A stretch of DNA of 64,000 nt from Candidatus Igneacidithiobacillus taupoensis. Its GTDB lineage: Bacteria; Pseudomonadota; Gammaproteobacteria; Acidithiobacillales; Acidithiobacillaceae. Each line of letters starts with the position of its first letter. The stretch's first letter is position 1. Made by a program: the position numbers and the translations under genes. The stretch lies in the NCBI GenBank assembly GCA_021375695.1, contig JAEPKX010000001.1, positions 62,001 to 126,000 on the forward strand. Direction: 5' to 3'. The notes under the pieces are model-generated. The model searched no databases. It was not told the origin of the DNA and was given only the letters and a program-made list of their open reading frames with translations. Positions 1-64,000 of this stretch are shown here, piece after piece.

Positions 1-302
1 CTTTCACTGGACTGGACCCCATCAGTGTCGGCATCATTGCCAGCTTGATTCGCCGTCTCAACGACGCCCTCGGGGCAAGCAGTATCGTGGTCAGTCACGA
101 TGTCCAGGAAACCTTTTCCATTGCCGACTATGGTTACATCCTGGCCGGGGGAAAAATCATTGCCGAAGGAACTCCGGAAATGCTGCGAGCCGATCCATCG
201 CCCCTTGCCCAGCAGTTTCTCCGTGGTGAGCCCGAAGGCCCCGTACCTTTTCATTATCCCGCCAGAGGGAGTTTTGCCGCGAGCCTGGGAGTGCCCAGCT
301 GA
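1..302 (+). CDS. mlaF: MlaF-type phospholipid ABC transporter ATPase (5' truncated)
   Basis: This is the C-terminal third of an ABC ATPase that enters from the left edge; reading is open from the first bases. The visible part begins just after the Walker B region with the D-loop-like GLDPIS, followed by the H-loop in VVSHDVQET and the usual ATPase tail. It stops one base before a YrbE-type permease, and the MlaD and MlaC genes follow, so it is the energising subunit of the inner-membrane MlaFEDB complex that moves phospholipids between the membranes. The Walker A motif and the true start lie outside the window. The last 20 or so residues (from about FHYPARG) are a tail of no recognised function. 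Confidence 0.88.
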   Translation, partial: FTGLDPISVGIIASLIRRLNDALGASSIVVSHDVQETFSIADYGYILAGGKIIAEGTPEMLRADPSPLAQQFLRGEPEGPVPFHYPARGSFAASLGVPS

Positions 303-303
303 C

Positions 304-1080
304 ATGAGCGAAAGTTTCATTCCCAGGCTCGGACACACCGTTTGGCAAACGATCCCCAGGCTCGGGGCAGCAACTTTGCTGCTCTTTTCGGGTCTTTTCG
401 CAGTTACCCATCGTCACTTCAGCTTTTCCCAGTGGCTCCGCCAGACCTATGGCCTGGGGGTCCTTTCGCTCTTGCTCATGATAGTCGCAGCACTCTTTAC
501 GGGAATGGTCCTGGCCTTTCAGGGCTATTACGCCCTGGTTCGCTTTGGCGCAACCTCCGCATTGGGAACACTGGTAGCCTTGTCTTTGCTGCGGGAATTG
601 GGGCCCGTGCTCACAGCCCTGCTCTTCGCCGGACGGGCGGGATCGGCGCTCACTGCTGAAATTGGCTCCATGAAAGCCACGGAACAACTGAGCGCCATGG
701 AAATGATGGCGGTCAACCCCATTGCCTGGGTGCTCGCACCGCGCTTGTGGGGAGGGATTGTCGCCGTACCCATCCTCTGCGTGATCTTTGACCTGATCGG
801 TATCTATGGCGGATATCTGGTCGCCGTCCCTGTTCTTGGGGTGAATGGCGGTACCTTCTGGGCCCAGATGCAGTCCAGTATCAGCTTCCAGGGAGACATC
901 CTCAATGGACTGTTCAAGGCCCTGTGCTTTGGCCTGGTGGTGACCTGGATTGCCGTCTGGCAAGGCTTTTCGGCACGGCCTACGGCCGAAGGGGTGGGCG
1001 AAGCGACGACCCGAAGCGTCGTCATGGCCTCCCTGGCCGTCCTGGGACTTGATTTCATCCTCACAGCCTTGCTGTTTTGA
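304..1080 (+). CDS. mlaE: MlaE/YrbE family phospholipid transport permease
   Basis: 258 residues. This is the membrane permease of the Mla system, the partner of the preceding ATPase. The protein is largely hydrophobic with about five to six membrane spans. It carries the family signature region around GPVLTALLFAGRAGSALTAE, then the MKATEQLSAMEMM segment expected to contact the ATPase. The ATG at 304 was chosen because it follows the mlaF stop by one base. The reading frame stays open upstream to about position 100, but that extension runs through mlaF in another frame and is not credible. It is followed almost directly by mlaD. Confidence 0.93.
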   Translation: MSESFIPRLGHTVWQTIPRLGAATLLLFSGLFAVTHRHFSFSQWLRQTYGLGVLSLLLMIVAALFTGMVLAFQGYYALVRFGATSALGTLVALSLLRELGPVLTALLFAGRAGSALTAEIGSMKATEQLSAMEMMAVNPIAWVLAPRLWGGIVAVPILCVIFDLIGIYGGYLVAVPVLGVNGGTFWAQMQSSISFQGDILNGLFKALCFGLVVTWIAVWQGFSARPTAEGVGEATTRSVVMASLAVLGLDFILTALLF

Positions 1081-1094
1081 ACACGAGGGATTTT

Positions 1095-1577
1095 ATGAGT
1101 CAACGGTCTGTAGATTGGTGGGTAGGAATCTTCGTACTCCTCGGCATTGCCGCTCTTACGGTTCTTGCCCTGCGCGTGGGGAACCTGTCGGGCTTTCGAT
1201 ATGAGAATGGCTACATCCTCCATGCCACCTTCAACAATGTCGGCAGCCTCAAAGTCCGTAGTCCTGTCAAGTTGGGGGGAGTCAGCATTGGCGAAGTCAC
1301 TAAGATCCAGCTCGATCCCAAGACTTTCCTTGCCGACGTTACCATGCGCATTGACCCCAAGATCAAATTACCAGTGGATACGGGCGCATCCATCTATACC
1401 GAGGGCCTTCTCGGAGAACAATTCATTGCCATTCAACCTGGGGGTATGCCCCAGGATCTGCAGCCGGGAGCGACCATCACCCTGACCCAGGGTGCGGTCA
1501 ACATCGACCAGATGATCGGTCAAATGGTATTCAACAAGGCTTCGGGCACTGGACCCAGCGTTTCCACTACTTCCTGA
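1095..1577 (+). CDS. mlaD: MlaD substrate-binding MCE-domain protein
   Basis: 160 residues. There is a single N-terminal membrane anchor (about residues 9-27) followed by one MCE domain (about 37-115), which includes the NVGSLKVRSPVKLGGVSIG segment typical of MlaD. MlaD forms the periplasmic hexameric ring that passes phospholipids between the MlaE permease and the MlaC shuttle. The ATG at 1095 is preceded by a purine-rich ACGAGGGA. A TTG at 1077 would add six residues and overlap the end of mlaE, but is less convincing. The length fits the short gammaproteobacterial form. Confidence 0.92.
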   Translation: MSQRSVDWWVGIFVLLGIAALTVLALRVGNLSGFRYENGYILHATFNNVGSLKVRSPVKLGGVSIGEVTKIQLDPKTFLADVTMRIDPKIKLPVDTGASIYTEGLLGEQFIAIQPGGMPQDLQPGATITLTQGAVNIDQMIGQMVFNKASGTGPSVSTTS

Positions 1578-1597
1578 TCTCGATGAGGAGAACACCG

Positions 1598-2239
1598 ATG
1601 TCGTCAAGCATTGCCCGGAAATTTTGGCTGTGGGCCCTCTTCGCTCTGGCCCTAAGCTGGGGTCCACTGACCCTTGCCAATGATAATGCCCAAGCCGCTG
1701 CCCAGGTGGTGGAAAGAATGACTCACCAGGTCCTGCAAATTCTGCAAAAGAATCAGGGCAAGCCCGTCACCCCTGCCATCAAGAAGGAGGTTGCCGATGC
1801 CATCGTCCCGCACATTGATTTCCAGACCATGTCGGCCTATGTCATGGCAGCCTACTGGCGGCAAATGTCCCCAGCGCAACAGCAACGATTCAGCCAACTT
1901 TTCCAGGATCTGTTGGTGAAGACCTACAGCAACGCCCTCAACCAATACCATGGACAGCAGGTCACGATCCAGGGCAGCCAACAGATTTCCCAGAATCCCC
2001 CGGTAGCGCAGGTGAACATGAATATCCAACAACCAGGGCAAAAGTCCATCCCCGTTATCTATGCGCTCATTCGGGAGAATAACAGCTGGAAAATCTACAA
2101 TGTCTATATTGATGGGGTCAGTCTGGTTTTGAATTACCGTCAGGAATTTGGAAATATCGCTGCGCAGCAAGGGATACCTGGGCTGCTCACCACTCTCCAG
2201 CAGAAAGTGGCAGACGCCGGGACCACCCATGCCCAATGA
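1598..2239 (+). CDS. mlaC: MlaC periplasmic phospholipid shuttle (Ttg2D family)
   Basis: 213 residues. A Sec signal peptide (residues 1-27, ending in LTLA) is followed by the Tol-Tol-Ttg2 fold: VVERMTHQVLQ, the AYVMAAYWRQMSPAQQQRF segment and a late VYIDGVSLVLNYRQEF. MlaC carries phospholipid across the periplasm between the outer-membrane MlaA complex and MlaD. The start at 1598 has GAGGAG about seven bases upstream. An in-frame ATG at 1583 lies before that ribosome site and would only lengthen the signal peptide. No mlaA gene is visible in the window. Confidence 0.92.
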   Translation: MSSSIARKFWLWALFALALSWGPLTLANDNAQAAAQVVERMTHQVLQILQKNQGKPVTPAIKKEVADAIVPHIDFQTMSAYVMAAYWRQMSPAQQQRFSQLFQDLLVKTYSNALNQYHGQQVTIQGSQQISQNPPVAQVNMNIQQPGQKSIPVIYALIRENNSWKIYNVYIDGVSLVLNYRQEFGNIAAQQGIPGLLTTLQQKVADAGTTHAQ

Positions 2240-2543
2240 GGCACGTTGGCAGGAAAAGGAACCGGGCGTCCTAGCCCTTGCTGGAGATTGGCGCCTCCCG
2301 TCCCTTGCGCAACAGCTGCGGCAAGACGCCAGGTTCCTCTATGAGGGAGACTGGCGGATGCTTTCCCTGGCTGACCTGCAAGCCCTGGACAGTGCCACCG
2401 TGGCCTTTGTTCTGGACTGGCAAGATCAGCGTCGTCGGGCCGCCAAGGCCCATGCGATCTGCTCGCCCTTACCGCAGAAATTCCTGGACCTGCTCGGCCT
2501 TTATGGAGTCTCCCGGCAATGGCTGGAAATCCTGGAGGAATGA
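2229..2543 (+). CDS. mlaB: MlaB-type STAS domain protein
   Basis: 104 residues, overlapping the end of mlaC by 11 bases. The STAS fold is recognisable from the N-terminal strand GVLALAGDW and the LADLQALDSATVAFVLDWQ segment, where the SATVAFVLDW stretch matches the loop and helix that bind the ATPase in MlaB proteins. MlaB stabilises the MlaF ATPase and regulates its activity. The order mlaF-E-D-C-B is the usual one. Assignment rests on this short motif plus gene position. Confidence 0.82.
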   Translation: MPNEARWQEKEPGVLALAGDWRLPSLAQQLRQDARFLYEGDWRMLSLADLQALDSATVAFVLDWQDQRRRAAKAHAICSPLPQKFLDLLGLYGVSRQWLEILEE

Positions 2544-3466
2544 GAACTCCCGCAGTCCACATCCGTGGCTTACGAAAAAATTATCACCACGGTCCCCTGG
2601 CCTTGGGCGGCGTTGACCTGGATGTGGAGCCAGGGGAATTCTTTGGCTTGTTGGGACCCAACGGTGCCGGGAAGTCTACTCTCATCAATATCCTATCGGG
2701 TGTAGTACGCCGCTCCAGTGGCGTTGCCGAAATCTTTGGCTATGACGTGGAAACCCAGTATCGGCAAAGCCGTCAGCTACTGGGGGTAGTTCCACAAGAA
2801 TTGGCTTATGATCCATTTTTCACCGTGCGTGAATTTCTACGTTGGCAGTCGGGCTATTTTGGTCTTCGCCACAATGACCATTGGCTCGACGAACTCTTGA
2901 GCGAGCTGGATCTGGACAGCAAAGCCAACACCAATCTCCGTAACCTCTCGGGCGGCATGAAACGCCGGGTCCTCATTGCACAAGCCCTGGTTCATCGCCC
3001 ACCTGTAGTGATTCTCGACGAGCCCACGGCCGGGGTCGACGTGGAGCTGCGGCAAAGCCTCTGGCGCTTCATCCGTCGCTACAATCAACAGGGCAACACC
3101 GTCATCCTGACCACCCATTATCTGGAAGAAGCCGAAGAACTCTGTGAGCGGATCGCCATTCTGCAGCATGGACAGGTAGTCGCTCTGGACCGTACCGAGC
3201 GTTTGCTGGCCAAGAGCCGAAACAAGCGGATCCTAACCATCCATTTTGACAGCGATCCGGGTGAGCTGCCAGCACCGCTGAACGATATTCTCCTTGGTGC
3301 CAGCGCGGGTAGTCGGGTCTTCCAGGTAGACAAAGATCGGCCCATGGGGGACATTCTCCAGTATGTACAAGGACTTTCCAGCAAGATTGTTGATCTGCAC
3401 TTGCAAGAACCCCGCCTGGAGGACGTGTTCACCGACATTTTGCAGGATGCTCGCGCCCATGACTGA
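2540..3466 (+). CDS. ABC-2 type transporter ATPase (YadG-like), no permease beside it
   Basis: 308 residues with a complete ABC ATPase: Walker A GPNGAGKST, signature LSGGMKRR, Walker B VVILDEPTAGVD and H-loop TTHYLEEAEE. The C-terminal extension (about 225-308) is typical of ABC-2 exporters of the YadG/CcmA type. In enterobacteria YadG is paired with the permease YadH, but here the next gene encodes an S4 RNA-binding protein and no ABC-2 permease is nearby. The ATG at 2540 overlaps the mlaB stop (ATGA). A second ATG at 2519 is possible and would add seven residues. Its link to lipid transport is positional only. Confidence 0.85.
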   Translation: MRTPAVHIRGLRKNYHHGPLALGGVDLDVEPGEFFGLLGPNGAGKSTLINILSGVVRRSSGVAEIFGYDVETQYRQSRQLLGVVPQELAYDPFFTVREFLRWQSGYFGLRHNDHWLDELLSELDLDSKANTNLRNLSGGMKRRVLIAQALVHRPPVVILDEPTAGVDVELRQSLWRFIRRYNQQGNTVILTTHYLEEAEELCERIAILQHGQVVALDRTERLLAKSRNKRILTIHFDSDPGELPAPLNDILLGASAGSRVFQVDKDRPMGDILQYVQGLSSKIVDLHLQEPRLEDVFTDILQDARAHD

Positions 3467-3728
3467 AAGCAGCGGTATTCGCCTGGATCTCTTTTTGAAA
3501 AAGTCCCGGCTCATCAAGCGCCGGAGCATTGCCAAAGAGATCTGTGACGGTGGGCGGGTTCGTATCAATGGCCGGCTCGCCAAGGCAAGCTCCGGGATCC
3601 ACGTTGGCGACCTGGTGGAAATTGATTTACGGGAACGTTGTCTGCGGGCCCGCGTGGAACGACTACCCAAACAGGTCGAGGGTCCCGAGGGGATTGTGCA
3701 GCTCATGACCGAGGAGGAAATCTCCTGA
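3459..3728 (+). CDS. S4 domain RNA-binding protein (Hsp15/RqcP-like)
   Basis: 89 residues, almost entirely one S4 domain: IRLDLFLKKSRLIKRRS, then the GGRVRINGRLAKASSGIHVGD segment that forms the RNA-binding hairpin. Small stand-alone S4 proteins such as Hsp15 (HslR) and RqcP bind ribosomal RNA or the large subunit with trapped peptidyl-tRNA. Which of these this gene corresponds to cannot be decided from motifs. It overlaps the preceding ATPase gene by eight bases and ends inside the start region of pdxA, so it is translated as part of the same operon. Confidence 0.82.
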   Translation: MTESSGIRLDLFLKKSRLIKRRSIAKEICDGGRVRINGRLAKASSGIHVGDLVEIDLRERCLRARVERLPKQVEGPEGIVQLMTEEEIS

Positions 3729-4720
3729 AACCAACCCGTATTTTGGTCAGCGTTGGTGAACCGGCCGGTATTGGTCCCGATCTCTGTCTGGGATTGGCAT
3801 ATCATGCTTTGCCTCCCCTGGTCTTGATCGGCGATCCAGAGTGTCTGCGACGTCGCTCACTGGAGCTTGGCATTGCTATTCATCTCAACCTATGGCAACC
3901 GGAAGATCCCTGGCCTGCATCCCGTTCCGGAGAATTGACCGTATTCCCAGTGCCCTTGGCTCGCCCCTGCCGGCCTGGAAAACTGGAAACCGACAATGCC
4001 CGCGCGGTATTGGCCGGATTGGATCGGGCCGTTGCGTTGCTGCAGGCAGGTCTTGCCGATGCCCTGGTGACAGCACCTGTGCACAAGGGCATTATCAACG
4101 ATGCGGGGATTGCCTTTCGCGGTCATACGGAGTATCTGGCCGAGCGCTGTGGCAGTGATCAGGTACTCATGCTGCTTGCTGGAAGAGGGCTTCGTGTCGC
4201 CCTCGCCACCACCCATCTGCCCCTGCGGGACGTTGCCAATGCCCTCACCCAGAAAGGTCTCGAACAGAGCCTACGCATCCTGCACCAAGGGCTACGCCAG
4301 GATTTTGGCATTGACGAGCCCCGAATTCTGGTTGCTGGCCTCAATCCTCACGCCGGCGAAGGAGGACATTTGGGCCGCGAGGAAATTGAGATCATTCAAC
4401 CGGTTCTGGAGACCCTCCAAAGAGAAGATTGGCGGGTTACTGGCCCTTGGCCCGCCGATACGCTCTTCACCCCAGAACTCCTGGAGGATGCAGATGCGGT
4501 CTTGGCCATGTACCATGATCAGGGCTTACCGGTGCTGAAATATCATGCCTTTGGCGAGGCAGCCAACATAACTCTCGGTCTGCCGATCATACGCACCAGC
4601 GTGGACCATGGTACAGCACTGCATTTGGCAGGTTCGGGGCGCGCCAAAATCCATAGTTTGCTCCATGCCATCCAGGTTGCTGCGAACATGGTCCGTCAGC
4701 GCCGGATCTTCGTGGCCTAG
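3725..4720 (+). CDS. pdxA: 4-hydroxythreonine-4-phosphate dehydrogenase PdxA
   Basis: About 331 residues. PdxA oxidises 4-phosphohydroxy-L-threonine in the deoxyxylulose-5-phosphate-dependent pathway to pyridoxal phosphate. Family marks are VSVGEPAGIGPD at the N-terminus, APVHKGIINDAG and GHTEYLA (metal and substrate site), GLNPHAGEGG, and AMYHDQGLPVLKY. No ATG or GTG is available at the conserved N-terminus. The best fit is CTG at 3725, overlapping the previous stop (CTGA) and lying eight bases after GAGGAGG. The next choice is TTG at 3743, which has no ribosome site and cuts into the first strand. It overlaps the convergent HNH gene by four bases. Confidence 0.92.
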   Translation: MKPTRILVSVGEPAGIGPDLCLGLAYHALPPLVLIGDPECLRRRSLELGIAIHLNLWQPEDPWPASRSGELTVFPVPLARPCRPGKLETDNARAVLAGLDRAVALLQAGLADALVTAPVHKGIINDAGIAFRGHTEYLAERCGSDQVLMLLAGRGLRVALATTHLPLRDVANALTQKGLEQSLRILHQGLRQDFGIDEPRILVAGLNPHAGEGGHLGREEIEIIQPVLETLQREDWRVTGPWPADTLFTPELLEDADAVLAMYHDQGLPVLKYHAFGEAANITLGLPIIRTSVDHGTALHLAGSGRAKIHSLLHAIQVAANMVRQRRIFVA

Positions 4721-5271
4721 AAAATATGCTGCCGGTGTTCCGGGACCTGCGCCAGGAGAAATTCCATTTGATCAGCCAGAATACGCCGGTTGCTCAGCAG
4801 CAAGTACTCTGCCCAGGTCGGAACAAAGGGCACCGCCAGGAGCGGCATACCTGCCTCTTCGGGGGTACGATTATCCTTGCGGCTATTGCACCAGCGGCAG
4901 GCAGTCACCACATTGGTCCAGACATCCTTGCCACGCCGGGAGAGGGGAATCACATGGTCTCGGGTAAGATCCCGTTGGGGAAAGTGGCCACCACAATACA
5001 GGCAAACGTGTCGATCACGGTGAAACAAGGTAGGGTTATTCAGCGCGGGAGGACGAATCTTGCCCAGATGTCGGCCTCGAACCGCAATCACGGGATGGAT
5101 ATCAAGAAAGGAGGCTAGGCCACTGTGGCGAGAAATTCCGCCGTGTGCAGTAAAAAATGGTTCCCCCAAGGTCCATGCCACGTTACCACGGACGTAATGG
5201 GCGGCAGCCTCTTCCCAGGTTTCCCAGGCCATGGGTCGGCCACTGACATCAAGACGAAGCACGAGATGCAT
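4717..5271 (-). CDS. HNH endonuclease family protein
   Basis: 184 residues. The HNH core is clear: CLYCGG, then DLTRDHVIPLSRRGKDVWTN, then CRWCNSRK. This gives the His of the HNH motif plus two CxxC zinc pairs. The N-terminal part (LRLDVSGRP, WEEAAAHYVRGNVAWTLG) belongs to a conserved stand-alone bacterial family often annotated simply as HNH endonuclease; its physiological substrate is not established. ATG at 5271 was chosen because conserved sequence starts there. The frame is open upstream to ATG 5322 and TTG 5343, which would overlap rsmA. It is divergent from rsmA and overlaps pdxA at its end. Confidence 0.82.
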   Translation of the reverse strand: MHLVLRLDVSGRPMAWETWEEAAAHYVRGNVAWTLGEPFFTAHGGISRHSGLASFLDIHPVIAVRGRHLGKIRPPALNNPTLFHRDRHVCLYCGGHFPQRDLTRDHVIPLSRRGKDVWTNVVTACRWCNSRKDNRTPEEAGMPLLAVPFVPTWAEYLLLSNRRILADQMEFLLAQVPEHRQHIF

Positions 5272-5337
5272 TGGCTTTCCGTTGCGAAGGCGCCCGCTTT
5301 GGGCGTCACTGCAATATAGCATGAAGGGGAGCGCAAA

Positions 5338-6153
5338 ATGCAAGTAGCCCCCCTGCCCAGGGCCAAAAAGCGCTTTGGTCAGAATTTTCTGATTCAGCCT
5401 GCCATCGTCTCCCGAATCCTCGACGCAGTGGCCCCAACACCCCAGGATACCCTCGTGGAAATCGGTCCTGGTCCTGGCGCCCTGACCCGTGCGCTACTAG
5501 CGAGGCTTGGCCCTGGAAATGCCCTGCGGGTCATCGAGTTGGACCGGGATCTGCTGCCCGGCTTGCGGTCCCTTGCGCCCCCAGAACAACTAGAAGTCAT
5601 TGCTGCCAATGCCCTGCAAGTGGATTATCTGGCCCTCAGCCAGGAGCTTGGAAAACCCCTGCGCATCCTCGGCAATCTCCCCTACAATATAGCTACCCCG
5701 TTGATTTTTCATCTATTGGAGCAGCGCGCTGCCATTGTTGATCTGCATTTCATGATTCAAAAAGAAGTGGCGGAGCGCATGGCTGCCCTTCCTGGTAGCC
5801 AGGATTATGGTCGACTGTCGCTCATGGTGCAGGCCCTGACCAAGGTAGAAAAATTATTTCTGGTTGGACCGGGCAACTTTCACCCAGCCCCCAAAGTGGA
5901 TTCCATGGTGATCCGGCTTACGCCCCATCGGCCTCCACGGCTCGCACCCGCACTGGAATCGGCCTATGCCCAGGTAGTACGGATTGCCTTTGCTTCTCGT
6001 CGCAAGACCCTTGCCAACAACTTCAAGGGAATCCTCGATCGGGCTATGCTAACCCGTCTACAGATCAGTCCGGAACGGCGGGCAGAAACCCTCTCCTTCG
6101 ACGAGTGCCAACGCCTCGCCGAAGCGCTGTTACAACAAGGAGTCTTCTCATGA
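5338..6153 (+). CDS. rsmA: 16S rRNA (adenine1518/1519-N6,N6)-dimethyltransferase
   Basis: 271 residues, the normal length for KsgA. It dimethylates two adjacent adenines in the 3' terminal helix of 16S rRNA late in small-subunit assembly. Evidence: N-terminal KKRFGQNFL, the SAM-binding EIGPGPGALTRALL, the catalytic motif IV NLPYN, and the C-terminal helical domain. The ATG at 5338 is preceded by GGGGAGCG. In enterobacteria pdxA and rsmA are adjacent in one operon; here the HNH gene has been placed between them on the other strand. It ends with an ATGA overlap into the next gene. Confidence 0.95.
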   Translation: MQVAPLPRAKKRFGQNFLIQPAIVSRILDAVAPTPQDTLVEIGPGPGALTRALLARLGPGNALRVIELDRDLLPGLRSLAPPEQLEVIAANALQVDYLALSQELGKPLRILGNLPYNIATPLIFHLLEQRAAIVDLHFMIQKEVAERMAALPGSQDYGRLSLMVQALTKVEKLFLVGPGNFHPAPKVDSMVIRLTPHRPPRLAPALESAYAQVVRIAFASRRKTLANNFKGILDRAMLTRLQISPERRAETLSFDECQRLAEALLQQGVFS

Positions 6154-6614
6154 GTTATCTGGAAACTGCGCAAGCCCTCTTCGTTGCACTTGGCTGGAAT
6201 GCCCGCATTCTCCAGAACTATCCCGTATTGACCTGCGCCGTTGCCGTTCCCAACGGGTCCTTGGATGTCTTTTGTCATGTCCATGCCGAACTCCAGCGGA
6301 TTCTCTTTTATGTGCGTCCACAGAATCTGGAAATATCCTCCGGACAGATGCCGCAGGTGGCAGAATTCCTGACGCGGGCCAATTATGGCTTGCCCATCGG
6401 TAACTTCGAAATGGACTGGGAGGACGGCGAAATCAATTATAAAAGTAGTGTGCAGCTTCCTCTCCAATGCCTGGATACAGCTACCTTACGGCCGTACCTG
6501 CTGGCGGCTGTGGAAACTGTGAATCACTACCTGCCTGGATTGCGCGCCGTGTTGGCGGGAGAAAAAACCCCAGCGCACGCCATCAAGACCTTGGAGCAGC
6601 CACAGGCCCACTAA
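6150..6614 (+). CDS. YbjN domain-containing protein
   Basis: 154 residues. The middle region (about 70-105) contains EFLTRANYGLPIGNFEMDWEDGE, close to the YbjN consensus, a small alpha/beta fold resembling type III secretion chaperones. In E. coli, YbjN affects motility and stress responses, but no molecular activity is established. The ATG at 6150 overlaps the rsmA stop, so expression is coupled to rsmA. Its last 32 bases overlap the convergent SPOR gene. Confidence 0.7.
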   Translation: MSYLETAQALFVALGWNARILQNYPVLTCAVAVPNGSLDVFCHVHAELQRILFYVRPQNLEISSGQMPQVAEFLTRANYGLPIGNFEMDWEDGEINYKSSVQLPLQCLDTATLRPYLLAAVETVNHYLPGLRAVLAGEKTPAHAIKTLEQPQAH

Positions 6615-7347
6615 AACTCCCTTCGCCCAGGGGTTGGAGGACAGGCGTCACTCCCATCCCACGAATCTTGACCAAGGCGGATTGGGCCGCCGCCAAAGAG
6701 GCATAGGGTTGGGTAATGACCTCAAAATATTGACCTTTATTGGGAGACTGCACCGTGCGAACGGTACTCGAAATGCCCATCAGGGCAAGACGATCTTGCA
6801 GCACCTTTGCGCCTGCCCAGTTGTTCAGCGCTCCCACCTGGATTTGCACCGCAACCGAAGCACCACCCTGGCTTGTTGCCGCGGCACTCGGGATACCCGG
6901 ACCACTGCCAAGGATATCCGCTGGGATATCCACTTTCATCTGCGGGAGGATGCGGTAAAAGTTAAACTGGACGGCGCTGGCGGTCGATGCGCCAGGGCTC
7001 GTGGTCGATTGGACAGGAGCCACGGTCATTGCCAACGACTTTGGTACACTCGTGACTGCAGCCGCTATCACCGGCGGCTTATGGGATAGGGCCTGGGTGG
7101 ATTTTTCCGCGATGGCACCCGGCTGCAAGCCAAGCTGTCCCCGGGATAAGGGAATTTGCGTGGCCCACCAGACGACCGTGCCGCCCATAAGCAAGATCAG
7201 TAATAACAGGATCCACAGCCAGAATTTTCCGCCTCCCCCGGATTTTGGGGAGAAATCTTCCTCCATGGACTCGCTCTGGGATGCTGGAGAGGGCGGAGGT
7301 ACCGTCTCGCCAACAGGTTTGCTGTGATGATTCTTGTAATCTCGCAT
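6583..7347 (-). CDS. SPOR domain-containing inner-membrane protein
   Basis: 254 residues with an N-terminal cytoplasmic stretch, one membrane span (about residues 43-60, LWILLLLILLMGG), a low-complexity Ala/Ser/Pro/Thr-rich periplasmic linker, and a C-terminal SPOR domain (about 180-245: VQIQVGALNNWAGAKVLQDRL ... QYFEVITQPYASLAAAQSAL). SPOR domains bind denuded glycan strands at the division septum, so a role in cell division or peptidoglycan is likely. It lies 13 bases after argS on the same strand, the argS-SPOR (FtsN-like) pairing common in proteobacteria. ATG 7347 was chosen; the frame is open upstream into argS. Confidence 0.85.
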   Translation of the reverse strand: MRDYKNHHSKPVGETVPPPSPASQSESMEEDFSPKSGGGGKFWLWILLLLILLMGGTVVWWATQIPLSRGQLGLQPGAIAEKSTQALSHKPPVIAAAVTSVPKSLAMTVAPVQSTTSPGASTASAVQFNFYRILPQMKVDIPADILGSGPGIPSAAATSQGGASVAVQIQVGALNNWAGAKVLQDRLALMGISSTVRTVQSPNKGQYFEVITQPYASLAAAQSALVKIRGMGVTPVLQPLGEGSFSGPVAAPRS

Positions 7348-7360
7348 TACTCCAACTGCC

Positions 7361-9103
7361 CTACATCTGGGTTGGGGCTGAAACCCCCAGGAGAGCGAGG
7401 CCATTGGCCAGGGTCTGGGCTACGGCATCCGCCAGGGCCATCCGTGCCCAACGCAGCTGCGGTTGCTCCACCAGAATCCGGGTGGCATTGTAATAGGTAT
7501 GGAAACTTGCGGCCAGGTCCTTCAAATAAAAGGCAATCTGATGGGGCTCCCGATCCAGGGCAGCACTGCGAACCTGCTCCGGAAAACGCCAAAGCAAGGC
7601 CGCCAGCTCTAACTCCTTGGGTTCCGTCAAGAGCGTGAGATCCGGCAACTCCGTAGCTTCGGCCAGGCCTCGCTCGCTCCCCTGGCGATGCAAGGAATGG
7701 ACGCGCGCATGGGCATATTGAATGTAATAGACGGGGTTTTCTTCACTGTGCCTGGTCGCCAGTTCCAGATCGAAGTCCAGATGCTGATCGGCCCGACGAA
7801 GCACATAAAAAAAACGCGCAGCGTCATTCCCTACCTCTTCCCGTAGTTGTCGCAGGGTCACGAACTCGCCCGCCCGTGTGGACATGGAGACTTTTTCCGA
7901 ACCCCGATACAGATTGGCGAACTGCACCAACAACACCTCCAGGCGTTCAGACGCAAGGCCCAGGGCCTCCAGGCTTGCCCGCACCCGCGGGATATAGCCG
8001 TGGTGATCGGCTCCCCACATATCGATGAAACCCGTAAATCCGCGCTGGTATTTTTCGTAATGGTAGGCCACGTCCGAGGCAAAATAGGTATAGGCACCAT
8101 TTTCGCGACGCAAAACCCGGTCCTTGTCATCGCCAAAAGCTGTGGAACGGAACCAAAGGGCGCCCTGCTCTTCGTAGCAGAAACCTGCGGCCTCGAGGGC
8201 CTGCACGGCAGCATGCACCGCCCCGCTCGCCATCAAGGTACGCTCCGAATACCAGTGGTCAAAGCGGACCCCAAAGTCTTCCAGATCGGCATGAATATCG
8301 GCCAGAATTTCCTGCAGGCCAGCACCATGCAGTCGCAGGTACGCTTCCTCCCCCAGAACCGATTTGAGATGGGCAATGAGGGCATCGATGGCTTGGTCGC
8401 CATCCGCATAGCCGGTAAGATCAGGAGCACCCTCCAAAGCAAAGAGAAAACCCTTCCCCTCTCGTTCATACAAGCCTCGGGCGATCTCGCACACATACTC
8501 TCCCCGATAGGCACTGGCGGGAAATGGCCAGGGTAGGCTTTGCCTGGCCGCCTCTACATAGCGCAGAAAAACGCTGGCGGCCAGGATATCCATCTGCCGA
8601 CCGGCATCATTGACATAGTATTCGCAAAAGACCTCAAAGCCGGCATAGCGCAGCAGCTCCGCCAAACTGGCTCCGTAGGCAGCCCCCCGACCATGGCCAA
8701 CATGCAAGGGTCCCGTGGGATTGGCCGAAACAAACTCCAGATGGATCTTTTGACCCAGACCCAAGGACTGCCGACCGAAGTCTTTTCTGGCCGTCAGCAC
8801 CTCTGCAATAACTCTTTGCAACGCTACAGGATGCAAAAAGAAATTCAGAAAACCAGGCCCTGCTACCTCCACCCGCTTGATCCACGGAGAATCAGGCAAC
8901 GCCTCACGGATCCGCTCTGCCAGGTTTCGGGGTGGTAGACCGGCACTCCTGGCGAGCAATAGGGCAATATTGCTCGCCAAATCGCCGTGCTCAACCTGGC
9001 GGGGACGATCGAAATCCAAATGGGCTGGAACTTCGGGAATCACTCCTTGTTGATGCAGGGTCTTCAGGGCCTGTACAAGAGATTCGGCAGCAAAATGTTT
9101 CAA
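7361..9103 (-). CDS. argS: Arginyl-tRNA synthetase
   Basis: 580 residues, the usual class Ia ArgRS length. Signature HIGH motif appears as HVGHGRG, and the KMSKS equivalent as [11 protein letters not shown]. The N-terminal Add1 domain ([13 protein letters not shown] onward) and C-terminal anticodon-binding domain (from about 460) are complete. No ATG is available near the conserved N-terminus. TTG at 9103 gives [13 protein letters not shown] with AAGG upstream, and matches other ArgRS starts. A TTG at 9181 would add 26 residues without similarity. It is divergent from the mechanosensitive channel gene. Confidence 0.95.
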
Positions 9104-9198
9104 TGGGTCAACCTTGTGTCCAAAAGCTTTTTGCGGCAGTGTACCCCATGCAGCGGCTTTGCGGCAGAGGTCTTGCGCCAACTCTCAGGGAATGAAAC

Positions 9199-10107
9199 AT
9201 GAGCTCCCATACCTTCCATGCAACATGGCAATGGTTTGTAAGCCCCATTGACTTTGGCTTTGCCCAAATAGAGCCCATCAAAATTCTGCAGTTGTTGCTA
9301 TTGCTGGTGCTCTTGTGGTGGGGGGCCCGCTGGCTACGCAAGGTTATGCGCATCGTTCTGTCCCGGCGGATGAGCCCCTCGCTGGCCTATGCCATCTCCC
9401 GCATCAGTTATTACATTCTTCTTGCTTTTGGTGCCCTGATTGCCCTGCAAACCATTGGCGTCAATCTCAGCAGCCTCTCCATTTTGGGCGGCGTTGTGGG
9501 TGTGGGCTTGGGATTTGGGCTACAGAACATTTTCAGCAACTTTGCTTCCGGTCTGATCCTGCTCATCGAACAAAGTATCAAGGTGGGCGACTATATCCAA
9601 CTCAAAGAAAATGGTCTCCATGGCGAAGTGGTTCATTTGGGGGTGCGCTATACCCAAGTCCGCAGCAATGACAACATCGACATTCTGGTACCCAACTCCC
9701 AGTTCATCAACGGTGAGGTCATCAACTGGAGCTTGAGCGATGCTTCCATGCGCTTCCACATACCCTTTCGGGTACCCTATGGCACCGACCGCGCCCGTCT
9801 GGAGCAAATTACCGTAGCCGCAGCCCGACAGGGACGCTTTACCCTCGATGAAGAAGGCAAACGGCCAGGGCTCTGGATCACGGCCTTTGGCGATGCGGGT
9901 TATGACTGCGAAATGATCGTCTGGGTCAACCGCAGTGGCTTGATGAGGCCGGGCGCTACGCGTGCCGAGTACCACAAGCTTTTGGCCGACGCCTTGGAGC
10001 AGGAAGGCATTCCCATTCCCCGCCCCCGTCAGGAAATCAGCTTTGCCTCTTCAGCATCGGCGGAAGCCTTGGTCTCGGCCACCAGGGCCTCCCCCTCTTC
10101 CTCATAA
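9199..10107 (+). CDS. Small-conductance mechanosensitive channel (MscS family)
   Basis: 302 residues. There are three predicted membrane spans in the first 130 residues, then the pore-lining segment with the alternating Gly/Ala pattern (GVVGVGLGFGLQNIFSNFASG) and the conserved LLIEQSIKVGDYIQL junction to the cytoplasmic vestibule. The soluble domain (to about 275) contains PNSQFINGEVINWS. It acts in the inner membrane as a tension-gated release valve during osmotic downshock. The Ser/Ala-rich last 25 residues are encoded by DNA that also encodes the end of the convergent MFS gene (79-base overlap). Confidence 0.92.
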   Translation: MSSHTFHATWQWFVSPIDFGFAQIEPIKILQLLLLLVLLWWGARWLRKVMRIVLSRRMSPSLAYAISRISYYILLAFGALIALQTIGVNLSSLSILGGVVGVGLGFGLQNIFSNFASGLILLIEQSIKVGDYIQLKENGLHGEVVHLGVRYTQVRSNDNIDILVPNSQFINGEVINWSLSDASMRFHIPFRVPYGTDRARLEQITVAAARQGRFTLDEEGKRPGLWITAFGDAGYDCEMIVWVNRSGLMRPGATRAEYHKLLADALEQEGIPIPRPRQEISFASSASAEALVSATRASPSSS

Positions 10108-11582
10108 CTGGCTGGAAGGGTGGGCGCATGCAAAAAGAGGTAGGCCACCAGCGCTGCCAGCAGACAAATACCACTGGAAAAGCGCAGGAGATTATCGAGG
10201 CTTAGGGTATCGGCAAGGGCCGTCACCTGCTGTTGCAAGAGGGGCAAGGGCAACGGGGAGGGCGGGATCCCGTAACCGGAACGAAGGCTGTTGCCGGCTA
10301 CTGCCGCCCCCCGGGTCCAATACACGCTCAAGAGACTCACGCCAATATTGGCGCTGAATACCCGCAAAAAATTGCTGGTGGTGGCGGCGCGCGCAATTTC
10401 CGCTTTGGGAATGGGAGAAAGCAAGAGCAAGGTCAGCGGCACAAAGAGAGAGCCCACGCCCAGGCCCAGCAGAAAAATGGGCCAGAACAATTGACCCAAA
10501 CCCATACCAGGACTCAAGTACGCACTGCCATAGGCCAGGGCAAAAAATAAAAAACAAAGGCTCGCCAAACGACGCAGGCCAATGGGCCCATGCAAGCGAT
10601 CCAGGAGACTCGATAGGGGTATGGCGGCCAGGCCAATGGGCAAGAGGATCACACTTGCCCACCAGCCGTTATAACCCAGGTCTTCTTCCGCCCAGAGGGG
10701 TAGTACCGAGGCCCAGCCCATGAACAAGGCCCAACCCAGACTGAGCAATGCCAATCCCAACCAGTAATTGCGTGCGCGCAGATAATGAAAGAGTAAAAGC
10801 GGGTGAGGAGTGCTGGCTTCCCGCCAGGCAAAAAGCACCAAGGACACCAAGGCCAAGAGCAGCATGTGGAGAATGAAACGGGAATGCCACCAGCCATACT
10901 GTTCGCCATTGTCCAGGACGATCTGCAAGGCCATGAGGCCCCCATAGAGCAAAAGAAAGCCCGGCCAATCAAAGGGAGGCGGCGATGACCGCTGTTCCTT
11001 GGGGATTGCTCCCATCCCCACCCAAGCCGCCAACAACCACAGCGGAACCGAAAGGGCAAAGAGCCAGCGATAGCCCAGGGTAGTGGCAAAATACCCCCCA
11101 ATGGCAGGGCCCACGAAAAAGGGGAGCAACATGGCGTTGCTCCAGATGATGGTGATCAGGCCGTGACGGCGGGGATCGGAATTGGCCAGGAACAACGATT
11201 GGCTCAACGGAACCAGCAAGCCTGCCGCCAAGCCCTCCAAGGCACGACTAACGAGCAAGATCCACAAATTCTGGGTAGTTGCCGAGACCACACTCCCGAC
11301 CGTCGCCAGGCCACAGGCGGCGACAAAGACCCGACGACTACCAAAGCGGGCCGTGGTCCAAGGCATGATGGTAATGCCCACGGACCAATTGACAATGAAA
11401 TAGGTCAGGGTCCAAAGAGCATGGTCGCTACTGGTGGCAACCCCCCCTGCCACATAGGGGAATATCCCCTGAACAGCGGCACCATTGAGGGAGCCCATGG
11501 CCAGCCCCAGGCCCACACCAGTCAAAAGCCGCCAAGGCAAGCCTTGGGATGACACCGTCACCATTTTCTCCCGATCAGTCAC
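10029..11582 (-). CDS. DHA2 family (EmrB/QacA-like) MFS drug exporter
   Basis: 517 residues with about 14 hydrophobic spans, the size of DHA2 drug:H+ antiporters. Family features include the N-terminal GAAVQGIFPYVAGG, the loop 2-3 motif TARFGSRRVF, and the motif C-like region GPAIGGYF in span 5. No membrane-fusion protein or outer-membrane channel gene is adjacent. The start shown is GTG 11582 with AGGG upstream; ATG 11564 is an equal alternative. It is divergent from a LysR regulator across a 71-base gap carrying two palindromes, so it is the probable target of that regulator. The exported compound is unknown. Confidence 0.87.
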   Translation of the reverse strand: MTDREKMVTVSSQGLPWRLLTGVGLGLAMGSLNGAAVQGIFPYVAGGVATSSDHALWTLTYFIVNWSVGITIMPWTTARFGSRRVFVAACGLATVGSVVSATTQNLWILLVSRALEGLAAGLLVPLSQSLFLANSDPRRHGLITIIWSNAMLLPFFVGPAIGGYFATTLGYRWLFALSVPLWLLAAWVGMGAIPKEQRSSPPPFDWPGFLLLYGGLMALQIVLDNGEQYGWWHSRFILHMLLLALVSLVLFAWREASTPHPLLLFHYLRARNYWLGLALLSLGWALFMGWASVLPLWAEEDLGYNGWWASVILLPIGLAAIPLSSLLDRLHGPIGLRRLASLCFLFFALAYGSAYLSPGMGLGQLFWPIFLLGLGVGSLFVPLTLLLLSPIPKAEIARAATTSNFLRVFSANIGVSLLSVYWTRGAAVAGNSLRSGYGIPPSPLPLPLLQQQVTALADTLSLDNLLRFSSGICLLAALVAYLFLHAPTLPASYEEEGEALVAETKASADAEEAKLIS

Positions 11583-11604
11583 TGGTCATACCCTATGCTG
11601 TGGA

Positions 11605-11640
11605 ATACTATTGGTCCAATGGAATTTTTTGGCCAAAAAC
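11605..11640. promoter_or_regulatory. Two palindromes between the MFS exporter and LysR genes
   Basis: An inverted repeat ATTGG-T-CCAAT occupies 11610-11620. A perfect 14-base palindrome TTTTTGGCCAAAAA occupies 11626-11639. Both lie in the short divergent intergenic region between the exporter and the LysR gene. LysR regulators commonly bind dyad sites (T-N11-A) in such regions, so these are candidate operator elements. The function is inferred. Confidence 0.4.
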
Positions 11641-11653
11641 ATCGAGATTTCCG

Positions 11654-12589
11654 ATGAAATGGCAACTGGAAGATCTGCTGGCCTTTTTGGCCGTGGCGGA
11701 GAGCGGCAAAGTGGGTCTGGCGGCAAGGCGACTCCACCGCAGCCAACCCACCCTCTCGGGGCGCCTGCAGCGTCTGCAGGAGAGTATTGGCGAGCCTCTC
11801 TATCAGCGCCAGGGCCGCCAGCTGGTCCTCACCCCCAGCGGTCAGTCTTTGCTTCCCCTCTTGCGCCGCCTGCGCGAGGATCTCGCCGAGATAGACGATT
11901 GGGCCCAGCGACGCCAGCGGCTCCAGGAAGGGAGCATTCGCATTGCTGCTAGCACCACCGTTGCCAATTATTTTCTCATGGATCATCTGGCCCGTTTTCG
12001 TGCCCAATATCCAGCCATCGAGCTGCGCCTAAAGACGGGCTCCTTTGAAATTGCCGAAATGGACTGGAACGATTGGGATCTGCTGTTTACGGAGGAGTCC
12101 ATTGCCCGGGAGCGCATCCCCGGTCATATCCAGCAAGAACCCTGGCGGGAGGATGAACTGGTGGCCATTCTCCCCCGAACTCACCCCTGGGTCCTGGGCG
12201 GGCGCCGAGAGGTGAGCTGGGAAGAGGTCCTGCAGGAACCCATTGTCTGGCGAGAGCCTCATTCGGGCATTCGCAAACGGGTGGAACAAACCCTACGGGA
12301 GCGTGGATTGAAACCCAGCTACACCGTCGAGGTGACCGGTGTGGAAGGATTACGGGAGGCAGTGGCGGCAGGGCTTGGTATCGGATTTGCGTCGGTCGAG
12401 GCCCTGGACAAGGTGCGCTGGCCCCTGGCCTCCCTGCGCCTGGACCCACCCCATGGACTGTTCTGGACCCTCTATGTGCTCCACCCGGCCCCGGACTGCT
12501 GTTCTGCGGCCTTGCGGGCCCTCCTTTCACTGCTGCGCCGACCTGCCGCAGCCACTCAGGAAGATTCCAGCAGAATACAAGCCCCGTAA
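11654..12589 (+). CDS. LysR family transcriptional regulator
   Basis: 311 residues. The N-terminal winged helix-turn-helix runs from WQLEDLLAFLAVAESG through LHRSQPTLSGRLQRLQESIG and LVLTPSGQSLL. The C-terminal periplasmic-binding-protein-like effector domain fills about residues 90-295. The ATG at 11654 was chosen by alignment with LysR N-termini. The frame is open upstream but contains no similarity. It is divergent from the DHA2 exporter, which it probably controls. The effector cannot be told from sequence. Its end overlaps prmB by 34 bases. Confidence 0.9.
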   Translation: MKWQLEDLLAFLAVAESGKVGLAARRLHRSQPTLSGRLQRLQESIGEPLYQRQGRQLVLTPSGQSLLPLLRRLREDLAEIDDWAQRRQRLQEGSIRIAASTTVANYFLMDHLARFRAQYPAIELRLKTGSFEIAEMDWNDWDLLFTEESIARERIPGHIQQEPWREDELVAILPRTHPWVLGGRREVSWEEVLQEPIVWREPHSGIRKRVEQTLRERGLKPSYTVEVTGVEGLREAVAAGLGIGFASVEALDKVRWPLASLRLDPPHGLFWTLYVLHPAPDCCSAALRALLSLLRRPAAATQEDSSRIQAP

Positions 12590-13452
12590 CCTCCTGCTGG
12601 ATGCTCCAACCAGATCAAGGGCAAATCAGGGCGCTTTTGCATCAAGGCCTCTTCCGCATCCCCCGTCTCCAGAATCAGGGCCCCGCCATTGTGTAGATAT
12701 TGGGGAGCCTGCTCTAAGAGAGGAAGCAGGTAATCCAGCCCATCCACTCCTGCGGCCAGGGCAATCCTCGGTTCGTGCTGGTATTCGGGGGGGAGACTCG
12801 CCATGGCCTTGGCATCCACATAGGGAGGGTTACTGACAATCAGATCGTATCGCTCTCCCTGCAAACCCGCAAAGAGATCCGACTGGAGTAAGCGAATACG
12901 CTGGGCAAAGCCGTGTTCACGAACATTCTCTGCTGCCAGAGCAAGGGCCTCGGCCGAAACATCCACGGCATCTACCATAGCCTCTGGAAAGCGCTCGGCC
13001 AAGGCCACCGCCAGGCAGCCACTGCCCGTACCCACTTCCAGAATTCGCTGCACTTGCTGTGCATCTACCCAAGGGGCAAAACCCTCCTCGAGGAAGGGCT
13101 CCAGTAGACTGCGCGGGATCAGGACCCGTTCGTCCACACGATATCGTCGCCCGGCAAACCATGCCTCTCCCAGGATGTACGCCGTCGGTCGGCGCAGGAT
13201 TTCCCGCTGGTAGAAGGCGTCGAGAACGGATTGACGCTCCGCGGTCGTCAGTCGGGCCCCCAGGAATTCCGGAAGCTCCTCGGGTTCCAGGGCGAGCCGC
13301 CTGGCCAGCAATGCGGCTGCCTCGTCCCTGGGGGTCTGAAAGCCCTGACTGCAATCGACACCCGCAGCCGCCAGACGACTGGTTCCATAACGCCAGAAAT
13401 CACCCAAGTTCTCCAAGCTCGCTGCCGCGTCATAATATCTGGCAAAACGCAT
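12556..13452 (-). CDS. prmB: 50S ribosomal protein L3 glutamine methyltransferase
   Basis: 298 residues. The SAM site LEVGTGSGCLAVALAE and the catalytic NPPYVDAKAM identify an N5-glutamine methyltransferase. PrmB is preferred over PrmC because the N-terminal domain has WRYGTSRLAAAG and AYILGEAWFAGRRYRVDERVLIPRS, resembling the PrmB form AYLTNKAWFCG. It methylates the glutamine of ribosomal protein L3. ATG 13452 shares one base with the stop of the exonuclease III gene (TGATG), so the two are translationally coupled. Confidence 0.88.
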   Translation of the reverse strand: MRFARYYDAAASLENLGDFWRYGTSRLAAAGVDCSQGFQTPRDEAAALLARRLALEPEELPEFLGARLTTAERQSVLDAFYQREILRRPTAYILGEAWFAGRRYRVDERVLIPRSLLEPFLEEGFAPWVDAQQVQRILEVGTGSGCLAVALAERFPEAMVDAVDVSAEALALAAENVREHGFAQRIRLLQSDLFAGLQGERYDLIVSNPPYVDAKAMASLPPEYQHEPRIALAAGVDGLDYLLPLLEQAPQYLHNGGALILETGDAEEALMQKRPDLPLIWLEHPAGGYGACILLESS

Positions 13453-14213
13453 CAGCCAAGCTCCAACCAGACCGGGCAGTGATCGGAGCCCTGGACCTCC
13501 GTCGCGATCCCGGCACCTTGAACCCGCGACCATAGGCTTTCATGGACCCAGATATAGTCCAGGCGCCAACCCACGTTTCGTTCCCGCGCTCCAGTGCGCT
13601 GACTCCACCAGGAATAGACCACCTCCTGGGGATGGAGGCGGCGAAAACTATCGATCCACCCCGCCTGGGCAAAACGATCGAGCCACGCCCGCTCTTCCGG
13701 GAGAAAGCCCGAAATCTTTTGGTTTTCGCGAGGGCGGGCCAAATCGATGGGTTGGTGGGCAGTATTCACATCGCCACAAAATATGCTGGGCCGCCCCTCG
13801 GCCCAACGTTCTTGCAGACGGGTCAGGAAAGCAGCATAAAAATCGAGCTTGTACTGCAGGCGATGGGCATCTTTTTTGCCATTGGGAAAGTAGACATTAT
13901 ACAGGTCAAAATCACCACAATCATGGACGAGCACCCGTCCTTCCCGATCCCAGACCTCCTGGCCCAGGCCTCTGGCCAACAACGGTCGGGGCTTGCGAAA
14001 AAAAGTCGCCACCCCGCTATAGCCCGCCCGCTCGGCCACCGCCCAATCGCTTGTATAGCCAGGCAAATCCACTTGTTCCCTGGGCAGGGTCTTGGGGTCC
14101 ACCTTGCACTCCTGCAAACAAAGAACATCGGGTTGCGTCTCGGCTACCCATTGGCCAAGCCCCTTCCGACGCGCGGCCCGCCAGCCGTTGATGTTCCAGC
14201 TATACAGGCGCAT
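13452..14213 (-). CDS. Exodeoxyribonuclease III / AP endonuclease (first copy)
   Basis: 253 residues, an exonuclease-endonuclease-phosphatase fold enzyme. Signature elements are YSWNINGWRAA, CLQECKV with the metal-binding Glu, FCGDVNTAHQ and the terminal GSDHCPVWLEL with the catalytic His. It cleaves at abasic sites and removes 3' blocking groups in base excision repair. The RxxxRKGLGQW segment resembles the ExoA subgroup more than E. coli XthA. It sits between an unknown 91-residue gene and prmB, with no gaps. A second, differently typed copy lies at 16091. Confidence 0.92.
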   Translation of the reverse strand: MRLYSWNINGWRAARRKGLGQWVAETQPDVLCLQECKVDPKTLPREQVDLPGYTSDWAVAERAGYSGVATFFRKPRPLLARGLGQEVWDREGRVLVHDCGDFDLYNVYFPNGKKDAHRLQYKLDFYAAFLTRLQERWAEGRPSIFCGDVNTAHQPIDLARPRENQKISGFLPEERAWLDRFAQAGWIDSFRRLHPQEVVYSWWSQRTGARERNVGWRLDYIWVHESLWSRVQGAGIATEVQGSDHCPVWLELG

Positions 14214-14489
14214 TCAGCGCACTACCCGAACCGCCAGAAAATCGCCTTTGGCCAGCACCGACTCCAGCAAAGTTCGCGCCTCGGCCGTACCGGCATCCTG
14301 GGGGAGAGTCGGCAGCACGTCGCGCGCCGCGCGGGGACTGATGACCCCATGACGGATGGCGAGCTGGTAGAGCAACTGGATAGAGGCGGCATTATCGGGT
14401 CGATGCACCAGGGTCTGCCGAAGTTCGGCGCGCGGACCTCCATAAAACAAGAGCTCTTTGATGCCCTCCACCGTCATTTCTTTGGTCAT
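14214..14489 (-). CDS. Unrecognised 91-residue protein between rlmJ and exonuclease III
   Basis: I do not recognise this protein. It is a soluble-looking, probably helical 91-residue protein (KELLFYGGPRAELRQTL near the N-terminus, AEARTLLESVLAK near the C-terminus) without signal peptide, membrane span or cysteines. Its ATG overlaps the rlmJ stop by four bases, and its stop adjoins the exonuclease III start directly, which strongly supports a translated gene. Base composition resembles its neighbours. The context (RNA methylation, DNA repair) does not settle a role. Confidence 0.7.
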   Translation of the reverse strand: MTKEMTVEGIKELLFYGGPRAELRQTLVHRPDNAASIQLLYQLAIRHGVISPRAARDVLPTLPQDAGTAEARTLLESVLAKGDFLAVRVVR

Positions 14490-15352
14490 GATCCCTTCTT
14501 TTCCTCTTTGGCCATTTTGCCCCCGTACGACCTAGGCAATTTTGCAAAATTCTGTACCTGGATACCCCAATAACCTGCCTCGGACAAGCAGGGCCCCATG
14601 GCATGATAGGCGGGCAGTAGACGATCCAGGAGACCCCAAGGCGGACGAATGAAGCAAAGACCGGAACCGGTCATCCGCTCAACCCCCGACTCCTCGGCAA
14701 AAGCAAGCTCAATGACCTGGAAGTCCATCTGTCGTCGCAAATCTTGCCAGAGTCGAGCGATCTTAGCGCGGTTCTTTCTAGGGTACCACAGCAAAAAGCT
14801 TCCTTGGGGCCAGCGCTGCCGGGCTTCCAGAAGGGCATCCGTCAGGCGCTCCCATTCATCGGCCCGCTCGTAGGGTGGATCGATGAGCACCAGGCCCCGA
14901 CCTTCCCGCGGCGGCAAGTGTCCACGCAACAGGGCATAGCCATCCTCGGCAAACACGCTGGTGTTGGGGCGACGCTGCAGCTCCTGTCGCAATCTCGCAG
15001 CCACGGCAGGGGCCAACTCTCCCACTACCATCCGGTCCTGGGGACGCAGCATGCGGGCGGCCAGGAGCGGAGATCCCAAATAGCTGGTCAAGGTGTCCCC
15101 CGGATTTTCCCTCGCCAACAAGTCCAACCAGGGACCCAAGGCCGGGAGATTTCGGCGTTGCTCCCAAAGCCGCTGCACCCCTTGCCGGGCCTCTGCCGCA
15201 AAGCCCAGTTCATACCGTCCTGCCCCTCCATGCGTATCCATAAAAAACAGTGGCTTATCTTTTTTGCCAAGCAATTCCAGCGCCAAAACCAAGGCAAGAT
15301 GTTTGCTGCAATCGGCAGCGTTGCCAGCATGAAACTGATGTTGATAATTCAT
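14486..15352 (-). CDS. rlmJ: 23S rRNA (adenine2030-N6)-methyltransferase
   Basis: 288 residues, the length of E. coli RlmJ. Family marks are the N-terminal NYQHQFHAGNAADCSKH, MDTHGGAGRYEL, and the catalytic VLIDPPYERADEWE of the N6-adenine methyltransferase fold. It methylates A2030 of 23S rRNA. The start at 15352 agrees with the conserved N-terminus. It is the first gene of a minus-strand unit rlmJ-(unknown)-exoIII-prmB with overlapping junctions throughout. Confidence 0.92.
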   Translation of the reverse strand: MNYQHQFHAGNAADCSKHLALVLALELLGKKDKPLFFMDTHGGAGRYELGFAAEARQGVQRLWEQRRNLPALGPWLDLLARENPGDTLTSYLGSPLLAARMLRPQDRMVVGELAPAVAARLRQELQRRPNTSVFAEDGYALLRGHLPPREGRGLVLIDPPYERADEWERLTDALLEARQRWPQGSFLLWYPRKNRAKIARLWQDLRRQMDFQVIELAFAEESGVERMTGSGLCFIRPPWGLLDRLLPAYHAMGPCLSEAGYWGIQVQNFAKLPRSYGGKMAKEEKKGS

Positions 15353-15481
15353 TCAATGGATCTCCAGAGGACAGATTCTAGCAGGAAAGTGGCCACCGCA
15401 CCGGCAATGGGCACCCTTCACTTGGCTTCCCCGGCAGCTTTGGTCATCATAGAAGAGAAATCCTTACGCCGGAGCAAGCTC

Positions 15482-16084
15482 ATGCGCCTCTATGTCACTC
15501 CTACCAGTCCCTATGCGCGAAAAGTTCGTATCGCCCTGATGGAAAAAGGGCTTGCCTTTGCGCTGGAGAAGGTGGATTTACGCGACCCCGATCATGGGGC
15601 GCGGCAATGGAATCCCTTGGGCAAGATTCCCGTACTGGTTACCAATGCCGGCGAAGCCTTTTTCGATTCTGCAGTCATCCTGCAATATCTGGAAACAATT
15701 CATCCCCAACCACCGCTCTTGCCGACAGAGCCCATGGCCAGACTGGCGTGCTTGCGTCTGGAAGCCTTGGCCAATGGAATTATGGATGCAACGGTTGCCT
15801 GGGTGCAGGAGCAACGTCGAAGCAAGGATTGTCAAGACCCTGCCTTGCTCCAAAAGCTGCGTAACAAAACCCAAACCGCCCTGGCTTATCTGGAGGAACA
15901 AAGTCGCCATTGGCAGGCACCCAGGCCAAAGGAGCCGCTGCCACTGGGACAAATCGGTGCCGTCGCCGCCATCGGCTATGTCGATCTGCGGGCACCCGAG
16001 TTGCTGGTTCCCTACCCCGATCTCCAGCATTGGTTCCAGTCGCTCCGGGATCGTCCCAGTGTCGCCCAGACGATGCCGGAATAA
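15482..16084 (+). CDS. Glutathione S-transferase family protein
   Basis: 200 residues. The N-terminal thioredoxin-like domain (1-80) contains TPTSPYARKVRIAL and NPLGKIPVLV, with FDSAVILQYLE as the glutathione gamma-glutamyl-binding segment. The C-terminal helical domain follows. This matches the YibF-like GST subgroup; substrate unknown. The ATG at 15482 begins the conserved domain. The frame is open far upstream, but that part is antisense to rlmJ. The 129-base divergent gap to rlmJ has no clear promoter that I could choose. It is followed six bases later by exonuclease III. Confidence 0.88.
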   Translation: MRLYVTPTSPYARKVRIALMEKGLAFALEKVDLRDPDHGARQWNPLGKIPVLVTNAGEAFFDSAVILQYLETIHPQPPLLPTEPMARLACLRLEALANGIMDATVAWVQEQRRSKDCQDPALLQKLRNKTQTALAYLEEQSRHWQAPRPKEPLPLGQIGAVAAIGYVDLRAPELLVPYPDLQHWFQSLRDRPSVAQTMPE

Positions 16085-16090
16085 CATCGG

Positions 16091-16864
16091 GTGAAAGTCG
16101 CCACCTGGAACGTCAACTCCCTCAAGGTCCGCCTGCCGCAAGTCCTGGATTGGCTGCAGCAGCACGATCTGGATGTTCTTTGCTTACAAGAAACCAAAGT
16201 ACCCGATGCGCGTTTTCCCCAGGCAGAATTTGCCCGCCTTGGGTACCAATGCCTCTATCATGGGCAGGCTACCTACAATGGCGTAGCCATCATCAGCCGC
16301 CACCCCCTCACCAACACCCAGCTGGACTGGCCCGATGGCAGTGACGGTCAAGCCCGCATCTGTGCGGCAACGGTAAACGACCTGCGGGTAATTGATGTGT
16401 ATGTACCCAACGGCCAGAGCCTTGGCAGTGAAAAATACGCTTACAAAATTGCCTGGTTGCAACGGCTCCGGCAGCTGCTGCAACAGGAACTGGCGCGCTG
16501 GCCGCGCCTGCTGCTCCTGGGGGATTTCAACATTGCCCCCACCGATCTGGACGTGTACGACCCCGCCGCCTGGGGGGAGGATATCCTTTGTTCTCCTGCC
16601 GAACGGGCCGCCCTGCAAGAACTGCTGGAGTTAGGCTTGCGGGATCTTTTCCGCGAACGCTATCCAACGGAGCGGGCATATAGCTGGTGGGACTACCGTG
16701 CCGCCAACTTCCGTCGTAATCTGGGACTGCGCATCGATTTGATTCTGGGCTCTACGGAACTGGGTATGGGATCATTCCAGATGGGCATCGATCGGGATGC
16801 CCGGGCCGCAGAGCGTCCTTCGGATCACGCCCCTGTTTGGCTGTACTGGGAGGAGAGCAAATGA
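16091..16864 (+). CDS. xthA: Exodeoxyribonuclease III (second copy, XthA type)
   Basis: 257 residues starting with GTG. Motifs: ATWNVNSLKVRLPQVLDWL, CLQETKV, GDFNIAPTDLDVYDP, SWWDYR and the terminal SDHAPVWLYW with the catalytic His. This is the form most like E. coli XthA, the major AP endonuclease and 3'-5' exonuclease acting on duplex DNA. It overlaps hemH by four bases (ATGA). Ribosome-site complementarity before the GTG is weak, so coupling to the upstream GST gene is possible. Confidence 0.93.
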   Translation: MKVATWNVNSLKVRLPQVLDWLQQHDLDVLCLQETKVPDARFPQAEFARLGYQCLYHGQATYNGVAIISRHPLTNTQLDWPDGSDGQARICAATVNDLRVIDVYVPNGQSLGSEKYAYKIAWLQRLRQLLQQELARWPRLLLLGDFNIAPTDLDVYDPAAWGEDILCSPAERAALQELLELGLRDLFRERYPTERAYSWWDYRAANFRRNLGLRIDLILGSTELGMGSFQMGIDRDARAAERPSDHAPVWLYWEESK

Positions 16865-17835
16865 TCGGGATCTTACTGGTCAACCTGGGTACCCCCGATG
16901 CCCCTACGACACCGGCGCTCCGCCGGTATCTGCGAGAATTCCTGAGTGACCCCCGGGTAGTGGAAATCCCGCGCTTGCTCTGGTGGCCCATCCTCAATGG
17001 CCCCATCCTGCTCACCAGACCGGCGCGCTCGGCGCGGGCCTATCGCAAAGTCTGGATGGAGGATGGCTCTCCCCTCCTGGTCTACAGCCAGAGACTGGCC
17101 AGCAAACTGCAAAAGGAGTTCGATACCCATTCCCCGCATCGCTATCGGGTGCAATTGGCCATGCGCTATGGTAACCCAAGCATCCAGTCGGGCCTCGAAG
17201 CTTTGCGGGAATTGGGTTGCGAGCAACTGCTGGTGGTCCCTCTGTATCCCCAGTACGCCGCCGCCACCACCGCCACCACCTTCGATGAGGTAGCCAGGAT
17301 TTTACGGCATTGGCGAAATCTTCCGGAGCTCCACCTGGTCCGCAGCTGGCACCAAGACCCCCGGTACATCGAGGCCCTGGCCCGCAGCGTCCGGGAATAC
17401 TGGCAGGAACATGGCCAGCCAGATCGCTTGCTGATTTCCTTTCATGGTTTGCCCGAACGCAATGTAACCCTTGGCGACCCCTACCGACAGGAGTGCGAGA
17501 CGACTACCGCCCTCTTGGTGAAAGCCTTGGGGCTCACCGATGAGCAATGGCTGCAGACCTTTCAAAGCCGCTTTGGTCCTGCCCGCTGGCTGCAACCCTA
17601 TACCGACAAGACCCTGGAACAACTGGGAAGCCAAGGAGTGGGTCGGGTGGATTGCCTGTGCCCCGGCTTTGCCTGCGACTGCCTGGAAACCCTGGAAGAA
17701 ATAGCCATGGGCGGTAAAGAGGTATTTCTCCATGCCGGTGGCAAAAGCTTTCACTATATCCCTGCCCTCAATGATCAATCATCCTGGGCTCGCGACTTTA
17801 GTGGAATTCTGTTGGACCACCTCCCAGGCCAATAA
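16861..17835 (+). CDS. hemH: Ferrochelatase
   Basis: 324 residues, normal length. It inserts ferrous iron into protoporphyrin IX, the last step of protoheme synthesis. Evidence: N-terminal GILLVNLGTPDAPT, the active-site LISFHGLPERNVTLGDPY (with the metal-binding His), and the late CPGFACDCLETLEEI. The ATG at 16861 overlaps the exonuclease III stop. No other heme genes are adjacent in the window. The cysteine-rich CPGFACDC stretch could suggest a metal site, but this region is also conserved in cluster-free family members. Confidence 0.95.
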   Translation: MIGILLVNLGTPDAPTTPALRRYLREFLSDPRVVEIPRLLWWPILNGPILLTRPARSARAYRKVWMEDGSPLLVYSQRLASKLQKEFDTHSPHRYRVQLAMRYGNPSIQSGLEALRELGCEQLLVVPLYPQYAAATTATTFDEVARILRHWRNLPELHLVRSWHQDPRYIEALARSVREYWQEHGQPDRLLISFHGLPERNVTLGDPYRQECETTTALLVKALGLTDEQWLQTFQSRFGPARWLQPYTDKTLEQLGSQGVGRVDCLCPGFACDCLETLEEIAMGGKEVFLHAGGKSFHYIPALNDQSSWARDFSGILLDHLPGQ

Positions 17836-17842
17836 AGGTTTT

Positions 17843-17871
17843 TTGCGCCTCTGCCAGCCAGCCTTTACACT
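17843..17871 (+). promoter_or_regulatory. Candidate sigma70 promoter for slyD
   Basis: A TTGCGC -35-like hexamer at 17843-17848 and TACACT at 17866-17871 are separated by 17 bases. The start codon of slyD follows 38 bases later, with GGAAGGAAAG as the ribosome site. The same TACACT -10 form appears before the panD unit. This is a visual match only. Confidence 0.4.
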
Positions 17872-17908
17872 ATCATTGCCAAATCAGCCACGGGAAGGAA
17901 AGCCCACC

Positions 17909-18388
17909 ATGAAAATCGCCAAGGATTGTGTTGTCACCCTAGATTATACCCTCACCGATGAAGACGGCGAGATCCTCGACAGCTCCGTGGGCGATGAACC
18001 CCTCCGGTATCTCCACGGCCATGGTGAGATTGTTCCAGGACTCGAGCGGGCCCTGCAAGGTCACGAACCCGGTGATCGTGTACAGGTGGATGTAAGTCCC
18101 GAAGATGGTTACGGAGAATGGGACGAAGACCTGGTGGAAATCGTCGATAGGGAGGATTTCGATGATCCAGAAGAATTGGAAATCGGTGCCCAATTTGAAG
18201 TGGACACGGACGAAGGAGTCCGTATCGCCACGGTCATAGAAATGGAAGGAAATGAGATCACCGTTGATCTCAATCATCCCTTGGCCGGCATGCAACTGCA
18301 CTTTGATGTGACCGTGAGCGAGGTTCGTAAGGCCAGCGATGAGGAGCTTGCCCACGGTCATGTGCATGGACCCCACGATCACGATTGA
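17909..18388 (+). CDS. slyD: SlyD-type FKBP peptidyl-prolyl isomerase
   Basis: 159 residues. The split FKBP domain is evident: TLDYTLTDEDGEILDSS, LRYLHGHGEIVPGLERALQGHEPGD, then the inserted chaperone flap (about 70-125) and AGMQLHFDVTVSEVR. The C-terminus ends in a short His-rich run (HGHVHGPHDHD) suggestive of metal binding, though much shorter than the tail of E. coli SlyD. It catalyses prolyl isomerisation and acts as a folding chaperone, in some bacteria delivering nickel to hydrogenase. It starts after a 73-base gap with its own candidate promoter. Confidence 0.93.
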   Translation: MKIAKDCVVTLDYTLTDEDGEILDSSVGDEPLRYLHGHGEIVPGLERALQGHEPGDRVQVDVSPEDGYGEWDEDLVEIVDREDFDDPEELEIGAQFEVDTDEGVRIATVIEMEGNEITVDLNHPLAGMQLHFDVTVSEVRKASDEELAHGHVHGPHDHD

Positions 18389-18394
18389 GTAGGC

Positions 18395-19576
18395 ATGCCG
18401 GAGGCGATCCACATCCTCGGAATGATGTCCGGGACCAGCGCCGATGGCATGGATGCTGCCCTATTGCGATGGACTGGGGAAGGACCCGGGAGTCTACTGG
18501 GACATTGGCACTCTCCCTATCCTCCGGATTTCCAGGAACAGATCTTTGCCGCCCAAGGATCTGTTTCGGCCACGATCCTGGCCCGCCTGGATCGCCAACT
18601 GGGCCTGCGCCATGGGGCCTTTGCCGTGGAACTGCAACGACAGGGTGCCTCTTTTGATCTGGTGGCAATGCATGGACAGACGGTTCTCCATCAACCCGAT
18701 GATCCCTATCCACATACCCTCCAGATCGGTTCGCCCTATGATCTGGCCGAGGCATCAGGGGTCACCGTGGCCCATGACTTTCGCCGTGCTGACCTCTGCG
18801 TCAACGGCCAGGGTGCCCCGTTGACCCCTTTGTACCACCAGGTACTGCTGGCCAGATCCGAGCCCATCCTGGTCCTGAATCTTGGCGGCATGGCAAATCT
18901 AAGCTGGATTCCCGCCCACGGCAGCACCGCCCCCCTTCAAGCCTTCGATAGCGGTCCTGGGAACGTCCTCCTAGATGCCGCCGTGCAATGGCTGAGCCAG
19001 GGCAAGCTTCGTTTTGACCAGAACGGCCATTGGGCCCACACCGGACAGGTAAACGAAGAGGTACTGTCACGCTGGCTCCGCTGGGAATATTTCCAGAAGC
19101 CCCCTCCCAAAAGCACGGGTCGAGAACTCTTCAACCAAGGTTTGGTCCAGGAGCTCTGGCAACAATGGCAGGGTTCCCAGGCAGATTTTCTTGCTACCCT
19201 CACGGCCCTGACTGCCCGCTCCATAGCACAAGCCGTGCAAGACTGGTTGCCGCCAGCTAGGAAAATGCTCGTTTTTGGCGGGGGAGCCCGCAATCTATTG
19301 CTCATGGAACAGTTGCGTTTGGCCCTCCCCGAAATCGTTATGGAGACTGGCGATGTGGCTCTTGGGATCCCCGTGGAGGCCCTGGAGGCCATGGCCTTTG
19401 CGTGGTTAGGGGGACAGTGCCTCCTGGGGTTCGCACCAGCCCTGGCGGGCGTCACGGGGCAGCAACATCCCATGGTGCTGGGAAGCCTCTATCCCGGGCG
19501 CAACTGGTCCAGCCTCTGTGCCGCCATCTCCCCTTGGCATGCTGCCCGCATCACTCCCTTGGACAACGCACAATGA
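18395..19576 (+). CDS. anmK: Anhydro-N-acetylmuramic acid kinase
   Basis: 393 residues. The N-terminal GMMSGTSADGMDAALL is the diagnostic phosphate-binding signature of AnmK. Further matches are AMHGQTVLHQP, NLGGMANLSWIP, FDSGPGNVLLDA and the late VFGGGARNLLLM. The enzyme phosphorylates and opens 1,6-anhydro-MurNAc to MurNAc-6-phosphate during peptidoglycan recycling. It lies six bases after slyD and overlaps aroE (ATGA), so a slyD-anmK-aroE-pil transcription unit is plausible. Confidence 0.94.
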   Translation: MPEAIHILGMMSGTSADGMDAALLRWTGEGPGSLLGHWHSPYPPDFQEQIFAAQGSVSATILARLDRQLGLRHGAFAVELQRQGASFDLVAMHGQTVLHQPDDPYPHTLQIGSPYDLAEASGVTVAHDFRRADLCVNGQGAPLTPLYHQVLLARSEPILVLNLGGMANLSWIPAHGSTAPLQAFDSGPGNVLLDAAVQWLSQGKLRFDQNGHWAHTGQVNEEVLSRWLRWEYFQKPPPKSTGRELFNQGLVQELWQQWQGSQADFLATLTALTARSIAQAVQDWLPPARKMLVFGGGARNLLLMEQLRLALPEIVMETGDVALGIPVEALEAMAFAWLGGQCLLGFAPALAGVTGQQHPMVLGSLYPGRNWSSLCAAISPWHAARITPLDNAQ

Positions 19577-20436
19577 AGCTCCTTCCCAGCGGCTCCGCCA
19601 CCGTCTGTGGCATCATTGGCCAACCGGTCAGCCATAGCCTCTCGCCCTGGATGCATCAGCAATTTGCCCAGCAACTTGGGCTGGATTTTCTTTATGTCCC
19701 CTTTCCCGTAGCCAAAGCAAACCTGGCGACGGCCTTGCGAGGGATGCAGGCGCTGGGTTTACGGGGTTGTAACGTCACCATTCCCCATAAAGAAAATCTC
19801 CTGCCGTTGCTTAGCGACATCACCCCCAGAGCCAAAGCCATCGGTGCGGTCAATACCTTGGTTTTTGGCGACTCCGGCATTCTTGGGGACAATACCGACG
19901 GGATCGGCTTCGAACGCGCCCTGCGCCGCCATGGCGTTCCCCTGCAAGGACCCAGCCTGATCATTGGCGCAGGCGGAGCCGCGCGGGCGATCCTCCAGGC
20001 TTTGGGAGAATGCGGCGCTACCCCCATCTATCTGGCCAATCGCACCGTTCAGCGCGCACAGCATCTGGCCACCCAATTCCCCCATCTCCCCCTGGTTGCT
20101 CTTCCCCTGGAAGCCACCGTACTATCTGCCTTGCTCCCCGAAATTCAGCTCCTGGTCAACACCACCAGCCGTGGCCTGCAGGGCGAAAATCATCCCGAAA
20201 TCCACCTGGAGCAACTGCCATCCTCTTGTGTCCTCTGTGATATCGTCTATAACCCCTTACCAACTCCGCTCCTTGGCGCAGCCGCGGCGCGCGGCTTGCA
20301 CTGCGTCGATGGCTTGGGCATGCTCGTCGAGCAAGGGGCAGAAAGTTTTCGAATTTGGACCGGTCAGATGCCGGAGACTGCTGCTGTTGAGGACCTTCTA
20401 CGAGAATGGCTGTCACACCCGAACTCGCAACCCTGA
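19573..20436 (+). CDS. aroE: Shikimate dehydrogenase
   Basis: 287 residues. It reduces 3-dehydroshikimate with NADPH in the shikimate pathway. Evidence: GQPVSHSLSPWMHQQF (shikimate-binding serines), the catalytic lysine in NVTIPHKE, NTDGIGF, the Rossmann GAGGAARAIL, NRTVQRA and DGLGMLVEQGAESF. The start ATG overlaps the anmK stop and follows conserved AroE N-termini. Its last 31 bases overlap pilB. Confidence 0.95.
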   Translation: MKLLPSGSATVCGIIGQPVSHSLSPWMHQQFAQQLGLDFLYVPFPVAKANLATALRGMQALGLRGCNVTIPHKENLLPLLSDITPRAKAIGAVNTLVFGDSGILGDNTDGIGFERALRRHGVPLQGPSLIIGAGGAARAILQALGECGATPIYLANRTVQRAQHLATQFPHLPLVALPLEATVLSALLPEIQLLVNTTSRGLQGENHPEIHLEQLPSSCVLCDIVYNPLPTPLLGAAAARGLHCVDGLGMLVEQGAESFRIWTGQMPETAAVEDLLREWLSHPNSQP

Positions 20437-22109
20437 CCCCGCTTTTGCGGGGTATTGCTGCTGCTGGCCTGGCTACCGAGGAAACCTTGCTTCGGCTGAT
20501 CAATGATCCTGACCGCAAGCAACGACCGCTCCTTGGGTTTTTGGTGGAGAAAAAGGCCCTGGCGCCCTTGGCGCTCATGCAATATCTGGGGGATCGGTAC
20601 AAGATACCCATGTTGGACCTGGACGCTGTGGTCCTGGACGAAAAGGTCATTCGCCGCATCGATCGCAGCCTGCTGGAACGCCACCAGGTCCTGCCCATTT
20701 CCCTACATGGGGATACCCTCTATCTGGCTATGGCTGATCCCACCGATGTCAAGGCCAGCGAAGATATCCGCTTCAACAGTGGTGGGCTGCAGATCTCTCC
20801 GATCCTGGTCGAAGCCGACAAGCTGAGCAGGCTCGTCGCCGAATACAGCGGGGCCCTGCAAAATGATCTGCAGGATTTTTTTGCCACGGAGGAAGGTACT
20901 GAGGAGCGTGAGGAATTTGATCTTGCCGGTGATGCCCGAGGCGATGATGCGCCGGTGGTGCGCTTTGTCCAGCAGCTACTGTTGGATGCCATCCAAAAGG
21001 GGGCGTCCGATATCCATATCGAACCCTATGAGCGGGACATCCGGGTTCGCTACCGCCTCGATGGCGTTCTCCAGGATGTCCTCCATCCGCCGCTGGGACT
21101 GCGGGAGGGTATTACTTCCCGTCTGAAGATTCTCTGCCATCTCGACATTGCGGAACGGCGCTTGCCCCAGGATGGACGCCTACGGGTACGCGTTCCCCCC
21201 AATCGCACCATCGACTTTCGGGTTTCCTTTCTCCCCACTAGTTTTGGAGAGACCATTGTCCTGCGTCTCCTCGACCCGGCCAGTTCCAAAGTCCCCATCG
21301 AGGCCCTGGGGTTTTTGCCCGAACAACAACAAGCCTTTCACGAGGCCATTCATCGTCCCTACGGCATGATTCTGGTCACCGGGCCCACGGGGTCCGGCAA
21401 GACCACCACCCTCTACACCGCCCTCAATATCCTCAACGATGGGCTCGTCAACATCAGTACCGCCGAGGACCCGGTGGAAATCCCGGTCTATGGCATCAAC
21501 CAGGTCAACATCAATGAACGGATTGGCCTGAATTTTGCGTCAGCGTTACGCTCTTTTTTGCGTCAAGATCCAGACATCATCATGGTTGGCGAAGTGCGCG
21601 ACCTGGAGACTGCCGAAACCGCCGTCAAGGCGGCGCAAACCGGGCATTTGGTCTTGGCCACCCTGCATACCAATGACGCTCCCCAGAGTCTCACTCGCCT
21701 GGAAAATATGGGTATTCCCAGCTATAACATAGCTGGTAGCGTCCATCTGGTCATGGCCCAACGCCTGGTACGCAAACTCTGCACCGCTTGCAAAAAACCC
21801 CATCGGGTCCCCGAGATCGCGCTCCTGGAGGCTGGATTTCGGGAAGAAGAACTGGGTGGGTGGACGCCTATGGGGCCGGTGGGCTGTGAACAATGCAATG
21901 GTACCGGTTATCGCGGGCGCATGGGTGTCTATCAGGTCATGCCCATCAGCGATGCCATGCGCGAAATCATTCTGCGGGGTGGCACCGCCCTGGAGATTGC
22001 CCGGCAAGCCGAGGCCGAAGGAATACGGACCATGCGCCGTTCGGGCCTGCTGCGGGTCAAGGAAGGGGTCACCAGCCTGGACGAAGTGCTGCGCGTTACC
22101 AATCGCTAG
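20406..22109 (+). CDS. pilB: Type IV pilus assembly ATPase PilB
   Basis: 567 residues. The N-terminal MshEN-type domain (about 1-150) is followed by the GspE/PilB ATPase core: Walker A GPTGSGKTTTLY, the Asp box STAEDPVE, Walker B SFLRQDPDIIMVGEVRD, the His box, and a zinc-binding four-cysteine loop (CTACKK ... CEQCNGTGY). It powers pilin polymerisation at the inner membrane. The ATG at 20406 overlaps aroE by 31 bases and has only weak ribosome-site complementarity. The platform gene pilC, normally next, is missing here. Confidence 0.93.
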   Translation: MAVTPELATLTPLLRGIAAAGLATEETLLRLINDPDRKQRPLLGFLVEKKALAPLALMQYLGDRYKIPMLDLDAVVLDEKVIRRIDRSLLERHQVLPISLHGDTLYLAMADPTDVKASEDIRFNSGGLQISPILVEADKLSRLVAEYSGALQNDLQDFFATEEGTEEREEFDLAGDARGDDAPVVRFVQQLLLDAIQKGASDIHIEPYERDIRVRYRLDGVLQDVLHPPLGLREGITSRLKILCHLDIAERRLPQDGRLRVRVPPNRTIDFRVSFLPTSFGETIVLRLLDPASSKVPIEALGFLPEQQQAFHEAIHRPYGMILVTGPTGSGKTTTLYTALNILNDGLVNISTAEDPVEIPVYGINQVNINERIGLNFASALRSFLRQDPDIIMVGEVRDLETAETAVKAAQTGHLVLATLHTNDAPQSLTRLENMGIPSYNIAGSVHLVMAQRLVRKLCTACKKPHRVPEIALLEAGFREEELGGWTPMGPVGCEQCNGTGYRGRMGVYQVMPISDAMREIILRGGTALEIARQAEAEGIRTMRRSGLLRVKEGVTSLDEVLRVTNR

Positions 22110-22112
22110 CCC

Positions 22113-23702
22113 ATGTCTACCCTCCCCTGGCATACCCTGAAACACTCGGGCTCCAGCCGGAAGATCGCATGGTATCGGCTTCTCGTGGCGATCATCCTGG
22201 TCATCATCAGTTATCTCCCCCGCCAGAACCTCTGGTCTATGCCCCCAGACGAGCTCAGGGCCTTGCATGGCATCGCCATTCTTGCCCTGCTTTGGAGCCT
22301 GGGGGTGCTGATCGCCAACAGGGTAATTTCTGCCTCCCATCCGCAGGGCCTGCGTCTGGGGATTGGCTTGATGGATGCGATACTGGTCCTGGCATTTTTT
22401 TATGTCAGTAATGGCCTGGCCGGTCCCCTAGCGATCTTGCCCCTTCTCCTGGTCATTGCCAATGCCTATCAACTCCGCGGCGCACTGGCCCTCGCGCAGC
22501 TCTGGATCCTCATCCCCCTGACCATCCTGATCAGCCTGCTGCGTACGGGAGAAGTCATCACCGTACCCACATTGATCTATGCGCTGGCGCTCGTCGCTGT
22601 TGCCTTTCTCGCGGACAATCTGGTCCGTAACCGGGAGCGAAGCGCTCGCCGCGATGCCGAACAAGCCCGCGAGATTTTTGATCTCAACGCTCTCAACCGG
22701 GAGATCATCCAACAGGTGGATACTGGCCTTATGGTATTGGACCGTCAGCATCGAATCCTGTTCAGCAATCCTTTGGCCCGACAGATGATTCATCTGGCCG
22801 AAGAACCCGCCTTGCCCGTAGCCCTGGATCTGTTTCGACCAGATTTTGCAGAATTGCTCAACCATGGGGGTGATCAAGACGAATGGGAGGTGCAAGTCTC
22901 GGGGGATGCCGATTTGCGTGCACGAAGTTTGCTGGTCCGCAGTTCGTCCTTGCCCGGTACACCCTTTCGACTGCTCAGTCTTCGCGATGGCACGGCCCTT
23001 CGCGAACGACAGCGAGAACAGCAAATGGCAGCCCTCGGCCGTCTGGCTGCCAACATCGCCCATGAAATTCGCAATCCATTGAGTGCGATCCGTCATGCTG
23101 CCCAGCTGCTCGCCGAACAGGCACTGGAATCCAGGGCCCTGCGCTTGCTCAACATCATCGAACGGGAGTCCAGGCGCCTGGATCACATCGTCGATGCCGT
23201 ACTGCAAATGGCACGACCCCGACCGGCGCATCCCCAGCCCATCTCCCTGGCCAGCTGGCTCCATACGACCCTGCAGCAGTTGGTCGCCGATCCGTCCATT
23301 GCCAGTGTTGCAATCCAGTACGAAATCCCCGAAAGTCTCCCGCTCGTTGCCTGTGATCCGGAACATCTCCAGCAGATTCTGGCCAATCTCTTACGCAATA
23401 CCGCCCAACATGGGCACCTGCCAGAACAACACGGGCAAGTCAGCATCACTGCCAGGACTGTGTCGGGCGGTGGGGTAGAGCTGCGTCTGCGGGATTGGGG
23501 ACCAGGGATTGCCAAAGAAAATCTGGAGCGCATTTTTGAACCCTTTTTTACAACCGCCTCCCTGGGTACCGGCTTAGGTCTTGCCATGGTTCGTGAATTA
23601 CTGTTGGCCAATGGCTCGCGCATCGAACTACGCAACCACCCCGATGGTGGCGCCGAATTTTCTTTTGTGCTCCCCCAGTGGAACCTGGGAATGCTGCCGT
23701 GA
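22113..23702 (+). CDS. pilS: PilS-type membrane sensor histidine kinase
   Basis: 529 residues. About six membrane spans occupy the first 175 residues, followed by a PAS-like region (about 195-295) and the kinase: H-box AANIAHEIRNPLSAIRHA, N-box LANLLRNTAQHG, G1/F/G2 boxes RDWGPGIAKENLERIFEPFFT and GTGLGLAMV. This matches the PilS architecture, which in Pseudomonas senses PilA in the membrane and phosphorylates PilR. It starts four bases after pilB and overlaps pilR by GTGA. Confidence 0.9.
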   Translation: MSTLPWHTLKHSGSSRKIAWYRLLVAIILVIISYLPRQNLWSMPPDELRALHGIAILALLWSLGVLIANRVISASHPQGLRLGIGLMDAILVLAFFYVSNGLAGPLAILPLLLVIANAYQLRGALALAQLWILIPLTILISLLRTGEVITVPTLIYALALVAVAFLADNLVRNRERSARRDAEQAREIFDLNALNREIIQQVDTGLMVLDRQHRILFSNPLARQMIHLAEEPALPVALDLFRPDFAELLNHGGDQDEWEVQVSGDADLRARSLLVRSSSLPGTPFRLLSLRDGTALRERQREQQMAALGRLAANIAHEIRNPLSAIRHAAQLLAEQALESRALRLLNIIERESRRLDHIVDAVLQMARPRPAHPQPISLASWLHTTLQQLVADPSIASVAIQYEIPESLPLVACDPEHLQQILANLLRNTAQHGHLPEQHGQVSITARTVSGGGVELRLRDWGPGIAKENLERIFEPFFTTASLGTGLGLAMVRELLLANGSRIELRNHPDGGAEFSFVLPQWNLGMLP

Positions 23703-25057
23703 GCGATTTTTCTCCATTGCTGCTGCACGCACTGGTAGTCGATGACGAAGTTGCCATCACCGAACTCCTGGATATCACCCTGTCCGGGATGGGCTTTACG
23801 GTGGCAACGGCCAACCTCTTGCAAGATGCCCTACAGTTGCTGCACCAGCAGAGCTTTCAACTCTGCCTGACGGATCTGCGTCTTCCCGACGGCAGCGGGA
23901 TCGATCTGGTGCGGCAAATCCACCAACTCCAGCCCGAACTCCCCGTGGCCGTGATAACCGCCTATTCCTCCACGGAGGGTGCCGTCGAAGCGATGCAGGC
24001 CGGCGCCTTCGACTTCATGACCAAACCCATTGAACTGCCACGCCTGCGCCGACTGGTGCAACAAGCAAAAGAGCTCGGTCGGACCGTCACCCCGGCACCT
24101 GGGAGCAGCCTGGACCGGCTGGTGGGCCAGAGTCGCGCCATGGTCGACCTGCGCGAACAGATTCGCTTGCTGGGCCGAAGCAATGCCCCCGTCTTTATTG
24201 CTGGCGAATCGGGTACCGGCAAGGAACTCTGTGCCCGTGCCATCCACGATATGAGCCCCAGACGCGGGAAGGCTTTTGTTGCCGTCAACTGTGGTGCCAT
24301 TCCTGAGGCCCTGGTAGAAAGCGAACTGTTTGGCAGTGAAAAAGGGGCCTTCACCGGCGCCGCCCAAAGGCGGGAGGGCCTTTTTCTCAAGGCCGATGGT
24401 GGGACCTTGTTCCTGGATGAGATTGGTGAATTGCCCATGACCGTGCAGGTAAAGTTGCTCCGTGCCCTCCAGGAGCGAAGTATCCGTCCCGTTGGCGCCA
24501 GTAGCGAAATCCCCATTGATATTCGGCTGATCACTGCTACCCATCGCAACCTGCAGGAAATGGTGAACAATCAGACCTTTCGTTCGGATCTCTACTATCG
24601 GATCCATGTGGTACCCTTGCAGATCCCCCCCTTGCGGGAACGACGGGAAGATATTCCCATCCTGGTCCAGACCCTCGTAGCAAGAATCGCGAAACGTCAG
24701 GGACGGCAAGCACCTACCGTCAGTGCGGAGGCCCTGCGCTGGCTGCAACAGCAAAACTTCCCGGGTAATGTCCGCGAACTGGAAAACTTACTCGAATATG
24801 CCCTTGCCATGGGCCATGGCACGACCCTGGAGCGAGAGGACCTGGTCCTTCCAGGCAGTACCGCCCCAAAGACAAAAGTGACTACGGAACCCCTCCGCAG
24901 CCCCCTGGTAAAGTGTTTAGCCCGGGCCGAGGCACTATTGCTCCAAGAAGAGATGACCCGTAGCCGGCAAAACCATGGTCTTTGTGCAGCCAGTCTCGGA
25001 ATCAGCCCTCGTTCTTTGGCCCTTCGCCAACAACGTTCCCCTCAGGAAGACCCATGA
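23699..25057 (+). CDS. pilR: PilR-type sigma54-dependent response regulator
   Basis: 452 residues, GTG start overlapping the pilS stop. Domains: receiver (1-120; LVVDDE, phospho-acceptor Asp in LCLTDLRLPDGSG, conserved Lys in FMTKPI), AAA+ sigma54 activator core (about 140-370; Walker A GESGTGKE, GAFTGA loop that contacts sigma54, Walker B LFLDEIGELP) and a short C-terminal Fis-type helix-turn-helix. In Pseudomonas, PilR activates the pilA promoter. The DNA-binding helix (NHGLCAASLGISPRSLALRQQR) departs from the usual NRTAAAKLLGIS form. Confidence 0.92.
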   Translation: MSDFSPLLLHALVVDDEVAITELLDITLSGMGFTVATANLLQDALQLLHQQSFQLCLTDLRLPDGSGIDLVRQIHQLQPELPVAVITAYSSTEGAVEAMQAGAFDFMTKPIELPRLRRLVQQAKELGRTVTPAPGSSLDRLVGQSRAMVDLREQIRLLGRSNAPVFIAGESGTGKELCARAIHDMSPRRGKAFVAVNCGAIPEALVESELFGSEKGAFTGAAQRREGLFLKADGGTLFLDEIGELPMTVQVKLLRALQERSIRPVGASSEIPIDIRLITATHRNLQEMVNNQTFRSDLYYRIHVVPLQIPPLRERREDIPILVQTLVARIAKRQGRQAPTVSAEALRWLQQQNFPGNVRELENLLEYALAMGHGTTLEREDLVLPGSTAPKTKVTTEPLRSPLVKCLARAEALLLQEEMTRSRQNHGLCAASLGISPRSLALRQQRSPQEDP

Positions 25058-25845
25058 CTCCTCCCCTTGCGTGGCCCTTGCTTGCCCTCTTGGGCCTACT
25101 CATCGGCAGCTTTCTCAATGTGGTGGTTCACCGTCTCCCGCGCGGTGAATCCATTGCCTTTCCCGGATCCCATTGCCCCCATTGTGGCCATTCCCTTGGG
25201 GCCTTAGACAATATTCCGCTACTGAGCTGGATCATCCTGGGCGGCCGCTGTCGCTACTGTCGCGCCGGAATTTCCTGGCGCTATCCTTTAGTAGAAGGGA
25301 GCGCCGCCTTCCTTGCTGTACTCGCCTTGGCCAATGTGGGTTGGCAGTGGCGCTTGCTCCCCGCACTACTTTTCCTCTGGGCACTTCTGAGTCTGACTTT
25401 TATTGACCTGGAAACTTTTTTATTGCCAGACTGGATCACCAAGCCTGGGATGGTCCTGGGACTTCTTCTCAATGCCACGAGCTGGTGGACTCCCGCCTTT
25501 GCCTTTTGTACGCCCCTCGACGCCCTTCTGGGACTTGTGCTGGGCTACGGCCTCCTGCGCGGCTTTGCCGAACTCTATCGCTGGCTGAAAGGACAGGAGG
25601 GGATGGGCCACGGCGATTTCAAACTCCTGGGCATGATTGGCGCCTGGCTGGGCTGGCAAGATATGCTCCTGGCCATCTTTCTTGCGGCCTTGAGCGGTGG
25701 ACTGATCGCTACCTTGATCCTGCTTGCTGGCAAAGGGCGCAACACGGAAATCCCCTTTGGGCCCTATCTCGCCCTGGGTGGGGCATTGATGCTGCTGTGG
25801 CCAAGGCCCATCACGACCTTCTTTTTTCATCTAGGGGTTGCATAA
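25054..25845 (+). CDS. pilD: Prepilin peptidase / N-methyltransferase PilD
   Basis: 263 residues, an integral membrane aspartic protease with about eight spans. Evidence: GSFLNVVVHRLP, two zinc-type CxxC pairs (CPHCGH, CRYC), the first catalytic Asp in SLTFIDLETFLLPD and the GxGDxK-type motif with the second Asp in GMGHGDFKLLGMIGAWLGW. It cleaves leader peptides of type IV prepilins and methylates the new N-terminus. ATG 25054 overlaps the pilR stop. pilD-coaE-zapD is the usual order in gammaproteobacteria. Confidence 0.95.
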   Translation: MTPPLAWPLLALLGLLIGSFLNVVVHRLPRGESIAFPGSHCPHCGHSLGALDNIPLLSWIILGGRCRYCRAGISWRYPLVEGSAAFLAVLALANVGWQWRLLPALLFLWALLSLTFIDLETFLLPDWITKPGMVLGLLLNATSWWTPAFAFCTPLDALLGLVLGYGLLRGFAELYRWLKGQEGMGHGDFKLLGMIGAWLGWQDMLLAIFLAALSGGLIATLILLAGKGRNTEIPFGPYLALGGALMLLWPRPITTFFFHLGVA

Positions 25846-25847
25846 GC

Positions 25848-26426
25848 GTGCACCGAATCGGCTTGACCGGTGGTATTGCCAGCGGTAAAAGCCTTGCCGC
25901 CGAAATTCTGGCAAACCAAGGTGCCAGGATTCTGGATGCCGACCTCATCGCCCGGGAACTGGTTGCCCCCGGGCACCCCAACGTCCACCAGATCGGACAA
26001 TATCTCGGTCCCCAATACCTTTGTGGTCAGACCCTGAACCGGGAGCTCCTACGGCAGCGAATCTTTGCCGATCCCACTGCCAAGGCCTGGCTTGAGCAAC
26101 TCTTGCATCCCCAGATTCGGGCAGAGTTACTTCGACAAAGCAGCCTCCTGGAGGGAGAGGAGCCGGTGATTTGGGTAGTCCCGCTGCTGGTCGAAGGAAA
26201 CTACCAAAAGCTGTTGGATGGGGTGCTGCTGATCGATGCACCCGTTTGGCTACAACGGGAGCGACTGCGGCTGCGCGGTTGGGATCTGGCTACGGCCGGG
26301 CGCGTCATTGCCCAACAAAGCCACGCCGAAGAGCGGAGAAAGATCGCAACCTGGATCATTCCCAATCTCCAAAGCCCAGCGGAACTCTCCAAGCGCCTAC
26401 AACACTGGTGGAAAAGCCTGCGCTGA
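25848..26426 (+). CDS. coaE: Dephospho-CoA kinase
   Basis: 192 residues. GTG at 25848 gives MHRIGLTGGIASGKS, with the P-loop in the standard position, and AGGGG lies about ten bases upstream. Other marks are DADLIARELVAPGHP and the WVVPLLVEGNY region. It phosphorylates the 3' hydroxyl of dephospho-CoA in the last step of coenzyme A synthesis. It follows pilD by two bases. The frame is open far upstream through pilD, which is not coding in this frame. Confidence 0.94.
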   Translation: MHRIGLTGGIASGKSLAAEILANQGARILDADLIARELVAPGHPNVHQIGQYLGPQYLCGQTLNRELLRQRIFADPTAKAWLEQLLHPQIRAELLRQSSLLEGEEPVIWVVPLLVEGNYQKLLDGVLLIDAPVWLQRERLRLRGWDLATAGRVIAQQSHAEERRKIATWIIPNLQSPAELSKRLQHWWKSLR

Positions 26427-26440
26427 GGCTTTGCAGCTTG

Positions 26441-26452
26441 CACAAGCTTGTG
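26441..26452. repeat. Perfect 12-base palindrome between coaE and zapD
   Basis: CACAAGCTTGTG lies in the 61-base gap between coaE and zapD. It may be a protein-binding site or chance. A weak promoter-like pair (TTGCAC at 26438 and TACACT at 26463, spacer 19) overlaps it. Confidence 0.3.
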
Positions 26453-26487
26453 GCACTCTCCTTACACTGCCCTTCGGTAGGACCTTC

Positions 26488-27240
26488 ATGGCTTTCTACG
26501 AATACGCCTTACAGGAACGGATTCGCGCCCTGCTGCGCCTGGAGGATCTTTTTCGCTGCCTCGATCGCGATCTGGCCGATCCCGGCGAATTACGCGGGAT
26601 CTTGCGCAGTTATCTGGAGATCCTGGATTTTTGTCAACGCCCAGAGCTGCGCATGGATCTGCTGCTCGAGCTCGACCAGATCCACCAAAACCTCCAGCAC
26701 TGGTCCCGTTCCAGCCAAACCGACAGCCAAGCCCTCCAACAGTGGGACGAACGCATCCTCGCCCAACAGCAGAAATTACGCAAACAAGCACAAAGCTTTG
26801 GCGAAAGTTTGCGACACCAAGAAATCCTCCAGTTGGCGCGGGGACGACAGGCCGTGGCTGGGGGACTGACCCGTACCGACCTCCCTTTGTTGCGGTTTTT
26901 TGAACAACAAGCACCCAAGATTCGCAGCGACCAATTCGTGCGCTGGCGGCGGGAGCTCGACACCTTGGAAGAGAGTACCCAGCTGATCCTGACCTTTTTA
27001 CGAGAATCCCTGGATGCCCGCGTAGAGCATGCCGAAGGGGGTCGTTTTTCCATGCCCCTGGATCCCCGGCACAGCGTTTCGCTCCTGCGGCTGGAGCTTG
27101 CCGATGACCTGGACGCCTATCCCAAAATCAGCGGGGGAATCCATCGGCTGCATATCCAGTTTCTCTGCTGGATAGACCCAGGTCCCAGCCGCGCGGTAGA
27201 ATCTAGTTTTCCATTCCGCTTGGCCCTGAGCGCCTGTTGA
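26488..27240 (+). CDS. zapD: Cell division protein ZapD
   Basis: 250 residues (YacF family). Matches: N-terminal FYEYALQERIRALLRLEDLF, a helical domain with the LRKQAQSFGESLRHQEI region, FSMPLDPRHSVSLLRLEL and a beta-strand domain ending in PFRLALSAC. ZapD crosslinks FtsZ filaments at the Z-ring. The coaE-zapD neighbourhood is the typical one, although the small yacG gene that often follows is absent. Class I fructose bisphosphatase follows 21 bases later. Confidence 0.92.
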   Translation: MAFYEYALQERIRALLRLEDLFRCLDRDLADPGELRGILRSYLEILDFCQRPELRMDLLLELDQIHQNLQHWSRSSQTDSQALQQWDERILAQQQKLRKQAQSFGESLRHQEILQLARGRQAVAGGLTRTDLPLLRFFEQQAPKIRSDQFVRWRRELDTLEESTQLILTFLRESLDARVEHAEGGRFSMPLDPRHSVSLLRLELADDLDAYPKISGGIHRLHIQFLCWIDPGPSRAVESSFPFRLALSAC

Positions 27241-27261
27241 ATTGTCCCAAAGGACCTGAAA

Positions 27262-28275
27262 ATGCAAATCGGCACTACCTTAAGTCAGTTTATTTTGGAA
27301 GAAACCCGGTTATACCCCAATGCCTCCGGTGATTTTGCGGCATTGCTCAATGACCTTATGGTTGCTTGCAAATACATTGGTTCCCAGGTCTATCGTGGTG
27401 CCCTGGTGGGCGCCCTGGGCAGTGCGGAGACGGGAAATGTCCAGGGCGAAGTGCAAAAGAAGCTGGACGTCATTGCCAATGATGCCATTTTGCATTCCAT
27501 GGACTGGACAGGACATCTGGCAGGTATGGTCTCCGAAGAAGAAGACGGCCCCTACGCCATCCCTGCCGGAATCCCGCGGGGTAAGTATCTCCTGCTTTTT
27601 GATCCGCTCGATGGCTCCAGCAATATCGATGTGGGGATCAGCGTCGGCACGATCTTTAGCATCCTCAAAGCCCCGACCCCGGGCAAGGATGCCTGCCTGG
27701 AGGACTTTCTGCAGCCCGGCACCCAGCAGGTCTGTGCGGGCTACGCCCTCTACGGCTCCAGCAATATGCTCGTGTACAGTACCGGTTACGGGGTCAATGG
27801 CTTTACCTTACTCCCCGAGATTGGGGAATACCTCCTTACCCATCAGCAGATGCGTATTGCCGAAGACACCAGCGAATATGCCATCAACATGAGCAATTAC
27901 CGGCACTGGGAGTCCCCCGTGCAGCGCTATATTGATGAACTTCAGCAGGGCAAGAGCGGACCACGCCAACGGGACTTTAACATGCGCTGGGTCGGCTCCA
28001 TGGTTGCCGATGTTCATCGCATCCTCTGTCGGGGGGGGATCTTTCTGTATCCCTTCGACACCCGGGATCCCCAAAAACCGGGCAAACTCCGCTTACTCTA
28101 CGAGGCCAATCCCATGAGTTTCCTCATCGAACAGGCGGGTGGTGCCGCCAGTACCGGAAGACAGCGGATTCTCGAGATCCAGCCCGAGAGTTTACATCAG
28201 CGGGTCCCGGTGATTCTGGGGGCCAAAAACGAAGTACAACGGCTCATTGCATATTACTCCGAAAATCCACGGTAG
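27262..28275 (+). CDS. fbp: Fructose-1,6-bisphosphatase class I
   Basis: 337 residues. The metal-binding core is seen in SEEEDG and [23 protein letters not shown], with the substrate-site region [13 protein letters not shown] and [15 protein letters not shown]. It hydrolyses fructose-1,6-bisphosphate, serving gluconeogenesis and the Calvin cycle. A second enzyme with this activity, of the unrelated GlpX class, is encoded in the Calvin block at 61254. It is the last gene of the plus-strand run. Confidence 0.95.
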
Positions 28276-28283
28276 CATTCCAG

Positions 28284-28320
28284 AAAAAACCCCTGAAGTC
28301 TGGCTGACTTCCGGGGTTCT
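28284..28320 (-). terminator. Rho-independent terminator of the TraT-like gene
   Basis: Inverted arms at 28288-28300 and 28306-28318 form a 13-base stem (one mismatch) with a five-base loop. On the minus strand the stem is followed by a T run (the six A at 28284-28289 on the plus strand), the correct orientation for the gene ending at 28346. On the plus strand there is no T run, so it is at best a weak block to transcription leaving fbp. Confidence 0.8.
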
Positions 28321-28345
28321 CCAACACTAGCGCAGGCGCTGGGCC

Positions 28346-29092
28346 TTAGAGGATCCCAGAGATCGAGTGCACCAGTTGAGCCTGCAGCACTGGCAACGCC
28401 TTGTTAAATGATAGATTCACCTGATTGGCCGTAGAGACAATCCGGGTACGGTAATCTATCCAATGGCCCTCGCCAGAAATTTGCTGGGTGGTGGTCGTAC
28501 TGGTTCCCTGTTGCAGATTGGCATTGGTCTGTTGCTGCACAGCCTGCTTGCTTCGCACGGCAACCTGAACGTCGGTGATCATGGCGTAGGTGGTATTTTT
28601 TACCAAAGAGTCGGCGACCAGACCGATGGCACCTCCCACCAGGGCCCCAGCGCCAGTACTCGTCCAGTTATGGCCAATGACCGCGCCCGCTGCCGCACCA
28701 AAGGCCGCGCCACCATAGCCATTGCTAAGGGATTCCCTGGCCGCTGCCTCTGCCATCTTGCCAACGGACAGAACATTGATTTGCAATAAATAATGCGCTT
28801 GGTTATAGGGGACGATGCGGTAGCCTTGATTGGTCAGGTTCGCGTCGATTTCCTGCTCAAGGGCGGCAACGTTGAGGTTCTTGTCGGAGGTATTTTTGAA
28901 CTGCACATAGACCGTCTGTTCCGATGGCGGCACAGGATTGAGAAATATCGTATTGGACATCTTGGTTTGCACTTCCAGATCTTTGTGCTCCAAGGCCACC
29001 TGGGTGGCAGCACAACCAGAAAGGGCGACAGCAGAACCTGCCAGCAGACCATATCCCAACAAACGGAACGAAGAACTACGCAGAACAGACAT
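28346..29092 (-). CDS. TraT family outer-membrane lipoprotein
   Basis: 248 residues. There is a lipoprotein signal peptide with lipobox LSGC (Cys27). The mature part follows plasmid TraT closely: LEVQTKMSNTIFL, VQFKNTSDKN, NGYGGAAFGAAAGAVIG, MITDVQVAVRSK, TRIVSTANQVNL and the terminal QLVHSISGIL. F-plasmid TraT blocks redundant conjugation and confers serum resistance. Here it is a stand-alone chromosomal gene with its own promoter and terminator and no conjugation genes nearby. The Gly/Ala-rich central segment (about 120-150) may insert in the membrane. Confidence 0.9.
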   Translation of the reverse strand: MSVLRSSSFRLLGYGLLAGSAVALSGCAATQVALEHKDLEVQTKMSNTIFLNPVPPSEQTVYVQFKNTSDKNLNVAALEQEIDANLTNQGYRIVPYNQAHYLLQINVLSVGKMAEAAARESLSNGYGGAAFGAAAGAVIGHNWTSTGAGALVGGAIGLVADSLVKNTTYAMITDVQVAVRSKQAVQQQTNANLQQGTSTTTTQQISGEGHWIDYRTRIVSTANQVNLSFNKALPVLQAQLVHSISGIL

Positions 29093-29153
29093 GTTTCCTC
29101 CAGAAACGAGGACCTTGCGGCCACAGTTAAGAATGTTACTTTTTCGTCCCGGA

Positions 29154-29181
29154 ATTTTAGAAGATAATGGGTAACTTGCAA
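29154..29181 (-). promoter_or_regulatory. Candidate sigma70 promoter for the TraT-like gene
   Basis: Read on the minus strand, TTGCAA (29176-29181) and TAAAAT (29154-29159) are 16 bases apart. The TraT-like ATG lies about 60 bases downstream with GAGGA as ribosome site. The surrounding 152-base divergent region towards sspB is AT-rich relative to its flanks. I could not choose a good promoter for sspB within it. Confidence 0.45.
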
Positions 29182-29244
29182 AGCGCTCATAAACTTATCT
29201 TGCCAATTCTGGAAATTGATCTAAATTTACCAAGGAGTCAGTCA

Positions 29245-29655
29245 ATGCATGGGGGTCTGCAATTGTTACCTGAATCCGCCAAGCCCCATCTGTTGGGAGC
29301 TGTATACAGCTGGTGTGTTGAGCAGGGTTTAACGCCACACATTGTGGTGCTGGTGGACTACCCAGGGGTGGAGGTCCCGGCTGGTTATGCACGTGATGGC
29401 AAAATCGTCCTCAACATCTCTCCCTCGGCAACCCACGGGCTGGTCTTTCAGGATTCCTGGATTCACTTTCAGGCTCGCTTTGGCGGAGTAGGGCGAAAAA
29501 TCAGCATACCTATGGCTGCCATAGTGGCCATCTATGCGGCCGAAACCCAGGAGGGAATGGGCTTTGCTGAACCGGTGATCCCACGAGAGAATATCGTCCA
29601 AGCCGACGTGCCCTCCACCGCCGAAAAAAAACCAGGACTGCGAGTCATCAAATGA
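29245..29655 (+). CDS. sspB: ClpXP specificity-enhancing factor SspB
   Basis: 136 residues. The fold is recognised from the N-terminal helix PHLLGAVYSWCVEQGLTPHIVV, VPAGYARDGKIVLNISPSA and the strand FQARFGGVGRKISIPMAAIVAIYA. The flexible tail ends in PGLRVIK, the ClpX-docking peptide. SspB tethers ssrA-tagged proteins to ClpXP. ATG 29245 has AAGGAG seven bases upstream. The frame extends upstream to 29167 without similarity. The usual partner sspA is not next to it. Confidence 0.93.
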   Translation: MHGGLQLLPESAKPHLLGAVYSWCVEQGLTPHIVVLVDYPGVEVPAGYARDGKIVLNISPSATHGLVFQDSWIHFQARFGGVGRKISIPMAAIVAIYAAETQEGMGFAEPVIPRENIVQADVPSTAEKKPGLRVIK

Positions 29656-30323
29656 AACTCTGCATCGGCGTTTGTACAGTTGTTTCCTGCTGCCTGCTGC
29701 CGTTGACTGCCTTGGCCGATATTTACGCTTATACTGGTGCCGATGGGGTCATTCACCTAACCAATGTTCCCCAGGGCAACAAGCGCTATCGCCTGGTCAT
29801 GAAAACCCCCAAAATTCCTGTGGCGGTAGCACGAGCCGATTACAACCCCATTGCCAAAGCCAAGTTGCAACCCATTGTCCAGGCCAGTGCCCAGCAATAT
29901 GGCGTCAGTCCTGCGTTACTCAACGCTGTCATCACTGTCGAATCAGGTTTCAACGCCGGCGCCGTATCTCCCAAAGGGGCCATGGGTCTTATGCAGCTCA
30001 TGCCCGCCACCGCCCTTCGTTTTGGCGCCAACGACCCCTTCAATCCTGCGGAAAACATCCGCGCCGGGACCGCCTATCTTGCCGAGCTCCTTCATCGTTT
30101 CAATGGCGATCTGCACCTAGCCTTGGCCGCGTACAATGCCGGCAGCCAAGCGGTCATCCAGGCTGGCTACCATATCCCCCCTTTTCCTGAGACCCAAAAC
30201 TACGTCCCCAGGGTAATGGCCTATTTTCACAAATACCAAGGCGGCGCCGACCTATCGGCCCCATCACCCATCGGCACGGAAAGTAGCTGGGTAAAGCCTA
30301 TTATTCAGATATCCAGTCCATAG
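29652..30323 (+). CDS. Secreted lytic transglycosylase with N-terminal DUF4124-like domain
   Basis: 223 residues. A signal peptide (1-22, ending ALA) is followed by a short DUF4124-like segment (DIYAYTGADGVIHLTNVP) and an SLT domain (about 70-200) with the catalytic Glu97 in VITVESGFN, then GAMGLMQLMPATA and AAYNAGSQAV. It cleaves MurNAc-GlcNAc bonds with formation of 1,6-anhydro-MurNAc, the compound AnmK later processes. It overlaps sspB by four bases and the convergent fis gene by 19. Confidence 0.9.
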   Translation: MKLCIGVCTVVSCCLLPLTALADIYAYTGADGVIHLTNVPQGNKRYRLVMKTPKIPVAVARADYNPIAKAKLQPIVQASAQQYGVSPALLNAVITVESGFNAGAVSPKGAMGLMQLMPATALRFGANDPFNPAENIRAGTAYLAELLHRFNGDLHLALAAYNAGSQAVIQAGYHIPPFPETQNYVPRVMAYFHKYQGGADLSAPSPIGTESSWVKPIIQISSP

Positions 30324-30553
30324 TGCTGCAATTTTTTGCGCAGGGTATTGCGGTTAATCCCCAAACATTGGGCAGCCAACCCCCGATGCCCATGGCAATG
30401 TTCCATCACCTTTTCAAGCACCGCCCGTTCCGCTTCCTCGAGGACTCGCTGGTAAAGATCTACGGCAGGTTGATCGCCCAAATCAGTGAAATACTGCTCT
30501 ACTTCCTGCCGGACGCAATCTCGCAAACTTGTTCGCAGGTTCTGATTGCTCAT
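30305..30553 (-). CDS. fis: Fis family nucleoid protein
   Basis: 82 residues. The C-terminal helix-turn-helix HGHRGLAAQCLGINRNTLRKKLQHYGLDI is the Fis signature. The N-terminal part is shorter than in E. coli Fis (98 residues) and lacks most of the beta-hairpin arms, as in many non-enteric Fis proteins. It acts as a DNA-bending nucleoid protein and transcription factor. It is the last gene of the aroQ-accB-accC-prmA-DUF3426-fis run. The dusB gene that often precedes fis is absent. Confidence 0.92.
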   Translation of the reverse strand: MSNQNLRTSLRDCVRQEVEQYFTDLGDQPAVDLYQRVLEEAERAVLEKVMEHCHGHRGLAAQCLGINRNTLRKKLQHYGLDI

Positions 30554-30557
30554 GAAA

Positions 30558-31202
30558 TCAGGGTTGGGTCAGCAAGGTGACTTGATAACCAGCAGCAGCC
30601 ACAAGCCCTGGCCCTTGCAACACAAAAGTCGCAAGCTTGCCAGGCAGGAAACCATCCTCTGCCTGGACAGTAGCCGGCAAATATTGCGCAGGGGTGTAGG
30701 TCAAGGTTCGAATCGTTGAACCATAAGCATTGCTTAACACCACCTGGATGACCGGATACCGCTGTACCATACCCGAATGGTTTGCGAGTTCCCCCCGGAT
30801 GACGACAAGATGGTTGGGAAGGGGAGTAACGCTACTTTTGACAATGATCAAATCTCGGTTCGGACCAGGCCAGGGATTGCTTACCCCCAAACTATGGGAA
30901 ATATGAAGAATGCTGGAGCGAATTGGAGCAGAGGTCGCCAGGTAGGCATAGCTTCTGGTCCACCAAAGAACCTGGACGATCAATATGAAAAGTAACAGGA
31001 AAATGATCAGCAGGAGAAAAAATCTGCCCAAGGAAGAGCCTTCTCCTCGTTCCCGGTCAAAGGTCTTCGCCAAAGCAGGAGCAGAAACGGGTAGTTCAAA
31101 GACCTGGCCACAGACGCTACAGCGCAACAGACCTTGGTGTTCTTCGACAGCCAGGGGATCGACAGCAAAGGTCGATTCACAGCGGGGACACTGAACTTCC
31201 AT
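30558..31202 (-). CDS. Zinc-ribbon and DUF3426 membrane protein
   Basis: 214 residues. An N-terminal zinc ribbon has CPRCESTF and CSVCGQVF (two CxxC pairs, about residues 5-33). There is one membrane span (about 60-80) and a C-terminal DUF3426 domain with an immunoglobulin-like strand pattern (LVVIRGELANHSGMVQRYPVIQV). Proteins of this type are widespread beside prmA in proteobacteria, without a known molecular role. Its start overlaps the end of prmA by 26 bases and it ends four bases before fis. Confidence 0.85.
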   Translation of the reverse strand: MEVQCPRCESTFAVDPLAVEEHQGLLRCSVCGQVFELPVSAPALAKTFDRERGEGSSLGRFFLLLIIFLLLFILIVQVLWWTRSYAYLATSAPIRSSILHISHSLGVSNPWPGPNRDLIIVKSSVTPLPNHLVVIRGELANHSGMVQRYPVIQVVLSNAYGSTIRTLTYTPAQYLPATVQAEDGFLPGKLATFVLQGPGLVAAAGYQVTLLTQP

Positions 31203-32082
31203 GGATCTCTCCAGTTATGCGGGTTCCCGACAACAGCGACCAATCCTCTTGCCGCGCTGTCGGAGCAAAAGAAAAGTTGGCCTGGTAGGCAGTCTGCACC
31301 GCCTCTTCCTGCTCATGCAAGAGACCAGAGAGGACGAGGGCAGCCCCGGGTTGTGAAAACGCCGTAAGGGTAGGTGCCAGGGTAATGAGGGGCCCGGCCA
31401 AGATATTTGCCAGCACCACGGAATACTGGGCGACGGGCGCTTCCTCGGGGAGGAACAGCTGCAAACGCTCCCCAACACCATTCCGCTCAGCGTTCTCCCT
31501 GGCCACTTCCAGGGCAACGGGATCGGTGTCGACCCCCACCGCCTGTTTGGCGCCCAGGAGCAACGCAGCAATAGCCAATACCCCCGATCCGCAGCCATAG
31601 TCCAACACCGACTCGTTACCGATAATATGCGCACTGAGCCAGCGCAAACAAAGCGCAGTGGTCGGATGGGCACCCGTACCAAAAGCCCTGCCGGGGTCCA
31701 GGTGAAGCACGAGTGTGCCCTCGGGTGCCGCATCCCAATGGGGAGCCACCCAGATCCGCCCAAAGGACTGGGCCGGAAAGGCTGCCTGGGTACGCGCAAC
31801 CCAATCCTCCGCAGGCAAGTACCGCACCTGACTGTGCAGGTCCTGCCAATGGGGCTGGGAACGGAGTTTCTCGATTTGCGCCTGGGCTTCCTTCGTATCC
31901 GGAAAAAGGGCTTCACAACGGCTCCGTGACCAGAGTACGCCACCCTCAAAGATTGGTTCTTCGGTATCTTCTTCCAACCAGCTCACGGCCTCGGCACCGG
32001 CAGCCAGCAATTCGGCTTCCAGCATCGCGGCATCCGTTGCCCGAACCTGAAGCGAGAGCTGCCACCAGCGAGATTCGCTCAT
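31177..32082 (-). CDS. prmA: Ribosomal protein L11 methyltransferase
   Basis: 301 residues. N-terminal substrate-recognition domain (WWQLSLQV ... [20 protein letters not shown]), then the SAM-dependent domain with [41 protein letters not shown] and [10 protein letters not shown]. It trimethylates several residues of ribosomal protein L11. The start overlaps the accC stop by four bases (ATGA). The accBC-prmA arrangement is a common proteobacterial neighbourhood. Confidence 0.94.
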
Positions 32083-33425
32083 TGCTCTAAGAGGGCTTCC
32101 AGGTAATGAATGTGCACCCCCCCTGCAGCAAATTGTGCATCTTCCAGCACCCGTCGATGCAAAGGAAGGTTGCTTTGAATGCCTTCGATGCTGATCTCCC
32201 GCAAGGCGCTGCGTAAGCGGGCCAGGGCCTCGGCCCGATCGGTACCATAGGCAATAAGCTTGCCAATCATGGAATCATAAAAGGGCGGTACCTTATAGCC
32301 ACTGTAGATATGGCTATCCACACGAATGCCAGGCCCCCCTGGAGGGTGCCAGGCTGTGATCAGTCCCGGTGATGGAATGAATCGAGCAGGATCTTCGGCA
32401 TTGAGGCGGCACTCCAGGGCATGACCTTGCCAACGAATATCTTCTTGGCGCAGCCAGAGCTCTTCTCCTGCCGCCACCCGAATCTGGGCCTTGACGATGT
32501 CGATGCCAGTAATCAACTCGGTGACGGGATGCTCCACCTGAACCCTGGTGTTCATTTCAATGAAAAAGAAGGTTTCGCTCAGGGGGTCATAGAGAAACTC
32601 AATGGTTCCCACGCCCCGATAACCCACATCCTGGCACGCGTTGACAACCGCCTGGCCCATGGTCATTCGTTGCTTTGGGCTGATCCCTGGGGCGGGTGCT
32701 TCTTCGATGACCTTTTGGTGGCGCCGTTGTACGGAACAGTCCCGTTCTCCCAGATGGACACAATGACCAAAGCCATCGCAAAGCACCTGAAATTCAATGT
32801 GCCGTGGAGTTTCCAGGAACTTCTCCATGTAGAGGGCGGGATTGCCAAAGGCCCGGGCGGCTTCGGCGCTGGTCAGACTGACGGCGTTGAGCAAATGGGC
32901 CTCCGTGTGCACCACCCGCATTCCCCGTCCACCGCCACCACCCGCGGCCTTCAGAATGACCGGATAACCAATCTCGCGGGCGAGACGCTGGATCTCGGCA
33001 GGGTCTTCGGGCAGAGGCCCGTCTGAACCCGGTACGCAGGGCACACCCGCCTTGCGCATGGCCGCCTTGGCAGCAATTTTGTCACCCATCAAGCGAATGG
33101 TTTCGGGACGGGGACCAATAAAAACAAAACCACTGCGTTCCACCCGCTCGGCAAAATCGGCATTCTCCGAGAGAAAGCCAAAACCCGGATGGATGGCCTC
33201 GGCATCGGTGACCTCGGCCGCAGCAATGACTGCCGGAATATTCAGATAACTTTTGTCGGATGGGGCCGGACCAATGCACACCGACTCATCGGCAAGTTTC
33301 ACATGCATCAAATCCCGATCGGGTTCCGAGTGGACAGCAACGGTTCGAATACCCATTTCGCGGCATGCCCGTTGGACCCGCAGCGCAATCTCGCCCCGAT
33401 TGGCAATGAGGATCTTGCCAAACAT
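32079..33425 (-). CDS. accC: Acetyl-CoA carboxylase, biotin carboxylase subunit
   Basis: 448 residues, the same length class as E. coli AccC. Evidence: N-terminal [14 protein letters not shown], the ATP-grasp lid [13 protein letters not shown], and the catalytic region [22 protein letters not shown]. It carboxylates biotin on AccB, the first half reaction of malonyl-CoA synthesis. ATG 33425 was chosen by alignment. The upstream extension of the open frame has no similarity. It lies one base after accB. Confidence 0.96.
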
Positions 33426-33426
33426 C

Positions 33427-33903
33427 TCAGGACTCAGGGGCAATAATGAAAAGGGGCTCGCCGTACTCCACTGGCTGCCCATTGCTGACCAGAATCTTGA
33501 GTACCTTCCCGCCAATGTCGGCCTCGATCTCGTTGAGCAACTTCATTGCTTCGATGATGCAAAGGGTCTGTCCGGCCTTCACCATGGAGCCTTCCTCCAC
33601 AAAAGGCGGGGCTTCTGGCGAGGGAGCCCGATAAAAGGTACCGACCATGGGCGACTTGATCATGTACCCCTCGGGCTGGGCAGTGCTATCCGGGGAAGGT
33701 GCTGCTGCAGGAGCAGGGGCGGCAACCGAGGGCACCGCTACACCTGGAAGAGGTGTGGGCTGATGATAGACCAGAGGCGAAGAAGCTGTCGGCGCAGCGT
33801 GGCGGCTGATGCGGACCTTGCTATCCCCCTCGACCACCTCGATCTCGTCAATGGAGCTTTTCTCCAAAAGATCCGTCAATCGCCGGATGAATTGAAAATC
33901 CAT
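33427..33903 (-). CDS. accB: Acetyl-CoA carboxylase biotin carboxyl carrier protein
   Basis: 158 residues. The N-terminal dimerisation segment ([21 protein letters not shown]) is followed by a Pro/Ala-rich linker and the biotinyl domain, with the biotinylated Lys in [12 protein letters not shown] and the thumb region [18 protein letters not shown]. It carries CO2 between AccC and the carboxyltransferase AccAD. It sits between aroQ and accC in the common order aroQ-accB-accC. Confidence 0.96.
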
Positions 33904-33926
33904 ATGCTCTATTCCTTCGAAAGAAT

Positions 33927-34379
33927 TCAGGCCCGGAGCCGTTGCGATACGGCCTCCAGGGCAAGGAGATAACCCAGGGCGCCAAAACCAGCAATGACCC
34001 CTTGGGCAATATCGGAAAAATATGAATGGCGGCGAAAAGGCTCCCGCCCATGAATATTGGACAAATGCACCTCGATGAAGGGAATTTCTACCGCAAGCAA
34101 GGCATCCCGTAGGGCAATACTGGTATGGGTGAAGGCAGCAGGATTGAAAATGATTGCCTGGATATGATGGGCCGGAGCCAGCTGGATGGCATCGATCAAT
34201 TCGTGTTCGGCATTACTTTGCGTACAGTGCAGGGCAAGCCCCAGGCATTTGGCCCGCTCCTGCAATTGCTCATCAATCTGGGCAAGGGTCAGGGACCCAT
34301 ACAATTGGGGCTCCCGTCGACCCAGGAGGTTCAGATTGGGACCATGAATAACCAGAACTTGCGGGGTAGTAGCTGCCAT
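33927..34379 (-). CDS. aroQ: 3-Dehydroquinate dehydratase, type II
   Basis: 150 residues, the standard size for the dodecameric type II enzyme. Evidence: [19 protein letters not shown] (with the catalytic Tyr on the flexible loop), [18 protein letters not shown] and [20 protein letters not shown]. It dehydrates 3-dehydroquinate in the shikimate pathway. ATG 34379 begins the conserved protein. An 80-base gap separates it from the nitroreductase gene, so a promoter for the aroQ-accBC-prmA run probably lies there, though I could not assign hexamers. Confidence 0.95.
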
Positions 34380-34458
34380 AGGCCAGGAATCTTCCGAAAC
34401 ATGGCATAGGAGTCTGCCCCAAAGCAGCCGGCAAATCCAGAGGAAGCGGGGTGCCCCT

Positions 34459-35058
34459 TCAAAAATGATTTTCGATGACCCAGTGGGAAAGGGGCTCGCG
34501 ATTGCGCTCCCAAACCGTACCCACGGACTTGCCAACGGCGATCATGTAGCCAATGGCATGATCCTGGGGAAGCTGGATCAAACGCGCAACGGCATCAAAA
34601 TCAAAGCCATCCATAGGACAGCTGTCATAACCCAGATCCTGGGCCAGCAACATGATGGCCATCCCCAACAGACCCAGACTCCGCATCGCCTCATCGCGGG
34701 CCACTTGGGGCTTGCCGCGATAGTACTCATCGAGCTTCGGGAGAAGAAAATCCTGTACCGCCTGGGGCGCTGTTGCCCAGTAGCGTTGGGGATTTTCTTG
34801 CCACGCGTTGAGATCGGCGCATAGTACCAGGAGCAGGGATGCATCGGTCACTTGGGATTGGCCCCAAGCCACGTCGCGAATGGCTTGCCGCAAGGCAGGA
34901 TCCCGTACATCGACCACCCGCCAATGCTGGATATTGTAAGCGCTTGGGGCCAAGGCAGCATTTTCCAGGAGTACCCGCCGGGTCTCCGGAGCCATTTGGT
35001 GATTGGGATCAAAAGCCTTGGCGGCACGGCGTTGTTGCAGGGCTTGGATCACATCCAT
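34459..35058 (-). CDS. Nitroreductase family FMN oxidoreductase
   Basis: 199 residues. The nitroreductase fold is indicated by [33 protein letters not shown] (FMN phosphate site), the [25 protein letters not shown] segment and the C-terminal GYMIAVGKS. It resembles the NfnB/YfkO-type subgroup that reduces quinones and nitroaromatics with NAD(P)H; the natural substrate is unknown. ATG 35058 has AGGAGA about six bases upstream. It lies between ettA and aroQ on the same strand. Confidence 0.88.
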
Positions 35059-35121
35059 AGGTATCTCCTGTTCGCGTAAAATGGTAGTGAAGGATACCAA
35101 CTGGTCTGTAGCTTTTCCAGA

Positions 35122-36792
35122 CTATTGGCGGGTGATGGGTTTGTAGCGCAAACGATGGGGACGCGCGGCCTCCTCCCCTAGACGTCGGCGCTTATCCTCC
35201 TCGTATTCCCGATAATTGCCCGTAAAGAACTCCACATGGGCATCCCCTTCGAAAGCAATGATATGGGTCGCTATTCGATCGAGAAACCAGCGATCATGGG
35301 AAATGACCAGTGCCGATCCCGCAAACTCCAGGATGGCATCTTCCAGGGCGCGAAGGGTTTCCACGTCCAGATCATTGGTGGGCTCGTCAAGCAGCAGCAC
35401 ATTCCCCCCCGTCAGCAAAGTCCTGGCCAGGTGCAAGCGGCCACGCTCGCCGCCAGAGAGCTGTCCCACCAGTTTCTGCTGATCGGCACCCTTGAAGTTG
35501 AAGCGGCCACAGTAGGCTCGGGAAGGAATCTCGAATTTTCCGATTTGCAGGATATCCAGCCCACCCGAAATCTCCTGCCAGACAGTGTTCCTGGCAGCCA
35601 GGGCATCCCGCGACTGATCCACATAGGCAAGCCGCACGGTGGAACCTAACTTGACCGTCCCGCTATCGGGTTGCTCCTGGCCGGTAATGAGCTTGAAGAA
35701 GGTAGACTTGCCAGCGCCATTGGGGCCGATGATGCCGACGATAGCCCCTGGCGGAATCCGGAAACTCAGATTCTCGAAGAGTAGCCGATCACCAAAGCCC
35801 TTGCTTACACTATCGAATTCGATCACCTCATTGCCCAGCCGTTCGGCCACGGGAATGAAGATTTCCTGGGTTTCGTTACGGGCCTGATACTCGTAGGAAC
35901 TCAGCTCCTCAAAGCGGGCCAGCCGCGCCTTGCTTTTGCTTTGTCGCCCTTTGGCACTTTGCCGAACCCACTCCAGCTCTTGCTTCATGGCCTTGATTCG
36001 GGAGGCCTCCGTCCGGGCCTCCTGCTCCAGGCGTTTTTCCTTTTGCTCGAGCCATCCTGAGTAGTTTCCCTTCCATGGAATCCCTTGCCCACGATCCAGC
36101 TCCAGGATCCATTCGGCGACATTGTCCAGAAAATAGCGATCATGGGTCACTGCTACCACTGTCCCTGGAAAGCGCTGCAAATACTGCTCCAACCACTCCA
36201 CCGATTCGGCATCCAGATGATTGGTTGGCTCATCCAGCAGGAGCATGTCGGGCCGACTGATGAGCAGGCGACAGAGTGCTACCCGGCGCCGCTCACCACC
36301 CGAGAGCGTCCCGATCTGGGCATCCCAGGGGGGGAGGCGCAGGGCATCGGCGGCCACCTCCATCTGCAGTTCGGCCTGATGCCCATCGCCAGCGGCCAAA
36401 ATCGCCTCGAGGCGGGCCTGTTCCGCTGCCAGGGCATCGAAGTCGGCATCGGGCTCGGCGTAGGCTGCGTAGATGGCATCCAGGGCCTGGCGGGCATGGA
36501 GGATTTCTCCCAGCCCTTCTTCCACCGCCTGGCGAACGGTCTGGGCTGGGTCCAGCCAGGGCTCCTGCGGCAAATACCCGATTTTGATATTGGGCATGGG
36601 GATTGCCTCCCCTTCGAACTGGGTATCGACCCCAGCCATGATCTTGAGCAAGGTAGATTTGCCAGCGCCGTTCAGACCCAAAACGCCGATCTTGGCCCCC
36701 GGAAAAAAAGACAGGGAAATATCTTTGAGCAGCGTGCGTTTGGGGGGAATCACTTTGCTCAGACGATTCATGGAAAAGACGTATTGGGCCAC
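35122..36792 (-). CDS. ettA: Energy-dependent translational throttle protein EttA
   Basis: 556 residues, ABC-F family. Two ATPase domains are present (Walker A GLNGAGKST and GPNGAGKST; signatures LSGGERRRV and LSGGERGRL), joined by the linker and arm (about 240-320). GTG at 36792 gives the conserved MAQYVFSMNRLSKVIPPKR start. EttA binds the ribosomal E site and gates the first elongation steps according to the ADP/ATP ratio. An extended -10 promoter lies about 40 bases upstream. Confidence 0.93.
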   Translation of the reverse strand: MAQYVFSMNRLSKVIPPKRTLLKDISLSFFPGAKIGVLGLNGAGKSTLLKIMAGVDTQFEGEAIPMPNIKIGYLPQEPWLDPAQTVRQAVEEGLGEILHARQALDAIYAAYAEPDADFDALAAEQARLEAILAAGDGHQAELQMEVAADALRLPPWDAQIGTLSGGERRRVALCRLLISRPDMLLLDEPTNHLDAESVEWLEQYLQRFPGTVVAVTHDRYFLDNVAEWILELDRGQGIPWKGNYSGWLEQKEKRLEQEARTEASRIKAMKQELEWVRQSAKGRQSKSKARLARFEELSSYEYQARNETQEIFIPVAERLGNEVIEFDSVSKGFGDRLLFENLSFRIPPGAIVGIIGPNGAGKSTFFKLITGQEQPDSGTVKLGSTVRLAYVDQSRDALAARNTVWQEISGGLDILQIGKFEIPSRAYCGRFNFKGADQQKLVGQLSGGERGRLHLARTLLTGGNVLLLDEPTNDLDVETLRALEDAILEFAGSALVISHDRWFLDRIATHIIAFEGDAHVEFFTGNYREYEEDKRRRLGEEAARPHRLRYKPITRQ

Positions 36793-36831
36793 AGCAACTC
36801 CGTTCCAGAAGAATGGAAAAAAATCTGGCTT

Positions 36832-36840
36832 ATTCTAGCA
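36832..36840 (-). promoter_or_regulatory. Candidate extended -10 promoter for ettA
   Basis: On the minus strand the sequence reads TGCTAGAAT, an extended -10 (TGn plus TAGAAT), about 40 bases before the GTG of ettA. There is no good -35 hexamer, as expected for an extended -10 element. It is back to back with the panD-unit promoter. Confidence 0.42.
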
Positions 36841-36853
36841 GAAGCAAGAGCCG

Positions 36854-36881
36854 TTGACCCATGCCAGAAGCACGCTACACT
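36854..36881 (+). promoter_or_regulatory. Candidate sigma70 promoter for the micropeptide-panD-MFS unit
   Basis: TTGACC at 36854-36859 and TACACT at 36876-36881 are separated by 16 bases. The first start codon of the unit, that of a 37-residue membrane peptide, follows 33 bases downstream. The match is good at both hexamers. Confidence 0.52.
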
Positions 36882-36914
36882 TAGCCTTTGGCGAAACCTG
36901 GAAAAGAGGAACTG

Positions 36915-37028
36915 ATGCTGGGATTCTGGGGAGAAATTATCATCATGGTGGGTACCCCCGTGGTCTTGGTACTTGTGGCATGGGGCGTCAATCGCTGGGC
37001 TTCCCGCCATCACCAAAGGCGACCTTGA
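36915..37028 (+). CDS. 37-residue single-span membrane peptide upstream of panD
   Basis: A short frame ATG 36915 to TGA 37028 encodes [10 protein letters not shown], a hydrophobic span (about residues 7-25, with [13 protein letters not shown]) and a basic tail [10 protein letters not shown], as in single-pass peptides with the C-terminus inside. AGAGGA precedes the ATG by six bases, and the stop shares one base with the panD ATG (TGATG). A candidate promoter lies just upstream. These signs together favour translation. I know of no family. It may serve mainly to couple translation into panD. Confidence 0.55.
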
Positions 37029-37393
37029 TGTTGTTAACCATACTCAAGGGCAAGATTCACCGTGCCCAGGTAACCGCCGTGGAGCTGGGCTACGAAGGTT
37101 CCTGCGCCATTGACGAAGAGCTGTTGCGTGCCGCCCATATCCTGCCCCATGAGCAGATACATATTTACAATCTTCACAATGGCGAGCGCTTCAGCACCTA
37201 TGCCATTACGGCACCAGCAGGTTCCGGGACCATCTCCATCAATGGCGCGGCCGCACGGCGCGCTGCCGTGGGGGACCTCCTGATCATCGCTGCCTATGGA
37301 CAACTGGACCCGGTCGAAGCCCAAGGCTTCGTTCCCCGCATTGTCCATGTCGACGCCCATAACCGTATCCTCCCAAAAACACTGGTCGTCTGA
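37028..37393 (+). CDS. panD: Aspartate 1-decarboxylase proenzyme
   Basis: 121 residues. PanD makes beta-alanine for pantothenate and CoA. The self-cleavage site Gly24-Ser25 is present in YEGSCAID, the new N-terminal Ser becoming the pyruvoyl group. Also visible are the conserved N-terminal [20 protein letters not shown] and the IINGAA-like segment [15 protein letters not shown]. The ATG overlaps the stop of the micropeptide. It precedes an MFS gene by 12 bases. Confidence 0.95.
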
Positions 37394-37405
37394 GACCGGG
37401 CACCC

Positions 37406-38635
37406 ATGGTCGATTTGGTCCAAGGTGCCCAACGCCTGCTCTTTGCCCGCTCGGCGCGCAGCATCGGCCAGGGAGCATTGGTGGTGGACTTTGCCCTCTA
37501 TCTCCATGCTCTCCACTGGCAAAATGTCGCCATTGGCGCCCTGTATACGGCTAGCCTCTTACTCGGGGGACTTGTCACCCTGTGGGTGGGTCCAAGCAGC
37601 GATCATCTGGGTACCAAAAAATTTTTGCTGGGCTATGAAGTCCTGCAACTCCTGGCAGCCAGCATTGCTCTTGCCAGCAGCCATGCCGCCGCTTTGACGC
37701 TGGCGGCCATCCTTGGCTCCTTTGGCCGCGGCGCCAACGGGGCGGCAGGACCCTTTGCTCCCGTCGAACAGGCTTGGTTGTCGCGACTGGTACCGCAAGA
37801 GGATTGGCCGCGCTTTTTTCACCGGAACACCGCCATGGGTTTGGCGGGTATGGGGGTTGGCGCCCTCTTGGCAGCGCTACCCGGCCTCCTCTCGGGGGTA
37901 GTCCCGGAGCTCCTGAGTTTCCGTTTCCTGTTCTTGCTGGTGTTCCTTGGAGCGATCTGCACAATCCTGTTGCTCCTTGGTGTACCCGAGCCCCGCCCCA
38001 AACCGCATTGTCCCTCCCCTGCGGATCCCCCGTCCCAGGAGTCCCAATCCACCCCCTATCGGGACCTCTGGTTGCTCAGTGCCATCAACAGCCTCAATGG
38101 CCTGGGCATTGGACTCATTGGCCCACTCATGGCCTATTGGTTCCATCTTCGCTTTGGGGTGAGCAGTGCCCTCATCGGTCCGGGCATGGCCCTTTCTTTC
38201 TTTGTCGCTGCCGTCAGTTCCCTGATGGGCATTGGCCTCGTGCGACGCTTTGGGATGGTAGGCACCGTCATTCGTCTCCGTTTGGTAGGCATCGCCCTGC
38301 TACTCTTGCTGCCCTTGGCTCCCACCTTCGCATGGGCCATGGCCGCCTATATCCTGCGCGCCGCCATGAATCAGGGTAGTATTGGCTCCCGCCAGGCCCT
38401 TTTCCTGGGTCTGGTAGATGCCCATCGGCGTGGGCTTGCAGCCACCCTCAATAGCCTCAGTATCCAGGTCCCTCGGGCCATCGGCCCGAGTATTGCCGGG
38501 GTCTTTTTTGCGGCGGGGGTTCTCTCCTGGCCCCTATTTTTGGGCGCAGGTCTACAGGGACTCTATTTGCTTGCCTTCCATCGCTTCTTTCAGAAGCGTG
38601 CAAATCGCAACGGCCGGGCGAAGGATCAGCCCTAG
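37406..38635 (+). CDS. Major facilitator superfamily transporter (12 spans)
   Basis: 409 residues, about twelve hydrophobic spans in two halves. The loop 2-3 has SDHLGTKKFLLGYE (motif A-like, G-x-x-x-D-x-x-G-x-K-K), and GRGANGAAGPFAPVEQAWL lies in span 4. The C-terminal half ends at residue 395, leaving a short basic tail. This resembles DHA1/uncharacterised MFS exporters and the substrate is unknown. It follows panD by 12 bases and is probably cotranscribed, which does not by itself imply a pantothenate role. Confidence 0.82.
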   Translation: MVDLVQGAQRLLFARSARSIGQGALVVDFALYLHALHWQNVAIGALYTASLLLGGLVTLWVGPSSDHLGTKKFLLGYEVLQLLAASIALASSHAAALTLAAILGSFGRGANGAAGPFAPVEQAWLSRLVPQEDWPRFFHRNTAMGLAGMGVGALLAALPGLLSGVVPELLSFRFLFLLVFLGAICTILLLLGVPEPRPKPHCPSPADPPSQESQSTPYRDLWLLSAINSLNGLGIGLIGPLMAYWFHLRFGVSSALIGPGMALSFFVAAVSSLMGIGLVRRFGMVGTVIRLRLVGIALLLLLPLAPTFAWAMAAYILRAAMNQGSIGSRQALFLGLVDAHRRGLAATLNSLSIQVPRAIGPSIAGVFFAAGVLSWPLFLGAGLQGLYLLAFHRFFQKRANRNGRAKDQP

Positions 38636-38699
38636 GGTAACATTGCGAATATGTTCTAAATAAGACTGATGATCTGCACCCTAACCAGAGTATTCGTTG

Positions 38700-40946
38700 A
38701 TGGCAAGCAGTCCCAGCATGTTGACTGAAAGCATGGGGCAAGCCAACCCATGGTTCCAGCTTGTAGAGCAGGATGCTCGCTCCCTGGCCGATGTTGGCGA
38801 AAAAATGCTTACAGAGATTCCCCAGCTCTTGGAAGTACTCCATGGCCTGCTGCAAACCCATGCTGAGCAGCTACCTCTCCTGGCAAGGCAAATGGATTCT
38901 CTCTTGGCCGTCTATGAACCGTGGCTTCGCTCGCTGTTCTTGCCCAAAGCCTCCCCAGACTTTTGTGCTACGCAGGAAAATCTGGGCTACCTCCATGCCC
39001 AGCTAGGGATTCCAGCGTGGCTCTTTGCCCAACTGTTTTCCCAGGTAAGAAGGGAGCTTACCCATCTCGTTCTTACCCTCCGGAACGATCCAGTGCCGGC
39101 ATTACTGGCCATCCAGCGCATCCTGGATCTCAGTCAGCATCTTTCGAACCGGGCCTACGTCCGCCAAACCGAACATTCGGTCGTCAAATCCCTCCGCAAG
39201 TTAGCCCAACATCTTACTCCCGAGACGTTCTTTCGGGAGAGTGCCCGGCTTGCCTGCCGCCTCGTCCACGCCGACGGCGCCGCCCTGATCCTGCGGGCTG
39301 GGGATCGCTTGCGGTATGCCTTTTTTGAGGGGCTCCCGGAAGGCTACCGGGCCTTGGGAGAGTTTGATTTTTCCGCCATGGAGGGCGCTGCGGGAGCTGC
39401 TCTGCAGACAGCGGAACCAGTCTATCTTCCCCATTACCCGACAAGCTCGTTGGCCATACCAGCTTTTGTCGAAGCCGGGCTACAGGCTAGTCTGGCCATT
39501 CCCCTCATGGGTACCGAAGATGGCTTGGGGGTGCTTGCCGTCTCCTGGTTCACCAGCCCCGCCCAGGAACGTATCCCTGAGGATCAGTGGGACTATCTCC
39601 GCCTGTTGGGTGACATGCTGGCGGGCGTTTTGTACCGCTCGCAACTGGAATCCAAACTGGAAAGCCTTGCCACCCGCGATCTGTTGACGGAATTGCCCAA
39701 CCGTCGGGCCCTTCCTGATCGAATTACGAGCGCCATCGCCCGGGCCGATCGACATCATAATCTGCTGGCCGTGCTTTTTTTGGACCTCGACGGCTTCAAA
39801 CCCATCAATGATCGCCTGGGACATGCCCGTGGGGATGCTACATTGAAAATGGTTGCGGGGGATCTACGGCGGGCCCTACGCATGGGTGATTCCTTACTCC
39901 GCTATGCGGGCGATGAATTTATCGTCCTCCTGGAAGAAATTGCTTCCATGGAGGAAATCGAAGCAGTGGCGGATCGGCTCTTGGCCACCGTACGTCGAGT
40001 GGTAGAGGGGGATGGCTTGGCCTTGCCACTAAGCGCCAGTATTGGCATCAGCGTCTACCCTTTTGATGACTCTCCTCCCGAAAGCCTCGTTCATCACGCG
40101 GATCTGGCCATGTATCGGGCGAAAGGGGCCGGCGGCGATACCTGGCAGATCTTTGATGGGGAAGAAGGAGGCGCAGACCAACGGCGATTGCTGCTGGGTG
40201 ACCTCCACCGGGCCCTGGAACTGGAGCAATTTTGCCTATTTTGGCAACCCATCGTGGACCTTCGCACGGGGGCAATCCGTGGGGCGGAAGCCTTACTGCG
40301 CTGGCAACATCCCGTCCGCGGCCTCCTCCCCCCGGGGGAGTTTCTTGCGCTCCTGGAGAAATCGCCGCTGATTCACCCTCTGGGGCAGTGGATTTTGCAC
40401 AGCGCGCTGCAACAAACGGCACGCTGGCATGAGCAGGGAAAGAACTGGGATGTACACATCAATCTGGCAGCGGCACAGCTCGAAGATAAGGGCTTTGTGC
40501 AACAGTTGGCCGTCACCCTGGAGCACTTTCCTACCTTGGAAAGGGATAAGGTCTGGCTGGAAATTGTCGAGCGGGTGGCCCTTGAGGACGTCCGTGCTTC
40601 CGCGCGGATGATTCAAGCCTGCCGAAACCTTGGGGTCCATTTCACTTTGGATGATTTTGGGACGGGGGCTGCGGCGCTGCAGTATCTGGCGGAGCTGGAG
40701 TGCTCCGGACTCAAGATCGACAGGGGTTTGGTTCTCCCCATGAAAACCAGCACCAAACACCATACCATGGTCCGCACCCTGGTGGAGATGGCAAGATCTC
40801 TCTCGGTTACGGTGGTTGCGGAGGGAGTGGAAGACGCGGAGACTGTCGCCCACTTGGCAGCGCTAGGGGTAAGCTACGCCCAGGGATATTATTTCAGCCC
40901 TCCGGTGCCTGTGGAGCAATTGTCGGATCAACGGCACTGGAAATAG
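38700..40946 (+). CDS. Globin-sensor-like GAF-GGDEF-EAL c-di-GMP protein
   Basis: 748 residues, no signal peptide or membrane span. An all-helical N-terminal region (about 15-160) contains LGYLHAQLGIPAWLFAQLF, resembling the F-helix of globin-coupled sensors with candidate proximal His99. A GAF domain (about 165-315), GGDEF domain (about 325-485; AGDEF at 403-407, inhibitory RxxD at 394-397) and EAL domain (about 497-740; EALLRW at 530, DDFGTG at 651, QGYYFSPP near the end) follow. Both enzyme motifs look intact, so it could make and degrade c-di-GMP. ATG 38700 is weakly supported. Its end overlaps the next gene by 53 bases. Confidence 0.9.
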   Translation: MASSPSMLTESMGQANPWFQLVEQDARSLADVGEKMLTEIPQLLEVLHGLLQTHAEQLPLLARQMDSLLAVYEPWLRSLFLPKASPDFCATQENLGYLHAQLGIPAWLFAQLFSQVRRELTHLVLTLRNDPVPALLAIQRILDLSQHLSNRAYVRQTEHSVVKSLRKLAQHLTPETFFRESARLACRLVHADGAALILRAGDRLRYAFFEGLPEGYRALGEFDFSAMEGAAGAALQTAEPVYLPHYPTSSLAIPAFVEAGLQASLAIPLMGTEDGLGVLAVSWFTSPAQERIPEDQWDYLRLLGDMLAGVLYRSQLESKLESLATRDLLTELPNRRALPDRITSAIARADRHHNLLAVLFLDLDGFKPINDRLGHARGDATLKMVAGDLRRALRMGDSLLRYAGDEFIVLLEEIASMEEIEAVADRLLATVRRVVEGDGLALPLSASIGISVYPFDDSPPESLVHHADLAMYRAKGAGGDTWQIFDGEEGGADQRRLLLGDLHRALELEQFCLFWQPIVDLRTGAIRGAEALLRWQHPVRGLLPPGEFLALLEKSPLIHPLGQWILHSALQQTARWHEQGKNWDVHINLAAAQLEDKGFVQQLAVTLEHFPTLERDKVWLEIVERVALEDVRASARMIQACRNLGVHFTLDDFGTGAAALQYLAELECSGLKIDRGLVLPMKTSTKHHTMVRTLVEMARSLSVTVVAEGVEDAETVAHLAALGVSYAQGYYFSPPVPVEQLSDQRHWK

Positions 40947-43900
40947 AGAACGCCTGTAAACCAGAATGTTCTCGCGCTGCCAGTTCGCGGCAAAGCCTTT
41001 GGGCAAGCGCACGCATCTGTTTTTGCACAGCCACGCGCTCCTGGATGGTGCTCTTTTGGGTCAGTTGATGGAGCCGGTCATGGACACCTTTGGCAAGGGC
41101 AAAGCTGGGTAGGCAGCCATACTTATCCTCTTTCTGGGCAAACCAGGTACTGAGAGGACAGGAGTGCAAGGGAGTGTCGCTGGTGTGTTGGCGGGATCGT
41201 GGATCCTCCTTACTGTGGATAAGGAGTGCCAAATCTTCCAATGGACAAAGCGCGCAGCGGGAGCGCGGTAACGGTAGAAGCCAGGAATACCAGGTGAAAA
41301 AGGCATTTTCCGGCAGGGGTGGTGAGAGATGATATCCCTGGATACGGCTCCCTCCCATCTGCATCCAGAGTGAAAGATCCGTGGGCGAGGCAATCCCTTC
41401 GGCAATGAGAGAAAGTCCAGAAAGCTCGCTGAGCAAACGAGCGGCCCCTGCCACGGCAAAGCTGGCCTGATCGAGACCAAAATTACGAACGAAATCCTGA
41501 TCGAGTTTGAGTTCGTCGAAGGGAAGTTTTGCCGCATACATGAGAGAAGAATAGCCCGTGCCGAAATCATCCATGGCTAAGCGAAAACCCCGATCCTTGA
41601 TGGCATTGGCAAGGGCTGCCGAGGTCTTGAGATCAGCCAGGGCAACGGACTCGGTGATTTCCAAGGTGATTCCCCTGCCCTCGGGGCAGTGTTCGTCCAG
41701 ATCATCCAGAAAAGCTGGGTGCAGAAAATGGCGGGCACCGATGTTGAGGGAAATCCCCAAATCCAGCCCTTCCGCCCGAAAACGTTGGCGGAAGCGGTCA
41801 GCTTCTTGCATTGCCCATACGCCCAAGCCCCGAATGAGATGAATGTCTTCTTCGACGGTGGCAATAAACTTCCCAGGGCTCTGCCACCTGCCATGATCCT
41901 CACGCCAACGGGCCAACATTTCTACCCCGATCAGTTTCCCCGCCAGGATATCCGCCTGCGCTTGCAAGAAGAACTGCACGGCACCGCTAGCAATGGCGCG
42001 GGGGAAGTGCTGATGCACCCAGATGCGGCGTTGGGAAAGTTGCGAAACGGCTCCGCCATAGACCCGGAAGGTGGATTTCCCAGCATCTTTGGCTGCGTAC
42101 ATGGCATCGTCGGCATGGGCGAAGAGGGAGTCAAAATCCTCGCCATCCTCGGGGAAGATTGCCCAACCGAGGCTCGCGCTGATGGGCATCTCCGTTACCG
42201 CTGCCGCCGCACTGACCACCGCCATGAGCATACGCTCTGAAATGGGCGTCAAATCTTCCCTATCTTGCAGGGATAGATGCAAGCCGAACTCATCACCACC
42301 GAGTCGGGTCACCACATCACCGCCGCGAAAAATGCTCTGTAATCGTCGAGCAATGCTTTGGAGCAGTCGATCACCTGCACCATGCCCCAGCACATCGTTC
42401 ACCTGCTTGAAACCATCGAGGTCCAACACCCCAATGGCCAATGGTTTTTGCTCCCTACGTGCCCGCGCCAGCGCCTCCTGGCCACTGCGCTGAAAATATG
42501 CGCGATTGGGCAGATCGGTCAACGGATCGTGAAGAGCTAGATATTGTTGACGATCCCGCTCCTGGCGAAGGGCCTGACGCAGATCCAACTCAGCCAAGCC
42601 ATGTCCCAGAATGTCCGCGATACGACTCAGCAATTCCAGCAATGCTTGCCGAAAAATTTCGGGTTGATTGCCGATCACCACCAGAATGGCCCATCGCTTC
42701 CCATCACGACGTATGGGGACGGCTGCCGCCGAACGCCAGCCGTAGCGCAGCAAAAAATTCCGCCAAGGACGCAACTGCTGGTCGGCCAGGTGATCCTGAT
42801 GAAACTGGATCTTGCCGCTTTGCCAGGCTCGTGCAATCAGTGCCGGTGCACCATCCCCCGGATTTTCCACGGGAATCCGTAACTGCTGCAGGGCTTGGGA
42901 GCCGGGACCGGAAGCAGCTAGATAGCGAAAGAAATGACCCTCTGGGTCTGGCTGGCCGATCCAAGCAGCAATAAAGAGGCCGCTTTCCACCAGCCGATGG
43001 CAGGTGTCGCGAAGCAAATGCCGTTCATCACTAGCGCGGAGCAGGAGCTCACCCTCGGCCATGAGGGCTTGGTACAAAGCGGTAAGCTGTGCCAGCGCCC
43101 GTCGATCGGCATCCTGCTGTAAAGCCAATGCGGTCGCCTGGATCATTTCGCCAATGACTTGCTGCAGCTCCGGCGAAAAGGTGTCGGCACGGCGAGCCAA
43201 GATCACCACCACGGCCACCGGCTCTGCATCGGGAGCGAGTTGCATGGGCCATGCACCGACTGCACCGATACTAGCCAGGGGTTCCTGGCGCCAGCGATCT
43301 GGCAAACGGAGGTCTTGGGCAGGATGCTGACGGAAGGTGGGGCTTCGGGTCGACCAGGCCAACGCCGGAAGGGTAACCATTCCAGTCGGATCGGGCTTTT
43401 TTTGGGGAGTGGGCAGTGTTTGGATGTACTCGGCCATGGGCCCCATGGCGCAAAGACGTTCCAATACCGGCGATTCTGGGTTTGAGAGGAGTACATCCAC
43501 CCCTTCCGTATCGGCAAACCGGATGAGGTTGCTCGCCAATGCATGGAAAATATGCTGGGAGTCTGGTTGGCCTAGAAGTTCCTGCTGTAAATGGCGCTGC
43601 GCTTCCCGATAGCTTTGCAGAGTTTGAAGCCTTGCCTGCAAGGACTGACGATTCCAAAAAGCGGCCAGTTCCTGCACCAAACTAACAACGAGATGCTGAA
43701 CACCCTCTGCAAAAGCAGAACCAGTTCTCCGATACAGGGAAAGAGTGAGCACACCACCATCTTCCCGCGGCGCAACAGCCACCATACTACCGCCTACCCC
43801 AAAACGTTCCGCCCGTTCTTTCCAGGGACGAAAAGAGGCTTGTTTCCAGTCCTGGGATATATCGGAAATGATCTGTACTTTTCCGGTACGAATCGCCAGA

Positions 43901-44652
43901 CCCAGCGGACCCTGTCCTTCAGAAATGGAGGCGTCGCTACTGACCCGCAAACCATTGGCATATTCCTGGGCAGGACCAGTGGCGGCAAGCACTTCGACCC
44001 AAGTGTCCCCGGGGGCCAGCGAACCAATCCAAACCAAGGCCAGATCGAGAATTTCCACCACCCGTCGAGCAGCCTCTTGCAGCAGGGGGACGGTCTCTTG
44101 TTGCCCCGCGCCACTGGTAAGGGCAGCAATTTCTGCCAGCGCTTGGTAAAAGCGTTTTTGGGTCTCCAGGACGTCCAGGGAGGCTGCTTCATACCCTTCC
44201 ATCTGCCAAAAACGATCCAGTTCAATGCGCTTGCGAATCGCTCGCCGCAGTCTCTGCCGCTCTTGGGCAGACAAGTCGGGCAAGGCCAGGGCGGCGGTCT
44301 GCAGCTCCTCCAAATACAAGGTATAGATCCCATGTAACCACGCACTGGGCAGGCCCATGGCCTGATGCATTGCCCCAAGACGATGCAATGCCTGCCGTCT
44401 TTGCTCATCATAGGGAAGCAGCAGCAGTTCCTGATAATGACGTGCTTGCCCAGCCCGCAACCGTGCCCAGGCACCGGCATCAAGCTCTGCCAGCATGGAT
44501 TCCGTTTCGGGAATATGGCGTAACCAAGCGGAAAGATGTTCGGCAAAGTTCCAGGCCCGCTCGCGGGTGCACAACAACGGCCCAACCCTCCCAAGGAGCA
44601 AATCTTCTTCTGGGGAGCACACCAAAAAAGAGGGGGTCGATGACAATGGCAT
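40894..44652 (-). CDS. Globin-sensor-like, triple-GAF, GGDEF-EAL protein with CZB-like tail
   Basis: 1252 residues, cytoplasmic. Order: helical globin-sensor-like region (about 25-165, candidate heme-ligand His96 in LGAMHQAMGLP); three GAF-like regions (about 170-340, 355-515, 525-695); GGDEF domain (about 703-865; GGDEF at 785-789 with RxxD I-site at 776-779); EAL domain (about 870-1120) where EAL reads EML (911-913) but DDFGTG (1028) and IQGYHLSPP are kept; and a C-terminal Cys/His region (1133-1200: C1133, C1136, C1165 in CPLSTW, H1191xxxH1195) resembling zinc-binding CZB domains. It probably controls c-di-GMP in response to gas or redox and zinc signals. It begins one base after the ABC permease gene. 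Confidence 0.9.
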   Translation of the reverse strand: MPLSSTPSFLVCSPEEDLLLGRVGPLLCTRERAWNFAEHLSAWLRHIPETESMLAELDAGAWARLRAGQARHYQELLLLPYDEQRRQALHRLGAMHQAMGLPSAWLHGIYTLYLEELQTAALALPDLSAQERQRLRRAIRKRIELDRFWQMEGYEAASLDVLETQKRFYQALAEIAALTSGAGQQETVPLLQEAARRVVEILDLALVWIGSLAPGDTWVEVLAATGPAQEYANGLRVSSDASISEGQGPLGLAIRTGKVQIISDISQDWKQASFRPWKERAERFGVGGSMVAVAPREDGGVLTLSLYRRTGSAFAEGVQHLVVSLVQELAAFWNRQSLQARLQTLQSYREAQRHLQQELLGQPDSQHIFHALASNLIRFADTEGVDVLLSNPESPVLERLCAMGPMAEYIQTLPTPQKKPDPTGMVTLPALAWSTRSPTFRQHPAQDLRLPDRWRQEPLASIGAVGAWPMQLAPDAEPVAVVVILARRADTFSPELQQVIGEMIQATALALQQDADRRALAQLTALYQALMAEGELLLRASDERHLLRDTCHRLVESGLFIAAWIGQPDPEGHFFRYLAASGPGSQALQQLRIPVENPGDGAPALIARAWQSGKIQFHQDHLADQQLRPWRNFLLRYGWRSAAAVPIRRDGKRWAILVVIGNQPEIFRQALLELLSRIADILGHGLAELDLRQALRQERDRQQYLALHDPLTDLPNRAYFQRSGQEALARARREQKPLAIGVLDLDGFKQVNDVLGHGAGDRLLQSIARRLQSIFRGGDVVTRLGGDEFGLHLSLQDREDLTPISERMLMAVVSAAAAVTEMPISASLGWAIFPEDGEDFDSLFAHADDAMYAAKDAGKSTFRVYGGAVSQLSQRRIWVHQHFPRAIASGAVQFFLQAQADILAGKLIGVEMLARWREDHGRWQSPGKFIATVEEDIHLIRGLGVWAMQEADRFRQRFRAEGLDLGISLNIGARHFLHPAFLDDLDEHCPEGRGITLEITESVALADLKTSAALANAIKDRGFRLAMDDFGTGYSSLMYAAKLPFDELKLDQDFVRNFGLDQASFAVAGAARLLSELSGLSLIAEGIASPTDLSLWMQMGGSRIQGYHLSPPLPENAFFTWYSWLLPLPRSRCALCPLEDLALLIHSKEDPRSRQHTSDTPLHSCPLSTWFAQKEDKYGCLPSFALAKGVHDRLHQLTQKSTIQERVAVQKQMRALAQRLCRELAAREHSGLQAFSISSAVDPTIAPQAPEG

Positions 44653-44653
44653 G

Positions 44654-45433
44654 TTAGCGCAACAAACGTCGACGCAGGAGGTAGGCAGCTATGCCATAGC
44701 CAAATAGTCCATAGGCACCCAAGACCGCCAGATGCAGCGGCACCTGACTCGGCAGATGACCCGTCAGCAAGGGCCGCAACAGGAGTACTGCGTGGGTCAG
44801 TGGCAGTAGCCCAGCAAGCATCTGGGCAAGCTTGGGCAGACTGTGCAAGGGATAAAACACCCCGCAAAAAAGAAACATGGGAGTGATGGCCAGAGTAAAG
44901 TAGTACATAAAGAAATCATAACTGCGGGAGAGGGCAGTCACCGCCAAGGCCATGGCCCCAAAAACAAAACCAGTCAGCAAAATGATGGGCAGGGCGAGCC
45001 ATGCCCACGCCCAATCCACCGCCCCAAAGAAGGCCGCCACCAGCACAATGGCCACGGCACTAATGGCCCCTTTGACAGCGCACCAGAGCAGCTCGCCCAT
45101 GACAATGTCACCAATCTGCAGTGGGGTAGCCAGCAAAGATAGGTAGGTCTGCTGCACGGCCATACGGGTATAGGCGGAATAGAGTCCTTCAAAGGTTGCC
45201 GTATTCATGGCGGAGCTGGCCACGATCCCCGAGGCAATGAAAGTCAGATAGGGCATCCCCTCCATGCGCCCCACATAGTGCCCAAGGCCATAGCCCAAGG
45301 CCAGCAAATAGAGCAAAGGATCGATAAAATTACCCAGCAGGCTCGGCAACAAAAGCTTACGCCATACCAGTAGATTGCGGCGCACCAGTGCCAAGGCGCC
45401 CCAGCCTGGAAAGAGGGAATTTTGCCTGTTCAA
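44654..45433 (-). CDS. ABC-2 type exporter permease (NodJ-like)
   Basis: 259 residues with six predicted spans. It starts RRNLLVWRKLLLPSLLGNFIDPLLYLLALGYGLG and contains GIVASSAMNTATFEGLYSAY and CGVFYPLHSLP, as in NodJ and related ABC-2 permeases. Together with the upstream ATPase it forms an exporter; NodIJ exports lipo-chitin oligosaccharides in rhizobia, but here the cargo is unknown. TTG at 45433 overlaps the ATPase stop and has GGAGG four bases upstream, making it the best available start. Confidence 0.88.
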   Translation of the reverse strand: MNRQNSLFPGWGALALVRRNLLVWRKLLLPSLLGNFIDPLLYLLALGYGLGHYVGRMEGMPYLTFIASGIVASSAMNTATFEGLYSAYTRMAVQQTYLSLLATPLQIGDIVMGELLWCAVKGAISAVAIVLVAAFFGAVDWAWAWLALPIILLTGFVFGAMALAVTALSRSYDFFMYYFTLAITPMFLFCGVFYPLHSLPKLAQMLAGLLPLTHAVLLLRPLLTGHLPSQVPLHLAVLGAYGLFGYGIAAYLLRRRLLR

Positions 45434-46362
45434 GATGCCTCCTCGCGCAATTCTCGGCCGGTCAGTCGCAGAAAAACATCTTCCAGGGTCGCTGGCCGGA
45501 GCAGGAGTTGGTACTGGGGTTCGGCGGCAAAATGGGCGCGCGCGGGATCCAGGTCTCGGTCGAAGAGCAACAAGGTATCTCCGGCTCGTTCCGCGGCAGC
45601 GACCCTCCCTTCATGCCAGTTCTCTGGGTCGGGGAGCATACCGTCCCGCCGGCGCAGTTCCAGTACATCACCGGGGATATGGGTACGGATTAACATCGAT
45701 GGGGTGTCTTCGGCCAAGAGGATGCCCCCATCCAGGATTCCGACCCGGTCTGCCAGTCGCTCCGCTTCATCCAAATAATGGGTCGTGAGCAGTAAGGTCA
45801 CGCCTTCCCGTTGCAGGGTCCGCAGCCGCGTCCAGAGGAGATGTCGGGCCTGGGGATCCAGGCCCGTGGTCGGCTCATCGAGGAGCAGCAAACGGGGGGC
45901 ATGGATGAGGGCCCGGGCCACGGCCAGTCGACGACGCATACCCCCCGACAGGACTTGAAGCGGGCGGTGGGCGTACTCCGTCAGCATCATCAAGGCAAGC
46001 AGTTCTCTGCTACGCTGGCGGATTTGCCCCTTGGGCAAGCCAAAGTAGCGTCCATAGATCCAGAGATTTTCTTCCACGGTAAAATCCGGGTCGAGCTGAT
46101 CTCCCTGCGGCACCACCCCCATGAATTCGTGGCCGCCTGCGGGCCATTGCGCAAGGGGCAGGCCATCGAGCAGAATGGTACCCGAAGTCAGCGGCGTCAG
46201 TCCTTGGATACAGCGAATGGTCGTACTTTTACCAGCCCCGTTGGGTCCCAAAAGGGCATAGCATTCCCCCACCCCTACTGCCAGACTTACCCCCTGCAAA
46301 ACGGCTCGCCCGCCGTAGTTCTTGTGCAGGGCACAAAGCTCAAGGCGCGGCAAAGTCGGCAC
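45430..46362 (-). CDS. ABC-2 type exporter ATPase (NodI-like)
   Basis: 310 residues from GTG 46362. Walker A GPNGAGKST, signature LSGGMRRR, Walker B LLLLDEPTTGLD and H-loop TTHYLDEAERL are intact, and the C-terminal extension has the ABC-2 exporter character. ATG 46416 is an alternative that would add 18 unconserved residues and lengthen the overlap with the hydrolase gene from 23 to 77 bases. It pairs with the following NodJ-like permease through an overlapping stop and start. Confidence 0.9.
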   Translation of the reverse strand: MPTLPRLELCALHKNYGGRAVLQGVSLAVGVGECYALLGPNGAGKSTTIRCIQGLTPLTSGTILLDGLPLAQWPAGGHEFMGVVPQGDQLDPDFTVEENLWIYGRYFGLPKGQIRQRSRELLALMMLTEYAHRPLQVLSGGMRRRLAVARALIHAPRLLLLDEPTTGLDPQARHLLWTRLRTLQREGVTLLLTTHYLDEAERLADRVGILDGGILLAEDTPSMLIRTHIPGDVLELRRRDGMLPDPENWHEGRVAAAERAGDTLLLFDRDLDPARAHFAAEPQYQLLLRPATLEDVFLRLTGRELREEAS

Positions 46363-47059
46363 AGGGTTTCCCAGGGGCAGCGGGCAATTGCGGCGCCAGT
46401 TCGGCCAACAAGGCATCCTGCAGGCGATTCAGGGCGCCATGGAAGAAATGGTCGGCGGTGAGTTCCAGATATCGGGCCGCAACACCCTGCTCTTTCACCC
46501 ACCCCCGCACGGCCTCCGCAGGGACCAACTCATCTTCCCGGCCCTGGACAATGGTCCATGGACAAGTGGGCATGGGCACTTTGGAAAAATCAAAGAGATT
46601 CACCGGGGGAGCGATCGTAAGGAGCCGCCCAACGCGAGGATCCTGGGCCGCCTGATAGGCCACATAGGCCCCAAAGGAAAAACCTGCCAGCCAAATGGGA
46701 AAACCGGGACGACGCTGCTCCACCCAATCCATTACCGCCAAACAATCGGCCACCTCACCGCGCCCCTGGTCATAATGGCCACCACTCCTCCCCACACCGC
46801 GAAAATTGAAGCGCAGGGAGGGAATCCCCAGGCGATTGCAAATGCGGCTCAGGTAATGCACCACCTTATTTTGCAGGCTTCCCCCATAGAGAGGATGGGG
46901 ATGAAGAATGACCGCAACCACGCCCTGACTTTCCCGTTCCGGGCAAGCGGTAAGACCCTCCAGAGGCCCCGCCGGACCCGGAATCCAGACCGTCTCACCC
47001 ACACACTCCAGGGCGACTTCCTGGCCATCGTACAGATGACTGCGATCGATGGGCAGCAT
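46340..47059 (-). CDS. Alpha/beta hydrolase of the COG2945 type
   Basis: 239 residues. Typical elements are VILHPHPLYGGSLQNKVVHYLSR, RFNFRGVGRSGGHYD, the nucleophile elbow AGFSFGAYVA (Ser), the Asp-containing QGREDELVPAE and the late ADHFFHG with the catalytic His. This conserved bacterial family is often described only as a predicted hydrolase; substrate unknown. The ATG shares one base with the stop of the preceding ferredoxin gene. It lies ahead of the NodIJ-like exporter genes in the same operon. Confidence 0.87.
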   Translation of the reverse strand: MLPIDRSHLYDGQEVALECVGETVWIPGPAGPLEGLTACPERESQGVVAVILHPHPLYGGSLQNKVVHYLSRICNRLGIPSLRFNFRGVGRSGGHYDQGRGEVADCLAVMDWVEQRRPGFPIWLAGFSFGAYVAYQAAQDPRVGRLLTIAPPVNLFDFSKVPMPTCPWTIVQGREDELVPAEAVRGWVKEQGVAARYLELTADHFFHGALNRLQDALLAELAPQLPAAPGKPCADFAAP

Positions 47060-47376
47060 CAGATCCGCAAACGATCGACGATCTTGCCGTCACGGAGATG
47101 GGATTCCACCAATTCGATCACATCCTCTCCGTCCACATAGGTGTACCAAACCCCCTCCGGATAGACCACGGCCACCGGGCCCTCGCTGCAACGCCCCAGG
47201 CAGCCCGCGCGGTTGACCCGCACGAGCCCCTCGCCATGCATACCAAGAGCCTTGGCATGCTTCTTGGCCAGATGGAACATCTCCTCGGCAAGGCCGTGGT
47301 TGTTGCAGGCCTGCTCCCCATTTTCCCGGCGATTGAGGCAAAAGAACAGATGCCGTTGATAGTAACTGGATGCCAC
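47059..47376 (-). CDS. Thioredoxin-like [2Fe-2S] ferredoxin
   Basis: 105 residues. Four cysteines are placed as in the thioredoxin-fold [2Fe-2S] ferredoxins: C13 and C24 (FFCLNRRENGEQACNNHG, Cx10C) and a later GCLGRC (Cx3C), followed by GPVAVVYPEGVWYTYV. Proteins of this group are small electron carriers or NuoE-like subunits; the partner is unknown. It is the first gene of the five-gene minus-strand operon that ends in the 1252-residue GGDEF-EAL protein. Confidence 0.9.
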   Translation of the reverse strand: MASSYYQRHLFFCLNRRENGEQACNNHGLAEEMFHLAKKHAKALGMHGEGLVRVNRAGCLGRCSEGPVAVVYPEGVWYTYVDGEDVIELVESHLRDGKIVDRLRI

Positions 47377-47378
47377 AT

Positions 47379-47407
47379 TTGACCCCTTGGTGTGATCGCG
47401 CCATGAT
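47379..47407 (+). promoter_or_regulatory. Candidate sigma70 promoter for coq7
   Basis: TTGACC at 47379-47384 and CATGAT at 47402-47407 are separated by 17 bases, 30 bases before the coq7 ATG. The -10 match is only fair (4 of 6). It overlaps the first codons of the divergent ferredoxin gene. Confidence 0.35.
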
Positions 47408-47437
47408 ACTCGAAATTACCTTTTTGGTCAGAATATC

Positions 47438-48067
47438 ATGGATTTTGCTGACTCCTTGATCCTATCCATTGACAACGCCTTACGCACTTTGACCGGGGAG
47501 AGCCGGGGCACGGGCCGTCCCAACCCTGGTACGTCCCACCCCGACCGCCTCCTGCGACCCTGGGAGCGGCAAAAATCTGGGCGAATGCTGCGCGTAGACC
47601 ATGCCGGCGAAGTCATGGCCCAAGCCCTCTACACGGGCCAAGCAGCCGGCAGCCACGATCCGGAACTCCAGGCAACCCTCCGCCAGGCCCGTTCCGAGGA
47701 AGAAGATCATCTCCGCTGGTGTGCGGAACGTTTGCAGGAGTTGGGTAGCCGTCCCAGTCTGCTTGGTCCCCTCTGGTACGCCTCGGCCTGGGGGATGGGA
47801 TTTGCAGCTGCGCGCATGGGCAAAGAAGCCAATCTAGGCCTGGTAGTTGCCGTTGAAAATCTGGTGGAAGACCATCTCGCCGGACATCTCCACGATTTAC
47901 CTGAAAAAGATCAGCGCAGCCGGGCCATTCTGGAGGAAATGCAAAAGGATGAAATCGGTCATGCGGAAAAGGCCGAAAAGCTTGGCGCCAGGGAATTGGC
48001 TGCTCCACTGCGGCTGGCCATGGGCGCGTTGAGCAAGATCATGACCCGCAGCGCTCTTTGGCTCTGA
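47438..48067 (+). CDS. coq7: Coq7-type 2-polyprenyl-3-methyl-6-methoxy-1,4-benzoquinone monooxygenase
   Basis: 209 residues. This is a ferritin-like diiron hydroxylase acting in ubiquinone synthesis (the demethoxyubiquinone step). Carboxylate/His ligands are visible in LRVDHAGEVMAQALYTGQ, EEEDHLRWC, VENLVEDHLAGHL and DEIGHAEKA. It replaces the flavin enzyme UbiF of E. coli, as in many other proteobacteria. It is a single gene, divergent from the ferredoxin operon and 11 bases short of the convergent Rrf2 gene. Confidence 0.94.
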   Translation: MDFADSLILSIDNALRTLTGESRGTGRPNPGTSHPDRLLRPWERQKSGRMLRVDHAGEVMAQALYTGQAAGSHDPELQATLRQARSEEEDHLRWCAERLQELGSRPSLLGPLWYASAWGMGFAAARMGKEANLGLVVAVENLVEDHLAGHLHDLPEKDQRSRAILEEMQKDEIGHAEKAEKLGARELAAPLRLAMGALSKIMTRSALWL

Positions 48068-48078
48068 GATCCGGAAAA

Positions 48079-48564
48079 TCAGGCTCTGGGTCGCAGTGGT
48101 ATGCTCTTCCCAGGCAGATGGATTCGATACCGTCCCGCCCGCACGGCTTCTGCCATACTACCAATGGTTTGCTTACTCAATAAGTCGATGACTTCGGCCT
48201 TCAACGGTTTCCAGGCATAGTGGACAGGACAGGCGGTAGCGTCCTCACAGCGTTTCAGGCCCAACACGCAACCCTGTCCCAGGGGTTTGCGCTCGACGAT
48301 TTCGACCACATCCAGAATGTTTTTGCGTTCGGCCCCTGGTGCCAGGACAAAGCCCCCGCCACGCCCCTTGCGGGACTCCAGGACCCCGCTTTTACTCAGG
48401 TCCTGCAAGATCTTGGCCAGGTATTGGCGGGGCGGTACGCGGGGATCGTCGGGATCCCGCAGATATTCCCAAATCTCGTTACTCAAGACTAACTGACCGG
48501 GGGGCTGGGTGGCCAGGTAAATGAGGGCCTGCAGGGCATATTCACTGGTCTTGCTGAGGAGCAT
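48079..48564 (-). CDS. Rrf2 family transcriptional regulator, probably Fe-S binding
   Basis: 161 residues. The winged helix N-terminus reads LLSKTSEYALQALIYLA, with LAKILQDLSKSGVLESRKGRGGGFVLA as recognition helix and wing. Three cysteines, in CVLGLKRC and ACPVH, are spaced C-x6-C-x5-C, close to but not identical with the C-x5-C-x5-C of IscR; this suggests an iron-sulfur sensor. It ends the long minus-strand Calvin-trp run, two bases after the OsmC gene. The target genes are unknown. Confidence 0.9.
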   Translation of the reverse strand: MLLSKTSEYALQALIYLATQPPGQLVLSNEIWEYLRDPDDPRVPPRQYLAKILQDLSKSGVLESRKGRGGGFVLAPGAERKNILDVVEIVERKPLGQGCVLGLKRCEDATACPVHYAWKPLKAEVIDLLSKQTIGSMAEAVRAGRYRIHLPGKSIPLRPRA

Positions 48565-48566
48565 GG

Positions 48567-48992
48567 TCAGTCCGCTCCCAGGATCTCAAAGTCATGGGTA
48601 ATGTTGGCGGTACTCGCCAACATCCGGCTCACCGAGCAATACTTCTCGGCGGAAAGATCAATGGCGTGGGCCACCCGTTTGGGATCAATGTCCTTGCCCT
48701 GCAGGACAAAATGGAGATGAATCCTGGTGAAGACTTTAGGGTCCTCTGTTGCCCGTTCGGCGTCCAGGATTACCTTACAAGCCTGCAGTGCTTGCCGCGA
48801 TTTCTGTAAAATCAGCACCACATCGATACTGGCGCAGCCCCCCAAGCCCATGAGCACCATTTCCATGGGTCGCGCCCCAAGATTATGGCCGCCGATTTCG
48901 GGGGCACCATCCATAACGAGCCCGTGGCCGCTATCGCTGTGGGCCAGAAAGGCCATGCCTTCGGGACCCGTCCACTCCACTATTGCCTGCAT
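48567..48992 (-). CDS. OsmC family protein (YhfA-like)
   Basis: 141 residues. Typical OsmC features are the N-terminal strands AIVEWTGPEGMAFLAHSD, the RPMEMVLMGLGGCASIDVVLILQK helix with the first cysteine, and EKYCSVSRMLAS with the second. Family members are thiol-dependent peroxidases or of unknown role; the YhfA subgroup is uncharacterised. ATG 48992 has GGGGAGA six bases upstream; the longer open frame upstream has no similarity. It lies 43 bases after trpC and two bases before the Rrf2 regulator. Confidence 0.9.
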   Translation of the reverse strand: MQAIVEWTGPEGMAFLAHSDSGHGLVMDGAPEIGGHNLGARPMEMVLMGLGGCASIDVVLILQKSRQALQACKVILDAERATEDPKVFTRIHLHFVLQGKDIDPKRVAHAIDLSAEKYCSVSRMLASTANITHDFEILGAD

Positions 48993-49035
48993 AGATTCTC
49001 CCCAGTTCGGGTTGCAGTATTTGATTACACTACGG

Positions 49036-49833
49036 TCACAGGGAATCTGCAAACATCTCCGCCATGGCCAGGCCAGGCTGGGGGGCGCGCAGAAAACCTT
49101 CCCCCACCAAGAAGCCATGGATACCTGCCCGACGAAGGAGCGCAACATCGCTGGAATTGCGAATCCCACTTTCCGAGATCACCAGTCGGTCTGCCGGCGC
49201 CAGTGGCAAGAGCTCCATACTTCGCTGGATATCCGTAACAAAGTTGCGCAGATCGCGGTTATTGAAGCCCAGCAACGGGCTATGCAGGGACTGGGCACGC
49301 TGCAACTCCACTGGATCGTGAACCTCCACCAGCACGCCCATACCCAATTCCATGGCCAGACCCTCCAATTCCTGTAGTCGTTGGTCGTCGAGGGCGGCAA
49401 CAATGAGCAGGATCGCATCGGCACCGATGGCCCGTGCCTCCCAGACCTGGTACGCATCAATACAAAAGTCCTTGCGCAACACCGGTAACGGACAAGCCTG
49501 GCGGGCGGCGGTCAGAAAGGTATCGCTCCCTTGAAAAAACTCCTCATCGGTCAGTACCGAAAGACAGGCAGCGCCGTGGGCGGCATAATCCCGGGCAATT
49601 TCCACAGGATTGAAATCTGCACGGATCAGCCCCGCCGACGGCGAGGCCCGCTTGAGTTCGGCAATGACCGCCGCCTTTCCCTGATCCACTCGGGCACGCA
49701 ACGCCCCCACAAAATCCCGGGGGGGCTCTGCCAGGCGCGCCGCCGATCGCAGTTCTTCCTCCGGCAGGCGCGTCTTGCGCAGGGCTAGCTCCTGACTCTT
49801 TTTTTGCAAAATCTGCTGGAGGGTGTTGGCCAC
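49036..49833 (-). CDS. trpC: Indole-3-glycerol phosphate synthase
   Basis: 265 residues, monofunctional (no fused TrpF). The (beta/alpha)8 enzyme is shown by [16 protein letters not shown] (catalytic Lys), [39 protein letters not shown] and VISESGIRN. It closes the indole ring in tryptophan synthesis. GTG 49833 directly follows the trpD stop, with AGGAG six bases before. trpF, trpB and trpA are not in the window. Confidence 0.96.
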
Positions 49834-50856
49834 TTAGCACTCCTGTGAAAAATGTAACAAGTCCTGCCACTTGGACCAGGCCGCCCCACTTTCCAGGACA
49901 TCCCTAGCCCTTGCCACCCCGCTGGCAAGATTCCCGACCACTCCAGCTGCATACAAGGCCGCACCGGCATTGAGCAGGACCACGTCGCGACAGGGACCAG
50001 CCTGATTCTGCAGTACGGCCTGAAAAATCTCGGCAGCATGGGCCACATCCCGGATCTGGAGGGCAGCCAAGGGAGCCGATGGCAAGCCAAAGTCCTCGGG
50101 ACGGATGCGGTAGCGTATGATCTGCTGGTCCTTCAGTTCGGCCACTTCCGTGGGACCGGAAAGGCTGATTTCATCCAAACCATCCAACCCATGGACCACC
50201 AGGACATGGCGCGCTCCCAATTCCCGTGCCGCTTCGGCAAGGGGAATGAGCCAGCTTTCCGCATAAACGCCAAGCACCTGATTGGGTGCCAGGGCCGGAT
50301 TGCTCAAGGGGCCCATGAGATTGAAGAGAGAGCGAATACCGAGTTCTTTTCTAGGGCCAACGGCATGGCGCATGGCACCGTGATGGGCGGGGGCAAAGAG
50401 AAAACCGATCCCTATACTTTCAATGGACTGCGCCACCTGTGCGGGATCGAGATCCAAACGCAGTCCCAACGCTTCGAGGACGTCGGCACTTCCACTACGT
50501 CCGCTAACTGCACGATTGCCATGCTTGGCAACCCGAGCTCCAGCGGCGGCCGCCACGATTGCCGAAGTCGTAGAAATATTGAAGGTATGGCAGGCATCTC
50601 CACCCGTTCCACAGGTATCGACCAAATGATCGTCTGCTACCCTTACCCGGGTCATGATGGAACGCAGCGCGCGCGTCGCCCCCACCAGCTCTTCCACCCG
50701 CTCCCCTTTCATGCGCAAACCCATGAGCAAGGCCCCCAGTTGGGCAGGGCTCCATTCTCCGGCCATGACCTGGGTAAAAATCTCCTCCGTCTCTCGGGCA
50801 GAAAGATCCTGGCGGGCAATGATGGCTTCCAGCAACTCACGCACCCCCTTCTTCAT
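49834..50856 (-). CDS. trpD: Anthranilate phosphoribosyltransferase
   Basis: 340 residues. The phosphoribosyl pyrophosphate site [36 protein letters not shown] and the [25 protein letters not shown] segment identify TrpD. It is not fused to TrpG. The ATG overlaps trpG by four bases. Gene order trpE-trpG-trpD-trpC is the standard one for non-enteric proteobacteria. Confidence 0.96.
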
Positions 50857-51422
50857 GCCATCCGCCGGAGAAAGTTCGTCAGTAACGCCTTGCCGTGTTC
50901 ACTCGCAATGGATTCCGGATGGAATTGTACCCCTTCCACGTCCAGTTCCCGATGGCGCAAGCCCATGATTTCGCCAGAATCCACCCAGGCCGTAATCTCC
51001 AGACAGGAGGGGAGATGTTCGCGATCCACCACCAAGGAATGGTAGCGCGTGGCCAGAAAAGGGCTCGGCAGGCCCGCAAAGACCCCTTGGCCGCCATGAA
51101 GAATGGGCGAGGTCTTGCCGTGCATGACCACGGGCGCGCGTACCACTTTTCCGCCAAAAACCTGGCCAATGGCCTGGTGGCCCAGACAGACTCCAAGAAT
51201 GGGAATTCTTCCTGCAAAATGTCGAATGACGGCGGTGGAGATCCCTGCTTCATTGGGAGTACATGGCCCAGGAGAAATACAAATCCCCCGGGGGGCTAGC
51301 GCTTCGATGCTGCCCAACCCGATGGCATCGTTGCGCTCGACCCGCAGCGTTGCCCCCAACTCTGCAAAATATTGGACCAGGTTGTAGGTGAAGCTATCGT
51401 AGTTATCAATGACGAGCAGCAT
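50853..51422 (-). CDS. trpG: Anthranilate synthase component II (glutamine amidotransferase)
   Basis: 189 residues. Class I amidotransferase: [19 protein letters not shown] at the N-terminus, [12 protein letters not shown], the nucleophile Cys in [10 protein letters not shown], and the [11 protein letters not shown] motif with the His and Glu of the triad. It supplies ammonia to TrpE, and could also serve PabB in folate synthesis. It lies six bases after trpE. Confidence 0.95.
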
Positions 51423-51428
51423 GGGTCT

Positions 51429-52925
51429 CTACCTCCCCTCGGGGTCGAGGCCATTCTCGGCCATATCTACTGCCTGGAACATGGATCGTCGCTTGTTCAT
51501 GGTCTCTTCCCACTCCGCCCCAGGCTCCGAGTCCGCAACGATCCCACCTCCTGCCTGTATATGTAGCTCACCGTCCTGGACTACCGCAGTCCGAATGGCA
51601 ATACAGGTATCCATGTTTCCGTTCCAGCCCCAATAGCCCACCGCACCGGCGTAGACACCGCGGGCAACCGGTTCCAGTTCCCGGATAATTTCCATGGCCC
51701 GAATCTTTGGAGCACCCGAGACCGTGCCAGCAGGGAAAGTAGCCCGTAAGGCATCCATGGCATCCAGATCCGCGCGCAGGCGCCCGGTTACCTGGGAGAC
51801 AATATGCATGACATGGGCATAGCGCTCGACCCCAAAAGCTTCTGTCACCTGCACCGTACCCGTTTCCGCAATCCGACCCACATCATTACGCGCCAGGTCG
51901 ATGAGCATGAGATGCTCCGCGCGTTCTTTGGGATCGGCCAACAATTCCTTCTCCAATGCTTGGTCGGCCACTTTGCTTGCTCCCCGCGGTCGGGTGCCGG
52001 CAATGGGACGTACCGTCACTTCGCCTTCTTCTACCCGTACCAGAATTTCTGGTGACGATCCTACCAACTGGGTACGGCCCAAATCTACAAAAAAAAGATA
52101 TGGCGACGGATTGATCCGCCGTAAGGCTCGATACAGATCCATGGGTGGTGCCGAAAAAGGGATGGTAAGACGCTGGGAAGGCACTACCTGCATGACATCT
52201 CCGGCAGCAATATAGGCCTGGATCGCGGCCACCGCCGCCATATATCCCTCGCGATGGAAGCTGGCCTGAAATTCCTCCTCCCCAACGCGCCTACGCAAGG
52301 CGCGTTCTCGCGCCACTGGCAGTGGTCCCTGGAGGCGTGCTTCCAATTCCTGCAAACGAGCCACACCTTGGGCATAGGCATCTGGCCGACGGGGATCAGC
52401 CTGGACCAATATGCGCAAGGTACCGCGTAGGTTGTCAAAGAGAATGAGCTCATCGGCCACGAGAAGCTGGATTTCCGGGAGCTGCAGGGGATCGGGCAAA
52501 GGTGGGGTCCGCGCCAGGCGTGGCTCAATATAGCGCACGATATCATAGCCTAGATATCCCACCAGCCCGCCAGTGAAACGGGCTTCCAGACCTTCCACCG
52601 GAGCCGCGCGAAAACGCCGACGAAAGGCACTGATCCAGCGCAGGGGATCGGGGTCATGGCATTCTTCCTGCAGTACACCCTCCACATAGCGTCGGATGTG
52701 CTGTTGACGGACCTCGATGCGCTCGCGGGCTGGCAGGCCAATGATGGAATAGCGACCCCACTGTTCGCCGCCCTGTACCGATTCAAACAGATACGAGTAG
52801 GGACCATCCACCAGCTTGAGAAAAGCGGAAACCGGGGTATCCAGATCAGCAGGAATCTCCCGGGTAAGGGGAATTCGATTGTAGCCCTCGCGGGCAAGTG
52901 CAAAGAAGGCGCTAGCAGAAATCAC
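51429..52925 (-). CDS. trpE: Anthranilate synthase component I
   Basis: 498 residues. Chorismate-binding domain motifs include [12 protein letters not shown]-like [31 protein letters not shown] and [14 protein letters not shown]. The N-terminal part has the [13 protein letters not shown] segment with the Tyr and Ser residues near the tryptophan feedback site. GTG 52925 has GAGGTGAA five bases upstream; the TTG at 52946 would add seven residues. It lies 88 bases after the phosphoglycolate phosphatase gene, with hairpins in between. Confidence 0.95.
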
Positions 52926-52960
52926 GGGTTCACCTCGTGGCAACAATGGGAGAAGGGTTA

Positions 52961-52985
52961 GCTCGTTACGAGCGGCGCCATCGCC
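52961..52985 (-). promoter_or_regulatory. Two adjacent hairpins before trpE
   Basis: On the minus strand GGCG-ATGG-CGCC (52974-52985) is directly followed by GCTCG-TAA-CGAGC (52961-52973). The first loop contains the only Trp codon and the second loop the stop codon of a possible micro-ORF that starts on the gph stop. There is no T run, so it is not an intrinsic terminator. It may be a leader-type control element or an RNA processing site between the Calvin and trp parts. Confidence 0.4.
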
Positions 52986-53016
52986 CCTTGCCCACGATGA
53001 TGAAGTTTCCGGTCAC
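52966..53016 (-). CDS. Possible 16-codon leader-like micro-ORF between gph and trpE
   Basis: GTG 53016 overlaps the gph stop as GTGA and the frame ends at TAA 52966. The predicted peptide is [16 protein letters not shown]. An AGAGGA lies about 11 bases before the GTG. It has a single Trp codon, flanked by arginine codons, near its end, and the two hairpins described above cover these last codons. Known trp leader peptides usually have two or more Trp codons, so this may be chance. It is listed because of its exact coupling and position. Confidence 0.28.
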
Positions 53017-53690
53017 GAGTAGTTGTCCTCTGGTCGCAGCAGTGACAATAATTCCGGCATGGTATCGATAATGGCATCGGCTGCCAAGTTCGCAACGGGC
53101 ATATCTCCCCGATACCCATAGCTCACACAGACGACCGGCATCCCGGCTGCGCGGGCGGCTTTGGTGTCGTTGATGGAATCGCCTACCAGCAGGCCCTCCT
53201 CTGGTTGGTGGGCAAAATGTCTTGCGGCGTGGGTCAGGGGCAAGGGGTCTGGTTTTTTGCGAGGAAGACTGTCGCCCGAAAGGATCAAGGAAAAATAGTC
53301 TGCCATCCCAAAGTGCGCCAGCAAGGGCAAGGTGAACTGGGCGGACTTGTTGGTAATGCACACCAAAGGAGTCTTGCCGTGGAGGGCAGCCAATGTCTCC
53401 GGGACGCCTGGATAGGGAAGGCTGTGACGATGAAGGTGCTCGCCATAATAGGCCGAAAAAATCGCCATAGCGGCATCCAGCTCCTTTTCGCTCGGCTCAG
53501 CCGTAAGGGCCAAGGCACGGCGCATGAGCTCGCGCACCCCATTGCCAATGAAAGAACGAATTTTCTCCATGGGCGCTGCCGGTCGTCCAAGGCTAGCAAG
53601 CACATGGTTCGCCGCCGCCGCTAGATCGGGGGCGGTGTCAATGAGCGTTCCATCCAAATCTAGCAGGAGGAAACTAGGAGCAAAACTCAT
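53013..53690 (-). CDS. gph: Phosphoglycolate phosphatase
   Basis: 225 residues, HAD superfamily. Motif [14 protein letters not shown], motif II in VCITNKS, and motifs III/IV in [12 protein letters not shown] and [15 protein letters not shown]. It dephosphorylates 2-phosphoglycolate made by RuBisCO oxygenation (cbbZ in Calvin operons). It overlaps rpe by four bases. Position between Calvin genes and trpE supports the CbbZ role rather than a general HAD phosphatase. Confidence 0.93.
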
Positions 53691-54346
53691 ACCAAGGCAG
53701 TCCGGAAGGCAGCAATGGTAGCCTGATAATCAGCAGTTCCGTAAATGGCGCTACCGGCCACGAAGACATCAGCACCGGCATCAGCAACCTGGCGAACATT
53801 ATTGACCTTGATTCCGCCATCGACTTCCAGCTCGATGGCTTTGCCGCTGGCATCGATCCGTTTACGGATTGCCTCGATCTTGCGCAGGCTATAATCAATG
53901 AAGCTCTGCCCCCCAAAACCCGGGTTCACACTCATGACCAGGACCAAATCGATACTTTCCAAAATATAATCGAGTACCGCCAGGGGAGTGGCGGGATTGA
54001 GGGAAACCCCCGCCTTACAACCCAGACTGTGGATCAACTGCACGGTCCGATCCAGATGAATGGTTCCTTCTGGATGCACTGTGATGATGTTTGCCCCTGC
54101 TTTGGCAAATTCCGGGATGATGGCATCCACAGGGGAGATCATCAGATGCACATCCAAGGGTTTCTGGGTGTGCGGCTTGATGGCTGCCACCACCAGCGGG
54201 CCAATGGTCAGGTTGGGAACAAAATGGTTATCCATGACATCCACATGGATGTAATCGGCCCCTGCGGCATCCACAGCCCGCACCTCCTCACCCAGCCTGG
54301 CAAAGTCAGCAGAAAGGATGGAAGGGGAAATCTTGTACTGGGTCAT
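53687..54346 (-). CDS. rpe: Ribulose-phosphate 3-epimerase
   Basis: 219 residues. Evidence: [36 protein letters not shown] with the metal-binding His and Asp, [20 protein letters not shown] and [12 protein letters not shown]. It interconverts xylulose-5-phosphate and ribulose-5-phosphate in ribulose regeneration (cbbE). Two ATG codons are adjacent. The second (54346) was chosen because AGGAG is six bases before it, against three for ATG 54349. Confidence 0.95.
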
Positions 54347-54365
54347 CATCGACTCCTAAAGAAGC

Positions 54366-54389
54366 GGAGGGCACCCCCAGGCACCCTCC
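54366..54389 (-). other. Stem-loop between fba and rpe
   Basis: GGAGGG at 54366-54371 and CCCTCC at 54384-54389 are perfectly complementary, with further partial pairing inside. It sits in the 66-base gap between the aldolase and the epimerase genes. There is no T run on either side. It may protect or separate transcript segments inside the operon; this is inference. Confidence 0.4.
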
Positions 54390-54412
54390 ACTATCGCCGT
54401 TGCTTGTTCGGT

Positions 54413-55483
54413 TCAGACTCCGGTCACCCGGGGATCCAGCTCGCCCTGTTTGTAGCGCTTGACCATGGTATCCAAGGGGATCGCCTTGATCTTGCTGGCT
54501 TGGCCGGCGGCATGGAAGGCCTCATAGCGTTGCCGACAGATATCCCGCATGGCATCGATGGAAGCTTGCAGGAACTTTCGGGGATCAAAATTCTTGGGGT
54601 TGGTATAGAGGCTCTTGCGCACCGCTCCCGTCGCTGCCAGCCGCAGATCGGTATCGATGTTGACCTTGCGGACACCATGTTTGATGCCCTCCTGGATTTC
54701 CTCTACAGGTACACCGTAGGTCTCCCCAATATCCCCACCATATTCGTGAATAATCTTCAACCATTCCTGGGGAACGGAACTCGAGCCGTGCATAACCAGA
54801 TGGGTATCGGGAATCCGCTCATGAATCTCTTTAATCCGATCAATGCGAAGGATCTTGCCGGTGGGCGGTTGGGTGAATTTATAGGCGCCGTGGCTCGTGC
54901 CAATGGCAATGGCCAGGGCATCGAGTTTGGTGGCCTTGACGAACTGGGCGGCCTCCTCGGGATCGGTGAGGAGCTGATCGTGGCTCAAGGAGCCCTCGGC
55001 ACCTACACCGTCCTCTTCGCCCGCCATACCCGTTTCCAGGGAGCCCAGGCACCCCAGTTCGCCTTCCACGGTGACACCCACCGCGTGGGCCATTTCCACC
55101 ACCTTCGCCGTCACCGCAACATTATAATCGTAGCTGGCTGGAGTTTTGGCATCCTCCAACAGGGAGCCGTCCATCATGACACTGGTAAAGCCTGAGCGGA
55201 TCGCCTGAATACAAACAGCCGGACTGGCACCGTGATCTTGATGCAACACCACCGGGATATCCGGATATTCTTCCACAGCGGCCAGAATCAGGTGTCGCAG
55301 AAACGGTTCGCCAGCGTACTTCCGTGCTCCGGCCGAAGCCTGCAGAATCACCGGGGCATCGACGGCAGCAGCCGCCTCCATGATCGCCCGCACCTGTTCC
55401 AGGTTATTGACATTAAAGGCGGGAATTCCGTACCCATGCTCGGCGGCGTGATCGAGCAGTTGCCGCATAGAGACCATTGCCAT
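54413..55483 (-). CDS. fba: Fructose-bisphosphate aldolase class II, Calvin type
   Basis: 356 residues. Zinc-dependent aldolase: [29 protein letters not shown] with the first zinc His, [41 protein letters not shown] and [11 protein letters not shown]. The length and the C-terminal part match the CbbA subtype found in Calvin operons. It acts on fructose-1,6- and sedoheptulose-1,7-bisphosphate. ATG 55483 has GAGGTGAAG before it. Confidence 0.95.
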
Positions 55484-55514
55484 AGTGCTTCACCTCATCA
55501 GACAGTAGGAAAAG

Positions 55515-56954
55515 TCAGCTTCCGCTGGTAGCCGCACCCACGCGCACCAGTTTCAACGTATTGGTTCCACCCGGCGAACCAATGGGCTCGCCAATGGTGA
55601 TTAAGATCAGATCACCGTCGCGGACCGCACCGCGCCGGCGCAATTCATCTTCGGCCGCTCGCATGACCTGCACTGGATCGTCATGCCGGTTCTGGGGAAA
55701 ATTGACCGGATGTACACCGCGATACAAGGTCACTTTCCGTCGAGTGTATACCTGCGGCGTCAGGGCATAAATGGGTACCCGCGAATCAGCTCGGGAAAGC
55801 CATAAGGCCGTCGATCCACTTTCGGTAAAGGCGGCAATGGCAGCGATGGGTGCCCGTACGGTTGCCAGGATCGCTGCAGCAGCAATGGTTTCGTCTACCC
55901 GCTCCAGCGCCCGATGAGTAAAGTTTTCGTTGCGCTGACAAGGCATCTGGCGTTCTACTTCCAGACAGGTACGCGCCATGGCGGCAACCGCTTCCACGGG
56001 GTATTGTCCCGAGGCGGTTTCGGCCGAGAGCATGACTGCATCCGTACCATCCAATACGGCATTGGCCACATCAGAAACCTCAGCCCGAGTGGGAATGGGC
56101 TGATGGATCATGGACTCCATCATCTGCGTTGCGGTGATGGTGATGCGATTATAGCGATTGGCCATGGCAATAATCCGCTTCTGTACCGGCGGAACCGCGG
56201 CATCGCCAATTTCCACTCCCAGATCACCGCGCGCGACCATGACCGCTTCCGAAACTTGCAGAATCTCTTCGATAGCGGCCACGGCCTCGGCCCGCTCGAT
56301 CTTGGCAACCAAGGCCCCATGACCGCCTGCGGCCCGAAAGAGCCGGCGCGCCTCTTCCATATCGGCAGCACTGCGAGGGAAAGAGACCGCAAGATAATCG
56401 GCCTCCAGACGCGCCGCCGTAATAATATCCTCACGATCCTTATCGGTCAGGGCGGGAGCCGTCAATCCACCGCCAGCCCGATTAATTCCCTTACTATTGG
56501 AAAGCTCTCCACCCTGCACCACAGTGGAATGGATTTCGCCGCCCTCTACCTTTTCCACCCGCAGCACGATCATTCCATCATTCAGCAGTAGGGTAGCCCC
56601 GCGCTCTACGTCATGCACCAGCCCCGGGTAGGTGACCCCGACCCGGGTTTGATCCCCAAGCTCGCAGTGAATGTCAAGAATAAAGGGTTCCCCCTCGCGC
56701 AGTTGGATTTTCCCTTGGGCAAACTTGCCGATCCGGATCTTGGGGCCCTGGAGATCGGCCAGAACACCAATGGCTCGACCATGGGCACGCGCCCTTTCCC
56801 GAACCAACTCTGCTAGATGGACATGCTGTTCGGCACTGCCGTGGGAAAAATTCAGGCGTACCACATCGAGTCCCGCCTCGATCAAGCGATCGATGATTTC
56901 CGGTGAAGAGCTGGCCGGTCCCAGGGTAGCAACGATCTTGGTACGGCGAATCAC
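55515..56954 (-). CDS. pyk: Pyruvate kinase
   Basis: 479 residues. RRTKIVATLGPASSSPE, VRLNFSHGSAEQH, the active-site region VAKIERAEAVAAIEEI, MVARGDLGVEI and GTDAVMLSAETASGQYPVEAV. It converts phosphoenolpyruvate and ADP to pyruvate and ATP, drawing fixed carbon to biosynthesis. GTG 56954 has AAGGTGAG upstream and lies four bases after pgk. The frame is open upstream into pgk without similarity. Confidence 0.95.
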   Translation of the reverse strand: MIRRTKIVATLGPASSSPEIIDRLIEAGLDVVRLNFSHGSAEQHVHLAELVRERARAHGRAIGVLADLQGPKIRIGKFAQGKIQLREGEPFILDIHCELGDQTRVGVTYPGLVHDVERGATLLLNDGMIVLRVEKVEGGEIHSTVVQGGELSNSKGINRAGGGLTAPALTDKDREDIITAARLEADYLAVSFPRSAADMEEARRLFRAAGGHGALVAKIERAEAVAAIEEILQVSEAVMVARGDLGVEIGDAAVPPVQKRIIAMANRYNRITITATQMMESMIHQPIPTRAEVSDVANAVLDGTDAVMLSAETASGQYPVEAVAAMARTCLEVERQMPCQRNENFTHRALERVDETIAAAAILATVRAPIAAIAAFTESGSTALWLSRADSRVPIYALTPQVYTRRKVTLYRGVHPVNFPQNRHDDPVQVMRAAEDELRRRGAVRDGDLILITIGEPIGSPGGTNTLKLVRVGAATSGS

Positions 56955-56958
56955 CGGC

Positions 56959-58155
56959 TCACCTTTGGCTTCGCGCCTCAAGTATCTCGAATGCTGGCAG
57001 GGTCTTGCCCTCCAGAACTTCCAGAAAGGCTCCACCGCCGGTAGAGATGTAACCAATCCGATCGGCTATACCATATTTGGCAATGGCGGCAAGGGTATCG
57101 CCACCACCGGCAATGGAAAAGGCAGGACTCTCGGCAATGGCCATGGCCAGGGATCTGGTACCATTGGCGAAGGCATCAAACTCAAAGACCCCGACGGGGC
57201 CGTTCCAAACAATCGTCCCTGCCGCCTTCAGCTTTTCTGCCAGGAGCTGGGCTGTTTTGGGGCCAATATCCAGGATGAGATCTTCCGCACCTACCTCCTT
57301 GACATCCTTGACCGAAGCCTTGGCATCGGCAGCAAAGTGATCTGCCACCACTACGTCCACCGGAATGGGGACCTCTGCCCCCCGGGCCTTCATGGTCGCC
57401 ATTACCGTTTTCGCTTCCTCCAGCAACTCCGGCTCGGCCAGGCTCTTGCCGATGGGATACCCGCTGGCCAGCAGGAAGGTATTGGCAATGCCACCACCAA
57501 CAATCAGCCCGTCCACCTTACTGGCCAGGGCCTGGAGAATGGTAAGCTTGGTCGATACCTTGGAACCAGCGACGATGGCAATGAGCGGACGCTTTGGGTT
57601 GGCCAGGGCCCGGCTGATGGCATCGATTTCCGCGGCGAGCAAGGGGCCGGCGCAGGCAATGGGGGCATATTTGGCAATCCCATAGGTGCTGGCCTCTGCC
57701 CGGTGGGCGGTACCAAAGGCATCGTGAACAAAGATATCGCAAAGCTTGGCATATTTTTGTGCCAAGGTATCGTCGTTCTTCTTTTCCCCCTTGTTCAGTC
57801 GACAATTTTCCAGCATGAGCACCTGGCCAGGTTCCACCGTGAAGCCACCATCGACCCAGTTTTGCTGCAGGGGAACGGCCTGACCCAGGAGTTCCCCCAG
57901 CCGTCTGGCAACGGGTGCCAGGGAGTACTCGGGTTTGAATTCGCCCTCCACTGGACGACCCAGGTGGGAAGTGATCATTACCGCCGCGCCAGCCTCCAAC
58001 GCCATTTTCACCGCCGGCACCGAGGCACGCACCCGGGTATCTTCGGTGATTTGTCCCTGCTCATTCAAGGGAACGTTGAGATCGGCACGGATGAAGACAC
58101 GTTTCCCCTTGGCATCTCCCCGCTTGCAGACTTCAGCAAAGGTCAGAATTTTCAT
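56959..58155 (-). CDS. pgk: Phosphoglycerate kinase
   Basis: 398 residues, full length. [12 protein letters not shown] at the N-terminus, [12 protein letters not shown], the nucleotide site [29 protein letters not shown] and [12 protein letters not shown]. In the Calvin cycle it phosphorylates 3-phosphoglycerate (cbbK). It lies nine bases after the GAPDH gene and four before pyk. Confidence 0.97.
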
Positions 58156-58164
58156 GGCTCTACC

Positions 58165-59175
<1,011 letters not shown>

Positions 59176-59205
59176 CTACTCCTCAAGGTTTCTGCAAAAA
59201 TTCTT

Positions 59206-61200
59206 TTAAAGCGCCTGGAATCTCTGGACCAGATGTTCGACCGTAAAGCCATACTTCTCGAAAAGTATCGGTGCCGGCGCCGAGGCACCAAAGCGATCGA
59301 TACCAAGCACCGCGCCTTGCAGACCCACGTATTTGTACCAAAGGCCGGTACTTCCCGCTTCGATAGCCAGCCGCTTGGTCAGCGATGTGGGCAACACACT
59401 TTCCCGATAGGCAGCATCCTGGGCGTCAAAAACTTCCAGGCAAGGCATGGAAACCACCCGCACATGGACGCCTGCATCAGCGAGTTTTGCCTGGGCTGCC
59501 AACGCCAGCTCCACTTCTGAACCACTTGCCAGCAGGGCACCCACTTCGGGACCAGCAGCCTCCTTCAGGACATACCCCCCCCGACGGGCACCAGCCACCG
59601 TTGCGTCGTTATGGGGTAAAGCCGGCAGATTTTGCCGACTCAGGGCAAGCAGACTCGGGGTCCTTTCTTGCAAGATGGAAGATTCCCAGGCAACAGCCGT
59701 TTCGACTGCATCGGCTGGGCGCCAAACATGGAGATTGGGAATCAAGCGCAAACTGTTGAGCTGCTCGATGGGCTGATGGGTTGGGCCATCCTCTCCCAGG
59801 CCAATGGAATCATGGGTCATGACAAAGATGGTTCGCAATCCCATGAGCGCCGCCATGCGAATGGCGTTGCGAGCATAGTCCGAGAAAATGAGGAAAGTGC
59901 CGCCAAAAGGTAAAAGGCCACCGTAGAGGGCCATCCCATTCATGATTGCGGCCATGCCGAACTCACGAACACCATAATGAATGTAGTTGCCCATCAGCCG
60001 ATGCTTGCCAATGTCCAGGGCCTCCTTCCAACGAGTATTGTTGGACGGGGTCAGGTCGGCGGAGCCACCGATAAATTCTGGAACCACTGGCGCTAGGGCC
60101 TGGATACACTTGCCCGAGGCAACCCGAGTGGCAATCTTGGGGGCCTCCTGGCGAAAGTCCGCAATCAGCTTGTCAACGGTTGCCCGGAAGTCCGCGCTGG
60201 GCTTACCAGCCAAGCGCCGCTGAAATTCGGCTGCATCTTCCGGATACAAGGCCTGGTACTTGGCAAAGCGCTCTTTCCATGCGGCCTCTGCAATTTCCCC
60301 CTTGGCCCGCGCGTCAAAGCCGCGGTAAATAGCTTCGGGAACCTCAAAATCGCCACCTGTCCAACCCAGATTCTTGCGGGTCAGCGCGACCTCATCAGCA
60401 CCCAATGCTGCGCCATGAACATCATGGGTACCCGCCTTATTGGGCGAGCCATGGCCAATGACGGTCTTGCAACAAATCAGGGTCGGCTTGCTAGTCTGGG
60501 AACGCGCCTCGACAATGGCTTGCTTGATGGCCTCCGGATCATGACCGTCCACCTTGCGAATCACATGCCAACCATAGGCCTCGAAGCGTGCCGGGGTATC
60601 ATCACCAAACCAGTCATCCACATGACCATCAATGGAAATATTGTTGTCATCGTAGAAGCAGATGAGCTTGTGTAAACCCCATACCCCAGCCAATGAACAG
60701 GCCTCATGGGAAATCCCCTCCATCAAACAGCCATCGCCCAGAAATACGTAGGTATAGTGATTGATCAATTCATGGTCAGGGTGGTTGAACTGCCGACCCA
60801 GCAGCTGCTCTGCCAACGCCATGCCCACGCCATTGGCCAAGCCCTGTCCCAAGGGACCGGTGGTGGTCTCGACACCAGGAGTTTCGCGATATTCCGGATG
60901 GCCAGGGGTCTTGCTGTGCCACTGCCGGAACTGCTTGAGATCATCGAGACTCAGGTCGTAGCCGCTCAGGTGGAGCAAAGCATAGAGCAGCATGGAACCA
61001 TGACCATTGGAGAGAATGAACCGGTCGCGATTGGGCCAATGGGGATTGGCAGGATTATGGACGAGAAAATCATTCCAGAGCACTTCAGCAATATCGGCCA
61101 TCCCCATGGGCATTCCCGGATGACCGCTATTGGCCTTTTGGACAGCATCCATGGTCAAGACGCGGATGGCATTGGCGAGATCGCTACGAGTCACAGTCAT
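59206..61200 (-). CDS. tkt: Transketolase
   Basis: 664 residues. Thiamine diphosphate enzyme: [19 protein letters not shown], the TPP motif [18 protein letters not shown] ending in [11 protein letters not shown], pyrimidine domain [17 protein letters not shown]-like [15 protein letters not shown], and the [15 protein letters not shown] loop. It serves ribulose-5-phosphate regeneration (cbbT). ATG 61200 has AAGGAG six bases before; ATG or other codons further upstream are not supported. Confidence 0.97.
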
Positions 61201-61253
61201 ATTAACTCCTTGGCTTGACACGCCCGCAGGCGCGCCGGTGGCTTAATCGAAAA

Positions 61254-62201
61254 TCAGTCCTCAGCCCGCTGATGGGTCCGTACCCGCCGCAGGATGCCGT
61301 CATGACCAGAGATGACCAGGCTCTCACTTTCCACAAAGAAACGGGAACGGGACACGCCGTCCAGGATATCCCCACTGGTCAGCCCAGTGGCCACAAAAAG
61401 GACATCATCACTGGCCACCAGCTCGTCACGGCCCAACCACTGGCCCACTTTCAATCCGGCAGCGGCAACGGCCCCTGCTTCTCCCGGCTTTTGCGGCGCC
61501 AGGGCACCAAACATATCAGCCCCCATGGCACGGGCAGCACACGCGGTAATAACTCCTTCGGGGGTACCGCCAATACCCATCATGGCATCGACCTTGCTTC
61601 CCAGGGCAGCCATGATGCCGCCACTGACATCGCCATCGGTCTGTAGGCGCACCGTCGCACCGGCCGCCTGAATTTCCCGAATCATGGCTTCGTGACGGGG
61701 TTTTTTTAGAACAAAAATCCGCAACTCTTTTACGTCCTTACCCAAGGCTTTGGCCAAGGCCTGGAGCTTGTCTTTCATTGGCGCAGCCGGATCCAGCTTG
61801 CCACGAGCGGGAGCAGGCACAATCAGCTTGTCCATATAATAGGCAGGTCCAGGGCGGAACATGCTGCCCTTGGGAGCTGCGGCCAGCACACAAATGGAGC
61901 CGGGCATACCGTTGGCAAGGAAACTGGTACCCTCCACCGGGTCCACGGCAATATCCACTTCCGGACCCATGCCGGCCCCTACCGCCTCACCATTATAGAG
62001 CATGGGGGCCTCGTCCTTTTCTCCCTCACCAATGACCACCATACCGCGCATGGGCACCTGGGCGATGGCAGCCCGCATGGCATCCACCGCGGCGCCATCC
62101 CCAAGCTCTTTCTCACCACGCCCAATCCAGGCGCTGGCTGCCCTTGCGGCAGCTTCAGTTACAGGAAGAAGGGAAAGCGCCAGATTACGGATGGTGGCCA
62201 T
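61254..62201 (-). CDS. glpX: Class II fructose-1,6-bisphosphatase (GlpX type, cbbF)
   Basis: 315 residues. GEGEKDEAPMLYNGEAVG, VDPVEGTSFLANGMPGS (metal-binding Asp-Pro-Val-Glu-Gly-Thr), QTDGDVSGGI and GIGGTPEGVITACA identify the GlpX family. Some members also hydrolyse sedoheptulose-1,7-bisphosphate. Its place at the head of the Calvin genes indicates the carbon-fixation phosphatase, while the class I enzyme at 27262 is outside the operon. AAAGGAA precedes the ATG. It follows the suhB-like gene by 48 bases. Confidence 0.94.
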   Translation of the reverse strand: MATIRNLALSLLPVTEAAARAASAWIGRGEKELGDGAAVDAMRAAIAQVPMRGMVVIGEGEKDEAPMLYNGEAVGAGMGPEVDIAVDPVEGTSFLANGMPGSICVLAAAPKGSMFRPGPAYYMDKLIVPAPARGKLDPAAPMKDKLQALAKALGKDVKELRIFVLKKPRHEAMIREIQAAGATVRLQTDGDVSGGIMAALGSKVDAMMGIGGTPEGVITACAARAMGADMFGALAPQKPGEAGAVAAAGLKVGQWLGRDELVASDDVLFVATGLTSGDILDGVSRSRFFVESESLVISGHDGILRRVRTHQRAED

Positions 62202-62249
62202 GTACGAAAATTCCTTTAGCTAGGCGATTGAAATGCCTTTTAGCATAAA

Positions 62250-63065
62250 TCAACACTGCGACTTTGGGAACTCGCGATCAATCCAGGTCAACCATTGCTC
62301 ATGTAAATGGGGGTCCAGGGTGGCCAGTACCGAGCACTTGACGAGGGCATTGGCATGCAGCGCTTCGCCGGTCAGGGTGCTGAGCCTGCCGCCTGCCTCC
62401 TGCAAGAACAATCCACCCGCAGCCCAATCCCACAGTTGTTGGGCACCATGCAGGTAAAAATGATAACGACCTGCCGCCAGCCAACTCCACTCCAACACAC
62501 AACTGCCGAAATTGCGCTGGCTATGAAAGGGTTGCCGAGTTACCAGGCGGATGGCCATTTCTGGATGCAGGCGCTTGTAATCCACGACCCCCACACTCTG
62601 CTGCAGGGCAGGGGCCTGGCGATAGGCCAAGCGGTCGCCATTACAGAAAGCCCCAGCCCGCCGTGCCGCCCAGAAGAGATCCCTGCGCATGGGGTCATAG
62701 ACCCAACCCTGCCGTGCCCCGTGGGCATCCAAAAGGGCAAGACTGATCCCAAAAATTGGCACACCGGCAGCAAAATTGCTGGTTCCATCCAAGGGATCCA
62801 GGCACCAGAGGAGCTCAACGGACTGCATCAACTGTCCCTGTTCGGCAGCGGTCATTTCTTCACCGAGCAAAGGGATTTGCGGATAACGGCGGGCCAATGC
62901 CTCCTGCAAAAAATCCTGACTTTCCAGATCGGCACTGGTAACGATACTTCCATCGGGTTTGGGTGTGGCCGTAACCCGGTGATAAGCAGGCAGCAGAAAA
63001 CGCTCCGCACTCTCGCGCAAGAGCGCTCCTACCCACTGCACATCGACAGCAAAGTCCGACATCAT
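62250..63065 (-). CDS. Inositol monophosphatase family protein (SuhB/CysQ-like)
   Basis: 271 residues. Lithium-sensitive phosphatase fold: LLGEEM, WCLDPLDGTSNFAAGVPIFGISLAL with the metal-binding Asp cluster, and QLWDWAAGGLFLQEAGG near the C-terminus. Members hydrolyse inositol phosphate, 3'-phosphoadenosine phosphates or sugar bisphosphates; the exact substrate cannot be read from sequence. Starts at GTG 63071, ATG 63065 and ATG 63062 are all possible, none with a good ribosome site. It is the first gene of the minus-strand run, 48 bases before cbbF. Confidence 0.85.
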   Translation of the reverse strand: MMSDFAVDVQWVGALLRESAERFLLPAYHRVTATPKPDGSIVTSADLESQDFLQEALARRYPQIPLLGEEMTAAEQGQLMQSVELLWCLDPLDGTSNFAAGVPIFGISLALLDAHGARQGWVYDPMRRDLFWAARRAGAFCNGDRLAYRQAPALQQSVGVVDYKRLHPEMAIRLVTRQPFHSQRNFGSCVLEWSWLAAGRYHFYLHGAQQLWDWAAGGLFLQEAGGRLSTLTGEALHANALVKCSVLATLDPHLHEQWLTWIDREFPKSQC

Positions 63066-63139
63066 GTGCACAAGAATAGACTAGAGCAGCCCAAGGGTCA
63101 TCCCTGTTCTTTTCTTTTGCGTTGACCCTATGATCCAAT

Positions 63140-63877
63140 ATGGGCATGCCGCGCATTCATCTATATCTGCCTGATCCTATTCCCATCGGGCCAATGCTAC
63201 TGCCAGCGGCAGCCAGCCATCATCTCTTGCGGGTGCTCCGCGCCCGGCGGGGGCAAGCATTGACCCTCTTTTGCGGTGACGGCTTGGAGTACCCCGCCGA
63301 ACTCATCGGAGTAGAGGGGCACCTGGCCCTGGTGGAAATCTCCAAGCCCAGTCGCCGGGATACGGCCAGTCCCCTGGGGGTGATTCTGGCACTGCCACTG
63401 CTCAAAGGAGATCGATGGGATTGGGTACTGCAAAAGGCTTGCGAATTGGGCGTAGCCGAGATCCAGCCCCTCCATAGCCGGTACAGCCAGGTTTCCCTCA
63501 CCGAAGCGCGTTCGGAACGTCGCCATCAACGCTGGCAAGAAATCCTCATCCACGCAGCTGAACAAAGCCAAGCCACGCGTCTGCCACTGTTGGCCAAGGT
63601 CCTGCCCCTGAAGGAATTCCTGCAAAGTCCGCCAAGAGGTCTGGCCCTGGTGTTGGACCCTGGCTTCCCAGCGCAGTTGTCTTCCCTACCTGATAGTCCC
63701 CCTACCTGGGTTACGGTCCTGACGGGACCTGAGGGTGGACTCGCTCCGGAGGAGTTACAGTCTGCGGCAGGGGCCGGATGGAAGGGGCTGCGGCTAGGTC
63801 CACGGATCCTGCGGGCGGAAACCGCGCCCATCGCCATGCTCGCATACTTGCAAGGGCGCTATGGCGACCTCGGTTGA
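63140..63877 (+). CDS. rsmE: 16S rRNA (uracil1498-N3)-methyltransferase
   Basis: 245 residues. N-terminal PUA-like domain (HHLLRVLRARRGQALTLFCGDG), and the SPOUT-class knotted domain with LALPLLKGDRWDWVLQKACELGV, RRHQRWQEILIHAAEQSQATRLP, LTGPEGGLAPEE and LGPRILRAETAPIAML. It methylates U1498 of 16S rRNA. ATG 63140 or ATG 63146 may be used. It is divergent from the suhB-like gene across 74 bases. Confidence 0.94.
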   Translation: MGMPRIHLYLPDPIPIGPMLLPAAASHHLLRVLRARRGQALTLFCGDGLEYPAELIGVEGHLALVEISKPSRRDTASPLGVILALPLLKGDRWDWVLQKACELGVAEIQPLHSRYSQVSLTEARSERRHQRWQEILIHAAEQSQATRLPLLAKVLPLKEFLQSPPRGLALVLDPGFPAQLSSLPDSPPTWVTVLTGPEGGLAPEELQSAAGAGWKGLRLGPRILRAETAPIAMLAYLQGRYGDLG

Positions 63878-63930
63878 CAGCAACCCAGGAGAACGGGACC
63901 ATAGTCTAAATCTTTTGGAACGGATGCCCC

Positions 63931-64000
63931 ATGGATATCCTGCTTGCCAACCCGCGCGGCTTTTGTGCCGGCGTCAACCGTGCCATTCAGATCGTGGAAA
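63931..64000 (+). CDS. ispH: 4-Hydroxy-3-methylbut-2-enyl diphosphate reductase, 5' part
   Basis: Only the first 23 codons are in the window. They read [20 protein letters not shown], the conserved IspH (LytB) N-terminus with the first iron-sulfur Cys (residue 12). IspH makes isopentenyl and dimethylallyl diphosphate in the last step of the non-mevalonate pathway. The start follows the rsmE stop by 53 bases. Confidence 0.92.

Follow-up and report, generated by a model that had tools for sequence, protein, structure and literature searches.

Does a run of five closely packed genes in Candidatus Igneacidithiobacillus taupoensis, ending in a giant c-di-GMP enzyme, form one functional module, or does it join parts of different age? 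The window, a stretch of 64,000 nucleotides, corresponds to positions 62001-126000 of a 188-kb contig (C28) of genome G000, a 1.73-Mb draft in 62 contigs that is 98% complete. The first-pass annotation had described five tight minus-strand genes, and the open reading frames and their junctions were confirmed. In reading order, these genes encode a ferredoxin (fdx; 47059-47376), an alpha/beta hydrolase (46340-47059), a NodI-type ABC ATPase (45430-46362), a NodJ-family ABC-2 permease (44654-45433) and a globin-coupled GGDEF-EAL enzyme of 1252 aa (40894-44652). The fdx/hydrolase junction is TGATG, and the hydrolase and ATPase genes overlap by 23 bases, given a likely GTG start at 46362 for the ATPase (stop at 45430); this start yields a 310-aa product, VPTLPRLELCA..., similar to the N-termini of its relatives. 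The ATPase and permease genes overlap in TTGA, the permease having a TTG start, and the permease and enzyme genes lie one base apart (TAA-C-ATG).

The first four genes are best interpreted as a unit for envelope export that includes an esterase-like hydrolase and a small ferredoxin, the predicted substrate and role being drawn from protein families. The exporter had been called NodIJ-type, and this assignment was upheld: the permease, which has hydrophobic segments, scored above the cut-off of the NodJ model TIGR01291 (231.9 bits versus 206.65), and the ATPase, in which Walker A, the signature LSGG and Walker B are all present, was closest to NodI models, with a best score of 304.2 bits that falls below the equivalog cut-off of 521. 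The hydrolase matched the Hydrolase_4 and Abhydrolase_1 profiles, both above cut-off, and carries a G-F-S-F-G nucleophile motif. The ferredoxin, of the 2Fe-2S thioredoxin-like type, matched fdxn_Clost and PF01257 below cut-off, with its four cysteines (C13, C24, C59 and C63) arranged as expected. No nod genes were present among the neighbouring genes identified, which places the locus outside a lipo-chitooligosaccharide (nod) context. Judging from family, NodIJ would most likely export an envelope lipid or glycolipid-like substrate, and the hydrolase would most likely act on that substrate or its precursor.

The NodJ gene was found in 29 of the 29 family genomes; NodI and the hydrolase adjoin it in the loci read, and the ferredoxin gene is present in every Acidithiobacillaceae locus read that reaches fdx. 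The longer family loci comprise TrpD-TrpC-OsmC-Rrf2, a divergent coq7, and then fdx-hydrolase-NodI-NodJ, where the sequence reaches. The named relatives in the NodJ search were Acidithiobacillus species. In a wider collection, consisting of the best 80 loci by NodJ search, the four genes stood together in one orientation in 61 of the 70 loci with enough upstream sequence, and most betaproteobacterial relatives within these 80 loci had them in the same order. By this gene-order comparison, fdx-hydrolase-NodI-NodJ appears to be an old, conserved operon of Acidithiobacillia and Betaproteobacteria; no name for an operon of fdx, hydrolase and ABC-2 genes was found in the literature.

The intergenic region between coq7 and fdx (47377-47437, minus strand) contains a putative operon promoter and ribosome-binding site, with a conserved -10-like TATNAT and a AGGGGTCAA-like block that were kept in an alignment of about 32 family loci. 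A consensus promoter match (CTGACC-17-TATCAT) was located in this gap at 47431-47403, in consensus promoter and terminator scans that overall gave results near the shuffled expectation. The four-gene operon would be driven from this region, which is shared with the divergent coq7. An Rrf2-family regulator (48079-48564, minus strand) with an IscR/NsrR-like C-x6-C-x5-C motif (C99, C106 and C112) is possibly an Fe-S sensor controlling the coq7/fdx region; among the closest members of the genus, its sequence is about 91% identical. The divergent placement of coq7 and fdx (region 47059-48067) was seen in the family loci read, and the 2Fe-2S ferredoxin could, as an idea only, be the electron donor for the Coq7 hydroxylase.

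The fifth gene encodes a protein without a transmembrane segment, whose N-terminal region and tail had been overlooked in the first-pass annotation: the five genes had been called correctly, and the Protoglobin domain, the GAF domains, a probable CZB domain and a convergent second gene had been missed. From the N-terminus, all on the minus strand, we identified a Protoglobin domain (residues 39-155; 44188-44538; PF11563, 46.9 bits against a cut-off of 25), a first GAF domain (residues about 190-329; 43666-44085), a GAF domain preceding GGDEF (residues 541-684; 42601-43032), a GGDEF domain with an intact GGDEF and an RxxD inhibitory-site motif (residues 706-860; 42073-42537), and an EAL domain (residues 882-1112; 41317-42009). 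In the last of these, EML replaces EAL and the other catalytic motifs are present (EML, N, EITE, DDFG, K, EG, Q); both domains are strong family matches and, by motif, look intact and are predicted to be catalytically competent. A probable CZB zinc-binding domain follows (41056-41220; PF13682, E 2.2e-4, 22.0 bits, below the cut-off of 29.4) and was also found in the orthologue described below.

Within the globin, alignment to AfGcHK and HemAT places His96 at their GxxH-type proximal heme histidine, and the residue is kept in the orthologue. Leu44 occupies the position of the HemAT distal tyrosine in a HMMER alignment that is weak there, which makes the ligand preference uncertain. An AlphaFold model of the globin from a single sequence, of moderate confidence (pLDDT 64.7), had its best matches among the HemAT, AfGcHK, Geobacter GCS and DosC globins (probability 1.00, TM 0.5-0.6, E ~1e-3). 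On its domain content, the enzyme is classed as a soluble globin-coupled c-di-GMP sensor of the already catalogued acidithiobacillus kind; acidithiobacilli commonly have c-di-GMP enzymes with a protoglobin domain (PMC6416229), for which oxygen has been put forward as the signal (PMC4331095). That the enzyme itself senses gas is a well-supported prediction from its motifs and globin model. The earlier suggestion that a redox or gas signal feeds c-di-GMP survives for the gas (heme-ligand) signal, received through the enzyme's own globin, and the ferredoxin is dropped as the sensor. As far as domains and motifs can tell, the giant protein would most likely bind heme via His96, act as a cytosolic sensor of O2 and/or NO, and shift between c-di-GMP synthesis and breakdown, like the characterised sensor DcpG.

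The second Protoglobin-GAF-GGDEF-EAL gene lies on the plus strand (38697-40946; His100 in the globin motif). The two genes differ from each other and are convergent, their 3' ends overlapping by 53 bases, and both products retain the globin-motif histidine. Six of the roughly ten GGDEF/EAL genes of the genome are located on the contig that contains the window.

The distribution of the giant enzyme differed from that of the four-gene block. Its N-terminal 690 residues had one clear orthologue, with 64% identity, in a genome of another genus (G021); this was also the only full-length orthologue found, with 68% identity over 1220 residues. There, the gene is on contig C32 and has a divergent MFS gene, not NodIJ, as its neighbour; the NodJ gene of that genome is on contig C62. 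The 397 other genomes of the phylum gave no match to the enzyme at E<=1e-55. Genes downstream of NodJ vary among family genomes, and none of the other family genomes with downstream sequence had a same-direction GGDEF-EAL gene after NodJ; in one of them (G022), the GGDEF-EAL gene at this place is unrelated and convergent. Among the best 80 loci, 63 had 3 kb of sequence downstream of NodJ; in one of them, this stretch contained a GGDEF/EAL match, in the opposite orientation.

On the other flank of the c-di-GMP genes in the window, the ABC-F/PanD/MFS genes form a separate conserved segment in relatives. In seven relatives, the MFS gene and NodJ share a contig and are separated by 61-396 kb, distances being taken as the shortest path with contigs treated as circular. 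Since the flanking segments are this far apart in closed relatives, NodJ stands at a breakpoint, and the window joins two distant segments, the two globin-coupled genes lying where they meet. The enzyme may have been gained in this lineage or lost in others; its orthologue in another genus could point to loss elsewhere rather than recent gain. Routes of acquisition were also considered. A recent plasmid import was discarded: none of the plasmid records covered 80% of the sensor region, and every matching place was below 60% identity. Base composition was uninformative as a sign of foreign origin (GC 0.56-0.58, against about 0.58-0.60 around), and a tRNA-linked insertion was set aside, with no tRNA in the window.

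The self-contained five-gene module of the first-pass annotation was thus not borne out: the four-gene block is conserved and the fifth gene is not, and the enzyme's orthologue stands elsewhere without NodIJ. The gene-neighbourhood comparison showed that the five-gene order is not conserved in relatives, the outcome that the first-pass annotation had itself named as refuting its proposal; this rules out a conserved five-gene module. As the giant enzyme gene follows the operon in this species only, the five genes represent a recent neighbourhood and not a proven joint system. Tight gene junctions can be maintained by selection; the one-base spacing between nodJ and the GGDEF-EAL gene suggests translational coupling, and co-transcription of the enzyme gene with the exporter genes is possible in this species. 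As to joint function, adjacency argues for co-transcription at most. We consider it probable that the locus consists of two parts of different age, namely an old exporter block and an enzyme gene found next to it at a rearrangement breakpoint, and only in this lineage, with c-di-GMP acting via general effectors. Read-through from the fdx promoter may reach the enzyme gene and would then set the enzyme dose; the enzyme's c-di-GMP output would act through general effectors such as PilZ proteins, which are encoded elsewhere in the genome, and not specifically on the exporter.

A rather unlikely reading is that a promoter inside nodJ drives the c-di-GMP gene separately, that this gene has no functional tie to the exporter operon, and that their adjacency is a mere chance of rearrangement. 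The species-specific junction at the breakpoint is consistent with this, as is the orthologue, which is the first gene of its own unit, next to a divergent gene; however, a consensus scan, a weak test, found no sigma-70-like site just upstream of the GGDEF-EAL gene, and the one-base spacing favours read-through. That the five genes are a true module, in which gas-controlled c-di-GMP from the last of them acts directly on the NodIJ exporter to regulate it, seems very unlikely. The tight, overlapping junctions and the gas-sensor domain fit such a module, and in Pseudomonas putida the expression of the related ABC-2 genes yadG/yadH changes with c-di-GMP/FleQ (PMC8125075). This makes a c-di-GMP link to such an exporter "not absurd", as a lead only, and was the sole lead in the literature on YadGH and betaproteobacterial NodIJ relatives. 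Against it, the arrangement occurs in one species, the orthologue is without NodIJ, and a Pfam scan of the four operon proteins detected neither PilZ nor any other c-di-GMP-binding domain; specific control of the exporter by the enzyme's c-di-GMP is unsupported. We likewise give little credence to a newly formed regulatory module, in which the operon would have captured a heme-globin c-di-GMP enzyme and one transcript would link export-gene expression to an O2/NO-controlled c-di-GMP pool. Because the draft has 62 contigs and relatives have the two flanks far from each other, one might suspect that assembly wrongly joined two unrelated pieces, but this is highly improbable: the complete NodJ C-terminus is kept at the junction, the enzyme start codon fits the alignment to the orthologue (from residue 7 on), and GC content is continuous.

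The reading as two parts of different age sets a conserved, uncharacterised exporter operon apart from a lineage-specific gas-sensing c-di-GMP enzyme, and illustrates that close gene spacing alone is no proof of a functional module. The exporter operon deserves attention for itself, in acidithiobacilli and betaproteobacteria alike.

Among known systems, the enzyme resembles DcpG of Paenibacillus dendritiformis, in which O2 leads to c-di-GMP breakdown and NO to synthesis (PMC10882959), as well as the GCS-GAF-GGDEF-EAL protein of A. caldus and AFE_1712, all of which have an N-terminal protoglobin with a proximal histidine followed by GGDEF and EAL domains (PMC6416229, PMC10882959). AFE_1712 (Protoglobin-GGDEF-EAL-CZB) also shares the CZB tail (PMC6416229, PMC10882959). 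Unlike these three proteins, the enzyme has at least two GAF domains between globin and GGDEF, and EML in place of EAL. The exporter is like NodIJ/YadGH-type ABC-2 exporters in its NodJ-family permease and NodI-like ATPase, but differs from them in that its ATPase falls below the NodI equivalog level, no nod genes are adjacent, and its partners are a ferredoxin and a hydrolase. Elsewhere, the conserved operon can contain a GST-like gene before NodI, in some Rhodocyclales, or be preceded by a VanZ-like gene. In an Aromatoleum relative (L064, 6322-6933), the GST-like gene sits between the hydrolase and NodI; locus L053 has a VanZ-like gene ahead of fdx and a UPF0093 gene after NodJ (4751-5908 and 8750-9160). 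The locus described here has the same four genes in the same order as the conserved fdx-hydrolase-ABC-2 operon, with a species-specific fifth gene in addition.
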